Shown: positions 1 through 64,000 of the stretch, piece after piece
How the letters are laid out: every line of letters begins with the position of its first letter
How positions within the stretch are numbered: position 1 is the first letter of the stretch
Source of the DNA: Rhodospirillales bacterium
GTDB lineage: Bacteria > Pseudomonadota > Alphaproteobacteria > Rhodospirillales > SHVU01
Length of the DNA: 64,000 bases
NCBI GenBank assembly: GCA_009691105.1
Contig: SHVU01000007.1
Location: 1-64,000 of the forward strand
Direction: 5' to 3'
The notes under the pieces: model-generated
The model's database searches: none
The model's input: the letters and a program-made list of their open reading frames with translations, nothing else
What the model was told of the DNA's origin: nothing
Position numbers and translations under genes: made by a program

Positions 1-55
1 GGCGTCTCGCCAAGCCGCGCCGCCGCAAGCAAGGAGATTCGCCCTGGGAGCCCGT

Positions 56-637
56 TTGAACGATGCCGCGCTGGACACCATTTTCCGGACGGCCCGGACC
101 TACAACGCCTGGCAGCCGAAGCCGGTTCCGGAGGCCGTGTTGCGCGAAGCCTGGGACCTGGCCCGCATGGGCCCGACCAGCGCCAATTGCTGCCCGGCCC
201 GGATCACGTTCGTCGTGTCTGCGGCGGCAAAGGAACGCCTGAAGCCCGCCGTCTCGCCCGGGAATCTCGCCAAGACCATGGCGGCGCCGGCAATTGCTAT
301 CATCGCCTACGATCTCGATTTCTATACGCGCTTGCCCGAACTCTTTCCGCAGAACCCTGCGGCCCGCAGTTGGTACGAAGGCAAGCCCGACGCCATCCAA
401 ACGACGGCGTTCCGCAACGGCAGTCTTCAGGCGGCGTACTTCATCGTCGCGGCCCGCGCCGTCGGTCTCGATTGCGGACCGATGTCCGGCTTCGACAACG
501 CCAAGCTCGATCAGGAATTCTTCGCCGGCACTCAGATCAAGTCGAACATTCTCTGCAATCTCGCCTACGGCGATCCGACCGGGCTGCGGCCGCGCAGTCC
601 GCGTCTCGACTTCGACGACGCCTGCCGGATCCTGTAA
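56..637 (+). CDS. RutE-like nitroreductase (malonic semialdehyde reductase family)
   Basis: A 193-residue FMN-dependent nitroreductase-fold protein. The N-terminal ARTYNAW segment, the [11 protein letters not shown] segment (about residues 39-49) and the C-terminal [18 protein letters not shown] are typical of the RutE/HadB subfamily, which reduces malonic semialdehyde to 3-hydroxypropionate or acts on related small enals and quinones. Length matches the family (about 195). The start is a TTG with GGGAG five bases upstream. The frame stays open to the left edge of the window, so a start further upstream cannot be excluded. No other rut gene is visible, so a role in pyrimidine breakdown is not supported; general NAD(P)H oxidoreductase is the safe reading. 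Confidence 0.85.
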
Positions 638-670
638 CGGCGGACTCGCGCCCATGACCGGAGCCGTCGC

Positions 671-1768
671 ATGATTGTTCTCGGCATCGACTCGGCGACG
701 GATTCTTGCTCGGTGGCGGTGTGGATCGACGGGCGGATCGCAGCGCGTCGCTTTGTGCCCATGGCGCGCGGTCATGCCGAAGCCTTGATGCCGATGATCG
801 TGAGTGTCGTCGGCGAGGCCGCCATCGAGTTTGCGGCGATCGAATTAGTTGCAGCGACGGTCGGGCCCGGTTCCTTCACCGGCCTTCGGGTCGGACTGGC
901 CGCGGCGCGCGGCATCGGGGTCGCGCTTAGTCGCCCCGTGGTGGGCGTCACGACGCTGGAGGCGCTCGCCCATCCATTCGTGGACTCGGGCCGCGCCGTC
1001 CTCGTGACCCTCGATGACAAGCGCGGCGGGTTCTACGCCCAAACCTTCGGGCCTGCCGGAGAAGCGTTGGCCTCGCCCGCCGCTGTCGATGCCGTGGGGT
1101 TGGCGCGACTGGCACCCGGCTGCGCCTTCGCGGTGATCGGCGATGGTGCCGCGGCTGCGTCGCGTGCCCTGGTCGCAGCCGGACACGCGCCCACGCTATC
1201 GGATGCCACGGCCCGTCCCGATGCCGCCGTGATCGCGACTATCGCGGCGCGTCGCCACGCAGCAGAAACGTCGCTGGCGGCAACGCCTTTGTATGTCCAT
1301 CCGCCGGCGACCACCCTGGCCTCTGGCCGTCGCGTCGCGATTTCGACCGACGCGTCGCGGGTTGCCGAACTGCATCGCCACTGCATTGGCGATGCTTGGG
1401 ACGAGGCGGGAATCGCGAATCTCTTGAGCGAAGGCTCCGGTTTCGCGCTTCTCATCCGCGATGGGGATCGCGCCGTCGGCTATGTCTTCGCGCGCGTCAT
1501 TGTCAGCGAATCGGAAATTCTCGGGATCGGCGTCAGCGAAGCCTCGCGCCGACGCGGCATCGGACGCGATTTGATTCGCGCTGCCGTGGCCGAAGCTAAA
1601 GTGCGCGGCGCGTCGCGCGTCGTTCTCGAAGTCGCCGCCAACAATCTTGCCGCGAAGGCGCTCTATGTGGCCGAAGGCTTTGCGGTCGTTGGCGAGCGCC
1701 GCGGCTATTACGCGCGGACCACCGGCGCCGTCGACGCCGTGGTCATGGCCCGCACCGTCGCGTCCTAG
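671..1768 (+). CDS. TsaB-RimI fusion (t6A synthesis partner plus ribosomal protein acetyltransferase)
   Basis: One 365-residue reading frame carries two normally separate proteins. Residues 1 to about 215 are TsaB, the inactive TsaD-like partner needed for N6-threonylcarbamoyl-adenosine in tRNA: the N-terminal GIDSAT and GPGSFTGLRVG (65-75) are visible. Residues about 222-365 are a GNAT domain like RimI, which acetylates the N-terminus of ribosomal protein S18: acetyl-CoA loop RRRGIGRDL (293-301) and NNLAAKALYVAEGF (324-337). The linker is only about ten residues. tsaB and rimI are commonly adjacent in alphaproteobacteria, so the fusion joins neighbours. The stop overlaps the stop of the convergent gene in a shared CTAG. 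Confidence 0.9.
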   Translation: MIVLGIDSATDSCSVAVWIDGRIAARRFVPMARGHAEALMPMIVSVVGEAAIEFAAIELVAATVGPGSFTGLRVGLAAARGIGVALSRPVVGVTTLEALAHPFVDSGRAVLVTLDDKRGGFYAQTFGPAGEALASPAAVDAVGLARLAPGCAFAVIGDGAAAASRALVAAGHAPTLSDATARPDAAVIATIAARRHAAETSLAATPLYVHPPATTLASGRRVAISTDASRVAELHRHCIGDAWDEAGIANLLSEGSGFALLIRDGDRAVGYVFARVIVSESEILGIGVSEASRRRGIGRDLIRAAVAEAKVRGASRVVLEVAANNLAAKALYVAEGFAVVGERRGYYARTTGAVDAVVMARTVAS

Positions 1769-2052
1769 GCTTTTTTCTCTTTGCGGATCAGCAGCCGGTG
1801 CGGCGCATCGGCCGGCGCGTCTTCGGCCTCGGGGACGAGGGCGAGGACCGTGTGGCCGTGCTCGCGGACCGAGCGCGGCACGTTGGTGAGGGGCTCGGTC
1901 CCTTTCAAGCGGACCTCGACGACTTCGCCCGTCTTCATCCGCTCGATCAGGAGTTTCGTTTTCACAAAGGTCATCGGACAGACCTCGCCGGTAACGTCGA
2001 GGCGATGGTCAATTCGAGGTATGTCTTCGTAGTCTGTTTGGCGCTTCGTCAT
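1765..2052 (-). CDS. TusA/SirA-like sulfur carrier protein
   Basis: A 95-residue TusA-family protein, a small fold that carries persulfide sulfur or modulates sulfur transfer. The family Cys lies in CPMTFVKTK (Cys25), where classical TusA has CPxP; a Thr replaces the Pro. The EPLTNVPRSVREHGH segment and basic C-terminal tail also fit. It reads against its neighbours, with its 5' end facing mucR, so the 73-base gap is a divergent promoter region. Which acceptor it serves cannot be told from the sequence; a DsrE-like protein and an E1-like enzyme lie 26 kb away. Confidence 0.8.
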   Translation of the reverse strand: MTKRQTDYEDIPRIDHRLDVTGEVCPMTFVKTKLLIERMKTGEVVEVRLKGTEPLTNVPRSVREHGHTVLALVPEAEDAPADAPHRLLIRKEKKA

Positions 2053-2061
2053 GGGAAGTTC

Positions 2062-2090
2062 TTGTGGTGTCCGGCGCCGTTCTATATATA
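2062..2090 (+). promoter_or_regulatory. Putative sigma-70 promoter of mucR
   Basis: TTGTGG (2062-2067) and TATATA (2085-2090) are separated by 17 bases, placing a start site near 2097, about 30 bases upstream of the mucR ATG. It is an AT-rich spot in GC-rich surroundings. Assigned by pattern only. Confidence 0.45.
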
Positions 2091-2125
2091 GGCGGCTCTC
2101 AATTCATCTAGAGGATCAAGTATAC

Positions 2126-2542
2126 ATGGCTGATACGCCGAGCCCCAGCGAACTTCTCGAGCTGGCCACGGAGATCGTTGCTGCGCACGTCGCCCACAAT
2201 ACGGTGGCGGCCGCGGATCTTCCGAAGTTCATTCACGATGTCTATCACGCGCTCGCGGCGGTCGGTGACGGCAAGGCTGCCCCGTGGCGGGGTCAACCGG
2301 CGGTCCCGGCGGCGAAGTCGGTGCACCCCGATTACATCGTCTGCCTCGAGGACGGTCGGCGTCTGAAGACATTGAAACGTCATCTCATGACGGCTTTCGG
2401 CCTGACCCCGGCTCAGTACCGCACGAAGTGGGGCCTAGCCGCCGATTACCCGATGGTGGCGCCGAACTACGCCAAGCGTCGCAGCCAGCTCGCCAAGAAG
2501 ATCGGCCTCGGCCAGAAACCGCGCCGCCGCCGCCGCGGCTGA
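2126..2542 (+). CDS. mucR: MucR/Ros family transcriptional regulator
   Basis: A 138-residue MucR/Ros regulator; these bind AT-rich DNA and control surface polysaccharide, motility and cell-cycle genes in alphaproteobacteria. The N-terminal helical oligomerisation part precedes the zinc-finger-like region (about residues 72-115) with VCLEDGRRLKTLKRHL, then PAQYRTKWGL and DYPMVAPNYAKRRS. The finger has Cys and Asp as first ligands and one His in RHL; a further His is absent (MTAF where many have MTH). The C-terminus ends in an Arg-rich tail. The ATG at 2126 was chosen over longer options because GAGGA sits at 2111-2115 and the preceding residues are not family-like. Confidence 0.93.
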   Translation: MADTPSPSELLELATEIVAAHVAHNTVAAADLPKFIHDVYHALAAVGDGKAAPWRGQPAVPAAKSVHPDYIVCLEDGRRLKTLKRHLMTAFGLTPAQYRTKWGLAADYPMVAPNYAKRRSQLAKKIGLGQKPRRRRRG

Positions 2543-2591
2543 GCGGTCCCCTTGCCGCCCGCCCCCGGGCGATAGTAGCGTCTGGTCGATC

Positions 2592-3041
2592 ATGACGACC
2601 CCGTCACGCATCGAAGAAGACTGTGTCCGGATCGGGCTGAAAATGACCCCGCAGCGCCGGGTCATTGCCCGTGTCTTGACGGCCGCCAACGATCATCCGG
2701 ACGTCGAGGAACTGTGGCGCCGCGCCGCCAAGATTGATCCGCGCATTTCGATCGCCACCGTCTATCGCACGGTGCGGCTCTTGGAAGCCTCCGAGGTCTT
2801 GAAGCGTCATGACTTCGGCGACGGCCGGGCCCGTTACGAGCGCGTCCCCGACGTTCATCACGATCATCTCATCGACGTGCGCTCGGGCAAAGTCATCGAA
2901 TTCCAGAACAAGGAAATCGAAGTCCTCCAGGAAAAGATCGCCGAGAAGCACGGCTATCGTCTGATCGGTCACCGTCTCGAACTCTATTGCGCGCCGCTCG
3001 ACGACACCGCCGCCCCCGCCAGGAAGCGCAAGCCGGTGTGA
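2592..3041 (+). CDS. fur: Fur/Mur family metal-responsive repressor
   Basis: A 149-residue ferric-uptake-type regulator: winged helix with [17 protein letters not shown], metal-site HHDHLID, and the C-terminal HRLELY segment. The Cys pairs that bind structural zinc in enterobacterial Fur are absent ([11 protein letters not shown] instead), as is usual for the alphaproteobacterial Fur/Mur branch, so manganese rather than iron may be the main effector. It overlaps the miaB start by four bases (GTGA) and heads the fur-miaB-phoH-ybeY-corC-lnt run. A separate Irr at 24.1 kb probably handles iron and heme. Confidence 0.92.
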
Positions 3042-4407
3042 AGACCGTTCATATTCTAACTTATGGCTGTCAGATGAACGTCTACGACTCGGCGCGGATG
3101 GCCGATGCGTTGAAGCCGTTTGGTTTTTCTGTCGTCGATGCCGCCGCCGACGCCGATCTGGTCGTTCTCAACACCTGTCATATCCGTGACAAGGCCGCCG
3201 AGAAGGTCTACTCCGAGCTCGGCCGTCTCGCCGAAGCCAAGGCCGAGCGCGCCATCCGTGGCCGGCCACTTTTGATCGCGGTCGCCGGTTGCGTCGCCCA
3301 AGCCGAGGGTGAAGAGATCCGGGCCCGCGCCCCCTCCGTCGACATCGTCATCGGGCCGCAGGCGTATCATCGGCTGCCCGGACTCGTCGCCGAGGCCGAG
3401 CGCGCCGGCGGCTTCGGACTCGATATCGATTTTCCGGTCGAATCCAAATTCGATCACTTGCCAGCGGTCGATGCCGCGAGCGCCACCATCGACGGAACGT
3501 CGGCGTTTCTGACCGTGCAGGAAGGCTGCGACAAGTTCTGTTCGTTCTGCGTTGTGCCCTATACGCGCGGCGCCGAGACGTCGCGTCCCGTCACCCAGGT
3601 GCTGGCCGAAGCCCGTGTCTTGGCGCTGGCCGGCGTTCGCGAAATCACGCTGCTCGGCCAAAACGTAAACAACTATCACGGTGCGGCGCCGTCAGGTCCG
3701 GGCGACTGGAGTCTCGGACGCTTGATCGCGACGCTGGCCGAGATCGACGGTATCGATCGTATCCGCTACACGACGTCCTATCCCGCCGACGTCGATGACG
3801 ATCTGATCGCGGCGCATCGCGACGTGCCGAAGCTGATGCCCTATCTGCATCTGCCGGTGCAGTCGGGGTCAGATTCTATTCTCGCCGCCATGGGCCGTCG
3901 TCACGACCGAGCCGCGTACTTCCGCCTGGTGGATCGCTTGAAGGCGGCCCGCCCCGACTTGGCGTTGGCTTCTGATTTCATCGTCGGCTTTCCCGGCGAA
4001 ACCGAAGGCGATTTTGCGGCGACCGTGGATCTTGTCGAGCGCATCGGCTTTGCTCAGGCCTATTCCTTCAAGTACAGCCCGCGACCTGGAACGCCGGCGG
4101 CGTCACTCGGCGGTCAAATTTCCGAAACCGAAAAGAGCGAGCGTCTGGCGCGGCTGCAAGTCGCGGTCGATCATCATCGGCTGCTTTTTAATCAGGCGAC
4201 TGCGGGGCGGACGATGCCGGTGCTGTTCGAACGCCACGGTCGTCGTGCCGGCCAGCTCATCGGCCGCTCGCCGTATATGCAACCTGTCCACGTCGACGCA
4301 TCGGACCGCCACATCGGTCGGATTCTTCCGGTGGCGGTCGTCGCCGGTTATGCCAACAGCTTGGAAGGGCGTATCGCCATGTCGTCCGAAGCCGTACCGG
4401 TGCCCGC

Positions 4408-4411
<4 letters not shown>
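3038..4411 (+). CDS. miaB: tRNA-2-methylthio-N6-dimethylallyladenosine synthase MiaB
   Basis: A 457-residue radical-SAM methylthiotransferase that adds the 2-methylthio group to i6A37 of tRNAs. N-terminal cluster Cys residues are at 11 (CQMN), 47 (NTCHIR) and 85 (AGCVAQ); the radical-SAM cluster is CDKFCSFC (164, 168, 171). A TRAM-type domain closes the protein. The GTG at 3038 gives the canonical start [13 protein letters not shown] and overlaps the fur stop; longer starts would add a non-family Arg-rich extension. It overlaps phoH by ATGA, implying translational coupling. Confidence 0.97.
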
Positions 4412-5436
<1,025 letters not shown>

Positions 5437-5913
5437 TCGCATCCATCTTCGACTGACCGCTCCGGCATGGCGTGCCGCGGTGCCGGCGGTCGAGCGCGTC
5501 GTCGACCGTGCCGCCCGTGCCGCTCTGGCGACGGCCCGCAGCGCGCAGGGCCGCGACGTCTCGTTGGTGCTGGCCGGCGATGCCCGGGTCCGCGCCCTCA
5601 ACCGGCGCTGGCGGCGGCGCGACAAGGCCACCAATGTTCTGGCGTTTCCGGCCGGCCCGATGCCGGCCATTCCCAATGCGCCCCACCCGTTGGGCGACGT
5701 CATTATTGCCCTGGGCGTCGCCCGGGCCGAGGCCCGCCGCGGCGGCATGACCCTGGCCGCCCACTTATCGCACCTTGTAGTTCATGGTATTCTCCACCTT
5801 CTCGGTCACGATCATGAGACCGCGGCCGAGGCCACACGCATGGAACGCTTGGAAACCCGAACGCTCGCCGCCCTTGGATTCTCCGACCCCTACGCGGGGT
5901 TTGAGGGCGACGT

Positions 5914-6828
5914 ATGAACGATCGACCTCCCCCGCCGCCGGGACCCTCCGGCGGCGCTGACGCGACGTCGCTGGCCCGTTCGCTCGCCGACTGGTGGGCG
6001 GCGTGGCGCAAATCCCGCAACGGCCAAGTCTCGACGCGCGAAGCTCTGCAAGAGCTGATCGAATCCGACACCGGCGCCCATCCGATCGGGCGCGAAGAAC
6101 GCACCATCCTTGCCAACGTGCTCGAGTTGCGCGGCTCGACCGTCGCCGACTTCATGGTGCCGCGGGTCGATATCATCGCCGTCGAAGCGCATTCGTCCTG
6201 GGATGACGTAATCGCCTTGATGACGAAGTCTGGGCATTCGCGCTTGCCGGTGTTCCGCCAAACCCTCGACGACGTCATTGGCATGGTCCACGTCAAGGAC
6301 GTGATCGCGCTGCGCGGTCAGGCCAAACTGTTCGCGTTGGTCGACATCGTCCGTCGGGTGCTGTTCGTGGCGCCGAGCATGCGTGTCCTCGAACTTCTGC
6401 TCGAGATGCGCGTGACGCGCTCGCACATGGCGCTGGTCGTCGACGAATACGGCGGCGTCGACGGCTTGGTGACGATCGAAGATCTCGTCGGCGAAATCGT
6501 CGGCGAGATTGCCGACGAACACGACACCGACGTCGAGCCGAAGATCATGCGCGCCGCCAACGGCACGCTGGAAGCCGACGCTCGAGTTTCGCTAGAAGCC
6601 CTCGAAGAAATGGTCGGGCCGGTGTTGAGCGACGACGAGCGGCGCAGCGCCGATACGCTCGGTGGTCTGGTCGCGGCCTTGGCCGGACGCATGCCGATCC
6701 GTGGCGAACTGGTTACCCATCCGTCGGGACTTGAATTCGAAATCGTCGACGTCGATCCGCGTCGCGTCAAACGGCTTCGTCTGCGTCTTCGGCGCAGTTC
6801 CGAGCAGTCCCCACCCCCAGCCCACTAG
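5914..6828 (+). CDS. corC: CorC/HlyC family CBS-domain protein
   Basis: A 304-residue soluble protein with a central CBS pair (about residues 80-205; DFMVPRVDIIAV and the MALVVDEYGGVDGLVTIEDL signature) and a C-terminal CorC/HlyC transporter-associated domain (about 215-298). There is no transmembrane DUF21 part, so it is the short CorC type, implicated in Mg/Co homeostasis and, by constant linkage to ybeY and lnt, in envelope maintenance. The N-terminus is Pro-rich. It starts in a 4-base overlap with ybeY and ends six bases before lnt. Confidence 0.93.
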   Translation: MNDRPPPPPGPSGGADATSLARSLADWWAAWRKSRNGQVSTREALQELIESDTGAHPIGREERTILANVLELRGSTVADFMVPRVDIIAVEAHSSWDDVIALMTKSGHSRLPVFRQTLDDVIGMVHVKDVIALRGQAKLFALVDIVRRVLFVAPSMRVLELLLEMRVTRSHMALVVDEYGGVDGLVTIEDLVGEIVGEIADEHDTDVEPKIMRAANGTLEADARVSLEALEEMVGPVLSDDERRSADTLGGLVAALAGRMPIRGELVTHPSGLEFEIVDVDPRRVKRLRLRLRRSSEQSPPPAH

Positions 6829-6834
6829 TTCTCG

Positions 6835-8436
6835 ATGACCGAGTCCGCTGTTGCCGGCTCTTCCGTCGCGCCGTCGTTTCTGACGCGGCCCATCCGTGGC
6901 TGGCGTCTTGCGGTCAGCGCCGTGCTTCTCGGCGCTCTCGCCACCGCCGCCTTGCCGCCGTTCTATCTCGTGGTTGCGCTGATCCCGGCCTTCGCCGGAT
7001 TCGTCTGGCTCACCGCCGGCATTGGCTTAAAGCGCGGCTTCATCGCCGGCTGGTGGTTCGGGCTCGGCCATTTCGCGACAGGCCTGTATTGGCTGGCGCA
7101 TTCGCTTCTGATCGAGCCGGAACGGTTCGCGTGGATGCTGCCGTTCTCGCTCCTCGGCCTGCCGTCGCTTCTCGGTGTGTTCACCGGCGCGGCGGCGGCC
7201 GTCGCCGCACGACTGCCGGCGGGCCGTCCGGCGGCGCGCGTCTTTGCGTTCGCCGCCGCCTGGATGATCGCCGAGTGGACGCGCGGCTGGGTCCTCACCG
7301 GCTTTCCGTGGAATCTAATCGGCACGGTCTGGGCGGACTCGCCCACCATGATCCAAGCCGCGGCCCTGATCGGGACGTATGGCTTGAGCTTGGTGACGGT
7401 GTTGACGCTGGCCATGCCTGTCGTCTTGCTCGGTCGGCGCGGCGACACGCTCGCCGTCCGCTCGATCGGTCCTTGGGCGACGACACTCGGAGCGTTCGCT
7501 CTTCTGGCCCTGGTGGGCGCCGTGGCCGGAGCGCGGACCACGATGCAAGACGATCCCGGCATCGTCGCTGACGTCCGGCTTCGTCTTATCCAGCCGAACA
7601 TTCCACAGACTCTGAAATGGGATCCGGCGATGCGCCGCCGCCACGTCGCCGAGCAGTTGGCGTTGGCCACCGGTCCATCGACGTCGGGTTCGGCGCCGAC
7701 GCACATCCTGTGGTCGGAAGCGGCGGTGCCGTACTTCCTCGCCAACGAGCCGGAAATTCTTCGTCTGATCGGCGAAGCGACGCCGCCCGGTGGCTTCAGC
7801 TTCGTCGGCGCGCCGCGCGGCCGCTTCGGACCGGACCGTCTCCTGGAAGCCTGGAACAGTTTGCACGTCGTCGATCCGCAAGGCCGCATCGTCGCCGTCT
7901 ATGACAAAGCGCATCTGACGCCCTTCGGCGAATACGTTCCCTTCCGCTCGGTGCTGCCCATCGACAAGTTGACCGAAGGTCGCGTCGACTTTTCGCCGGG
8001 TGACGGCGTGAAGACATTGCGCGTGCCGGGTCTGCCCGCGGTCGGTCCGTTGATTTGCTACGAAGCGGTGTTTCCGGCGGAGGTCGTCGATCGGTCCGAT
8101 CGTCCGCGCTGGCTTCTGAACATCACCAACGACGGCTGGTTCGGACTCTCCACCGGGCCGCATCAGCATTTCGCCTCGGCGCGGATGCGCGCCGTCGAAG
8201 AAGGGCTGCCGTTGGTGCGCGTCGCCAATACCGGGATCTCGGCGGTGATCGATTCTCTCGGCCGCGTCGTCGCCAAACTCGATCTCGGCGAGACCGGAGT
8301 CGTCGACGCGGCGCTGCCCGGCGCCCAAGCCGAACTCACGCCCTATGCCCGTCACGGCAACCGTATCCCCATAGGTTTTGCCCTGGCCGCTGGGCTTCTC
8401 GGGATCCTCGGGGCCGGCCGTCGGCTCCGCCGCTAG
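6835..8436 (+). CDS. lnt: Apolipoprotein N-acyltransferase Lnt
   Basis: A 533-residue inner-membrane enzyme that adds the third acyl chain to lipoproteins. The N-terminal half holds several hydrophobic spans (from about residue 23 to 233), followed by a periplasmic carbon-nitrogen hydrolase domain. The catalytic triad is readable as Glu295 (LWSEAAVPY), Lys358 (YDKAHLTPFGEY) and Cys408 (GPLICYEAVFP). A final hydrophobic helix is near the C-terminus. Last gene of the overlapping fur-lnt run. Confidence 0.96.
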   Translation: MTESAVAGSSVAPSFLTRPIRGWRLAVSAVLLGALATAALPPFYLVVALIPAFAGFVWLTAGIGLKRGFIAGWWFGLGHFATGLYWLAHSLLIEPERFAWMLPFSLLGLPSLLGVFTGAAAAVAARLPAGRPAARVFAFAAAWMIAEWTRGWVLTGFPWNLIGTVWADSPTMIQAAALIGTYGLSLVTVLTLAMPVVLLGRRGDTLAVRSIGPWATTLGAFALLALVGAVAGARTTMQDDPGIVADVRLRLIQPNIPQTLKWDPAMRRRHVAEQLALATGPSTSGSAPTHILWSEAAVPYFLANEPEILRLIGEATPPGGFSFVGAPRGRFGPDRLLEAWNSLHVVDPQGRIVAVYDKAHLTPFGEYVPFRSVLPIDKLTEGRVDFSPGDGVKTLRVPGLPAVGPLICYEAVFPAEVVDRSDRPRWLLNITNDGWFGLSTGPHQHFASARMRAVEEGLPLVRVANTGISAVIDSLGRVVAKLDLGETGVVDAALPGAQAELTPYARHGNRIPIGFALAAGLLGILGAGRRLRR

Positions 8437-8498
8437 CCGGAAAATCGCCCTCGCCCTTTCATAAAACAGGCAGGTTTCCGCCGGTTTCGCGTTGATCC

Positions 8499-8529
8499 TT
8501 GACGCGGTCGTGTTGTCTGGGATTACTAT
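8499..8529 (+). promoter_or_regulatory. Putative promoter of the XRE regulator gene
   Basis: TTGACG at 8499-8504 with either ATTACT (8522-8527, spacer 17) or TACTAT (8524-8529, spacer 19). This would start transcription near 8536 and supports the downstream ATG at 8613 rather than the earlier in-frame start at 8499. Pattern-based only. Confidence 0.4.
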
Positions 8530-8545
8530 TGTGCTTGCGCCATAT

Positions 8546-8560
8546 GCATAGATCGTATGC
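8546..8560. promoter_or_regulatory. Inverted repeat just after the predicted start site of the XRE gene
   Basis: GCATA (8546-8550) and TATGC (8556-8560) form a 5-bp inverted repeat around GATCG, about ten bases after the predicted transcription start. The site is placed where an autoregulating HTH protein might bind. The symmetry is short and could be chance. Confidence 0.25.
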
Positions 8561-8612
8561 GGTACAGGCGTTGCCACGGGGGAAATCCGTCGTGGATCTG
8601 GGGGGGGCTCAG

Positions 8613-9068
8613 ATGGCGACACGCCGAGCGCGCGACGATAAATCCAAGCCTGTTCGCCGTGGCGGACAGGATCCCATCGACGCCCATGTCGGCGGACGGC
8701 TGCGTTTGCGCCGCATGCTGCTCGGCATGAGCCAATACGACATCGGTCAGGCCATGGGCCTGACCTTCCAGCAAATTCAGAAATACGAGCGTGGCAAGAG
8801 CCGGATCGGTGCCGGACGGCTGTACGAGTTCGCCCGCGTCTTGAACGTGCCGGTGTCGTTCTTTTTTGACGATCTCGCCGGCGATGGGGCGGCTGGGTCG
8901 CACGATGACGCCGCGCCGGTGGAGACCGAAGGCCGGCGCGATCGCCAGTTGCTCGAGCTCATGCGCGCCTACCGCCGCATCCTCGATCCCGACGTCCGGC
9001 GAACCTTGTTCGAGCTCGCCAAATCGCTCGCTTCGCGGTCGAGCAGCGCCCACGATTCCAAGGATTAA
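8613..9068 (+). CDS. XRE family HTH transcriptional regulator
   Basis: A 151-residue regulator. A Cro/C1-type helix-turn-helix spans about residues 24-85: HVGGRLRLRRMLLGMSQ, then LTFQQIQKYERGKSRI and FARVLNVPVSFFFDDL. A charged C-terminal helix includes RQLLELMRAYRRILDPDVR. Proteins of this layout occur beside metK in many alphaproteobacteria, with variable roles in growth and symbiosis control. ATG 8613 was chosen because it follows a G-rich ribosome binding stretch (8600-8607) and lies after the predicted promoter. Effector unknown. Confidence 0.88.
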   Translation: MATRRARDDKSKPVRRGGQDPIDAHVGGRLRLRRMLLGMSQYDIGQAMGLTFQQIQKYERGKSRIGAGRLYEFARVLNVPVSFFFDDLAGDGAAGSHDDAAPVETEGRRDRQLLELMRAYRRILDPDVRRTLFELAKSLASRSSSAHDSKD

Positions 9069-9179
9069 GCGCTTCCGTGATAAAGGCCCTGAATCGCTTG
9101 ACGCTCCCTCCAAAGCTTGTCACAAGAGCCCGCCGCTGCGCGGTTTATCCGCGCCGCGCGCCAGTGGGAGGACGCGTCG

Positions 9180-10355
9180 GTGCGAAGCCGCAATTACTTC
9201 TTCACGAGCGAATCTGTTTCTGAAGGCCACCCCGACAAGATCTGCGACCGCATCTCCGATAGCGTCGTCGATCTCTTCTTGTCGCAGGACCCCTATGCGC
9301 GTGTCGGCTGCGAGACGCTGTGCACCACGAACCTCGTGGTTCTCGCCGGCGAAGTCCGCGGACCCGCGTCCATCACGCCAGCGCTCCTCGAAGAAACCGC
9401 GCGGAAGGCCATCCGCGAGATCGGCTACGAGCAGGACGGCTTCCACTGGCAGAAGTCCAAGGTCAACGTTGTCATCCATCCTCAGTCGGCTGACATTGCC
9501 CAAGGCGTCGACGCCTCCGGCAACAAGGACGAAGGAGCCGGCGACCAAGGCATGATGGTGGGTTACGCCTGCCGCGAGACCGACGCCTTGATGCCGGCGC
9601 CGATCCACTATTCGCACAAGATTCTTCGGCTCATGGCCGAAGCTCGCCACAGCGGTAAAGCGCCGAAGCTCGGCCCCGACGCCAAGAGCCAAGTGACGCT
9701 CCGCTACGAGGACGGCAAGCCGGTTGGTGCTTCCGCCATCGTCGTTTCGACCCAGCACGATCCCAGCATCGGCCAGGACGAAATCCGCGAGATCGTGCGG
9801 CCCTTCGTGACCCAGGTTCTGCCGAAGGGTTGGATGTGCGATGAGGCCCACTTCTATGTGAATCCGACCGGCCGCTTTGTGATCGGCGGTCCGGACGGCG
9901 ATTGCGGCCTCACCGGGCGCAAGATCATCGTCGACACTTACGGCGGCGCGGCCCTTCACGGCGGCGGCGCATTCTCGGGCAAGGACCCGACCAAGGTCGA
10001 CCGTTCGGCCGCGTATGCCGGGCGCTATCTCGCGAAGAACGTCGTCGCGGCGGGCCTCGCGGATCGCTGCACGATCCAGATCGCCTACGCGATCGGCGTT
10101 TCCAAGCCCTTGTCTGTCTATGTCGACACCCATGACACCGGGAAGGTCGACGAGGAAAAGCTGGCGAAGGTGCTTCAAGAGATCATGAATCTGAGCCCGC
10201 GCGGCATCCGCGAGCATTTGAAGCTCAACCGGCCGATCTATGCGCGGACCTCGGCCTATGGCCACTTCGGCCGCGAGCCCGAGGCCGACGGCGGATTCTC
10301 GTGGGAAAAGACCGATCTCGTCGGCGAGCTCAAGTCGACCTTCCGGGTGAATTGA
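9180..10355 (+). CDS. metK: S-adenosylmethionine synthetase MetK
   Basis: A 391-residue enzyme forming S-adenosylmethionine from Met and ATP. GHPDK lies at 16-20; [12 protein letters not shown], the P-loop-like [16 protein letters not shown] and DTHDTGK are also present. The GTG at 9180 gives the standard N-terminus [19 protein letters not shown] and has a strong GGGAGGA binding site about ten bases upstream (9163-9169). The earlier in-frame TTG at 9117 would add an unconserved 21-residue extension. It shares its stop region with trmB. Confidence 0.98.
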
Positions 10356-11065
10356 CCGCCGAGCCCGCTGAACCGCTTCGCTGGTTCGGCCGTCGTCACG
10401 GCCGGCCCCTGCGTCCGGGCCGGGCGCGCCTGATCGAGGCGGTTCTTCCAGCCCTTACTTTGGACCTGCTGGCCGCGGGCCGGCTCGATCCGGCCAGCCT
10501 TTTTGCCGGTCGCGACGTATGGCTCGAGATCGGCTTCGGCGCCGGCGAGCATCTCGCGGCCCAGGCCAAAGCCAATCCGGATATCGGCTTTATCGGTTGC
10601 GAGCCCTTCGTGAACGGCGTCGCCTCGCTGCTCGCCGCCGTTGAGCGCGACGGCCTCGCCAATCTCCGCTTGTTCACCGACGACGCCCGGCTCTTGCTGC
10701 CGCTGCTTCCGGAGGCCTCGATTGCCCGCGTGTTCGTCCTGTTTTCCGATCCCTGGCCGAAGGCCCGGCATTGGAAGCGGCGCTTTATCCAGATCCCGGT
10801 CTTGGACGAGCTGGCCAGGGTCATGCGCGATGGGGCGGAGTTTCGCTTCGCCTCCGACCACAAGGGCTACGTCAACTGGACCCTGGAGCATGCCCTGGGT
10901 CACCCGGCATTTTCCTGGATGGCCGAGGGCCCGAAGGACTGGCGGGAGAGGCCGGCGGACGCCATTGCCACCCGCTATGAGACCAAGGCGCTCCGCCAAG
11001 CCGTGAGCTGCGTCTACCTCCGCTTTACCCGGCAGGCCCGCCCTGGCCCCAGCCGAAGCCCTTGA
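10352..11065 (+). CDS. trmB: tRNA (guanine-N7)-methyltransferase TrmB
   Basis: A 237-residue SAM-dependent enzyme making m7G46 in tRNA. The SAM-binding [18 protein letters not shown] and the signature [15 protein letters not shown] are all visible. The TTG at 10352 overlaps the metK stop (TTGA) and begins just before the conserved [10 protein letters not shown]; starts further upstream lie inside metK. Placement next to metK puts methyl-donor synthesis beside a methyltransferase. A terminator-like hairpin lies about 80 bases downstream. Confidence 0.93.
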
Positions 11066-11142
11066 AATCAGCGACTTTCGAGATTACACTTCCCATAACA
11101 ACAACAAGAGCAATCGTCTCGTTGAACCGCTGGGGTTTAATG

Positions 11143-11173
11143 GGGCGGGCCGGTGGCCCGCCCTTTGTATTTT
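11143..11173 (+). terminator. Intrinsic terminator between trmB and rimP
   Basis: A perfect 9-bp GC stem (11143-11151 with 11155-11163, loop GGT) is followed by TTTGTATTTT (11164-11173). It ends 21 bases before the rimP start codon, so it either terminates metK-trmB or acts as an attenuator in the leader of the rimP-nusA operon. Confidence 0.7.
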
Positions 11174-11205
11174 GGACCATGACCGCAACGGACCATGACC
11201 GCAAC
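11174..11205. repeat. 16-bp tandem duplication at the rimP start
   Basis: The 16-base unit GGACCATGACCGCAAC occurs twice with no gap (11174-11189, 11190-11205). Each copy contains an ATG: the first (11179) is out of frame and runs to a stop at 11250, the second (11195) starts rimP. Confidence 0.95.
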
Positions 11206-11728
11206 CGACGTTCTGACCCAACGGCTGGGATCAGCGCCAAGCGAGGCTGAGGCGCGGGTCGAAAGCCTGATCGAACCGATCGCCGAGGAGCTCGGCTATA
11301 CCCTCGTCCGCGTCCGGATGATGGGCGGCCGTCACGCGCTCCTCCAGATCATGGCCGAACCGATCGGTGGTGGCGTCATGACGGTCGAAGGCTGCGTCGA
11401 GCTGTCGCGGGCGTTTTCCGAGGTGCTCGACACCGCCGATACGATCGAAGGCCGCTATACCCTCGAGGTCAGCTCGCCGGGGATCGATCGGCCGCTCACC
11501 CGTCGCACCGATCTCAACCGGTTCGCCGGCTACGAAGCCAAGTTCGAACTCAAGACTCTGCATAACGGCCGGCGCCGGTTTAAAGGCCGGTTGGTTGGTC
11601 TCGTCGGCGACGAGATCCGCCTGCGCGCCGAAGACGGCGAATTCGTCCTCCCGCTCGCCGAGTTGGCTGAAGCCAAACTGGTTGCCACCGACGAGCTCGT
11701 GCACATCCCTTCCAAAGGCAAACGATAA
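11195..11728 (+). CDS. rimP: Ribosome maturation factor RimP
   Basis: A 177-residue factor for 30S assembly. Conserved segments include the N-terminal VESLIEPIAEELGYTLVRVR and VSSPGIDRPLTR, with a C-terminal SH3-like domain ending KLVATDELVHIPSK. First gene of the rimP-nusA-ylxR-infB-rbfA-truB operon. The start codon lies in a tandem duplication and lacks a clear Shine-Dalgarno. Its stop is immediately followed by the nusA ATG. Confidence 0.95.
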   Translation: MTATDVLTQRLGSAPSEAEARVESLIEPIAEELGYTLVRVRMMGGRHALLQIMAEPIGGGVMTVEGCVELSRAFSEVLDTADTIEGRYTLEVSSPGIDRPLTRRTDLNRFAGYEAKFELKTLHNGRRRFKGRLVGLVGDEIRLRAEDGEFVLPLAELAEAKLVATDELVHIPSKGKR

Positions 11729-13336
11729 ATGAGCGAGAAAAGTCTCAGCAAGGCCGCGAAAGCCGCCAAGGCCGATAAGGCTGATACCACCGAGAAGCGC
11801 GAGGCCGTCTACTCGCGGCCCGAGCTGCTGCAGGTCGCCGAAACCGTCGCTCGCGACAAAGGCATCGAGCGCGATGAAGTTCTCGAGGCCATGGAGCAGG
11901 CCATCCAAAAGGCCGGTCGCTCCAAGTACGGCCACGAGCACGATATCCGCGCCGCCATCGACCGCGTCTCCGGGGCGATCTCGCTGACCCGCTGCCTGAC
12001 GGTGGCCGATCCGGTCGAAGACGAAGCGACCCAGATCCCGCTCATCAAGGCCCAGGTGAAGAAGCCCGATGCCGTGGTTGGCGATGTCCTCGTCGAGCCG
12101 CTGCCGCCGATCGATTTCGGCCGCATCGCCGCTCAGACCGCCAAGCAAGTCATCGTCCAAAAAGTCCGCGAAGCGGAACGCAAACGCCAGTTCGACGAAT
12201 ACAAGGATCGCATCGGCGAGATCGTGAACGGTCTCGTCAAACGCGTCGAATTCGGCAACGTCGTCGTCGATCTCGGCCGGGCCGAAGCCTTGCTGCGCCG
12301 CGACGAATGCATCCCGCGCGAGCACTTCGCCAACGGCGATCGCGTCCGCTCCTACATCCTCGACGTTCGCGAGGAACCGCGCGGCCCGCAGATCTTTTTG
12401 TCGCGGACCCATCCGCAGTTCATGGCGAAGCTCTTCGCCCAGGAAGTGCCGGAAATCTATGACTCGATCATCGAGATCAAGGCCGTGGCCCGCGATCCGG
12501 GCTCGCGCGCCAAGATCGCCGTCATCAGCCATGATTCCGGCATCGATCCGGTCGGCGCCTGCGTCGGTATGCGCGGCTCGCGCGTCCAGGCCGTCGTCGG
12601 CGAATTGCAGGGCGAGAAGATCGACATCATCCAATGGTCGCCCGATCCGGCGACGTTCATCGTCAACGCGTTGGCCCCGGCCGAAGTCGCCAAGGTCGTG
12701 CTCGACGAAGACGCCCATCGGATCGAAGTCGTGGTTCCCGATCCGCAGTTGTCGCTGGCCATCGGCCGGCGCGGCCAGAACGTCCGGCTCGCGTCGCAGC
12801 TCACCGGCTGGAACATCGACATCCTGACCGAAGCCGAGGAATCGGAGCGCCGCACCGAAGAGTTCAAGCGCCGCTCGCAGCTCTTCGCCGATGCTCTCGA
12901 CGTCGACGACGTGCTCGCCGGTCTTCTCGTCACCGAAGGCTTCTCGACGGTCGAAGACGTCGCCTTCGTGCCGATCGACGATTTGTTGTCGATCGAAGGT
13001 CTCGACCAGAACGTCGCTCAGGAACTTCGGGTTCGCGCCAATACCTTCCTCATCAAGCGCGACGCCGAACTCACCGATAAGCGCAAGGAACTCGGCGTGT
13101 CCGACGACCTCGCCGGACTCGAAGGTCTGACGCCGTCGATGCTCGTGGCGCTGGGCGAAAAGGGCGTGAAGACGCGCGACGATCTTGCCGATCTCGCCGG
13201 CGACGAGCTTCTCGAAATCGTCCCGAAAGACTCCCTCGACGCCAAGGCCGCGAACGCCATCATCATGGCGGCGCGGGCGCATTGGTTTGCCGCCGAAGAT
13301 GCGGCGGCGGCCGAAGCCCCGGCGGACAAGTCGTAG
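11729..13336 (+). CDS. nusA: Transcription termination/antitermination factor NusA
   Basis: A 535-residue RNA polymerase-binding factor. Order seen: an N-terminal RNAP-binding domain ([20 protein letters not shown] onward), S1 domain (around residues 150-215), two KH domains ([19 protein letters not shown], then [19 protein letters not shown]), and a C-terminal acidic-repeat region with two helix-hairpin-like units (about 390-525). It begins directly after the rimP stop and is followed by ylxR after ten bases. Confidence 0.97.
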
Positions 13337-13346
13337 AGGAGTCTGG

Positions 13347-13942
13347 ATGGCCGCAACACACGCCAAAGGCCGGGCGATGACACCGGGATCGCGAAAAGCG
13401 ATCCGGGGCCGTCGTCGCTCTATCACGACGTGGCAGAGCCGGCCTCGCGCCGAGCTCCTCCGCTTCGTGATCGGGGCCGATGGCGTGGTCCGGCCCGATC
13501 TGACGGGTCGGGCGACAGGTCGCGGGCTTTGGCTCGATTGCCGGCGCTCGGCTTTGGACCTAGCCCGGACCAAGAATATTTTTTCGCGTCTCGGGCGTTG
13601 CGCCGCGACCGTGCCGGCCGATCTGGCCGACCGTGTCGACGCCGCGATCGAACAACAAATGGTTGAAACGGTGGGCCTCGCGGTCCGCGCCGGTCAGGTG
13701 GCTTATGCGCCCATGACCGGCGAGACTGGCGTTCTCGTCGCGGGGGCTGGCCAAGGCCAGGCTTCGTGGACCGGGGCCGTCGTCACGCTCGAAACCGCAT
13801 CGAAAGGTGCGCGCGGGCTTGGCCGGACTACGGCCGAACCGCTATGGATCGAAGACGGAGTGTTCGCCCGGCGCTTGCTTTGCCTGGCCGGCCGTCTTAA
13901 GGACTGGCGCAACGACGCGCCGAAGTCGGCGAAAGGGTCGTA

Positions 13943-13943
<1 letters not shown>
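13347..13943 (+). CDS. YlxR-type RNA-binding protein with L7Ae-like C-terminal domain
   Basis: A 198-residue protein. The N-terminal third is a DUF448/YlxR domain ([19 protein letters not shown] and [16 protein letters not shown]); the Cys usual in the YlxR RRCIVT motif is replaced (RRRSITT). The C-terminal part (about 95-185) resembles an L7Ae/L30e fold, with [14 protein letters not shown]. This two-domain form is common in alphaproteobacteria, where other bacteria have separate ylxR and ylxQ. Start ATG 13347 has GAGGAG at 13336-13341. It overlaps infB by one base (TAATG). The function is presumably RNA-linked given the operon. Confidence 0.88.
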
Positions 13944-16528
<2,585 letters not shown>

Positions 16529-16584
16529 ACCGCGCCGCCCCCTGTTCGCCGTGACGGCGTTGTCGCCGTCCGGCCTACGACCGC

Positions 16585-17001
16585 ATGAACCGCAGTGTTG
16601 CCATGAGCCGCGAGCGACCGGCCGGACCCAGCCAGCGTCAGCTACGCGTCGGCGAAGAATTGCGCCACGCGCTGGCCCACATCATCGAGCGCGGCGAACT
16701 GCATGATCCGAGCTTGAGCGGGGTCGTCGTGACCGTGACCGAAGCGGCGATGACGCCCGATCTTCGCCACGTCACGTTCTACGTGACCAAGCTTGGCGGC
16801 GCCGCCGATATCATGTTGGTCGATGCCTTGCGCCGCGTGCGACCGTTCTTCAAGCGCGAGCTGGCGCGGCTCGTCAAGCTCCGGTTCATGCCGGAGATCC
16901 ATTTCAAGATCGACGATCGTTTCGAGCGCGCCGAACGCATCGACCGCTTGCTGCGTGACGTCGCCACCGATCCGAAACCGGAGGACGACGATGGGGCGTA
17001 A
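16585..17001 (+). CDS. rbfA: Ribosome-binding factor A
   Basis: A 138-residue KH-fold factor for 16S 5'-end maturation and cold adaptation. Typical segments are RVGEELRHALAHIIERGEL, VTVTEAAMTPDLRHVTFYV and LRFMPEIHFKIDDRFERAERID. An alternative start at ATG 16603 would drop six residues. The 3' end overlaps truB by 11 bases. Confidence 0.96.
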   Translation: MNRSVAMSRERPAGPSQRQLRVGEELRHALAHIIERGELHDPSLSGVVVTVTEAAMTPDLRHVTFYVTKLGGAADIMLVDALRRVRPFFKRELARLVKLRFMPEIHFKIDDRFERAERIDRLLRDVATDPKPEDDDGA

Positions 17002-17917
17002 AGTCAAAGGGCGGGCGCTGCACGGCTGGCTGGTGGTCGATAAGCCGTCGGGCCTGACCTCGACCGCTGTCGTCAACCGCGTCAGGGCGATGACCAACGC
17101 CGCCAAGATCGGTCACGGCGGCACGCTCGATCCGCTCGCCACCGGGGTCCTGCCGTTGGCGCTTGGCGAAGCGACCAAGACCGTGTCCTACGCCATGGAC
17201 GGCCTCAAGTCCTACCGCTTTACGGTGCGCTGGGGCGAGGAACGGACCACCGACGATAGCGAAGGCGAAGTCACCAAAACCACCGCGGAGCGGCCGACGA
17301 AGGCCGCTATCGAGGCTGCCCTTCCGGCCTTCGAGGGCGATATCGAGCAGGTTCCCCCGACCTATTCCGCGATCAAGGTCGCCGGCGAGCGGGCCTATGC
17401 TCTGGCCCGGGCCGACAAGCCGGTTGAACTACAGTCACGCAAGGTTCACATCCGGAAATTCACCCTGGACGAGATGCCTGACCCCGATCACGCCATTTTC
17501 GACGTCGAATCGGGGCGCGGCGCCTATATGCGAAGCCTGGCTCGCGACTTGGGTCGGGCCTTGGGCGTCCTCGGACATGTCGCGCAATTGCGCCGTACCC
17601 GGGTCGGCTCGTTTACCGAGGCCCAGGCGATTTCCCTGGAAAAACTGGCCGCTATCGGCCATAGTGAAGAGGTTGAGGCCCTGTTACTTCCGATCGAGAC
17701 CGCGCTGGACGACATCCCGGCGCTGGCCCTGACCGAAGTCGAGGCCCGACACCTCAAACGAGGGCAGCCTGTTCCTGTTTTGCCCGTCGTCAGTAGGTCT
17801 CCTTCGAAAGACCTGCGACAGGGCGCTGTGGTTTGTGTCATGTCCGACGGCAAACCGGTTGCTCTGGCCCGGATCAACGGCGGCGAAATTCGTCCGCTTC
17901 GGGTCCTGTACGTTTGA
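16991..17917 (+). CDS. truB: tRNA pseudouridine-55 synthase TruB
   Basis: A 308-residue pseudouridine synthase. The catalytic Asp is Asp47 in GHGGTLDPLATGVLP; LHGWLVVDKPSGLTS, PPTYSAIKVAGERAY and RGAYMRSLARDLG follow. A C-terminal PUA-like part includes LKRGQPVPVL. ATG 16991 lies within the rbfA end and has GGAGGA about six bases upstream; longer frames upstream are a rbfA shadow. Confidence 0.97.
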   Translation: MGRKVKGRALHGWLVVDKPSGLTSTAVVNRVRAMTNAAKIGHGGTLDPLATGVLPLALGEATKTVSYAMDGLKSYRFTVRWGEERTTDDSEGEVTKTTAERPTKAAIEAALPAFEGDIEQVPPTYSAIKVAGERAYALARADKPVELQSRKVHIRKFTLDEMPDPDHAIFDVESGRGAYMRSLARDLGRALGVLGHVAQLRRTRVGSFTEAQAISLEKLAAIGHSEEVEALLLPIETALDDIPALALTEVEARHLKRGQPVPVLPVVSRSPSKDLRQGAVVCVMSDGKPVALARINGGEIRPLRVLYV

Positions 17918-17953
17918 GGGTCGTTTAAAACCGAAGACGTAGAGGAGTACACG

Positions 17954-18223
17954 ATGTCGGTTCCAGCGGAGCGTAAGCGCGAACTCATTGGTGAGTTCGC
18001 GCAGAAGAACGGCGACACCGGGTCGCCCGAGGTCCAGATCGCTCTTTTGAGTGAGCGCATCAAAGACCTGAGTGAACATCTCAAAGTTCATGTCAAAGAT
18101 TTCCACTCTCGGCGCGGCCTCTTGATGATGGTCGGCAAGCGACGTCGCCTGCTCGATTACCTCAAGTCGACCAATGACGCGCGTTACGACACAGTCGTCG
18201 AGCGGTTGGGACTCAGGAAGTGA
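17954..18223 (+). CDS. rpsO: 30S ribosomal protein S15
   Basis: An 89-residue primary 16S-binding protein. The sequence from [24 protein letters not shown] through [16 protein letters not shown] to [23 protein letters not shown] is standard. Preceded by AGAGGAG about eight bases before ATG. It sits between truB and pnp, an order shared by most proteobacteria. Confidence 0.98.
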
Positions 18224-18253
18224 CGGCCCCCCTCCGGGCGGGGCAATGACGGG

Positions 18254-18270
18254 ACGCGCCTAGGGCGCGT
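18254..18270 (+). promoter_or_regulatory. Hairpin in the rpsO-pnp intergenic leader
   Basis: A perfect 7-bp stem ACGCGCC/GGCGCGT with loop TAG (18254-18270) has no following T-run. In enterobacteria the pnp leader contains an RNase III-processed stem used for PNPase autoregulation; this hairpin occupies the comparable place, but equivalence is only inferred. A weaker GCCCC/GGGGC stem lies at 18226-18244. Confidence 0.4.
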
Positions 18271-18371
18271 CGGCCGGGGCACGACGCACGCGTGTCTCGG
18301 TCTTTGGTCCGGAGCCAGCGGCGCCATTGGGGCGGCCGGGCGGGACGATGTAAGGGAAAGGACTCATCCAA

Positions 18372-20516
<2,145 letters not shown>

Positions 20517-20521
20517 CGACG

Positions 20522-20548
20522 TCGGCGCGGCCCTCCGGGACGCGCCGA
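20522..20548 (+). terminator. Hairpin after pnp
   Basis: An 8-bp inverted repeat TCGGCGCG (20522-20529) / CGCGCCGA (20541-20548) encloses a second short CCC/GGG stem. It begins six bases after the pnp stop. There is no clean T-run, so it may be an mRNA 3'-end stabiliser rather than a full terminator. Confidence 0.45.
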
Positions 20549-20558
20549 AGGTGAGCCT

Positions 20559-21308
20559 TTGGGTCGTGCCGAGCCGCTATTGATCCTGTTGCCGCCGGTC
20601 ATCGGTCATCGCGGCGCCGCGGCCCGGGCTCCGGAAAATACCCTTGCCGGCCTGCGCCACGCGGCGGCGCTCGGCGTCACCTGGATCGAGATCGACGCGC
20701 GCCTCGCCCGTGACGGCGAGGTTGTCGTTTTCCATGACAGCGATCTCACACGTATCGCGGGTCGTGCCGCCCGAATTTCCGACATCCCTCTCGCCGATCT
20801 CACGTCGGTGGATGCCGGCCGTCATTTTGGCGCGGCCTTTGCCGGCGAGACGATTCCGACGCTCGCGGCGCTCTTGGACCTCGCGACGTCACTTGGCCTT
20901 GGGGTCAACGTCGAGTTGAAGACCGATCTCGGCCGCGAGGCCGAATTGGCCCGCAATGCCCTTACCGTGATTGCGGCTGCGGCCCGGCCCGGATCGATCC
21001 TGGTGTCGAGCTTTGACGCCGTCGGGCTCGCCGCGGCCGCTCACGTGGAGCCGGCGCTACCGCGCGGCCTGATCATCGACCGCGCCGAGGACGCTCCATG
21101 CCTGGTGGCCACGCTGGGGTGTGTCTCGATCCATCTTAACCAGCGCTGGCTGGATGCAGAAACGGTCCGGTGGTTGAAGGATTCTGGTCTTCAAGTCGCG
21201 GCGTTCACGGTCAACGACCCGGCCCGCGCCCGTGTCTTGTGGGATTGGGGCGTCGATGCCGTGTTCAGCGACGTCCCGGACGTTCTTCTTGCACTGCGGC
21301 GAAACTAG
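20559..21308 (+). CDS. Glycerophosphodiester phosphodiesterase family protein
   Basis: A 249-residue GDPD/TIM-barrel protein hydrolysing glycerophosphodiesters to glycerol-3-phosphate plus alcohol. Active-site features are GHRG with His17, PENT (Glu26), the [17 protein letters not shown] stretch with His59, and VELKTD. A cytosolic type: no signal peptide. The start is a TTG at 20559; a second TTG at 20580 is possible. It follows pnp closely, but its physiological substrate is unknown. Confidence 0.85.
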
Positions 21309-21342
21309 CGGCGGAAAATCTTCGCTGGGGGGGACTCTTCTT

Positions 21343-21372
21343 TTGTCTGGGCGCTTTCTATATGGCTATGAT
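21343..21372 (+). promoter_or_regulatory. Putative promoter of fabA-fabB-fabI
   Basis: TTGTCT (21343-21348) and TATGAT (21367-21372) with an 18-base spacer lie in the 124-base gap before fabA. Start site would be near 21379. Pattern-based. Confidence 0.4.
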
Positions 21373-21432
21373 AGAGCCAATGGAAACGCGGCCCGGACGG
21401 CGATGGTCCGGTCGAGCACGCGTTGTTTGTGC

Positions 21433-22014
21433 ATGAATTTGGGACCTTTGACCGGGCACGTCGACCGAGTGAAGAAGTCGAGTTTCTCGCGCGAAGATTT
21501 GTTGGCCTGCGCTCATGGCGAGCTGTTTGGCCCGGGCAACGCTCGGCTGCCGCTGCCGCCGATGCTGATGTTCGACCGGATCGTCCGCATTGCGGAGACC
21601 GGCGGGGCCACCGGCAAGGGCGAGGTCGCGGCGGAATTCGACATTCGTCCCGACCTTTGGTTCTTCGCCTGCCATTTCGAAGGCGATCCGATCATGCCGG
21701 GCTGTCTGGGTCTCGATGCTCTCTGGCAGCTTCTTGGCTTCTATCTCGGCTGGACTGGGGCACCGGGTCGGGGCCGGGCCCTCGGCGTCGGTGAAGTGAA
21801 ATTCACCGGCCAGATCGAGCCGACGGCACGCCTTGTTTCTTATCAGGTCGATATCCGGCGGATCGTTCGCCGCAACGTGACGCTGGGGATCGCCGACGGC
21901 CGGGTTCTGGTCGACGGCAAACAAATTTACGAAGCGCTCAATCTTCGGGTTGGCGTCTTCACGCAGGATGAACCGGCGGCGGCCGACACTTCAGGACGGA
22001 AAGGTGGAGCATGA
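21433..22014 (+). CDS. fabA: 3-hydroxydecanoyl-ACP dehydratase/isomerase FabA
   Basis: A 193-residue hot-dog-fold enzyme that dehydrates and isomerises the C10 acyl-ACP intermediate, committing it to unsaturated fatty acids. Catalytic His81 in [11 protein letters not shown] and Asp95 in [10 protein letters not shown] have the spacing seen in E. coli (His70, Asp84). ATG 21433 was chosen; the alternative GTG 21469 ([11 protein letters not shown]) matches typical FabA starts better but neither has a good binding site. Coupled to fabB by an ATGA overlap. Confidence 0.96.
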
Positions 22015-23234
22015 AGCGCGCCGTAGTCACGGGACTGGGCATCATTTCCTGCATCGGGAACTCCAAGGACGAAGTCGTCCAGAGTCTCCGCGACGGACGC
22101 TCCGGCATCAGCTTCTCCGAGGAATACCGAGAGCGCGGATTCCGCAGTCAAGTCCACGGTCGTCCGAAGATCGATCTCGACGCCGCCGTCGATCGGCGCC
22201 TGCGGCGCTTCATGGGCGACGGCGCGGCTTACAACTATCTCGCGATGGAACAGGCGATTGCCGATTCCGGCCTCGCGCCGAATGAAGTGTCGAACGAGCG
22301 CACTGGCCTGATCATGGGCTCGGGCGGACCGTCGACGAAAAATCTCCTCATCGCGTTCGACACGGCACGCGAAAAAGGTCCCCGCAAGGTCGGGCCCTTC
22401 ATGGTGCCGCGGACCATGTCGAGCACCAATTCGGCGACGCTGGCGACGCCGTTCAAAATCAAAGGCGTCAACTATTCGATCAGCTCGGCCTGCGCCACGA
22501 GCGCGCATTGCATCGGCAACGCGCTGGAACAGATCCAGCTCGGTAAGCAGGACGTGGTCTTAGCCGGCGGTGGCGAGGAGCTCGATTGGACGATGACCGT
22601 TCTCTTTGACGCCATGCCGGCGTTGTCGGGCGGTTACAACGATCGTCCCGACAAAGCCTCCCGGGCCTTTGATACCAAGCGCGATGGCTTCGTCATCGCT
22701 GGCGGCGCCGGCGTCGTCGTTGTCGAGGAGTTGGAACACGCCAAGGCCCGCGGCGCGAAGATCTATGCCGAAATCTCGGGCTATGGCGCAACCTCGGACG
22801 GCTACGACATGGTTCAGCCGTCGGGCGAAGGCGCGGCGCGCTGCATGCGCATGGCCATGGCCGGTCTCGATCAGCCGGTCGATTACATCAATACCCACGG
22901 CACCTCGACGCCGGTCGGCGACGCCAAGGAACTCGAAGCGATCCGCACCGTGTTCGCGGAGCGCAACCGCATTCCTACGATCAATTCGACGAAGTCGTTG
23001 ACCGGCCATTCGCTGGGCGCGGCCGGCGCGCAGGAGGCGATCTACAGCCTCTTGATGATGGAGCACGGCTTCATCTCGGCTTCGGCGAATATCGAGGAGC
23101 TCGATCCGGCCGCCGCCGATATCCCGATCGCGCGCACCCGCCAGGACGGCGTTCGCTTGAATTGCGTGCTGTCGAACTCCTTCGGCTTCGGCGGCACCAA
23201 CGCGACCCTCGCGTTCACCCGCTACGAATCCTAG
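22011..23234 (+). CDS. fabB: 3-oxoacyl-ACP synthase I FabB
   Basis: A 407-residue condensing enzyme that elongates the cis-3-decenoyl-ACP made by FabA. The catalytic triad is Cys161 (SSACATSAH), His296 ([11 protein letters not shown]) and His333 ([12 protein letters not shown]). Full length for the family. fabA-fabB pairing is the hallmark of anaerobic-type unsaturated fatty acid synthesis. Confidence 0.97.
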
Positions 23235-23248
23235 ATCTCGGCGTCGTC

Positions 23249-24043
23249 ATGGCTGCGTCCCGCCTCATGGAGGGCAAGCACGGCCTCGTCATGGGGGTTG
23301 CCAACGATCGCTCCATTGCGTGGGGCGTCGCCGCAGCATTGCGTGAGGCCGGAGCCGATCTCGCGATCAGCTATCAAGGCGACGTGTTCGCGTCGCGGGC
23401 TCAACCTCTCGCTGAAACTATTGGGGCGCGTCTGGCTGTCGCTTGCGACGTCGAAGACCGCGCCAGTCTCGACCGGATGTTCGCCGAGCTCGGCCGGACT
23501 TTCGGCCGTCTCGATTTCGTCGTCCACGCGCTCGCCTATGCCGATCGCGAGGGCCTCAAGGGACGCTATCTCGATACGACCCCGGAAAATTTCCGTCGCA
23601 GTCTCGACATCAGCTGTTTCTCGTTCACCGAAGTGGCGCGCCGCGCCGAGCCCTTGATGACGAGCGGCGGTTCGCTGCTGACGCTGTCCTATCTCGGCGC
23701 CCAGCGCGTCGTTCCGGCCTACAACGTCATGGGCGTCGCCAAAGCGGCGCTCGAAATGAGCGTCAAATATCTCGCCGCCGACCTGGGGCCCAAAGCCATC
23801 CGGGTCAACGCCATCTCGGCCGGTCCCGTGAAGACCTTAGCGGGCAGCGCCATCGCCGGGGCGCGGCAGATTTACCGGGCCAGCGAGGTCAGCTCCCCCT
23901 TGCGCCGGAACCCCGGTCTCGAGGAAATCGGCCGGGCTGCGATGTATTTGCTGAGCGACCTGTCCCGGGCCGTGACCGGGGAAATCCACTACGTCGACGG
24001 CGGATTCCATGCCGTTGGCATGCCGGGTCTAGGGCGGGATTGA
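23249..24043 (+). CDS. fabI: Enoyl-ACP reductase FabI
   Basis: A 264-residue short-chain dehydrogenase-type NADH-dependent enoyl-ACP reductase, the last step of the elongation cycle. Catalytic Tyr158 and Lys165 (Y-x6-K) are in PAYNVMGVAKAAL; VANDRSIAWG forms the nucleotide loop and SPLRR plus GEIHYVDGG complete the signature. ATG 23249 lies 14 bases after fabB; frames upstream of it run through fabB. Its stop overlaps the -35 of the irr promoter. Confidence 0.96.
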   Translation: MAASRLMEGKHGLVMGVANDRSIAWGVAAALREAGADLAISYQGDVFASRAQPLAETIGARLAVACDVEDRASLDRMFAELGRTFGRLDFVVHALAYADREGLKGRYLDTTPENFRRSLDISCFSFTEVARRAEPLMTSGGSLLTLSYLGAQRVVPAYNVMGVAKAALEMSVKYLAADLGPKAIRVNAISAGPVKTLAGSAIAGARQIYRASEVSSPLRRNPGLEEIGRAAMYLLSDLSRAVTGEIHYVDGGFHAVGMPGLGRD

Positions 24044-24075
24044 CTACGGACGGATTTTGGTCTGGAATTCTTCCA
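24040..24075 (+). promoter_or_regulatory. irr promoter with overlapping Irr-box-like palindrome
   Basis: TTGACT (24040-24045), a 17-base spacer and TGGAAT (24063-24068) make a reasonable promoter. The -10 lies inside the perfect 5-3-5 palindrome TGGAATTCTTCCA (24063-24075), which has the GAA-N3-TTC core of alphaproteobacterial iron control elements. A repressor here would block polymerase, suggesting Irr autoregulation. Confidence 0.5.
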
Positions 24076-24131
24076 ATTCGACGCCAAATTAACAAACGTC
24101 GCAAAAGCGACGAAACTCAGGGGAGTTCTCG

Positions 24132-24551
24132 ATGGAGAAAGAGCGGACATTCGGCCGTGCTTTGGAGCGCCTTCGCGGCGCGCGCCTGAGGCCGACCCGG
24201 CAACGCCTCGGCCTTGCCAAGCTTTTGTTCGAAAATGGTCATCGCCACGTCACCGCCGAAATCCTCCATCAGGAGGCCAAAGGCGCGGGGCTCCGCGTGT
24301 CGCTAGCTACGATCTACAACACGCTGCATCAGTTCACGACCTCGGGCCTGTTGCGCGAGATCGTGATGGATCCGATGCGGTTCTATTTCGACACCAATAC
24401 CAGCAATCACCATCATTTCTATTTCGAGGATTCCGGTCTCCTGGAAGACATCATGGGCACCCAGGTCGTGATCTCCGAAATGCCGACCCCGCCCAAAGGC
24501 GCTGCCATCGATCGCGTCGATGTGATCGTGCGCTTGAAAAATAATGCTTGA
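24132..24551 (+). CDS. irr: Iron response regulator Irr (Fur superfamily)
   Basis: A 139-residue Fur-superfamily regulator. It shows the helix LRPTRQRLGLAKLLFENGHRHVTAE segment, LATIYNTLHQFTTSGLL, and the Irr-specific HHHFYFED (His93-95) in place of Fur's HHDH, the site implicated in heme sensing. Irr represses or activates heme, Fe-S and iron-storage genes when iron is short. Binding site AGGGGAG precedes the ATG. Its place after fabA-fabB-fabI matches a common alphaproteobacterial neighbourhood. Confidence 0.93.
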   Translation: MEKERTFGRALERLRGARLRPTRQRLGLAKLLFENGHRHVTAEILHQEAKGAGLRVSLATIYNTLHQFTTSGLLREIVMDPMRFYFDTNTSNHHHFYFEDSGLLEDIMGTQVVISEMPTPPKGAAIDRVDVIVRLKNNA

Positions 24552-24594
24552 TTTTCAACGACTTAACAATTATTTTTTAGTCGCTACAAAGTAG

Positions 24595-24624
24595 TTGACG
24601 GCGAGTACGACACCGGCCCATACT
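24595..24624 (+). promoter_or_regulatory. Putative promoter of the rubrerythrin operon
   Basis: TTGACG (24595-24600) and CATACT (24619-24624) with an 18-base spacer lie in the 164-base gap before the rubrerythrin gene. A short AT-rich stretch with CGACT/AGTCG symmetry lies just upstream (24559-24582), and a 7-bp TTGAAAA/TTTTCAA inverted repeat spans the irr stop. Confidence 0.4.
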
Positions 24625-24715
24625 CGCGGCTGTCCTGACCAGACGTCCCTCAAGCCCAGCGTGCGGGGGCGAGAGAATGACGGGTAAAACAACTTGGATC
24701 TGAGGAGATTTTAAA

Positions 24716-25144
24716 ATGTCTGCAGGGAAAAATTTGAAGGGGACGAAGACCGAAGGCAACCTCAAGGCCGCCTTCGGGGGCGAATCGATGGCCAACCGGC
24801 GCTATCTGTACTTCGCGCAAAAGGCCGACGTCGAAGGCTACAACGACGTCTCGACGGTGTTCCGTTCGACCGCCGAAGGCGAGACCGGCCATGCGCACGG
24901 CCATCTCGAATTCCTCGAGCAGGTCGGCGACCCGGCGACGGGCCTCGCTATCGGCACCACCAGCCAGAATTTGAAGGCCGCGATCGCCGGTGAAACCCAC
25001 GAATACACCGACATGTATCCGGGGATGGCCAAAGCGGCGCGCGACGAAGGCTTCGACGAGATCGCCGACTGGTTTGAGACTCTCGCCAAGGCCGAAAAGT
25101 CCCACGCCGGACGCTTCCAAAAGGCGCTCGACGCTCTGGCCTAA
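24716..25144 (+). CDS. Rubrerythrin-family diiron protein (no rubredoxin domain)
   Basis: A 142-residue four-helix ferritin-like protein. Iron-ligand candidates are Glu23 ([10 protein letters not shown]), Glu56 with His59 ([10 protein letters not shown]), Glu93/Glu96 ([12 protein letters not shown]) and Glu127 with His130 (KAEKSH). Rubrerythrins reduce hydrogen peroxide; the usual C-terminal rubredoxin domain is missing, so electrons must come from another protein, plausibly the Fe-S protein encoded next. Strong GAGGAG binding site. First gene of a three-gene module beside irr. Confidence 0.93.
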
Positions 25145-25217
25145 TCCTTTGCCCGTCGTCCGGGAGATGCGAGCCGCGTCTCCCGGACGGGGCAATCCTT
25201 TCCGACAGGAGTGAACG

Positions 25218-26555
25218 ATGGCCGAAGGCGGGCTCCGCGCGCCGGAACGTCACCCCGTTGCCTGGAAGGACGCCGACTTCGCCGATCCGGTGAAGCTCGA
25301 CGCCGAGATGCGGCGCGTCTTCGACATCTGTCACGGCTGTCGGCGCTGCTTCAACCTGTGCCAATCCTTTCCGAAGCTGTTCGACCTGGTCGATGAATCG
25401 CCGACCGGCGAACTAGACAGCGTGAAGAGCGAAGACTTCGCGAGCGTCGTCGATCTCTGCACGCTCTGCGACATGTGCTTCATGACGAAGTGCCCCTACG
25501 TGCCGCCGCACGAATTCAATCTCGACTTTCCGCACCTGATGCTGCGCTACCGCGCCGTCCAGGCGCAGGCGGCGAAGCCGGATGGATTCATCCGCCGCCA
25601 GTTGAAGGAAACCGATTTCAACGGCCGTGCGGCGCGCCTTGCCGCGCCGCTGATCAATTGGGCGACGCGGCGCAGCCGCCGCCTCATCCGTCGCTTCCTG
25701 CAATGGTTCGCCGGCATCCACCGCGATGCCGAATTGCCCGAGTTTCATTTCCGGACCTTGGAGATGCGGGCCCTGGAAAAACCGGCTGCCGATCGCACCG
25801 CTCCGGCGCGAGAGCGCAAGGTTGCGCTCTACGCCACCTGCTTCGCGAACTACAACAGCCCGGCGATCGGCGAAGCGGCGTTGGCGGTGTTGGCGCGCAA
25901 CGGTATCGATGCCACCGTCGTCTATCCCGAATGCTGCGGCATGCCGCAGCTCGAAGCCGGCGATTTAGCACGCGTCTCAGCGAAAGCCGAACGCGTTGCG
26001 GCGCGCCTCGCCCCCTGGATCGATCAGGGCTACGACATCGTGACGCTCGTGCCGTCCTGCGCCTTGATGCTGAAGACGGAATGGCCGCTGCTGGTGCCCG
26101 GCAACGAAGCCATACGCCGTCTGTCCAAGGCGACGCGGGACATCTCAGAATATATCGTCGACATCGCCAAAACCGAGGGCCTGGCGCCGGGATTGCGATC
26201 CGTGGATAGCAAAGTCACCTTGCAGCTTGCCTGTCATGCTCGGGCGCAGAACGTCGGCCCGAAAGCCGCCGAAATGCTGCGGCTAATTCCGTCGATGGAT
26301 GTGTCGGTGATCGAACGTTGCTCCGGCCATGGCGGCGCCTGGGGCGTCGAGACCGAGCATTTCCCGGTCGGACTTAAAGTCGGTCGGCCCGTGGCCCGCG
26401 ACGCGGCGGCCCAAGAGGCGGGCTATGTCGTCTCGGAATGCCCGTTGGCCCGCGATCATGTCGTCCAAGGCATGGAGGCTCACGGCGTTTCGGCCGCGAG
26501 CATCGCTCCGGCCAAACACCCCATCGAAATTATTGCCGAGGCTTATCGCTCATGA
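25218..26555 (+). CDS. Heterodisulfide-reductase-like/GlpC-type Fe-S oxidoreductase subunit
   Basis: A 445-residue iron-sulfur protein. Two ferredoxin-like motifs: CHGCRRCFNLC (Cys38, 41, 44, 48) and CTLCDMCFMTKCPY (Cys81, 84, 87, 92; the last gap is four residues, not three). Two Cys-rich CCG-type domains follow, one with ECCGMPQLEAGD, the second degenerate (RCSGHGGAWG). Members of this family relay electrons from a flavoprotein or quinone partner. Here no flavoprotein is adjacent; the gene is followed with ATGA overlap by the DUF3501 gene. Likely redox partner of the rubrerythrin (inference). Confidence 0.85.
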   Translation: MAEGGLRAPERHPVAWKDADFADPVKLDAEMRRVFDICHGCRRCFNLCQSFPKLFDLVDESPTGELDSVKSEDFASVVDLCTLCDMCFMTKCPYVPPHEFNLDFPHLMLRYRAVQAQAAKPDGFIRRQLKETDFNGRAARLAAPLINWATRRSRRLIRRFLQWFAGIHRDAELPEFHFRTLEMRALEKPAADRTAPARERKVALYATCFANYNSPAIGEAALAVLARNGIDATVVYPECCGMPQLEAGDLARVSAKAERVAARLAPWIDQGYDIVTLVPSCALMLKTEWPLLVPGNEAIRRLSKATRDISEYIVDIAKTEGLAPGLRSVDSKVTLQLACHARAQNVGPKAAEMLRLIPSMDVSVIERCSGHGGAWGVETEHFPVGLKVGRPVARDAAAQEAGYVVSECPLARDHVVQGMEAHGVSAASIAPAKHPIEIIAEAYRS

Positions 26556-27145
26556 CCGCCGCCGACCGCCGCATCGACCGTTCCGACGTCATGACGCTCG
26601 CCGACTACGCGCCGATGCGCCAAGAGCGGCGCCGGGCGATGTCCGCGTTGAAGCGCACCCGTCGTGTCTCGGTCGGCCCTGACGTCACGTTCTATTTCGA
26701 GTGCTACGAGACCATGTGGCATCAGGTCCACGAGATGCTGTTCGTCGAGAAGGGCGGAGAGGCCCAAGTCGCCGACGAACTCGCGGCCTATAACCCTCTG
26801 ATCCCGCAAGGCCAGGAACTGGTCGCGACGGTCATGATCGAGATCGAAGATCCAGAACGCCGTCGCCGGACGCTCGCCGAGCTTGGCGGCATCGAAGCCG
26901 GGATGGCGCTGACGGTCGGCGATGCGACCGCGACCGCGGTCAGCGAAAGCGACGTCGAACGCACCACCGAAGAGGGGAAGACCTCGGCGGTTCACTTCGT
27001 CCGCTTCCCGTTGACGCCGGCGATGATCCAGGCGTTCCGCACGCCCGGAACGCGCGCCGTGCTGGCCGTGCGTCACCCACGCTACGACCATGCTTCGGCC
27101 ATTCCCGAAGAGGTCCGGGCGGCGCTGTCTCGCGATTTTGTTTAA
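26552..27145 (+). CDS. DUF3501 family protein
   Basis: A 197-residue cytosolic protein of the uncharacterised DUF3501 family. Recognisable are MTLADYAPMRQERR near the start, VSVGPDVTFYFECYETMWHQVHEML and YNPLIPQGQELVATVMIEI. No cofactor motif can be named. The gene overlaps the Fe-S gene by four bases, so the two proteins are probably made together. Function unknown; it is repeatedly found with rubrerythrin and this Fe-S protein. Confidence 0.85.
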   Translation: MTAADRRIDRSDVMTLADYAPMRQERRRAMSALKRTRRVSVGPDVTFYFECYETMWHQVHEMLFVEKGGEAQVADELAAYNPLIPQGQELVATVMIEIEDPERRRRTLAELGGIEAGMALTVGDATATAVSESDVERTTEEGKTSAVHFVRFPLTPAMIQAFRTPGTRAVLAVRHPRYDHASAIPEEVRAALSRDFV

Positions 27146-27166
27146 GCGTCGAGAGAGTCGGTCGTC

Positions 27167-27682
27167 TTAGCGCACGACTTCGGTCGGATAGACGCCCCAG
27201 AACTCGACTTTGCGCAACCAACCCTTGAAGCCTTCGACCTCGACCTGACACCAGCTCGATCCGTCGGGGCAGTTGATCAGTTTACCGACGACGCCGGGCT
27301 CGACCCGCGCCAAAGAATCGGCGTCGGCGTCGGCGGACTGACGCAGCGTCCGCACCGAGCCGTTGATGATGATGGTGCGCGACCCATCCAGCATGTTCTG
27401 GTGGAGCCAGCCTTGAGTGCCCTGCCAGTCGCGAATTTTCCGCCAAGTCCGATGTTCGGCGACAATCTCGAGCGGCAAATGTTTGCGCTGATAGACCCAC
27501 TCGACCGGATACTGCAGCCCGGGCCCAGTCCGCAAATTCGCCTGGCCGGCGTGCAGGCTGACGAAGCGGGGGAGCGGCAGGCCCGTGCCCTCGGCGGCGG
27601 TGCTCGGTTGCCCGGCGAGCGCCATCAGGGCTACGGCGAGGCCGATCTTCACGACCGGCATATGAATAAAGCGTCGAATCAA
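27167..27682 (-). CDS. Secreted SH3-like domain protein
   Basis: A 171-residue protein with a signal peptide (hydrophobic span about residues 10-30, likely cleavage near STAAEG). Two bacterial SH3-like units follow: ANLRTGPGLQYPVEWVYQR to QGWLHQNML, and VGKLINCPDGSSWCQVEVEGFKGWLRK. Such modules bind peptidoglycan or proteins in the periplasm. It ends next to the rubrerythrin module's end but on the opposite strand. Exact role unknown. Confidence 0.82.
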   Translation of the reverse strand: MIRRFIHMPVVKIGLAVALMALAGQPSTAAEGTGLPLPRFVSLHAGQANLRTGPGLQYPVEWVYQRKHLPLEIVAEHRTWRKIRDWQGTQGWLHQNMLDGSRTIIINGSVRTLRQSADADADSLARVEPGVVGKLINCPDGSSWCQVEVEGFKGWLRKVEFWGVYPTEVVR

Positions 27683-27733
27683 GGTGTGGGCTGATTACAA
27701 GGCCACGAGTCGGCGGTCAAGCCGCCCGTTCCC

Positions 27734-28207
27734 CTAGACGAACACCACGGCGCCGGTGCGCGAGGCGTCGTTCAGGAACGTAACGATTCCGCCGGCCGTA
27801 ATGGGGACATCGGGACGGAGCGCGGCGCCCTCCAGACCCAAGGCGCGCAGTCCCATTTCGCAGACCATGAAGGTGACCTCAAGCTCGACGCAGGCGGCGA
27901 GCAGCTCCTCGAAATGGGCCACGCCTTGGCGCTGTAACGCATCGTCGGCCCGGCCGGCGGTTCCGGCTTTGGCGGGCATGCGTCGCCACGACGCCACGCC
28001 GTCGGAGCCCGGCGCCAACAAGGCGACCGCGCCCTCCATGGTGAAGAACAGGGTTGCCGACCGACCGATGGCGGCGGCTGCCGAGGCGATGGCCAAGGCG
28101 TAATGCACTTTCTCGAAGTCGCCGGAAAAGACGACAACCGACAATTTGTCGGGGCTCGTGTTCTCGGCCTTTGAGCGGGCCGGCGCGGTATTCGCTTTAC
28201 GTGGCAT
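27734..28207 (-). CDS. DsrE-like protein
   Basis: A 157-residue protein of the DsrE/DsrF-like fold. After a charged N-terminal tail it shows LSVVVFSGDFEKVHYALAIA, LFFTMEGAVALL, then VTFMVCEMGLRALGL with a Cys at the position of the sulfur-carrying Cys of TusD/DsrE, and ITAGGIVTFL. Overlaps the MoeB-like gene by 11 bases on the same strand, suggesting a joint role in sulfur transfer (inference). Confidence 0.75.
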   Translation of the reverse strand: MPRKANTAPARSKAENTSPDKLSVVVFSGDFEKVHYALAIASAAAAIGRSATLFFTMEGAVALLAPGSDGVASWRRMPAKAGTAGRADDALQRQGVAHFEELLAACVELEVTFMVCEMGLRALGLEGAALRPDVPITAGGIVTFLNDASRTGAVVFV

Positions 28208-29000
28208 GGGCGGTCACGGTGGTGATCGTCGGCGTCTCGCCGCAGAGCGGGCAGGCTGGATCGGGCTTGAGGCGCAGCTTGCGGAACATAGCGCTGAGTC
28301 CGTCGTAGACGATCAGCGAACCCGACAAGCTCTGGCCGATCACGAGAATTTCTTTGATGACTTCGGTGGCTTGCAGCGAACCGGTCATGCCGCAGAGCGC
28401 GCCCAAGACCCCGGCCTCGGCGCAGGACGGCACGGGCCCTGGCGGCGGGCCGGGCAGGAAGCAGCGATAGCAGGGTCCGTGCGTTCCATCGGCGTGGCGC
28501 TCGTGCGCCTTGAACGTCGAGATCTGCGCGTCGAAGCGCAGGATGGCGGCTGCGACCAGCGTCTTCTTCGCGAAGTAGCAGGCGTCGTTCAGGATGAAGC
28601 GCGTCGAGAAGTTGTCGCTGCCGTCGGCGACGATGTCGTACGCGCTCACCAAACGCATCGCGTTCGTTGCGTTGATCCGTTCCTTATGCGCGATGACCCG
28701 CACTTCGGGATTGATCGCTTTCAACGCCGTCTGGGCGCTGTCGACCTTGGGCTGGCCGATGCGGCTGACGTCGTGGACGATCTGGCGTTGCAAGTTGCTC
28801 AAGTCGACCACGTCGTCGTCGGCGATGCCGAGCGTGCCGACGCCGGCCGCGGCGAGATAGAGCAGAAGCGGCGAGCCGAGCCCGCCGGCACCGACCACCA
28901 GAACCTTCGCGCTCAAGAGCTTGGCTTGGCCTTCGCCGCCGACTTCCTGGAGCAGGATGTGGCGGGCGTAGCGCTTGATCTGCTCGTCGTCGAAATCCAT
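28197..29000 (-). CDS. moeB: MoeB/ThiF-type E1-like adenylyltransferase
   Basis: A 267-residue ubiquitin-E1-like enzyme that adenylates the C-terminal Gly of a sulfur carrier such as MoaD or ThiS. Nucleotide loop GAGGLGSPLLLYLAAAGVG, DDDVVDLSNLQRQ, zinc Cys pairs CYRC and CPLC, and PSCAEAGVLGALCG are seen. No rhodanese domain, so it is the short MoeB/ThiF type; which carrier it serves is not shown. Part of the minus-strand ubiE-coaBC-dut-moeB-dsrE group. Confidence 0.92.
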   Translation of the reverse strand: MDFDDEQIKRYARHILLQEVGGEGQAKLLSAKVLVVGAGGLGSPLLLYLAAAGVGTLGIADDDVVDLSNLQRQIVHDVSRIGQPKVDSAQTALKAINPEVRVIAHKERINATNAMRLVSAYDIVADGSDNFSTRFILNDACYFAKKTLVAAAILRFDAQISTFKAHERHADGTHGPCYRCFLPGPPPGPVPSCAEAGVLGALCGMTGSLQATEVIKEILVIGQSLSGSLIVYDGLSAMFRKLRLKPDPACPLCGETPTITTVTAHAT

Positions 29001-29009
29001 GGCCGGCCC

Positions 29010-29459
29010 TCAGGTTCCAGTCGAGCCGAAGCCGCCGGCGCCGCGCTCGCTCGCGCCCAGCGCCTCGACCTCGTTCCAAGCGATGCGTTGCACCGGCGCG
29101 ACGACGAGCTGCGCGATGCGCATGCCGCGTTCGACGGTGAAGGCGGTCTCGCCGAGGTTGATGAGAAGGACTTTCACTTCGCCGCGATAATCGGCGTCGA
29201 TGGTGCCGGGCGCGTTCAAGATGGTGACGCCGCGATTGGCGGCAAGGCCGGAGCGCGGCCGCACCTGTGCCTCGAACCCGGCCGGCAAGGCGATGGCGAT
29301 TCCGGACGGAACCAAGGCGCGCTCTCCGGCACGAAGGACCTGGGGCTTTTCGATCGCGGCGAGCAGATCGAGTCCGGCGCTGGCTTCGGTCGCATAGGCC
29401 GGCAGCGGCAAGTCGCGGCCATGGGGCAGGCGGCGAACCGGGACGCGGCACTCGCTCAT
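29010..29459 (-). CDS. dut: dUTP diphosphatase
   Basis: A 149-residue trimeric dUTPase that removes dUTP and yields dUMP. Motifs in order: [40 protein letters not shown] and the C-terminal GAGGFGSTG arm that closes over the active site. The start overlaps the coaBC stop by four bases. Confidence 0.97.
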
Positions 29460-30679
29460 GGGCGCGCCTTTCGCGCCGGCTTAGCGAAGCTGCGCGCGAT
29501 GGCTTCGGCCAATTTGTCGGCGACGGCGTCCTTGGTCATCTCGGGCCAGTCTTCGGTCTTGGTGCCGGCGATCAAGTGGACGCGATTTTTTTCGCCGCCG
29601 AACACCCCGCTGCCTTCGGCAACGCCGTTGGCGACGATCCAATCGCAGCCTTTGGCGAGGCGCTTCTTCTTGGCGTTGGCGACAACGTTTTCGGTCTCGG
29701 CGGCAAAGCCGACGACCAGCGTCGGACGACGCCGGCCGAGTTTCGCAAGCTCGGTCAGGATGTCGGGATTGGCGGCCAGCGTCAGCGCCGGCAGGCCGCC
29801 GTCTTTCTTGAGCTTGCGTGAAGCCGGGATCGCGACGCGCCAGTCGGCGACGGCGGCGGCCAGCACCGCGACATCGGCGGGCAGGGCGGCGAGACAGGCT
29901 TTGCGCATCTCGAGCGCCGTTTCGACACGGACCACGGTGACGCCGGCGGGATCGGGCAACGATGTCGGTCCCGACACCAATGTCGTTCGTGCGCCGAGCC
30001 GGGCCAGGGCGCGGGCGATGGCGTGGCCCTGCTTGCCCGACGAACGGTTGGCGATGTAGCGCACCGGATCGATGGCTTCGTGGGTCGGGCCGCTGGTCAC
30101 AAGCGCGCGGCGGCCTTTCAAAGGTTGATTGCCGCCACTCAGCATCGCCTCAATGGCGGCAACGATGGCCAGCGGTTCGGCAAGCCGTCCCCGGCCCGGC
30201 TCGTTGGGCTCGGCCATTTCGCCTTTCTCGGGCCCGACGCGACGCAAGCCCCTGGCTTCGAGAGTTGCGACATTGGCTTGGGTTGCGGCATGCGACCACA
30301 TCGCCGGATTCATTGCCGGCGCGATCAGGATCGGAGCGCGGGTTGCGAGCAACACGGCGGTCGCTAGATCGTCGGCGAGCCCTATCGCCATCTTGGCGAG
30401 AAGATCGGCCGTGGCCGGTGCGACGACGACAAGATCGGTGTCGCGGGCGAGTTGGATATGGCCGATGGCGTTTTCTTCAGTGACCGAGAACAGCTCACGA
30501 TGCACCGGCTCGCCGCTGATCGCGCCGAGTGCGAGCGGGGTGACGAACTCGGCGCCGCCTTTGGTTAGAATCGTGCGGACGGTGATGCCGCGGTCCTTCA
30601 GCCGGCGCACCAGCTCCAGGCACTTGTAGGCGGCGATACCGCCAGCCACCACCAGAATCACCCGTTTTCCTTGGGGCAT
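29456..30679 (-). CDS. coaBC: Bifunctional phosphopantothenoylcysteine decarboxylase/synthetase CoaBC
   Basis: A 407-residue coenzyme A biosynthesis enzyme. N-terminal FMN-dependent decarboxylase CoaC (about 1-185): GGIAAYK, active His in [20 protein letters not shown] region, PAMNPAMW. C-terminal CTP-dependent synthetase CoaB (about 190-400): [26 protein letters not shown] and AAVADWRV. Coupled to dut by ATGA overlap. In many relatives ubiB lies between ubiE and coaBC; here only 49 bases separate them. Confidence 0.97.
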
Positions 30680-30728
30680 GGACCTACTCTACACGGGAAA
30701 TTGGGGCCGAAGCATCGGTGGCGAGGGC

Positions 30729-31508
30729 CTAGAGGCGCCACGCCCCGTGAATGGCGGCAACGCCGCCGGAGAGGTTGCGGACGCTGACCCGGCTCAGCCC
30801 CGCGTCCTCGATCATGCCGGCGAAGGCGTCGGGGGCGGGGAAGCGGCGAATGCTTTCGGCCAAGTACTGATAGGCGCCGCGATCGCCGGCGACGAGCTCG
30901 CCCAGCGCCGGCAGGACGCGGAACGAATAGGCCTCGTAGAGGGGCCGGAAGAGCGGGTAGGCGGTCGGCGCGAACTCCAGGCACAGGAACCGTCCGCCGG
31001 GCTTCAAGACGCGCCGGGCTTCGGCCAGGGCTCGTCCGACCCGCGTCATGTTGCGTACCGAGAACGCCGCGACCCAGGTATCGACGCTGTTGGTCGCGAG
31101 CGGCAGGTCTTCGGCATTGCCGACCAGCCAGGTTATGCCGTTGAGGACGCCGCGATCCATGGCCCGGTCGCGGCCGACCTCGACCATGGCCCGGCTCGGA
31201 TCCAGGACCATGGCATCGGTTCCGCCCTTGCGGACGAACCCGATCGAGATGTCGCCGGTGCCGCCCCCGGCATCGAGGAGACGAATTCCCGGGCGGGGTT
31301 TCAGTTGAGCGATCAGCGCCGCTTTCCATAGACGATGCAGGCCGCCGCTCATCAGATCGTTCATGAGGTCGTAGCGCGGCGCGACTTTCGCGAAGACGGC
31401 GCCGACCAGCGACGGCTTCTCGGCCGCGCCAACCCGGCGGTAGCCGAAGTCGACGCGTTCGGTTCGGGACGGGCGGCGGGCAGCGGTCGCGGCCATTGCC
31501 GACACCAT
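30729..31508 (-). CDS. ubiE: Ubiquinone/menaquinone C-methyltransferase UbiE
   Basis: A 259-residue SAM-dependent methyltransferase of ubiquinone synthesis. FAKVAPRYDLMNDLMSGGLHRLWK, the SAM loop LDAGGGTGDISIGF, FSVRNMTR and GGVAAIHGAW are the family signatures. GGAGG lies about eight bases before the ATG at 31508. It is divergent from mutM, 60 bases apart, an arrangement conserved in alphaproteobacteria. Confidence 0.96.
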   Translation of the reverse strand: MVSAMAATAARRPSRTERVDFGYRRVGAAEKPSLVGAVFAKVAPRYDLMNDLMSGGLHRLWKAALIAQLKPRPGIRLLDAGGGTGDISIGFVRKGGTDAMVLDPSRAMVEVGRDRAMDRGVLNGITWLVGNAEDLPLATNSVDTWVAAFSVRNMTRVGRALAEARRVLKPGGRFLCLEFAPTAYPLFRPLYEAYSFRVLPALGELVAGDRGAYQYLAESIRRFPAPDAFAGMIEDAGLSRVSVRNLSGGVAAIHGAWRL

Positions 31509-31568
31509 AGCCCCGCCTCCGGCGCCGCGCTACGCTTGGCCGCATCGTTCATTACGGCGGTCCGAGTC

Positions 31569-32393
31569 GTGCCCGAGCTTCCCGAGGTTGAAACCGTGCG
31601 TCGCGGTCTCGCGCCCTTCATGGAAGGCCGCGTCATCCGCCGCGCCGTCGCCTATCGCCCCGACCTGCGGAAGCCCTTGCCGCACGATTTGGCGGCGCGG
31701 CTATCCGGCCGCCGGGTGCTGCGCCTCGATCGCCGGTCGAAATATCTGCTCGTCTGTCTTGACGACGACGCGGTTCTGATCGTGCATCTCGGCATGTCGG
31801 GCTCCCTGCAGGCAATCCGCGACGCCGGCCCGGCCGGCCGTCACGATCACGTCGATCTGGTGTTCGACGACGTCACCGTTCGCTTTCGCGACCCGCGTCG
31901 TTTCGGGCTGATCGATCTCACCCGGCTCGACGCTCTCGACAGCCATCCGTTGTTCGCGAAGCTCGGGCCTGAACCTCTCGGGTCGGACTTCGACGGCGCC
32001 GCCTTGATGGAGCGTCTCGCGGGGCGCACCGGTCCGGTCAAATCGGCCCTCATGAACCAAGGCGTGGTCGCGGGGCTCGGCAATATCTATGTCAGCGAAA
32101 GTCTGTTTCTGGCCGGGATTTCGCCGCGGCGCAGTGCTCGTACGGTCCGCGGCCCGCGGGCCGAGGCCCTGGCTAAGGCGATCCGCGACGTTCTCGCCCG
32201 CGCGATCGAGGCCGGTGGCTCGTCGCTCCGCGACCATCGCCAGCCGTCGGGCGACATCGGTCTGTTCCAGCACAACTTTCAGGTCTACGACCGCGAGGGC
32301 CGGCGCTGTCCGCGCCGGGCCTGTCCGGGCACCATCCGCCGGATCGTCCAGGCGGGCCGGGCCACATTCTACTGTCGGCACTGCCAGCGCTAG
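31569..32393 (+). CDS. mutM: Formamidopyrimidine-DNA glycosylase (Fpg/MutM)
   Basis: A 274-residue DNA repair enzyme removing 8-oxoguanine. It begins (GTG) PELPEVETVRRGL, so the processed N-terminal Pro nucleophile and Glu are in place; GLGNIYVSESLFLAGI is the helix-two-turn-helix. The C-terminal zinc finger is C-x4-C...YCRHC, the form with four residues between the first Cys pair that many alphaproteobacterial Fpg share. GTG 31569 is fixed by the need for Pro at position 2. Confidence 0.97.
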   Translation: MPELPEVETVRRGLAPFMEGRVIRRAVAYRPDLRKPLPHDLAARLSGRRVLRLDRRSKYLLVCLDDDAVLIVHLGMSGSLQAIRDAGPAGRHDHVDLVFDDVTVRFRDPRRFGLIDLTRLDALDSHPLFAKLGPEPLGSDFDGAALMERLAGRTGPVKSALMNQGVVAGLGNIYVSESLFLAGISPRRSARTVRGPRAEALAKAIRDVLARAIEAGGSSLRDHRQPSGDIGLFQHNFQVYDREGRRCPRRACPGTIRRIVQAGRATFYCRHCQR

Positions 32394-32407
32394 GCTATAG
32401 CCGGGTC

Positions 32408-32815
32408 ATGACACGATCGTTCGCGCCTCTTCTCGTTGTTCTTTTGCTTACGTTTGGCGCGGGGACGACGCTGGCCGCCGACTCCGGCGCCGCCTTCGTC
32501 GCCGGCATCGACGAGGTACCGCTGATGCCCGGCCTCGACGAAGTCGAGGAGTCCGAAGTGACGTTCGACACGGCGGAAGGGCGGATCGTGGTCGCCCTTG
32601 CCACCGGCGATCTCACCGCCGACGCAGTCGGGTCTTTCTATGCCTCGACCTTACCGGCCTTCGGTTGGCGCCAGGACGCGCCCAATCTGTTTCGCCGCGA
32701 AGGCGAGGACCTGACCCTCGAATTTCCGAAGGACGAGATCCCGGCCGGAAAGGCCAGGGGCGTCGTCGTCAAGTTCTCGCTGCGTCCGTCGAAGTCCGTA
32801 GCCCCGTCGCGCTAA
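32408..32815 (+). CDS. Small secreted protein, function unknown
   Basis: A 135-residue protein with a signal peptide (hydrophobic residues about 5-22, cleavage likely after TTLAA). The mature part has an acidic stretch [19 protein letters not shown] and an [22 protein letters not shown] segment. I do not recognise a named family; similar small secreted proteins sit after mutM in related bacteria. No Cys for disulfides. Located between mutM and the enoyl-CoA hydratase, same strand. Confidence 0.75.
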
Positions 32816-32844
32816 CAACCCACCGTCCTTTAAGGAGCGCCGCC

Positions 32845-33621
32845 ATGGCTTACGAGACGATCATCGTCGAGGCCCGAGGCTCGGTCGGCCTCATCACCTT
32901 CAATCGGCCGAAGGCTCTGAACGCCCTGACCGCTGGCCTGATCGTCGAGCTCAACCGGGCCTTGGACGGCTTTGAGGCCGACGCCGCCATCGGCGCCATC
33001 GTCGTCACCGGCAGCGAGCGCGCTTTTGCCGCTGGTGTCGATATCAAAGAGATGGTCGGCAAGACCTACGCCGAGGTGATCAACGAGGACTTCATCACCG
33101 CCGGCTGGGAACGCCTGGCCACGTGCCGGAAGCCGGTGATCGCCGCGGTCTCGGGCTATGCGCTCGGTGGCGGTCTCGAACTCGCGATGATGTGCGACAT
33201 CATCCTGGCGGCCGACACGGCGCGCTTCGGCCAGCCCGAGATCACCATCGGCACGCTTCCCGGGATTGGCGGCACGCAGCGTCTGACCCGCGCCATCGGC
33301 AAGGCCAAAGCCATGGAGATGTGCCTGACGGGTCGTCAGATGGACGCCACCGAGGCCGAACGGTCCGGCCTCGTCGCGCGCATCGTGCCGGCGGTCGATC
33401 TCGTCGCCGAGGCGATCAAGACCGCCGAGACCATCGCCGCCTTCTCGCGTCCTGTGGTCGTCCTTGCCAAGGAATCGGTGAACCGGGCGTTTGAGACTTC
33501 GCTTGCCGAAGGGCTCCGTTTCGAGCGCCGTCAGTTCCACGCCACCTTCGCGACCGACGATCGCAAGGAAGGCATGGCCGCCTTCGTCGAGAAGCGAAAG
33601 CCGGCTTTCCGCAACCGCTAG
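32845..33621 (+). CDS. Enoyl-CoA hydratase/isomerase family protein
   Basis: A 258-residue crotonase that hydrates trans-2-enoyl-CoA, probably in beta-oxidation. Both catalytic Glu regions are intact: [13 protein letters not shown] and [20 protein letters not shown]; the oxyanion-hole segment [11 protein letters not shown] is also standard. AAGGAG at 32832-32837 supports ATG 32845 over longer frames. Confidence 0.93.
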
Positions 33622-33646
33622 AGCCGGGCCTTGCGCCCTGGGGTCA

Positions 33647-33675
33647 TTGACGGTTCGGGCGGGGGATCCTATAAG
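33647..33675 (+). promoter_or_regulatory. Strong sigma-70 promoter of rpsT
   Basis: TTGACG (33647-33652), exact 17-base spacer, TATAAG (33670-33675); predicted start about 33682, some 40 bases before the S20 start codon. The best -35/-10 pair in the window, as expected for a ribosomal protein gene. Confidence 0.75.
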
Positions 33676-33720
33676 CTGCGCCTCGCCCAAAAATGGCGCA
33701 ACTCTTAAGGTATTGAACGT

Positions 33721-33993
33721 ATGGCCTACTATGCATCGGCGAAGCGGAAGATCCGCGAGATCGCCTTGAAGACCCCGGTCAACCAGAAACGGATGAGCCG
33801 GATCCGCACGTCGCTCCGCAAGGTGGAAGACGCGATTACCACCGGCACCAAGGAAAAGGCTCAGGCCGCGTTCCGCGAGATGCAGCCCGTCTTGATGGCG
33901 GGCGGCAACAAGGGCATGGTCCACGCTCGGATGGTGTCGCGGAAGTTGTCGCGCTTGTCGGCGCGTATCAAAAAGATGGCGACGTCGGCGTAA
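33721..33993 (+). CDS. rpsT: 30S ribosomal protein S20
   Basis: A 90-residue, strongly basic helical protein binding 16S rRNA: YYASAKRKIREI, NQKRMSRIRTSLRKVEDAI and GMVHARMVSRKLSRLSARI. Monocistronic, with a near-consensus promoter before and a 15-bp stem terminator after it. rpsT-dnaA adjacency is frequent in alphaproteobacteria. Confidence 0.97.
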   Translation: MAYYASAKRKIREIALKTPVNQKRMSRIRTSLRKVEDAITTGTKEKAQAAFREMQPVLMAGGNKGMVHARMVSRKLSRLSARIKKMATSA

Positions 33994-34036
33994 CCATCCT
34001 CGTCGACTTTTTCTTCCTCTTTCGCGTCACGTTTTT

Positions 34037-34078
34037 CGTCGCGGCGTCACCGACGGTGACGCCGCGACGTCGTTTTTG
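34037..34078 (+). terminator. rpsT intrinsic terminator
   Basis: A 15-bp perfect stem (34037-34051 with 34055-34069) with loop GAC is followed by a T5 run (34073-34077). The strongest terminator in the window; it isolates rpsT from dnaA. Confidence 0.9.
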
Positions 34079-34498
34079 GGCCGCGCAAAAATTATTTTTT
34101 TCTCGCGCAACTTAACAAGCTCCGAGGATTCCTGAGGGCATTTAAAGTCAAGAAAAATTTTTTCTCGCGCACCGTTGCCAACACTCGCGCCTGCCATGTA
34201 GATACGCGACTGTTCAATGCGTGATGACTTCGAAAAGCGCGCGCGCCAAAAATCGAAAAGCAGGGAACGCGAAGCGCCGTGATGGCTGGGGGAATTTCGA
34301 AAGTGCGCGCTGGTTCTCATCGTCGACGGACTGTTTACGCCGTCAGTGCCTGGGCAAGGATCGGTCTCAACTCGCAGGTTGAATAAGGACGCGACGGGCG
34401 GATCGTCTTCGGACGAACCGTTCGCATCCAAGGCCCGTGCCGAAAGAAGCGGGTCGAATAAGAATGGAATTGGCCGACCGACCGGGGATGTTTCGGCA
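34079..34498. other. rpsT-dnaA intergenic region with AT-rich direct repeats
   Basis: A 420-base gap with no credible gene. It holds two copies of TTTTTTCTCGCGCA (34096-34109, 34158-34171), 62 bases apart, each preceded by an A/T-rich run, and nearby GCGC-flanked A-tracts. One GATTC methylation-type site (34127-34131) lies between them. I find no TTATCCACA-like DnaA box, so an origin is not demonstrated; it more likely contains the dnaA promoter and regulatory sites. Short in-frame codons precede dnaA's chosen ATG but look non-coding. Confidence 0.6.
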
Positions 34499-35902
34499 AT
34501 GACGAGCGAGAAGCTGGACGGAAACCCTCTCGAAGCCCAGTGGTCGCGAGTTCTCGATAAGCTCCGCGGCGAGATCGGCGAAGCGGCGTTCCAAAGCTGG
34601 CTGAAGCCGATGATTGTGCGCGAGTTGCGCGATGGACGGCTCCGGGTCGCGGTGCCGACGCGCTTCATGCGCGACTGGACGCTGACCCATTACGCCGAGC
34701 GCATGGAACGAGCCTGGAAGGCCGAGAACCCCGAAGTCGCGGCCATCGAGTTCATGGTCCAATCCGAACTGACGGGCCGCGTCGGCACGGATAACCGCGT
34801 CCCTCGCCTCCCGACGGCGACTGCTGTGGCGCCGGTCCGGCCGCGCACGGCCACGACCTCCGTCGACGGCCGCGACAGCCTGAGCGCGCCTTTGGATCCG
34901 CGCTGCACCTTCGGCAATTTTGTCGTCGGCAAGTCCAACGAATTCGCCTACGCCGCGGCCAAGCGGGTCGCCGAGGCCGAGACCCCGACCTTCAATCCCT
35001 TCTTCCTCTATGGCGGCGTCGGGCTCGGCAAGACCCACCTGATGCATGCCATCGCCCGGCACATCGGCGAACGCCATCCGGAGCGCAGCGTCGTCTATGT
35101 CTCGGCCGAGAAGTTCATGTACCGGTTCATCCGGGCGCTTCGCGAACGGACCACGGTCGATTTCAAGGAACACTTCCGCTCCGTCGACGTTCTCCTGATC
35201 GACGACGTCCAGTTCATCAGCGGCAAGGGTTCGACCCAGGAAGAGTTCTTCCACACCTTCAATGCCTTGGTGGACCAGGGCCGCCAGATCGTGATTTCGG
35301 CCGACAAGTCGCCGTCCGATCTCGAAGGGATCGAAGAGCGCCTGAAATCCCGCCTCAATTGCGGGTTGGTCGCCGACATCCATGCCACGACCTTCGAGCT
35401 GCGCCTGGGCATCCTCCAGTCCAAGGCCGAGCAACTCGCCGTCGAGGTGCCCCGTAAGATCATGGAATTCCTGGCCCACAAGATCACCGGCAACGTTCGC
35501 GAGCTCGAAGGCGCGCTCAACCGCGTCGTCGCTCATGCCCAGCTGGTGGGCCGCGACATTTCGCTCGAGAACACCCAGGACGTCCTCCACGACCTGCTCC
35601 GCGCCAGCGACCGGCGGGTCACCATCGAGGAAATCCAGAAGCGGGTCTCCGAGCACTTCAATATCCGCTTACACGACATGCATTCGGCCCGCCGCGCCCG
35701 GTCCGTGGCCCGGCCCCGCCAGATCGCCATGTATCTCGCCAAGCTCTTGACCATCCGCTCGCTGCCGGAGATCGGCCGTAAGTTTGGCGGTCGCGATCAC
35801 ACCACCGTCATACACGCCGTCCGCAAGGTCGAGGAACTCAAGTCCAGCGACGCGAGCTTTGCCGAGGACGTCGAGCTCCTTCGGCGGATGCTCGAAGCCT
35901 AG
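34499..35902 (+). CDS. dnaA: Chromosomal replication initiator DnaA
   Basis: A 467-residue AAA+ initiator. Domain I (about 1-90) starts EAQWSRVLDKLRGEIGEAAFQSWLKP; a short linker precedes the AAA+ core with Walker A GGVGLGKT (172-179) and Walker B VLLIDDVQFISGK; domain IV carries ARSVARPRQIAMYLAKLL and the DnaA-box-binding GGRDHTTVIHA. ATG 34499 gives the family N-terminus; a 51-codon extension upstream is open but unlike DnaA. Confidence 0.97.
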   Translation: MTSEKLDGNPLEAQWSRVLDKLRGEIGEAAFQSWLKPMIVRELRDGRLRVAVPTRFMRDWTLTHYAERMERAWKAENPEVAAIEFMVQSELTGRVGTDNRVPRLPTATAVAPVRPRTATTSVDGRDSLSAPLDPRCTFGNFVVGKSNEFAYAAAKRVAEAETPTFNPFFLYGGVGLGKTHLMHAIARHIGERHPERSVVYVSAEKFMYRFIRALRERTTVDFKEHFRSVDVLLIDDVQFISGKGSTQEEFFHTFNALVDQGRQIVISADKSPSDLEGIEERLKSRLNCGLVADIHATTFELRLGILQSKAEQLAVEVPRKIMEFLAHKITGNVRELEGALNRVVAHAQLVGRDISLENTQDVLHDLLRASDRRVTIEEIQKRVSEHFNIRLHDMHSARRARSVARPRQIAMYLAKLLTIRSLPEIGRKFGGRDHTTVIHAVRKVEELKSSDASFAEDVELLRRMLEA

Positions 35903-35921
35903 TCGTCCCCTGTCGTCCCCT

Positions 35922-35941
35922 GGGCCGGTCTCGACCGGCCC
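35922..35941 (+). terminator. Hairpin after dnaA
   Basis: GGGCCGGTC/GACCGGCCC, a 9-bp perfect stem with loop TC, lies 20 bases after the dnaA stop without a T-run. A second small GGCGC/GCGCC hairpin (35970-35983) is followed by a weak T-rich stretch. A 10-bp tandem repeat TCGTCCCCTG twice (35903-35922) sits just before it. Confidence 0.45.
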
Positions 35942-36018
35942 GATCCCCTCGTTCCGACCCGATCCGTGAGGCGCTTTGGCGCCGGTCTTTGTGCTGCTCC
36001 TTTGGACCGCGAAATAGC

Positions 36019-36046
36019 TTCGGCCTGAGCGGCCTTCTGATATAAT
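36019..36046 (+). promoter_or_regulatory. Putative dnaN promoter with consensus -10
   Basis: TATAAT at 36041-36046 is a perfect -10. The -35 is poor (TTCGGC at 36019-36024, 16-base spacer). The inverted repeat GGCC/GGCC around TGAGC (36022-36034) lies between the two elements and could be an operator. Confidence 0.5.
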
Positions 36047-36062
36047 CATCAACGTTTTTGGG

Positions 36063-36085
36063 GGGCCCTTTGTGGCCCAGTTTTT
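36063..36085 (+). promoter_or_regulatory. Terminator-like hairpin in the dnaN leader
   Basis: GGGCC (36063-36067) pairs with GGCCC (36074-36078), followed by AG and a T5 run (36081-36085). It would form within about 10-30 bases of the predicted dnaN start site and 70 bases before the dnaN start codon, so it resembles an attenuator. The stem is only 5 bp. Confidence 0.35.
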
Positions 36086-36153
36086 GACCCCGGTCCGGGC
36101 GGTCGCGACGGTTTCGTCCGCTTCCAGGACCGGTCGGCTCAGAGGGTCCTCGC

Positions 36154-37271
36154 GTGAATTTGACCATCGAACGGGCTGCCCTGCTCAAGTCCCTGGGACA
36201 CGTGCAGAGTGTGGTCGAGCGCCGCAACACCATCCCCATCCTCTCGAACGTCAAGCTCGAGGCGAAGGGGAAGCAATTGCTGCTCGACGCCACCGACATG
36301 GATCTGGATATCGTCGACAAGGTCGACGCCGAGGTCAGCCAGCCGGGCTCGACCACCGTCCCGGCGCATACCTTCTACGACGTCGTCCGCAAGCTGCCCG
36401 AAGGCGCCCAGGTGGCGCTCCAGAAGGCGGCCGACGGTCAGCTGGCGTTACGCGCCGGACGCTTCAAGACGACGCTCTCCGGCCTCCCGGTCGAAGATTT
36501 TCCGACCATGGCGGGTGGCGACCTGCCGCATTCGTTCACGCTAGCGGCGGGCTCGCTGCGCGATCTCGTCGATCGGACAAGGTTTGCGATTTCGACCGAA
36601 GAGACACGCTATTACTTGAACGGCGTCTATCTGCACGCCACCAAACGCGACGGCGTCCAGGTCTTGCGTGCCGTCGCCACTGACGGCCATCGCTTGGCCC
36701 GGGTCGAGATGCCCTGCCCGAAAGGCGCAACGGGCATCCCCGGCGTCATCGTGCCGCGAAAGACGGTCGGCGAACTGCGCAAATTGATCGAGGAAATCCC
36801 GGCCGAGACCGAAATCTCCGTCGGCCTGTCGGAGACCAAGATCCGCTTTTCGTTCGACAGCGTCATCCTGACCTCGAAGCTCATCGACGGCACGTTCCCC
36901 GAATACGAGCGGGTCATTCCGCAGGGCAACGACAAGATCCTCCGCGTCGATCGCAAGTCTTTCACCGATGCGGTCGACCGGGTTTCGGCGATTTCGAGCG
37001 AGAAGTCGCGGTCCGTGAAGATGGTCTTGAAGTCCGGCGTGCTGGAACTCTCGGCGTCTAGCCCAGAGCACGGTTCGGCGAGCGAAGAGATCGAAGTCGC
37101 CTACAAGGGCGACACCCTCGAGATCGGATTCAATTCCCGGTACTTGCTCGACATCGCTCAGCAGATCGAAGGCGACGAGGCCGAGTTCGTCATGGCCGAC
37201 GCCGCCTCCCCGACGATTGTCAAAAGCGCCGGTGATAGCGGAGCGCTCTACGTCCTGATGCCCATGCGGGT

Positions 37272-37275
<4 letters not shown>
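36154..37275 (+). CDS. dnaN: DNA polymerase III beta sliding clamp
   Basis: A 373-residue clamp of three similar domains that form the dimeric ring on DNA. It begins (GTG) NLTIERAALLKSLGHVQSVVERRNTIPILSNV and ends with the canonical GALYVLMPMRV, near the clamp's peptide-binding pocket. AGAGGG is about ten bases before the GTG. Coupled to recF by ATGA. Confidence 0.97.
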
Positions 37276-40960
<3,685 letters not shown>

Positions 40961-40963
40961 GAC

Positions 40964-40983
40964 GATTCGCCGCTGGGCGAATC
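40964..40983 (+). terminator. Hairpin after gyrB
   Basis: GATTCGCC/GGCGAATC, an 8-bp perfect stem with loop GCTG, begins four bases after the gyrB stop. No T-run follows, so termination would be weak or the stem protects the mRNA end. Confidence 0.45.
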
Positions 40984-41126
40984 GCGCCACCTTGAAAGCG
41001 GCATATTCCCTGACCATGGTGCGGGCGGCTTTGGCCGCGGCCGGAACCGGCCGCTTTCGCCGGAGGTATCCCGTCCGTGCCGCTCGTTAACAAAATCCTA
41101 ACCGTCGGCTTTCCACAGTCAGCCCC

Positions 41127-43007
41127 ATGAGCGGGCGAAAGACCGACGATAAGCCGCGCGCCCCAGGGCGAAAGCTCTCGAAACGGGTCGGCCCGATCGC
41201 GGCCCAGGCGGCCGTGTGGATCGCCATTGTTGTCCTCGGCTTCGTGACCTGGGCGGCGGTCGATCTTCCCGACGTCGACGACGCGGTGAAGGCGACGCGG
41301 CGGCCGACGGTGACGATTCTCGCCGCGGACGGCCAAACGATCGCGACCTTCGGCGATCTCTATGGACGGCCGATCGCCGTCGCCGAATTACCGCGGCCGC
41401 TGATCCAGGCGGTGCTGTCGTCCGAGGACAGATGGTTCTATAGCCATCTCGGTCTCGATCCTTTCGGTCTGGCCCGTGCCGCGTATGTAAATTTTCGCGC
41501 CGGCCGCGTCGTCCAGGGCGGCTCGACCATCACGCAACAGGTCGCCAAGGTCTTGTTCCTGTCGCCGGAGCGCACCTTCAAGCGCAAGGTCCAGGAGCTG
41601 TTCCTCGCCTTTTGGCTCGAAGCCAAATTCACCAAGGACGAAATTCTCACGATCTATCTGAACCGGGTGTATCTCGGCGCCGGAACCTTCGGTGTCGAGG
41701 CGGCGTCGCAGCGTTACTTCGGAGTCTCGGCAAAAGAGGTGTCGCTGCATCAGGCGGCGTTGCTGGCGGGCCTCGTCAAGGCGCCCAGCCGTTACAGCCC
41801 AACCAACGACCCGAAACTTGCTGCCGCGCGCGCCGCGCAGGTTCTGGCCAGCATGGTCGACGCCGGTTATTTGACGTTCAAAGCGGCGGCCCGCGCCGGC
41901 CGCACGCCCCTGGCCGCGGCCGTCGTCGGCAAACGTGGCGAACGCCTCGCCCAACATTTTGCCGATTGGATTTTCGAAAGCGCCTCCGACTACGTTTCCG
42001 GCGAAGGCCGCGACATCGTCATAGCAACCACGCTGGATATGCGCCTGCAACGTCTCGCCGAGGACAAGGTCGCGACGTTGTTCGCCGGCCCGGCGCGTGC
42101 CGCCAACGTCGGCGAAGTGGCCTTGGTGGCGCTCAGTCCAGACGGTGCGGTCAAGGCCATGATCGGCGGGCGTTCGTACCGCGACAGCCAGTTCAACCGG
42201 GCGACGTCGGCGGTGCGGCAGCCGGGCTCGGCCTTCAAGCCGATCGTGTATCTCGCTGCTCTCGAAAGCGGTCTGACGCCGCAAACGCGCTTTGACGATG
42301 CGCCGATCACGATCGGCAAATGGAGCCCACAGAATTTCGACGGCACCTACATGGGGCCGGTGACGATGGACTTAGCGTTGGCCCGCTCGTTGAACACGGT
42401 GGCGGTCCGGATCGGCGAGAGCGTCGGCTGGCCGCGCATTGTCCAGACCGCAGCCCGCCTGGGCATCACCACGCCGCTCGATCCGACGCCGGCGTTGTCG
42501 CTTGGCGCGTCCGACGTCAGTCCTCTCGAATTGACCCAAGCCTTCGCCGCCTTCGCCAACGGCGGTCATGGCGTCTGGGCCTATGCCGTTCGTGAAATTC
42601 GCGACTCCGCCGGGCGTGTCGTCTATCGCCGCGGCGGGACCGGTGCGGGGCGGGTTGTCGCTCTCGAGCATGTCGCGCAGATGAACGCGATGCTCGGCCA
42701 CGCTTTGACCGAAGGCACCGGCAGGGCGGCGACACTGGGAGGTCGACCGGCCGCCGGCAAAACCGGAACGAGCACGGATTTTCGCGACGCCTGGTTCGTC
42801 GGCTACACCGCCGACGTCGTGACCGGCGTCTGGCTCGGCAATGACGGCAACGAGCCCATGAAAAATGTTACCGGCGGCGGCTTGCCGGCCAGGTTGTGGC
42901 GCGAGTTCATGGCCGGCGCCCACGAAGGTTTGCCGCCGCGGCCGTTGGCTGGCTTCGATGGCAGCGCTACCGAGATTCCCGGCTTGCCGTGGTTGAGCCG
43001 CGACTGA
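41127..43007 (+). CDS. Class A penicillin-binding protein (PBP1A family)
   Basis: A 626-residue bifunctional peptidoglycan synthase anchored by one N-terminal transmembrane helix (about residues 23-46). Glycosyltransferase GT51 domain with SSEDRWFYSHLGLD, GGSTITQQVAK and a KVQELFLAFWLE segment; transpeptidase with Ser368-x-x-Lys371 (SAFK), SLN in ARSLNTVAVRIGE and KTGT (545-548). Shorter than PBP1A, lacking large insertions. The 166-base gap after gyrB contains only the gyrB hairpin and no clear promoter. Confidence 0.92.
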   Translation: MSGRKTDDKPRAPGRKLSKRVGPIAAQAAVWIAIVVLGFVTWAAVDLPDVDDAVKATRRPTVTILAADGQTIATFGDLYGRPIAVAELPRPLIQAVLSSEDRWFYSHLGLDPFGLARAAYVNFRAGRVVQGGSTITQQVAKVLFLSPERTFKRKVQELFLAFWLEAKFTKDEILTIYLNRVYLGAGTFGVEAASQRYFGVSAKEVSLHQAALLAGLVKAPSRYSPTNDPKLAAARAAQVLASMVDAGYLTFKAAARAGRTPLAAAVVGKRGERLAQHFADWIFESASDYVSGEGRDIVIATTLDMRLQRLAEDKVATLFAGPARAANVGEVALVALSPDGAVKAMIGGRSYRDSQFNRATSAVRQPGSAFKPIVYLAALESGLTPQTRFDDAPITIGKWSPQNFDGTYMGPVTMDLALARSLNTVAVRIGESVGWPRIVQTAARLGITTPLDPTPALSLGASDVSPLELTQAFAAFANGGHGVWAYAVREIRDSAGRVVYRRGGTGAGRVVALEHVAQMNAMLGHALTEGTGRAATLGGRPAAGKTGTSTDFRDAWFVGYTADVVTGVWLGNDGNEPMKNVTGGGLPARLWREFMAGAHEGLPPRPLAGFDGSATEIPGLPWLSRD

Positions 43008-43014
43008 AGCGGGG

Positions 43015-44475
43015 CTAGCGCGCCATCCGGGCGATGGTGGCGGTCGTCGAATGTCCGGGCTCGAGTTTGGCGAGTTTGACCGTTCCGCCCCATCTTTTGA
43101 CCCGATCCGCGCCGACGACTTTGTCGGGCGCCCAATCCGATCCTTTGACCAGAAGATCCGGCCGCACCGCTTCGATGGTGGCGAGCGGCGTGTCGTCGTC
43201 GAACACGATCACGAGATCGACGGCGGCCAGCGACGCCAGAACCGTCGCCCGGGCGGCTTCGCCTTGCAGCGGTCGTCCGGCGCCTTTCAGGCGTTTGACC
43301 GAGGCGTCGCTGTTCAACCCGACGATCAGCCGGTCGCAATCGGCCTTCGCCTGGTTGATGAGCGAGATATGGCCTGGATGCAAAAGATCGAAGCAGCCGT
43401 TGGTGAAGCCGACGGTGAGGCCGGTCTGACGCCACAAGCGGATGCGATCCTGCGCCGGCCCGAGCGTCAGGACCTTGGTCTCGGCGCTGGCGGCGTCCTC
43501 GTGATGTAGCGCTGTGAGAATTTCGCTGACATGCGCAACGGCGGCGCCGAGTTTGCTGACGACGACCCCGGCAGCGACATTGGCCAAAGCGGCAGCGGCA
43601 TCGATGGCCGCGCCTGAGGCAAGCGCTGCCGCGAGCGTTGCCATCACCGTGTCGCCGGCTCCGGTGACGTCGAAGACTTCGCGGGCTTCGGCTTTCAAAT
43701 GCGTGACCGAATCGCGGGTGACGAGCGTCATGCCGTCGCGGCTTCGGGTCGCGACCAAGGCTTCGAGGCCGAGCGCGGCGATCAAGGATTTCGCGGCGGC
43801 GATGATTTCGGCGTCGGTCGCGACCGGCATGCCCGTCGCTTCGCCGAGCTCGCGGCGATTGGGCGTCAGCGCGAAGGCGCCCTTGTAGCGCGAATAGTCG
43901 ATGCCCTTCGGATCGACGACCACCGGTTTCCCGGCGTCGCGTGCCGCGGCGATGATGTCGGCGGCGATCCCGGCGCCCAAGGTGCCTTTGCCGTAATCCG
44001 AGAGAACAATAATGGCGGCGTCGGCGATTTCGCGGTTGGCGGCGGCGACCAGCCGGGCCCGGGCCTGGGCGCCGAGCGGTGCCACGGTCTCGCGATCGGC
44101 GCGCAGAAGCTGCTGAGTGCCAGCGATGAAGCGGGTCTTCTCCGACGTGACCCGGCCGGGATCGACCACGACCGTCGAGGGTTCGGCGGATTCACTTTCG
44201 ACCAGACGGATAACGTGGCGTCCGACGTCGTCGTCGCCGACGGCGGTAATCAGCCGGGCCCGCGTTCCGAGCGTCACGAGATTGCGAAGCACGTTACCGG
44301 CGCCGCCGAGCACCGTATCGCGGCGGCCGAGCGTCAGGACCGGGATTGGCGCTTCGGGCGAGATGCGATCGACCGTGCCGAATTCATAGCGATCGAGAAT
44401 GGCGTCGCCGACGACGAGGACCCGCGCCCCGCCGAGCCGCGCCACCAATTCGACGAGGGCCGCCCGGCCGCTCAT
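43015..44475 (-). CDS. hldE: Bifunctional heptose kinase/adenylyltransferase HldE
   Basis: A 486-residue two-domain enzyme for the ADP-heptose precursor of LPS core. N-terminal PfkB-type kinase (about 1-320): GGAGNVLRNLVTLG, DPKGIDYSRYKGAFALTPNRRE, and DVTGAGDTVMAT. C-terminal nucleotidyltransferase (about 345-486): VGFTNGCFDLLHPGH and LVKGSDW. Start overlaps the gmhA stop by four bases; third gene of the minus-strand surface operon. Confidence 0.96.
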   Translation of the reverse strand: MSGRAALVELVARLGGARVLVVGDAILDRYEFGTVDRISPEAPIPVLTLGRRDTVLGGAGNVLRNLVTLGTRARLITAVGDDDVGRHVIRLVESESAEPSTVVVDPGRVTSEKTRFIAGTQQLLRADRETVAPLGAQARARLVAAANREIADAAIIVLSDYGKGTLGAGIAADIIAAARDAGKPVVVDPKGIDYSRYKGAFALTPNRRELGEATGMPVATDAEIIAAAKSLIAALGLEALVATRSRDGMTLVTRDSVTHLKAEAREVFDVTGAGDTVMATLAAALASGAAIDAAAALANVAAGVVVSKLGAAVAHVSEILTALHHEDAASAETKVLTLGPAQDRIRLWRQTGLTVGFTNGCFDLLHPGHISLINQAKADCDRLIVGLNSDASVKRLKGAGRPLQGEAARATVLASLAAVDLVIVFDDDTPLATIEAVRPDLLVKGSDWAPDKVVGADRVKRWGGTVKLAKLEPGHSTTATIARMAR

Positions 44476-45050
44476 ACCAGGCCGAGCTCGATCTCGAGGG
44501 CGCCGCAGAACATCTGCCCGAGCATGATGTGCATTTCCTGGATGCGCGCCGTGACGTCGGATGGAACGACCAGCAGCGGATCGGCCAGATCGACCATCCG
44601 TCCGCCGCCCTTGCCCGAAAGTCCGGCGGGGATCGCGCCCATGGCTTTCGCGGCCTGCAGGCCGAGGATCACGTTGGGACTCAGGCCCGAGGTCGAAATG
44701 CCGATGGCGATGTCACCCTTGCAGGCCAGAGCTTCGATCTGGCGAGCGAACAGCCGGTCGAAACCGAAGTCGTTCCCAATCGCGGTCAAGGCCGAGGTGT
44801 CGGTGGTCAACGCGATGGCGGCGATGGGGGAGCGGTCGGTGCGATAGCGCACCGTCAATTCGGTGGCGAGGTGTTGCGCGTCGCCGGCGCTGCCGCCATT
44901 TCCGAAAAACAAGATCTTGCCGCCGTCGCGAATGGAACGGGTGGAGATTTTCACCAAGCGGGCGAAGGGCTCGGAAAGCCCGGCGCGGGTCGCGGCCAAG
45001 ACGCGTCCATGCTCTTCGAACTCGGCGGTGAAAAAGGCATTCAAATCCAT
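44472..45050 (-). CDS. gmhA: Phosphoheptose isomerase GmhA
   Basis: A 192-residue SIS-domain isomerase converting sedoheptulose-7-phosphate to heptose-7-phosphate, the first step toward ADP-heptose. FFGNGGSAGDAQHLATEL, GISTSGLSPNV and a C-terminal IQEMHIMLGQMFC are present. ATG 45050 (MDLNAFF) was chosen over a 13-residue Pro/Arg-rich extension. It directly feeds HldE encoded downstream. Confidence 0.95.
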   Translation of the reverse strand: MDLNAFFTAEFEEHGRVLAATRAGLSEPFARLVKISTRSIRDGGKILFFGNGGSAGDAQHLATELTVRYRTDRSPIAAIALTTDTSALTAIGNDFGFDRLFARQIEALACKGDIAIGISTSGLSPNVILGLQAAKAMGAIPAGLSGKGGGRMVDLADPLLVVPSDVTARIQEMHIMLGQMFCGALEIELGLV

Positions 45051-45063
45051 GACAGTCGGTATC

Positions 45064-47247
45064 CTAGGCGGTCTCGGAGGTCTGCGCATCGTCGCCGATC
45101 AAGGTCACGCGCCCGCCGCTGCGAATGGCTTCGAGGGCGGCGATGGTGGCGAGGCTGGTCTCGATCAGCTCGGCTTCGTCGATGGGGGCCGGCCCACCGC
45201 GGACAATGGCGCCGATGAACGCGTCGAGCTCGGCGCGGAAGCCTTTGTCGGTGGCGCGGTTGGTGGTCCGTTTGACTCGGCCGGCGTGGGCGATGGCCAA
45301 GGAGCGGAAGTCCTCGATCACGGTGCTAACGCCGCCGGCGAAGGCTTCGATCCGTTCCTTGCCGACCGCGACGTCGCCGCGCGCCGTGTAGACGATGGTC
45401 GCGAGGCTCGAATCGGCGAAGCGCAAGGTAATCGTCGCGTCCTCGGTCATGGTGCCGGACTGGCCGATGGCCTCGGTGCTGACCGAAACGATGGGCGCGC
45501 CGATGATGAACCGCGCCAGATCGATGAAGTGGCAGGCTTCGCCAAGAATTCGTCCGCCGCCTTCGGTCGGATCGTTGACCCAGGTGGCCTCGCCGGCCGA
45601 ACCGGCATTGACGCGGATCGACACGACTCGCGGACCTGCGGTCTGGGCCAGACGATCGATCACGGCGCGGCTGAAGGGCGCGAAACGTCGATTGAATCCG
45701 ACTTGGAAAAATCCCTTCGAGGCATTGCGGGCTTCGATGATGCGATTGAGTCCGTCGCGATCAAGCGCCAGGGGCTTTTCGACGAACACCGCCTTGCCGG
45801 CGGCGAGAGCCCGGGCCGCGAGATCGGCATGTTCGCCGTGGCGCGTCGCGATGATGACGGCGTTGATGGCGGGATTGGCGAGGACGGCATCGACGTCGGT
45901 CGAGGCTTGCGCGAAGCCGAAGGTCTCGGCCGCCTTGGCGCTGGAGCTGGCGCGCCGTGTCACCACGGTGTCGAGCACGACGCCGCGGATCGCCTTGAGC
46001 TCTGGCAGCAGGACGCTACGCGCGAATTGTCCGGCGCCGATGACGCCGATGACGGCTTTGCCGGTCGCCGGGGCCGCCGCTTTCGGAAACGACACGGCAT
46101 CGGGTAGCGGTGTCGATTCGTCGTAGGCGAGAACGACGCCCAGTTGCGGCGTGTCGCTTTCCAACAGTCGATACGCCGACTGAGCGTCGGCGAAATCGAA
46201 GCGGTGCGTGATCAATGGCTTGATGTCGAGGCGGCGCGTCGCGCTTGGCGCCATCAGCCGCAGGACTTCGGACAAATTGTCGGTCTCGGTCCAGCGGACG
46301 AAGCCGTCCGGGTATTTTACGCCGCGGCCTTCGAAGTCCTCATCGTAGCGACCGGGCCCGTAGGACCGCGACACCACGAGCGTCAGCTCTTTCTTTTGGA
46401 ATTCGCGGTAATCGAAGGTCGTGCCGCTCATGCCGACCAAGCTGACCCGGGCGCGGTCGCGGGCGATCTTCGCCGCGGTCGACAACGGCTCGCTGGACTC
46501 GGTCGAGGCCGCGACGAGGACGCCGTCGGCGCCTTTGCCGCGGCTCAAGTTCATCACTGCCAAGGTCGGATCGCCGTGGGCGAGATCGAGGGCGCGTTCA
46601 GCGCCCAGGCGAAGCGCCAGCGCTAAACGCTCGGGCTTGTAGTCGAGAGCGATGACGCGGACTCCGGCGGCGGCCAACAATTGAACGGCGATTTGGCCGA
46701 TCAGGCCGACACCGACGACTGCGGCGACGTCGCCAAGGCCGAGCGACAAATTCCGTGTCCCGTGAAGGGCGATCGCACCGAGGGTCGCGAAACAGGCGTC
46801 TTCGTCGTCGACGCCGTCGGGGATAGGCGCGACCAGGGCACGCGGCACGACGTTGAGCTCAGCATGATTGGCGAGACCGGCTCCGGCGATCGCGACCCGT
46901 TCGCCGATTCGGAACGCGCCTTCAAGGCCGGCGCCGACGGCGACGATGCGCCCCGCTGCCGAGTAGCCGAGCGGCAACGGCTCGTCGAGGCGCGAGAAGG
47001 CGGCGCGGACCGCGGCGCCGATGCCGTCGCGGCGGGCCTTGGCGATGACTTTGCGGACCAGGTCGGGCCGGGCCTTGGCTTTGGCGAGCAGACCTTTCTT
47101 GGCAAAGTCGACCAGAAGCCGCTCCGTACCCGGCGAGATCGCCGAGGCGCGGGTCGCGACCAAAAGGTTCCCGGCCGTCACCCGAGGCTCGGGCACGTCG
47201 GCGAGCACGAGCTTGCCGCTTCGGGCGCTTTGCAGAAGCTGCTTCAT
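45064..47247 (-). CDS. Two-domain zinc-dehydrogenase-like/Gfo-Idh-MocA oxidoreductase
   Basis: A 727-residue fusion. Residues about 1-350 are a medium-chain dehydrogenase-like domain (VVGVGLIGQIAVQLLAAAGV nucleotide fold; zinc Cys ligands are not obvious). Residues about 370-720 are a Gfo/Idh/MocA domain (IGVIGAGQFARSVLLPEL, VEKPLALD, GEACHFIDLARFI). Such bi-domain enzymes occur in polysaccharide clusters, presumably oxidising sugar substrates; the precise substrate is unknown. ATG 47247 (MKQLLQSARSG) was preferred to a 40-residue upstream extension. Thirteen bases upstream of gmhA. Confidence 0.85.
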   Translation of the reverse strand: MKQLLQSARSGKLVLADVPEPRVTAGNLLVATRASAISPGTERLLVDFAKKGLLAKAKARPDLVRKVIAKARRDGIGAAVRAAFSRLDEPLPLGYSAAGRIVAVGAGLEGAFRIGERVAIAGAGLANHAELNVVPRALVAPIPDGVDDEDACFATLGAIALHGTRNLSLGLGDVAAVVGVGLIGQIAVQLLAAAGVRVIALDYKPERLALALRLGAERALDLAHGDPTLAVMNLSRGKGADGVLVAASTESSEPLSTAAKIARDRARVSLVGMSGTTFDYREFQKKELTLVVSRSYGPGRYDEDFEGRGVKYPDGFVRWTETDNLSEVLRLMAPSATRRLDIKPLITHRFDFADAQSAYRLLESDTPQLGVVLAYDESTPLPDAVSFPKAAAPATGKAVIGVIGAGQFARSVLLPELKAIRGVVLDTVVTRRASSSAKAAETFGFAQASTDVDAVLANPAINAVIIATRHGEHADLAARALAAGKAVFVEKPLALDRDGLNRIIEARNASKGFFQVGFNRRFAPFSRAVIDRLAQTAGPRVVSIRVNAGSAGEATWVNDPTEGGGRILGEACHFIDLARFIIGAPIVSVSTEAIGQSGTMTEDATITLRFADSSLATIVYTARGDVAVGKERIEAFAGGVSTVIEDFRSLAIAHAGRVKRTTNRATDKGFRAELDAFIGAIVRGGPAPIDEAELIETSLATIAALEAIRSGGRVTLIGDDAQTSETA

Positions 47248-47365
47248 TCCCCGTCCGATCGAATCGCAGGAAGACCGTTTTTTACCCCGATTTCGGCCGT
47301 CCTGGCAAAGCCGGATCCACGAAACCCTTTGCCTTGGCGAAGCTTGGGCGGGTATGAACACCGCC

Positions 47366-49150
47366 ATGTGCGGGATCGCGGCGATCTTCGCCTACGGGGC
47401 GGGAGCCGGTCCGGTCGATGCGGCCGAGCTCGAGCGGGTCCGCGACGCCATGGCGAAACGCGGTCCCGACGGGGCCGGCCTGTGGGTCGCCGACGACCGG
47501 CGGATCGGGCTTGGTCATCGCCGCCTCGCCATTATCGATCTTCGCCCCGAAGCCGCCCAGCCCATGGCCTTCGCGCCCGAGCCCGGTGCCAACGCGACGT
47601 TGCGGATCACCTTCAACGGCGAGATCTACAATTACGAAGCGCTCCGCGCCGAGCTGATCCAAAAAGGCGCGCGCTTCACGACCCAGTCCGACACCGAAGT
47701 CATCCTTCAACTCTATCACCGCGAAGGCCCGGCGATGGCTCGCCGGCTGCGCGGCATGTTCGCCTTCGCGATCTGGGACGACGCCAAGGGCTCGTTGTTC
47801 CTGGCCCGCGACCCGTTCGGCATCAAGCCGCTCTATTACGCCGACGACGGCAAGACGTTCCGTCTCGCCTCCAGCGTCAAGGCGCTCCGGACCAGTGGCC
47901 GCATCGGCGATGCGCCCGATCCGGCCGGCCACGTCGGCTATTTCCTGATGGGCTCGGTGCCGGAGCCGCACACGCTCTATGCCGACATCCGCGCGTTGCC
48001 GGCGGGCTCGACCCTGACCATCGACCGCTCCGGCGCAAAACGCTTGGCGCGCTATTTCGATGCGCCGTCGATTCTGGCCGAGGCCAGCGACACCGCGAGC
48101 GACGTCGCCGCCGCGCTTCGCGACAGCGTCCGCCACCATCTAGTCGCCGACGTCCCGGTCGGCGTGTTCCTGTCGTCGGGACTCGATTCGAGCGTCGTCG
48201 TCGGGCTTGCCGCCGAGACCCATGCCGATCTCAAGACCTTCACCCTCGGCTTCAACGAGTTCAAAGGATCGGACAAGGACGAAGTGCCGCTCGCCGATCT
48301 TGTTGCCGCGCACTACGCGACCCGTCACCAGACGCGCTACGTCACCGGCGCCGATTTTGCCGCCGGGATCGACGACGTCCTCGACGCCATGGATCAGCCG
48401 ACGCTGGACGGCGTGAATGTCTACTTCGTCGCCAAGGCGGCAGCCGAAGGCGGGCTGAAGGTCGCGTTGTCGGGGCTCGGCGGCGACGAAGTGTTTGCCG
48501 GCTATTCGACGTTCCAGGAGATTCCGCGACTGGTCGGCGCCATCGGCGCGATTCCCGGTGCGTCCCACTGGGGCAAAGGGTTCCGCGTCGTCGCCGCACC
48601 TGTGGCCAGGCGGTTCGCATCGCCCAAGCACGCCTCGATCTTCGAATACGGCGGCAGCTATGCGGGCGCGTATCTCTTGCGGCGCGGTCTGTTCCTGCCC
48701 TGGGAGATTCCGGAAATTCTCGATCCCGAGCTGGCGCGGCGGGGTTTGAGCGAATTGTCGATTCTCACTGGCCTCGACGATGCGGCGCGCGGCCAGCGCA
48801 CCGCCGTGGCGAAGGTCGCGGCGCTCGAGACCTGCTTCTATCTGCGCAATCAACTGCTTCGCGACGCCGATTGGGCGGGCATGGCGCACTCGCTCGAAAT
48901 CCGCACGCCCTTCGTCGATTCGGTTCTGTTCACGGCGTTGGCGGGACGCATTGCGGCGGGCACCCTCACCAAGGCCGAGATGACCCGAGCCCCGAAGGCG
49001 CCGTTGCCCGACGCGTTGATCGGCCGGCCGAAGACCGGCTTTTCGGTGCCGGTGCGCGATTGGCTGTCGGCCGCCGACGCCCGCGAGCGCGGCTTTCGCG
49101 GTTGGGCGAAAAAGGTTTACCGCGCGGCGTGGACGGGGACGAGCGTCTGA
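47366..49150 (+). CDS. asnB: Asparagine synthase-like amidotransferase
   Basis: A 594-residue glutamine-hydrolysing amidotransferase. The start ATG at 47366 places Cys2 (MCGIAAIF) as the N-terminal nucleophile of the glutaminase domain; RGPDGAG, FNGEIYNYEALR and DPFGIKPLYYA follow. The ATP-dependent synthetase domain has the PP-loop VFLSSGLDSSV and SGLGGDEVFAGY. Members next to polysaccharide genes often amidate sugars or peptides rather than making asparagine, so the product is uncertain. An alternative ATG lies 12 bases earlier. Divergent from the oxidoreductase gene. Confidence 0.88.
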   Translation: MCGIAAIFAYGAGAGPVDAAELERVRDAMAKRGPDGAGLWVADDRRIGLGHRRLAIIDLRPEAAQPMAFAPEPGANATLRITFNGEIYNYEALRAELIQKGARFTTQSDTEVILQLYHREGPAMARRLRGMFAFAIWDDAKGSLFLARDPFGIKPLYYADDGKTFRLASSVKALRTSGRIGDAPDPAGHVGYFLMGSVPEPHTLYADIRALPAGSTLTIDRSGAKRLARYFDAPSILAEASDTASDVAAALRDSVRHHLVADVPVGVFLSSGLDSSVVVGLAAETHADLKTFTLGFNEFKGSDKDEVPLADLVAAHYATRHQTRYVTGADFAAGIDDVLDAMDQPTLDGVNVYFVAKAAAEGGLKVALSGLGGDEVFAGYSTFQEIPRLVGAIGAIPGASHWGKGFRVVAAPVARRFASPKHASIFEYGGSYAGAYLLRRGLFLPWEIPEILDPELARRGLSELSILTGLDDAARGQRTAVAKVAALETCFYLRNQLLRDADWAGMAHSLEIRTPFVDSVLFTALAGRIAAGTLTKAEMTRAPKAPLPDALIGRPKTGFSVPVRDWLSAADARERGFRGWAKKVYRAAWTGTSV

Positions 49151-49152
49151 GC

Positions 49153-49368
49153 TCAGGCTTGCGGGCGGACTTTGGACTTGAGGCGAGCCTCGATGGCGCG
49201 CCAGGATTTCTCAAGACCGGATCGGTATTCGTTGGCGGTGAATTCGCGGCCGCATCCCATGCACAGAACGGGGCCGAACGGGTTGCGCTCGGGATCGAAA
49301 CCGCCGGGGTGACGGTTCTGGCTCTCACCGCATTTCGGACAGATTACCGGGACGAGCTTCGTCGCCAT
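49153..49368 (-). CDS. Small double-CxxC zinc-ribbon protein
   Basis: A 71-residue protein with two Cys pairs, CPKCGE (residues 10-13) and CMGCGRE, spaced about 25 residues as in a zinc ribbon, then a basic helical tail [19 protein letters not shown] do not recognise a family. It overlaps the end of the uxs gene by 25 bases on the same strand, so it is likely cotranscribed. Its stop lies three bases from the asnB stop. Confidence 0.7.
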
Positions 49369-50342
49369 GATTGCACCTCACTGTCGCGGCCGACGACAGT
49401 CCGGAAATAGGCGATGGTCCGCTTGAGACCTTCGTCGATCCCGACTCCAGGCTCCCAGCCCAGCACACGGCGAGCGAGAGCGATGTCGGGACAGCGCTGG
49501 ACCGGATCATCGGCCGGCAACGGGTTATGCACGATCTTCGCGGCCGACGCGGTGACGGCGATCACTTTTTCGGCCAAGGCTTGAATCGTGAACTCGACGG
49601 GATTGCCAAGATTGATCGGACCGGTCGTTCCCTCCGGCGCGTCCATCAGACGCATCAACCCTTCGACCAGATCGTCGACGTAGCAGAAGGCGCGGGTCTG
49701 CTTGCCGTTGCCGTAGACGGTGATCGGTTCGCCCTTCAAAGCCTGGACGATGAAGTTCGAGACGACGCGGCCGTCGTTGGGATGCATGCGCGGGCCGTAG
49801 GTGTTGAAAATCCGCGCGACGCGAATCTCCAGGCCGTGCTGGCGGTGGTAATCGAAGAACAACGTTTCGGCGCAGCGCTTACCTTCGTCGTAGCAGGCGC
49901 GGATGCCGATCGGATTGACGTTGCCGCGATAGCTCTCGGGCTGCGGATGAATTTCCGGATCGCCGTAAACCTCGCTGGTCGAGGCTTGCAGGATCTTCGC
50001 CTTGGTCCGCTTGGCGAGCCCCAGCATGTTGATGGCGCCGTGGACCGAGGTCTTGGTCGTCTGCACCGGATCGTACTGGTAGTGAATCGGCGAGGCCGGA
50101 CAGGCGAGGTTGTAGATCTCGTCGACCTCGACGTAGAGCGGAAATGTCACGTCGTGGCGCAGGAACTCGAAGTGCGGGTTACCCAGCAGCTCTTCGATGT
50201 TGTCCTTGGTGCCGGTGAAGAAGTTGTCGACACAGAGCACGTCGTGGCCGGCCGCGACCAGACGCTCGCAGAGATGCGAGCCGAGGAAGCCGGCGCCGCC
50301 GGTCACGAGCACGCGTTTCCGCGAATAGCCGAGCCGAGCCAT
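49344..50342 (-). CDS. UDP-glucuronate decarboxylase-like SDR epimerase
   Basis: A 332-residue extended SDR enzyme converting UDP-glucuronate to UDP-xylose, a surface-polysaccharide precursor. [48 protein letters not shown], and [15 protein letters not shown] with the family's catalytic Tyr and Lys are characteristic of UXS. ATG 50342 ([10 protein letters not shown]) fits better than a longer start. It ends just inside the zinc-ribbon gene. Confidence 0.93.
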
Positions 50343-50413
50343 TAGCAAATATCCTGTGTGATGGCGAGCCGAACCTAGCATCGCGCCCGGCCGAGACCAA
50401 GGCCGGCGCGGCG

Positions 50414-50776
50414 TCAGGTGGCGAGAAACCGTTGGGTCGTGCCGTCCAGCACCAGGGCGGTCAGGCGGCCCGGCGCAAAGGCGCCGGTGTCGATGCCGAT
50501 CCGGCTGGATCGGACCTCGGGCTCGGGGTGGATGGTGTGGCCGTGGACGACGATCTTGCCGAACGGATCGTCAGAGCGCAGGAACTCGTCGCGGATCCAT
50601 AACAGATCAACTTCGCGTTGCTTGTCGAGGGCGACGCCGGGGCGGACCCCGGCATGGACGAACAGGTAATCGCCGACTTCATGGCGCAGGGCGAGATTTC
50701 GGAAGAACTCAAAGTGCCGGGACGGCAACGCGTTGCGGAACCGGTGCCGAAGCTCCGTCAGTCCGTCAGGCCCGAG
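50414..50776 (-). pseudogene. C-terminal fragment of a metallophosphatase
   Basis: The minus-strand frame encodes a calcineurin-like serine/threonine-phosphatase C-terminal half: [54 protein letters not shown], and [17 protein letters not shown]. The N-terminal metal motifs GDIHG, GDxxDRG and GNHE are absent. Although the frame stays open to 51265, the residues beyond about 50776 are antisense to the EAL fragment and unlike the family. The gene has therefore lost its 5' half. Confidence 0.75.
50754..50769. repeat. 8-bp tandem repeat at the phosphatase/EAL junction
   Basis: TCCGTCAG is present twice without a gap (50754-50761, 50762-50769), exactly where homology switches from the phosphatase (left, minus strand) to the EAL protein (right, plus strand). 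Confidence 0.9.
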
Positions 50777-51223
50777 TTCATGATGTTCGACGACGCCGTG
50801 CCTGCCAGCAGGCGCGATCATCTCATCGTCGAGATCCAGATGGTCGACGCGCTGTCGAACCTGTCGGCCTTCGCCTTCGCGCGCCGCTTCGTTCAGGACC
50901 GCGGCTACCACGTCGCTCTCGACGGGGTGACTCATCGCACGCTGGGCCTCGTCGATCGCGACCGCCTGGACGTCGATTACGTCAAGCTGATCTGGAGCCA
51001 GGACTTCGCCGACCGCGACGTCGCGTCGCGCAGTCAGACCCTGATCCATCGGATTAGCGAGGCGCGCACCGTGCTCTGCCGCCGCGACGATCGTGACGCC
51101 GTCGACCGCGGCATCGATCTCGGCATCGGCGTTTTCCAAGGCCGTCAGGTCGAAACGCTGATCGCCGAAGAAAACCGCAAGCGCGAGCTGCGCCGGCTGA
51201 AGCGCCGGATCGAAGGATCGTGA
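50759..51223 (+). pseudogene. 5'-truncated degenerate EAL-domain protein
   Basis: The plus-strand frame from about 50759 encodes the C-terminal half of an EAL-like domain: SVRPEFMMF, LIVEIQMVDAL, FARRFVQDRGYHVALDGV, VDYVKLIW and GVFQGRQVETLIAEE, then a basic tail. The DDFGTG catalytic loop is replaced (LDGVTHRT), so it was probably not an active c-di-GMP phosphodiesterase even when complete. The N-terminal half is missing; the frame upstream is antisense to the phosphatase. ATGs at 50780/50783 could start a short protein. Fourteen bases before the ABC ATPase gene. Confidence 0.7.
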
Positions 51224-51236
51224 CGGCGGCGACGCA

Positions 51237-52015
51237 ATGATCGAACCCGCGCCGCGTTCCGCCATCGTCGTCGAAGACCTGAGTAAGACCTATGGTCCGA
51301 TCACCGCGGTCGATTCGATCAATTTCGCGATCGGCGAGGGCTCGACCACCGGCTTGCTTGGCGGCAATGGCGCCGGCAAGACGACGACGCTGTCGATGCT
51401 GCTTGGCTTGCTGATTCCGACGGCTGGCAAGATTTCGATCTTCGGCGAGGACATGCTGCGGCATCGCTACCGCGTCTTGGCGTGGATGAACTTCTCCTCG
51501 CCCTATGTCGATCTGCCGAAACGCCTCAGCGTCCGCGAGATGCTGAAGGTCTATGGCCATCTCTATGGCGTCAAAGGAATCCGCGACCGCGTCGCGGCGC
51601 TGGCCCGCGATCTCGACCTCGAAGACATTCTCAAGCGGCCCATCGGCGCCTTGTCGTCGGGCCAGGTCACTCGCGCCGCCTTGGCCAAGTCTCTGGTCAA
51701 CGAGCCGCGTCTGCTGCTTCTCGACGAACCGACCGAGTCTCTTGATCCTGACACTGCCGATTGGGTGCGAAGCTTTCTGGAAGGCTATCGCCACCGCACC
51801 GGCGCGACGTTCCTGATCGCGTCCCACAACATGGCCGAGGTCGACGGCTCTGCGATCGAGTCCTGATCATGCGGTCCGGCCATATCGTCGATCAGGGCCC
51901 GCCCGCCGATCTCATCGCTCGCTACGGGCGCAGCAATCTCGAAGAAGTCTTCCTCGATATCGCTCGTGACCGCGAAGGTATCGAACGTCGCACCGGTCGG
52001 CGGGCGGTGTCATGA
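51237..52015 (+). pseudogene. ABC transporter ATP-binding protein, frameshifted
   Basis: An ABC-2-type exporter ATPase. Frame one (51237-51866, 209 codons) contains Walker A GGNGAGKT, signature LSSGQ, Walker B LLLLDEPTESLDP and the H-loop ASHN, then goes off track (VDGSAIES, stop). From about 51845 the next frame continues the expected sequence RLCDRVLIMRSGHIVDQG to the stop at 52015, which overlaps the permease ATG. One base appears missing at 51843-51845. It may be a pseudogene, a sequencing error, or a short ATPase that still works, since all nucleotide-binding motifs lie before the shift. Confidence 0.8.
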
Positions 52016-52851
52016 GCGAGCCGATGCGCGATCATCCGCCCGTGCCGCGCGCCATCCTGTTTTCGTGGGGGCGTATCGGGGCGATGCTGTTGCGTCACTT
52101 CTACGTCATGCGGCGATCCTGGACGCGGCTCTTCGAGCTCGCCTATTGGCCGACCGCGCAGATGGTGCTGTGGGGTTTCATCACCGTCTTCTCCATGCAG
52201 CGCTCGTCGTGGGTCGCCCGGGCCTCGGGCGTTTTGCTCAGTGCCGCGTTGCTCTGGGACACGCTGTTCCGCTCGAACTTCGGGGTCAGCGTCAGTTTCT
52301 TGGAAGAACTCTGGGCGCGAACTCTCGGGCAGCTATTCGTGAGCCCGCTCCGCGTTCACGAGCTTCTGATCTCGCTTCTCATTATGAGCGGGATCCGAAC
52401 CATCATCGGCATCGTTCCGGCGGCAATCCTGGCGATCCAGCTTTATGGCGTGTCGCTGTTCGATCTGGGGCTGCCACTCATCGCCTTCTTCACCAATCTT
52501 CTGGTGATGGGTTGGGCGATCGGCTTGTTCTCGGCCGGCCTGGTGTTGCGCTACGGTCTTGCTGCCGAGAGCTTCTGCTGGGGGGTCGTCTTCCTGCTGG
52601 CGCCATTGAGCGGCGTTTACTATCCGTTGGATACGCTGCCGGTGTGGCTCCAGCCGGTGGCTCTGACTCTGCCCTCGACGTATGTCTTCGAAGGGATGCG
52701 CGCCGTTCTGTTTGACCACACGTTCCGACTCGATCTGTTGGCCGGCGCGGTCGGCTTGAATATTTTCTATCTCGCCGTGACCTGGATCTTCTTTCTCTGG
52801 ATCTTCCGCATCGCCCTGATCCGTGGGCTCCTGATGCAGCAGTGTGAATAA
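52012..52851 (+). CDS. ABC-2 type transporter permease
   Basis: A 279-residue integral membrane protein, about six hydrophobic spans, for example AILAIQLYGVSLFDLGLPL, FFTNLLVMGWAIGLFSAGLV, and FYLAVTWIFFLWIF; PLSGVYYPLDTLPVWLQP is the typical ABC-2 loop. Substrate unknown; such exporters move polysaccharides, lipids or drugs. Its ATG overlaps the stop of the frameshifted ATPase (ATGA). Itself intact. Confidence 0.88.
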   Translation: MSEPMRDHPPVPRAILFSWGRIGAMLLRHFYVMRRSWTRLFELAYWPTAQMVLWGFITVFSMQRSSWVARASGVLLSAALLWDTLFRSNFGVSVSFLEELWARTLGQLFVSPLRVHELLISLLIMSGIRTIIGIVPAAILAIQLYGVSLFDLGLPLIAFFTNLLVMGWAIGLFSAGLVLRYGLAAESFCWGVVFLLAPLSGVYYPLDTLPVWLQPVALTLPSTYVFEGMRAVLFDHTFRLDLLAGAVGLNIFYLAVTWIFFLWIFRIALIRGLLMQQCE

Positions 52852-52857
52852 CGCCGC

Positions 52858-53880
52858 CTACCGTTTCCCGCTGACAGCGGCCTCGCCGAAGCTCGCCATA
52901 CCGGTATGACAGGCGACGGCGGTGCGAATCACGGCGACAGCCAGGGCTGCGCCCGAGGCTTCGCCCAATCGCATTCCGAGATCGAGCAGCGGCGGCTTGC
53001 CGAGATTGGCGAGCAAGCGGCGATGACCGGGTTCCGCCGAGACGTGCCCGACGACGCAGTGATCGAGCGCGCCCGGGCGAATGCGTTCCAGTGCCGCGGC
53101 GGCGGCGGTGGCGACGAATCCATCGAGGACGACGGGAATGCGCTGACGTCGGGCCGAAACGACGGCGCCGGCGATGGCGGCCAGCTCGCGTCCCCCGACC
53201 CGGCGCATGATCTCCCAACCGTCTTTCAGATGACGGCGGTGATGCGCGATCGCGGCCTGGACGACGCGGCGCTTGCGCTCGATGGCCGCACCTTTGACGC
53301 CGGTACCCGGTCCGACCCAATCGACGGCGCGCCCGCCATAGAGCGCCAGGCAGATGGCCGCCGCTGCCGTGGTGTTGGCGATTCCCATTTCGCCGAGAAC
53401 GAGAAGATCGGTGCCGCGAATCGCTTTCGTGCCGCGTCCGAAGGCGTCGGCGAACTCGGCGTCCGTCATCGCCGCGGCTTGGGTGAAGTCGGCGGTCGGG
53501 CGGTCGAGGCTGAGCGGCACGACGTCCAAGGCGATGCCGTGAGTGCGGCAAATCTGATTGATGGCGGCGCCGCCTTGCTTGAAGGCCGCCACCATCTGAA
53601 CGGTGACTTCGGCCGGAAACGCCGACACGCCTTGCGCCGCGACACCGTGATTTCCGGCGAAGACCACGGCCTTTGGCTTTTTGAGACGCAGAGGATAGCC
53701 CTGCCACGCCGCCAGCCATTGACCGAGGGACTCGAGACGACCGAGCGCGCCGGCCGGTTTCACCAGGCTGCCTTCGTGCTTCGCCCAGCGGGCGACGGCG
53801 CGATCGTCGGCGACCGGCAAGCGATCGAGGGACGAGCCGATCTCGGCTCGGGTCTTGGAACGGGCGCGGGGGGACGGCAT
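52858..53880 (-). CDS. cobT: Nicotinate-nucleotide:dimethylbenzimidazole phosphoribosyltransferase CobT
   Basis: A 340-residue enzyme making alpha-ribazole phosphate, the lower ligand nucleotide of B12. KPAGALGRLESLG, VFAGNHGVAAQGVSAFP, GEMGIANTTAAAAI, VGPGTGVKG, and the catalytic Glu in LGMRLGEASGAAL are seen. ATG 53880 was preferred over a GTG nine codons earlier. Divergent from cobS with a 43-base gap; its product is used by CobS. Confidence 0.95.
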   Translation of the reverse strand: MPSPRARSKTRAEIGSSLDRLPVADDRAVARWAKHEGSLVKPAGALGRLESLGQWLAAWQGYPLRLKKPKAVVFAGNHGVAAQGVSAFPAEVTVQMVAAFKQGGAAINQICRTHGIALDVVPLSLDRPTADFTQAAAMTDAEFADAFGRGTKAIRGTDLLVLGEMGIANTTAAAAICLALYGGRAVDWVGPGTGVKGAAIERKRRVVQAAIAHHRRHLKDGWEIMRRVGGRELAAIAGAVVSARRQRIPVVLDGFVATAAAAALERIRPGALDHCVVGHVSAEPGHRRLLANLGKPPLLDLGMRLGEASGAALAVAVIRTAVACHTGMASFGEAAVSGKR

Positions 53881-53923
53881 GAGCGTTTCCTTTGCGTCCC
53901 CGTTCACTTATAACCGAGGCGCG

Positions 53924-54739
53924 ATGGTCAAGATTCCTAATCAAAAGGCATTCACGTCCGCCGTCGAGGGTTTTCTGAAAGCCTCTCCGACGACGTTGTC
54001 GGGCTGGTGGCGTGACAGCTGCCGCGCTGCCGGCTTCTTCACGAATTTTCCGGTGACGTTGGACGATGAGCCGCCGCCGCTGTCCGAATCGGTGCGGGCG
54101 TTCCCGCTTGTCGGAGCCGCCGTCGGTCTCGTCGCCGGATTGGCGCTCGCCATCGCGGCGTGGCTCGGGCTGCCGCCGCTCGCTGCCGCCTTCATCGGAT
54201 TGACGGTGGGCGCTGTCGTTACCGGCGCGTTGCACGAAGACGGCCTTGCCGACATGGCGGATGGTTTTGGCGCCGGCCGCGACCGCACCGAAATTTTGAA
54301 GATCATGCGCGACGATCGGCTCGGCGTGTTCGGCATGCTGGCTCTGGTCTTCGCGGTCGGAACCAAAGCCGCGTTGCTGGCCAGCCTCACGACAGGCGGG
54401 GCCTTTGCTGCCTTGATCGCCGCCGGGGCCTTGTCGCGGGCCGCCTTGCCCTTGGTCATGGCGAAAGTCCCACCGGCCCGGCGCGATGGTTTGGCGCGTG
54501 GCGCCGGCAAACCGGAAATCGACGCCGCCCTGACCGCGGCGTTGCTCGGCGGCTTGATAGGGCTTCTCGTCCTCGGACCGTTCGGCGGAATTTTCGCGGC
54601 CGGACTCGCTGCCATCGTCGTCCTGGGTGTCATTGCCTACGCCCAGCGTGAAATCGGCGGCACTACCGGCGACGTTCTTGGGGCCATTCAACAGGCGGCC
54701 GAGATCGCCGTCCTCGCGGCGGCGGCCATCACGGCATGA
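53924..54739 (+). CDS. cobS: Adenosylcobinamide-GDP ribazoletransferase CobS (CobV)
   Basis: A 271-residue membrane enzyme joining adenosylcobinamide-GDP with alpha-ribazole, the last step of B12 assembly. TALHEDGLADMADGFG-type motif is present (GALHEDGLADMADGFGAGR), with IMRDDRLGVFGMLAL and several hydrophobic helices (about 75-120, 165-190, 225-270). ATG 53924 gives the family start. Coupled to the phosphatase gene by ATGA. Confidence 0.95.
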   Translation: MVKIPNQKAFTSAVEGFLKASPTTLSGWWRDSCRAAGFFTNFPVTLDDEPPPLSESVRAFPLVGAAVGLVAGLALAIAAWLGLPPLAAAFIGLTVGAVVTGALHEDGLADMADGFGAGRDRTEILKIMRDDRLGVFGMLALVFAVGTKAALLASLTTGGAFAALIAAGALSRAALPLVMAKVPPARRDGLARGAGKPEIDAALTAALLGGLIGLLVLGPFGGIFAAGLAAIVVLGVIAYAQREIGGTTGDVLGAIQQAAEIAVLAAAAITA

Positions 54740-55359
54740 GCGGCCCCACCCGCTGGTGGTGGATTCGTCACGCGCCGGTCCCGGGCTATGCCGGGCGTCT
54801 TTACGGACAGACCGATCTCGATTGCGACACCTCCGATGCGGCGCGATTTCAAGCGCTGGCCGCGTCGTTGCCGAAAGGCGCGGTGTGGGTGACGAGCCAT
54901 TTGTGCCGCACACATCAGACCGCCGAGGCGATTTGCCGTCACGGCGCCGAATCCGGTCCAATGCTGAGCGAGCCCGCCTTGGCCGAACAAGCCTTCGGCA
55001 CCTGGCAAGGCATGACCTGGGATGAAATTCGCGACGCTCACGGTCCGGCCCATGCCGAATTTTGGACGTCGCCGGGCGAACGCGCCCCGCCGGGCGGCGA
55101 AAGCTTTCTCGATATGGTGAACCGGGTCGCCGGCGTCGTCGGCCGGCTCACCGCGCAACACGCCGGCCGCGACATCGTCGCCGTGGCCCACGCCGGATCG
55201 ATTCGCGCTGCCGTCGCCCATGCCTTGGGTCTCGCGCCGGCGCTGGGCCTGTCGCTGCAGATCGACAACTTGTCGCTGACGCGGCTCGACCATCATCCGG
55301 ATCGCGCCGGCCCCTTGAGTGCGTGGCGCGTCGTCGGTCTCAACCTCGTCGGCCAGTAG
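54736..55359 (+). CDS. cobC: Histidine phosphatase, probable alpha-ribazole phosphatase
   Basis: A 207-residue phosphoglycerate-mutase-like phosphatase, likely dephosphorylating alpha-ribazole-5'-phosphate or the final B12 phosphate intermediate. The catalytic loop is IRHAPVPGYAGRLYGQTDLD (RHA where most have RHG), SHLCRTHQTAEAI, and the second His is in VAHAGSIRAA. The substrate is inferred from position between cobS and the riboswitch operon. Note that cobC names an unrelated enzyme in some B12 nomenclatures. Confidence 0.88.
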   Translation: MSGPTRWWWIRHAPVPGYAGRLYGQTDLDCDTSDAARFQALAASLPKGAVWVTSHLCRTHQTAEAICRHGAESGPMLSEPALAEQAFGTWQGMTWDEIRDAHGPAHAEFWTSPGERAPPGGESFLDMVNRVAGVVGRLTAQHAGRDIVAVAHAGSIRAAVAHALGLAPALGLSLQIDNLSLTRLDHHPDRAGPLSAWRVVGLNLVGQ

Positions 55360-55384
55360 CTTTCACACCTTCGCCATGTTACAG

Positions 55385-55552
55385 TCGGATCGTCGGCTGA
55401 GGGAACCCGGTGAGCGGTATTGCCGCAAATCCGGGGCTGCCCCCGCAACTGTGAACGGCAAGACCGCGGCTTCGCCAACGCGAGGCCACTGGCGCGGAAG
55501 CGCTGGGAAGGCGTCGCGGTCGATCTGCCCGAGCCAGGATACCTTGCCCGAC
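55385..55552 (+). ncRNA. Cobalamin (adenosylcobalamin) riboswitch
   Basis: The 5' part GAGGGAACCCGGTG (55399 onward), the core CCGGGGCTGCCCCCGCAACT with GTGAACGGC (55431-55459), GCCACTGG (55485-55492), GGGAAGGCG (55505-55513) and the B12 box GAGCCAGGATACCTTGCCC (55531-55549) occur in canonical order. It ends about 40 bases before cobU, with GGAGGGAGGA available for sequestration. It should repress cobU-cobW-cobN-cobO-cobQ when cobalamin is plentiful. Boundaries approximate. Confidence 0.93.
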
Positions 55553-55589
55553 CCCATCGGCCCGGACCATCCTCGGAGGGAGGACCAAC

Positions 55590-56156
55590 GTGAACGTGGC
55601 GTCGCAAGACCCCTTTGATCCTTTGCCGTCCCTGACGCTCGTCTTGGGCGGAGCGCGTTCGGGCAAAAGCGCCTACGCCGAAGGCTTGATCGCGACGCGC
55701 GGCGCCGGCGTCTATCTCGCCACGGCCGAAGCCGGTGATGCCGAGATGGCCGACCGTATCCGTCGTCACAAAGCGCGGCGCGGCGATGCTTGGTCGACGG
55801 TCGAAGCGCCTCTCGATCCGGTCGCGGCGCTCGAAAAACTCCGGCCTCTCAATGGCCCCGTTCTTCTCGATTGCCTGACGCTGTGGCTCTCGAACGTGAT
55901 GGCCGCGGACCGCGATCCCGAATCCGAAGGCGATCGTCTTCTGGCCGGCCTCAAAGGACTCGGCGTTCCCGTCGTCGCCGTCTCGAATGAAGTCGGCCTC
56001 GGCATCGTTCCCGACAATGATCTGGCCCGCGCTTTTCGCGATGCGGCCGGCCGCCTCAATCAACGAACCGCCGCTGTCGCCGACCGTGTCGTCTTTGTCG
56101 CCGCGGGCTTGCCGATGGTTTTGAAAGATCCCCTGCCTGTGGAGCCCAACCGATGA
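55590..56156 (+). CDS. cobU: Adenosylcobinamide kinase/guanylyltransferase CobU (CobP)
   Basis: A 188-residue bifunctional enzyme that phosphorylates adenosylcobinamide and adds GMP. P-loop GGARSGKS (20-27), His60 in RRHKARRGDAW (candidate guanylylated His) and VSNEVGLGIVPDN. GTG 55590 has GGAGGGAGGA about seven bases upstream. First gene under the cobalamin riboswitch; ATGA overlap with cobW. Confidence 0.96.
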   Translation: MNVASQDPFDPLPSLTLVLGGARSGKSAYAEGLIATRGAGVYLATAEAGDAEMADRIRRHKARRGDAWSTVEAPLDPVAALEKLRPLNGPVLLDCLTLWLSNVMAADRDPESEGDRLLAGLKGLGVPVVAVSNEVGLGIVPDNDLARAFRDAAGRLNQRTAAVADRVVFVAAGLPMVLKDPLPVEPNR

Positions 56157-57166
56157 AAATTCCCGCCACCGTCATCACCGGATTCCTCGGCGCCGGTAAG
56201 ACGACTCTGATCCGCCATCTTCTCAGCCAAGCCCGTGGCCGGCGCTTGGCATTGGTCATCAACGAATTCGGTGAGACCGGCGTCGATCGCGAAATTTTGC
56301 TCGGCTGCGGCATCGAAGACTGCGCGGAAGACAATGTCATCGAGCTCGCCAACGGCTGCATCTGCTGCACCGTCGCCGACGAATTCCTGCCGACCATGGA
56401 AAAGCTGCTGGAGCGCCTACCGGCCATCGACCACATCGTCATCGAAACCTCGGGGCTCGCCTTGCCGAAACCTTTGGTCCGCGCCTTCAACTGGCCCGAA
56501 GTCCGGTCACGCTCGACGGTCGATGGGGTCGTCGCGGTCGTCGATGCGCCGGCCGTCGCCGCCGGCCATTTCGCCGAAGACACATCGTCGCCCCGGCCCG
56601 ATGGCTTGCCTCACGATTTCCCGCTTGCCGAAACTTTCGACGACCAGATCCGCACCGCCGATCTCGTCATCCTGAACAAGATCGATCTGGTCGATGCGGC
56701 GACGCGCGAACGCATCATCGCCGATATCCGCGGCCGCCTCGGCCCCGCCGTCAAAATCGTTCCGGCGTCGTTCGGAGTGCTCGGACTCGACGTGGTCCTT
56801 GGTCTCGAAGCGGGATCGGAGACGGCCATCGAATCCAAGCACTGCCGTCACGACGCCGAGGACAGCCATGATCACGACGATTTCGAAAGCTTCGTCGTGC
56901 AGTTCGATCCGATCGCCGATCCGGCGGCGTTCGAATCGCGTCTGGCCTCGGTCGCTCGCGATCACGAAGTGCTGCGCGCCAAAGGTTTCGTCGCCGTCGC
57001 CGGCAAGCCGAGCCGCCTCGCCGTCCAAGGCGTGGGCTCGCGGATCACGCGCTATTTCGATCGCCCCTGGGACGCGAGCGAAGATCGCCGCGGCCGGATC
57101 GTCGTCATCGGTCTCAAAGGCCTCGATCGCGCCGCCATCACTGCCACTCTCGGCGGCGTGGCCTAG
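56153..57166 (+). CDS. cobW: CobW-type G3E GTPase metallochaperone
   Basis: A 337-residue G3E-family GTPase that likely delivers cobalt to the CobN chelatase. P-loop GFLGAGKTTL (10-19), metal motif GCICC (Cys79, Cys81, Cys82), NKIDLVDA, and a metal-binding Cys/His stretch in SKHCRHDAEDSHDHDD before the C-terminal domain. Position immediately before cobN under a B12 riboswitch identifies it as CobW rather than a zinc chaperone of the same family. Confidence 0.95.
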   Translation: MKIPATVITGFLGAGKTTLIRHLLSQARGRRLALVINEFGETGVDREILLGCGIEDCAEDNVIELANGCICCTVADEFLPTMEKLLERLPAIDHIVIETSGLALPKPLVRAFNWPEVRSRSTVDGVVAVVDAPAVAAGHFAEDTSSPRPDGLPHDFPLAETFDDQIRTADLVILNKIDLVDAATRERIIADIRGRLGPAVKIVPASFGVLGLDVVLGLEAGSETAIESKHCRHDAEDSHDHDDFESFVVQFDPIADPAAFESRLASVARDHEVLRAKGFVAVAGKPSRLAVQGVGSRITRYFDRPWDASEDRRGRIVVIGLKGLDRAAITATLGGVA

Positions 57167-57189
57167 CACCCGACGAAGGCTCGGCTGCG

Positions 57190-60100
57190 ATGCATCTTCT
57201 CGCCGCCAAGCCTGGCGCCGTCGGTGATGACGCGCCTGCCGTCGATCTCGCCCAGACACCCGGCGACATTGTCGTCCTGAGTGCTGCCGATACCGAGATC
57301 GCGGCCCTGGCCGAAGCGCGGACGCGAGTCGCCGACGCGAATTTTCCGACGCTGCGTCTCGCCAGTCTACTGGCGCTCGGTCACAACCTCTCGGTCGATC
57401 TCTATGTCGAAGCAACGATCGCCAAGGCCAAGCTCGTCGTCGTCCGCTTGCTTGGTGGCCGGGGCTACTGGCCCTATGGCGTCGACGAGATCGCTCGGAT
57501 CGCGGGGGAACGCTCGATCCCGGTCGCGTTCTTAGCCGGCGACGACCAGCCCGATTCCGAATTGGCGCGGCTATCGACGGTGTCGCCCGAGATCGGGCAT
57601 CGCTTCTGGCAGTACTTCGTCCATGGCGGCGTCGAGAACCTCGGCGAGTTTCTGCGCGCCGCGGCGAGCCAGATCGGCTGGTCGGGAGCCTGGCGGGAAC
57701 CGCGGCCGCTGTTGCGCGCCGGATTGTATTGGCCGGGCCTGACCGATCCCGATCTCGCCGCGATCCGCGCTCAATGGTCGCCGGATCGGCCGACCGTCGC
57801 CGTCGTTTTCTATCGGGCGCTTCTCCAAGCCGGAAACCTGGCGCCGGTCGATGCGCTTGTGGCGCGCCTTGGCGCCGACGGCATGAACGCGGTGCCGGTC
57901 TACATCACGAGCTTGAAGGACGATGTCGCGGCGGCGACCGTCGCTGAGATTTTCGGAACAGTGCCGCCGGCCGTAGTTTTGGCCGCGACGGGATTTTCGG
58001 CATCGCTTCCCGGCGCCCGTCGGACGCGCTCGCCGCTTGAAACCAACGACGCGCCGATTCTTCAAGCTGTCTTTGCTGGCGTCGAGGAATCGGCTTGGCG
58101 CGACGGCAGCTTTGGGTTGTCGACCCGCGACATCGCCATGAACGTCGCCTTGACCGAAGTCGATGGCCGGATCTTGAGCCGCGCCGTGTCGTTCAAGGGA
58201 CGGGCCCGGCGCGACGCCGCGACCGAGGCCGATATCGTCGCCTATCAACCGGTCGCCGATCGCATTGCGTATGTTTCCAAATTGGCGCGCGGCTGGGCCA
58301 CGCTTCGCGCCACGGCGATCCGCGAGCGGCGGGTGGGTTTCGTCTTGGCCAACTATCCCAGCCGTGACGGCCGCATCGGCAACGGCGTCGGTCTCGACAC
58401 GCCGGCCTCCATGGCCTCGACGCTCGCGGCTCTCGAGAGTGCCGGCTATCGCGTCGAAGGACGCCCGGCGACCGGCGACGATCTGATGCGCCAACTCATG
58501 GCGGCACCGACCAACGCTGGTGTGAAGTCGAATCATCGCGCCGTATCCGAGACGCTACCTCTCGCCGAATACGAAAAAGCTTTCGGGATGATCGCTCCGG
58601 CGGCGCGCCAACGCATCCTCGATCGCTGGGGTCCGTCCGCATCAGATCCTCACGTCGTCGACGGGGCCTTTGCCATTCCGGCGATCCGCTTCGGCAACGC
58701 GGCGGTCGGCATTCAGCCATCGCGCGGCTATCACTTGGATCCGAAGGCGAGCTACCACGATCCCGATCTGGTACCGCCCCACGCCTATGTCGCGTTCTAC
58801 GTCTGGCTGATGGAACGCTTCGAGGCTCAGGCTGTCGTCCATATGGGCAAGCACGGCAATCTCGAATGGCTGCCGGGAAAAGCCATGGCACTTTCCGCCG
58901 ACTGTTTTCCCGAGGCCGTCTTTGCGGCCGTGCCGCATCTCTATCCGTTCATCGTCAACGATCCAGGCGAGGGCACGCAGGCGAAGCGGCGCACCGCCGC
59001 CGTCATCATCGATCATTTGACGCCGCCGCTGACCCGCGCCGAAAGCTACGGCCCGCTGCGCAATCTCGAACAACTCGTCGACGAATATTACGAAGCCGCC
59101 GGTCTCGATCCGCGCCGTCTCAAAGTGTTGAAGCGCGAGATTCTCAGTCTCTGCGCCACCGTGGGCCTCGACGCCGAACTCAAGATGGGCGCCGATGATG
59201 ACGATGCGCTTGCTCGGCTCGACAATTATTTGTGCGAGCTGAAGGAAATGCAGATCCGCGACGGCCTTCACGTTTTCGGGGCTTCGCCGACCGGAACGCT
59301 TCTCGACGGATTGTTGGTGGCCCTGGCCCGCGTGCCGCGCGGCACGACCCCGGCCGACGCCTCGCTGCTGCGGGCTCTCGCCGATGACATGGCCCTGGGG
59401 TTCGATCCGTTGGAGGGCGATCTCGGCCGTCCGTGGACCGGCCCGAAACCGACCGCCCTCGGTAACGGCGTTGCCTGGCGGACCGTGGGCGACACCGTCG
59501 AACGCCTCGAATCTGTTGCTCTCGATCTGGTTCGCGGCCGGGTGCCAGAGCCGGACTGGACTCGGACCCGGGCAGTCGTCGACGAAATCCGGATCCGGTT
59601 GAAGCCCGCCGTCGAGCAATCCGGCGCGGCGGAGATTGCGGGGTTGCTCACAGGGCTCGATGGCCGCTTCGTCGAGCCCGGACCTTCCGGCGCTCCGACA
59701 CGCGGCCGGCCAGAAGTCCTGCCGACGGGGCGCAACTTCTATTCGCTCGACACCCGCACCGTGCCAACCCCGGCGGCTTGGGCCCTCGGCTGGAAATCGG
59801 CGACCTTGTTGTTGGAACGCCACCTGCAGGATCACGGCGCCTGGCCGGCGAGCCTCGCCATCACCGCCTGGGGCACCAGCGCCTTTCGTACTGGCGGCGA
59901 CGACATCGCCCAGGCCCTGGCTTTGATTGGCGTGCGGCCCCGTTGGGACGCGGCGTCGCGCCGCACGATTGGTTTCGAAATTCTGCCGCTGTCGATTCTC
60001 GACCGGCCCCGGGTCGACGTCATGCTGCGCGTCTCTGGATTCTTCCGCGATGCGTTACCCAATCTGATCGAGCTATTCGACGCCGCATCGCGCGCCGTTG

Positions 60101-60927
60101 CCGATCTCGACGAGCCGGCCGAACAGAATCCGCTTGCCGCCCGGGTCCGCACCGATACGCGAACGCTCGCCGCCGGCGGCATGCTCGACGCCCAGGCGCG
60201 CCGCCGGGCCAGCTACCGCGTCTTCGGTTCGAAACCCGGGGCGTATGGTGCCGGCTTGCAATCACTGATCGAGGAAAAAGGCTGGGAGACCTCGGCCGAT
60301 CTTGCTCGGGCCTATGTTGCCTGGAGCGGGTACGCCTACGGCGAAGGTGCGAGTGGCGAAGCGGCCCACGGTTTGTTCGAAAGCCGTCTCGCCTCGATCG
60401 ACGCCGTCGTCCAGAACCAGGACAATCGCGAACACGATCTTCTCGATTCGGCCGACTACTATCAGTTTGAAGGCGGGCTGGCGGCGGCGGTCGAGAATGC
60501 TTCGGGACGCCGTCCGACCGTCTACCACGCTGATCATTCGAAGCCCGATCTGCCGAAGATCCGCACGTTGGAGGACGAGATTGCCCGCGTCGTCCGCTCC
60601 CGCGTCGTCAATCCGAAATGGATTCGCGGCGCCATGCGCCACGGCTACAAGGGCGCCTTCGAAATGGCCGCGACGGTCGACTATATGTTTGCCTTCGCGG
60701 CAGCGACGGGCGCCGTCGCCCATCATCACTTCGATCTCGTCTTCGATGCTTACCTAGGCTCGGATGAGGTTCGTGAGTTCATCGCCACCCACAACCCCGG
60801 AGCGCTTGCCGACATGGCGGCGCGATTCATCGAAGCCGAGGATCGCGGCCTGTGGCGGCCTCGGCGCAACGACACCCGGCCGCGCCTTGATGCGTTGGCC
60901 CGAACGGAGAACGAGGTAAGGCCATGA
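57190..60927 (+). CDS. cobN: Cobaltochelatase subunit CobN
   Basis: The 1245-residue large subunit of the ATP-dependent aerobic cobaltochelatase that inserts cobalt into hydrogenobyrinate diamide. VVVRLLGGRGYWPYG, GVGLDTPASMASTLAAL, VVHMGKHGNLEWLPGKAMAL, PFIVNDPGEGTQAKRR, and SYRVFGSKPGAYGAGLQ are family signatures. Full length. The partner AAA+ subunits (cobS/cobT of the chelatase nomenclature) are not in this window. CobO overlaps its stop. Confidence 0.97.
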   Translation: MHLLAAKPGAVGDDAPAVDLAQTPGDIVVLSAADTEIAALAEARTRVADANFPTLRLASLLALGHNLSVDLYVEATIAKAKLVVVRLLGGRGYWPYGVDEIARIAGERSIPVAFLAGDDQPDSELARLSTVSPEIGHRFWQYFVHGGVENLGEFLRAAASQIGWSGAWREPRPLLRAGLYWPGLTDPDLAAIRAQWSPDRPTVAVVFYRALLQAGNLAPVDALVARLGADGMNAVPVYITSLKDDVAAATVAEIFGTVPPAVVLAATGFSASLPGARRTRSPLETNDAPILQAVFAGVEESAWRDGSFGLSTRDIAMNVALTEVDGRILSRAVSFKGRARRDAATEADIVAYQPVADRIAYVSKLARGWATLRATAIRERRVGFVLANYPSRDGRIGNGVGLDTPASMASTLAALESAGYRVEGRPATGDDLMRQLMAAPTNAGVKSNHRAVSETLPLAEYEKAFGMIAPAARQRILDRWGPSASDPHVVDGAFAIPAIRFGNAAVGIQPSRGYHLDPKASYHDPDLVPPHAYVAFYVWLMERFEAQAVVHMGKHGNLEWLPGKAMALSADCFPEAVFAAVPHLYPFIVNDPGEGTQAKRRTAAVIIDHLTPPLTRAESYGPLRNLEQLVDEYYEAAGLDPRRLKVLKREILSLCATVGLDAELKMGADDDDALARLDNYLCELKEMQIRDGLHVFGASPTGTLLDGLLVALARVPRGTTPADASLLRALADDMALGFDPLEGDLGRPWTGPKPTALGNGVAWRTVGDTVERLESVALDLVRGRVPEPDWTRTRAVVDEIRIRLKPAVEQSGAAEIAGLLTGLDGRFVEPGPSGAPTRGRPEVLPTGRNFYSLDTRTVPTPAAWALGWKSATLLLERHLQDHGAWPASLAITAWGTSAFRTGGDDIAQALALIGVRPRWDAASRRTIGFEILPLSILDRPRVDVMLRVSGFFRDALPNLIELFDAASRAVADLDEPAEQNPLAARVRTDTRTLAAGGMLDAQARRRASYRVFGSKPGAYGAGLQSLIEEKGWETSADLARAYVAWSGYAYGEGASGEAAHGLFESRLASIDAVVQNQDNREHDLLDSADYYQFEGGLAAAVENASGRRPTVYHADHSKPDLPKIRTLEDEIARVVRSRVVNPKWIRGAMRHGYKGAFEMAATVDYMFAFAAATGAVAHHHFDLVFDAYLGSDEVREFIATHNPGALADMAARFIEAEDRGLWRPRRNDTRPRLDALARTENEVRP

Positions 60928-61538
60928 CCGAGAGCGAAGAAGAACTCAATCGCCGGCACGCCGAGAAGATGCGGAAGAAGAAGGAAGTCCGCGACCGCAT
61001 GCTGGCGACCAAGACCGAGACCCGCGGTCTCATCATGGTCCATACCGGCAAGGGCAAGGGGAAGACGACCGCGGCCATGGGCCTGGTGCTGCGCACCCTC
61101 GGCCACAGCAAGAAGGTCGGCATCGTGCAGTTCGTGAAGGGCAAGTGGGAGACCGGCGAGCGCGCTGCCCTCGACCGCTTTTCGGAACTGATTACCGTCA
61201 GCGTCATGGGCGAGGGCTTCACCTGGGAGACCCAGGACCGCAGCCGTGATGTCGCCGCCGCCCGCCAGGCCTGGGAGCAGGCGAAGGGCCTCATGGCCGA
61301 CCCCAGCTACCATCTGGTGGTCCTCGATGAGCTGAACATTGTGCTACGATATGACTATCTACCTATCGAGGACGTCGTCGCGGCGCTTCGCGCCAAGCCT
61401 CACGACCAACATGTCGTGATCACCGGCCGGAATGCGAAAGCGGAGCTTATCGAAGTCGCCGACCTGGTCACGGAAATGGAGCTCGTCAAACATCCATTTC
61501 GCTCCGGGGTAAAAGCGCAACTCGGGATTGAATTTTAG
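60924..61538 (+). CDS. cobO: Cob(I)yrinic acid a,c-diamide adenosyltransferase CobO
   Basis: A 204-residue enzyme attaching the 5'-deoxyadenosyl group to cobalt. A charged N-terminal helix (EEELNRRHAEKMRKKKEVR) precedes the ATP loop HTGKGKGKTTAAMG (P-loop 42-49); VGIVQFVKGKWETGER and LVVLDELNIVLRYDYL are typical CobA/CobO features. Coupled to cobN by ATGA. Confidence 0.97.
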   Translation: MTESEEELNRRHAEKMRKKKEVRDRMLATKTETRGLIMVHTGKGKGKTTAAMGLVLRTLGHSKKVGIVQFVKGKWETGERAALDRFSELITVSVMGEGFTWETQDRSRDVAAARQAWEQAKGLMADPSYHLVVLDELNIVLRYDYLPIEDVVAALRAKPHDQHVVITGRNAKAELIEVADLVTEMELVKHPFRSGVKAQLGIEF

Positions 61539-61570
61539 GCATCGATCACAGCAACGAGGACTCGACGACT

Positions 61571-62257
61571 ATGAGAATCGCGACACGAATGATGGCGTCG
61601 GCCGTTCTGGCCCTGGCGACAGTGGCCTGTACCGACTTCCGCGAGCCGTCCGACACGACGGCGAAGAACCTCGTCACCCGCTCGGAAGAGACCATTCAGC
61701 AGTTCAAGCGCAGCGACCGCTTCCCGGAACTGTCCGGCTACATCAAGTCGGCACGCGGCGTGGTTATCCTGCCTAGCGTCACCAAGGCGGGATTCATCGG
61801 CGGCGCCGAATTCGGCAACGGCATTCTTTTGTCGCGCCGCGCCGACAACAGCTGGAGCGGCCCGGCGTTCTACACGCTCGGGGCCGGCAGCTTCGGTCTT
61901 CAGATTGGCATCCAGAACGTCGAGATGATGCTGATCCTGCGCAACGACAATGCCGTTCGCGCGGTTGTCAATAACCAAGGCAAGTTCGGCGTCGATGCCG
62001 GCCTGACCATTGGCTTCCTCGGCGGCGGCGTCGAAGGATCGACGACGACAAATCTCGGCGCGGACGTCCTCGCCGTGGCGTCGCCGGTCATCGGCGCCTT
62101 CGGTGGCGTTTCGATCGAGGGCTCGGCCCTGGTGCGTCGCAACGATCTCAACGAAGGCTATTACGGCGCCGGCGCGACGGCTCCGGATGTGCTCTTCGAG
62201 AACAAGTTCAACAACCCGGCCGCCGATCCGCTCAAGTCGGCTATCGGCGGCGTCTAG
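61571..62257 (+). CDS. SYLF-domain (YSC84-like) lipoprotein
   Basis: A 228-residue protein with a lipoprotein signal (LATVAC, Cys20) and a SYLF/DUF500 lipid-binding domain: [46 protein letters not shown], and [25 protein letters not shown] proteins bind phosphoinositides in eukaryotes; in bacteria the role is unknown, probably envelope-attached. It lies between cobO and cobQ on the same strand with 32- and 53-base gaps, so is probably riboswitch-regulated with them. No corrinoid-binding motif is apparent. Confidence 0.85.
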
Positions 62258-62310
62258 TCCGTCTTAGCGCGCCTCATGGTCCGAAGCCGCCCACAACGGC
62301 GTCTCGTTCC

Positions 62311-63810
62311 ATGAGGCGCGGCTCGGCCCGCGCCCTGATGATCCAGGGCACGGGATCGGATGTCGGAAAGTCACTGCTCGTCGCCGGCCTGGCGCGCGCC
62401 TTCGTCCGCCGCGGCCACCGCGTCCGTCCCTTCAAACCGCAGAACATGTCGAACAACGCTGCCGTCGCCAGCACCGCCGACGGCGGTATGGGCGAGATCG
62501 GCCGCGCCCAAGCCTTGCAAGCCCGAGCCGCCTTGGTCGAGCCTAGCGTCGACATGAACCCGGTTCTTCTGAAGCCGACGACCGATCAGGGTTCCCAGGT
62601 CGTGGTTCAGGGGCGTGTCCTAAAAACCGTTTCGGCTCGCGACTATCAGAGCCTCAAAGGCTCGCTGTTGCCGAGCGTCCTTGAAAGCTTCTCTCGCCTC
62701 AGGGCCGAGGCCGATCTCGTGCTGGTCGAAGGAGCCGGTTCGGCGGCCGAGATGAATTTGCGCGCCGGCGACATCGCCAACATGGGATTCGCCACGGTCG
62801 CGGACGTGCCGGTGGTTTTGGTCGGCGACGTCGAGCGCGGCGGAGTCCTGGCGAGCTTGGTCGGCACCCATGCGCTGCTGCCCGAGGCCGAGCGCCGATT
62901 GGTTGCCGGCTATATCGTCAACAAATTCCGCGGCGATGCGTCGCTGTTTGCCGATGCCGATCGTCTGATCGCGGCGCGCACTGGCTGGCGAAGCTTCGGG
63001 ATCGTCACGCATTTTCCCGAGGCCCGGCATCTGCCCAAGGAAGATTCCTACGCTCTTGATTCGACGCCATCGGCGGCTGGGTCGTCACGCGACGCGATCA
63101 CGGTCGCGGTGTTGCGGCTCGAGCGCATCGCGAATTTCGACGACATCGACCCTCTGGCGGCGGAGCCCGGTGTGCGGCTTCGCATGATCGCGGCCGGTGA
63201 GCCGATTCCCGGTGATGCCGATGTCGTGTTGATTCCCGGCACCAAATCGACTCTTGGCGATCTTCGCTTTCTGCGTGCCCAAGGCTGGGATGTCGACCTT
63301 GCGGCCCACGTGCGGCGCGGAGGCATCGTCGTCGGTCTTTGCGGCGGCTTTCAAATGCTGGGGAGCCGCGTCCTCGATCCTGAAGGTCATGACGGCGCGG
63401 CCGGGACGGAAGCTGGTCTCGGACTTCTTGATTTGCAGACGACCATGGTCGCGACCAAGACGGTGGGCGCGGCTGACGCGGTCGAGATCGCGTCGGGCGA
63501 AGCGGTGCGGGGCTTCGAGATTCACATGGGCCGGACCGACGGCGCGGCTCTCGCCCAGCCGTGGTTGCGTCACGCCGATGGGCGAGCTGAAGGTGCAATC
63601 TCAGCCGACGGCAACATCATGGGCTGTTACGTCCACGGACTTTTTGCCGCGGATGGATTTCGCCGGGCGTTTCTAGCGCGCCTCGGCGCGTCAACCGCAT
63701 CGAGTGTTGGTTACACGGCGTTGGTCGAGATGACGTTGGATCATCTCGCGGCGCATCTTGAATCATGTCTAGATCTCGACGCGCTGTGGAGCGCGGCGCG
63801 TCAGGTGTAG
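62311..63810 (+). CDS. cobQ: Cobyric acid synthase CobQ
   Basis: A 499-residue glutamine amidotransferase that amidates carboxylates b, d, e and g of the corrin ring. N-terminal dethiobiotin-synthetase-like domain ([39 protein letters not shown]); C-terminal class-I-like glutaminase with Cys344 in [11 protein letters not shown] and a late His in GCYVHGLF. Overlaps the convergent cobD stop by ten bases. Confidence 0.97.
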
Positions 63811-64000
63811 CGCAGCCGGATGAAGAGGATGGCCGCGACTAGGGCGGCGATCAGCAAGCAGGCGACGACATAGACATACAAGGCGAGGCGAATATCACGG
63901 GCCGTCGCCTCTTTGCGGCCATCGCCGATCCACGGTTCGTCGAAGACTTGTCCCGCATAGTGACGGGGACCGGCGAGAGCCAAGCCTAACGCGCCCGCCA
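63801..64000 (-). CDS. cobD: Adenosylcobinamide-phosphate synthase CobD/CbiB, 3' end only
   Basis: The minus-strand frame runs off the right window edge with [48 protein letters not shown] and a final hydrophobic helix. This is the C-terminus of the membrane enzyme that attaches aminopropanol to cobyric acid, the step after CobQ. A shorter reading as an isolated 60-residue membrane protein (TTG start at 63983) is rejected because the family motif continues upstream of it. Confidence 0.82.

Follow-up and report, generated by a model that had tools for sequence, protein, structure and literature searches.

Two headless gene remnants at a probable 2.6-kb deletion join in a draft Rhodospirillales genome

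Introduction

How two genes on opposite strands come to lose their beginnings at one and the same point is the question raised by a junction in a Rhodospirillales genome. The window, i.e., the whole stretch of 64,000 nucleotides that was analysed (contig C7:1-64000), belongs to a draft assembly of 1.88 Mb in 54 contigs, with 85% completeness and 0.5% contamination. The initial annotation proposed a single deletion between two divergent genes, or else an assembly chimera. The locus was compared with 59 relatives, which share its order but not its family, and a scan of the contigs of named genomes returned distant relatives only. Gene order was compared across 19 loci (L071-L089), comprising 18 loci from the relatives and one from a Magnetospirillum MAG, and some of these loci stop at a contig end. 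Loss of about 2.6 kb in a single deletion event very probably explains the junction as judged from sequence comparison, and it is known from this one genome, which is 85% complete.

The junction and its two remnants

The features at the junction are as follows.

49344-50342, minus strand: intact NAD-dependent epimerase/dehydratase, left flank, syntenic (Pfam PF16363/PF01370; 73-88% identity to relatives)
50414-50776, minus strand: remnant of a metallophosphatase (MPP), the C-terminal ~46% of a calcineurin-like phosphatase (homology to relatives)
50754-50769, no strand: two tandem copies of TCCGTCAG, inside MPP-homologous sequence (sequence and residue scoring)
50771-50776, no strand: CCCGAG, overlap of the MPP and EAL-B homologies, putative microhomology at the join (residue scoring)
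50771-51223, plus strand: remnant of EAL-B, the C-terminal ~36% of a degenerate EAL protein (homology to relatives)
51237-51866, plus strand: ABC transporter ATPase, the reading frame ending early through a one-base frameshift near 51845 (Pfam PF00005; relatives)
51847-52015, plus strand: C-terminal end of the ABC ATPase, out of frame (relatives)
52012-52851, plus strand: intact ABC permease, right flank, syntenic (synteny; weak NCBIfam DrrB-type match)
50414-51265, minus strand: 283-codon open frame spanning the junction, made up of the MPP remnant and the antisense of EAL-B and unlikely to be a gene (open reading frame list)

Alignment with full-length relatives bears out the reading of two genes that lack their 5' parts, with the last ~46% of a metallophosphatase on the minus strand to the left and the last ~36% of an EAL-like protein on the plus strand to the right. 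The best relatives of the MPP remnant are 55-62% identical (E down to 8e-45), and those of the EAL-B remnant are up to 60% identical (E 6e-55). The MPP remnant gives no match to PF00149, which a functional calcineurin-like phosphatase should match and which its full-length relatives match at 47-55 bits; the metal-site motifs of these relatives (GDIHGR, GDYxDRG, and GNHE) fall in the missing N-terminal half. The EAL-B remnant scores 14.6 bits against the PF00563 cut-off of 31.3 for an EAL domain protein, in a degenerate family whose intact members themselves score 17-37 bits. We infer that both headless remnants are non-functional.

Neither remnant contains a stop codon, and their third-position GC values (0.83 and 0.85) are coding-like, as in intact genes. 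Hence, the event is either recent or not real. The divergence of the MPP remnant resembles that of its relatives, and the EAL-B remnant has a rather long branch, as do the permease and cobT nearby.

Both frames are also open across the junction, as would be expected if the compact arrangement were a functional new gene or pair of genes, namely the 283-codon fusion on the minus strand or a 201-codon open reading frame on the plus strand. However, antisense frames in GC-rich DNA are often open, and each added part is the antisense of the other gene and carries no domain. Moreover, MPP is without its metal-binding N-terminus, and the alignment scores drop below zero immediately beyond the join. 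That the compact arrangement is a functional new gene or pair is therefore barely credible, and it is just as hard to credit that the join gave rise to a novel protein expressed from the minus strand, with an MPP tail and a new N-terminus from antisense EAL-B, which selection has retained. A fused minus-strand gene was considered when BLAST without composition correction crossed the junction in a few relatives, and was rejected because its N-terminal part scores negatively and is devoid of any motif or domain. The same compact arrangement, which the initial annotation had named as the finding that would speak against a deletion, was sought in the 59 relatives and found in none.

Position of the breakpoint

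For the placement of the breakpoint, the MPP relatives were aligned by the conserved LP...VHAG stretch, with no gaps allowed, and scored residue by residue. The homology to MPP reaches the residue encoded at 50774-50776, and the scores are negative from 50777 onwards. The five MPP residues in dispute (LGPDG) reach 5.1, whereas the null averages -4.7 (p = 5e-5; 12 relatives with equal spacing); all 19 relatives together give p = 0.003. On the other side, the EAL-B relatives give strong scores from P-E-F at 50771 and none that are clear before it. The two homologies, each traced at the protein level on its own strand, thus overlap at CCCGAG (50771-50776). Short homologies are known deletion joins in bacteria, and such an overlap is the trace expected from a deletion between two short identical sequences. 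CCCGAG is probably a 6-bp microhomology at the join, although the MPP stretch at the breakpoint is variable among relatives, and the reading consequently leans on few residues.

The 8-bp tandem repeat at 50754-50769 (TCCGTCAG twice) is present as first described, but the homology does not switch exactly there; the switch lies just outside it, at 50771-50776. As a candidate breakpoint the repeat was rejected, for it reads in frame as MPP, lies wholly on the MPP side, and the switch comes after it. Tandem repeats of 8 bp number five in the 64-kb window against 2.4 expected from first-order simulations. No promoter consensus was found between 50300 and 51300, in a scan that carries little weight.

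The locus in relatives and the missing DNA

All 19 loci share the order MPP (minus strand), EAL-A (plus strand), and EAL-B (plus strand), in which a paralogous pair of degenerate EAL proteins is divergent from MPP. The epimerase of the window adjoins MPP in 11 loci, EAL-B is followed by the window's ABC ATPase and permease in 15, and both flanks are as in the window in nine. By first in-frame starts, which are approximate, the start codons of MPP and EAL-A lie ~55-160 bp apart and EAL-A and EAL-B are spaced by 2-43 bp; EAL-A itself has ~415-420 codons. EAL-A, EAL-B, the ABC ATPase, and the permease likely form an operon. The cobT and/or cobS genes lie farther out in several of the loci.

In the window, the two flanks retain their ancestral order and orientation, but the DNA between them is absent. 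The residues that meet in the window are 2549-2729 bp apart in relatives (n=12), and these 2.55-2.73 kb comprise the 5' ~54% of MPP, the promoter region between the divergent starts, the entire EAL-A, and the 5' ~64% of EAL-B. The complete divergent copies that the initial annotation suggested looking for are present in relatives, at the same syntenic place and between flanking genes ordered as in the window, as for a deletion pseudogene. The proposal of a single deletion stands, except that the two genes were not neighbours, as EAL-A lay between them. Likewise, both starts and the shared promoter are gone as proposed, and the extent had been understated, for the whole of EAL-A is lost too and the deletion spans ~2.6 kb.

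The same synteny bears on the chimera. Two homologies to different genes do meet abruptly, as they would in a chimera of two unrelated loci or organisms, but the flanks are several genes deep in ancestral order and orientation on both sides, and identities to relatives are ordinary on either side. Synteny nearly refutes this alternative, leaving it very improbable.

The missing segments were also sought elsewhere. Full-length EAL-A, MPP, and EAL-B of a relative (G016), used as queries against the window's own 85% complete genome, matched the remnants and nothing else, which speaks against a translocation. The three canonical EAL proteins of this genome are neither EAL-A nor EAL-B. Nor does PF00149 match anywhere in this 85% complete genome (G000), although it does in 14 of 14 control genomes.

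An artefact of assembly or scaffolding inside the correct locus, where two contig ends were joined and the middle left out, is unlikely, though it carries more weight than the chimera. The assembly is a draft, the remnants are clean and undegraded, and a second lesion 1.1 kb from the join would suit a region that was assembled badly. However, ~6 bp of shared sequence would not suffice for a k-mer misjoin, no other contig carries the missing 2.6 kb (it could be unbinned), and the remainder of the window looks sound. The balance favours a deletion in the organism rather than in the assembly alone.

The block of MPP, EAL-A, and EAL-B is common to several families of the order, mostly with the ABC ATPase and permease and near cobT-cobS. 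A literature search for such a conserved block returned nothing, and it appears to be uncharacterised.

Mechanism and known parallels

One deletion would have taken EAL-A in its entirety, the promoter region between the divergent genes, the first half of MPP, and the first two thirds of EAL-B, and the ends were probably joined at CCCGAG, the putative 6-bp microhomology, by a route independent of Ku. A search of the 85% complete genome yielded no Ku protein, which makes Ku-free joining the simpler assumption as far as an incomplete genome can show. What is left would be a pair of non-functional remnants that abut by their cut ends, and a likely operon of EAL-A, EAL-B, ABC ATPase, and permease that has lost its start. 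As in deletions between short direct repeats, the intervening segment would be lost and one copy of the putative 6-bp overlap left, with no Ku found; here the overlap is read from protein homology on both strands and not from the ancestral DNA of the species. A literature search on repeats, deletion, and reduction found no paper.

The case is one of ordinary gene decay and an ordinary instance of a deletion pseudogene. In Salmonella, young pseudogenes are rapidly removed by deletion (PMC2916853). Similar to such pseudogenes, which reflect a deletional bias, unselected genes are here truncated or removed by what would be a young deletion with little further decay. Unlike them, one event would affect three genes and leave two remnants joined by their cut ends, and the present case is a single genome without strain comparison. 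The two open reading frames at the junction are to be annotated as remnants and not as genes; the finding has little meaning beyond annotation.

Decay of the module

The ABC ATPase starts 13 bp after the EAL-B remnant. Near 51845 its frame is shifted by one base in comparison with each of 15 relatives, which costs it the last ~55 codons. This frameshift may have arisen later or independently, which is what an end of selection on the module would lead one to expect. The chance that one random lesion of the window falls within 1.1 kb of the join is ~3%, which makes a shared cause, the decay of the operon after the loss of its start, attractive but not proven. The permease downstream is intact.

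A codon-usage path through the window gave no other unexplained frame change on the same strand, in a survey that missed the ABC ATPase frameshift unaided; its candidates are gene boundaries with normal starts. A high indel rate behind the frameshift was rejected, as five apparent internal stops in the window proved to be gene boundaries (truB/rpsO, pnp, dut, rpsT, and lnt neighbourhoods). A 436-kb sample of the genome showed few abutting frame switches without a start, by a method that is insensitive.

Lesions of the module are seen once more in a different family. The locus L082 (G027:C5:58000-68500) has, at about 3762-6384, in-frame stops in both EAL genes, and EAL-B is frameshifted as well; either the module has decayed independently there, or the G027 assembly is in error. 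Several well-completed relatives have no MPP or EAL matches, and together with the G027 lesions this points to a dispensable module. Decay of the unit in both genomes suggests that the cell can do without it and that its members may function jointly.
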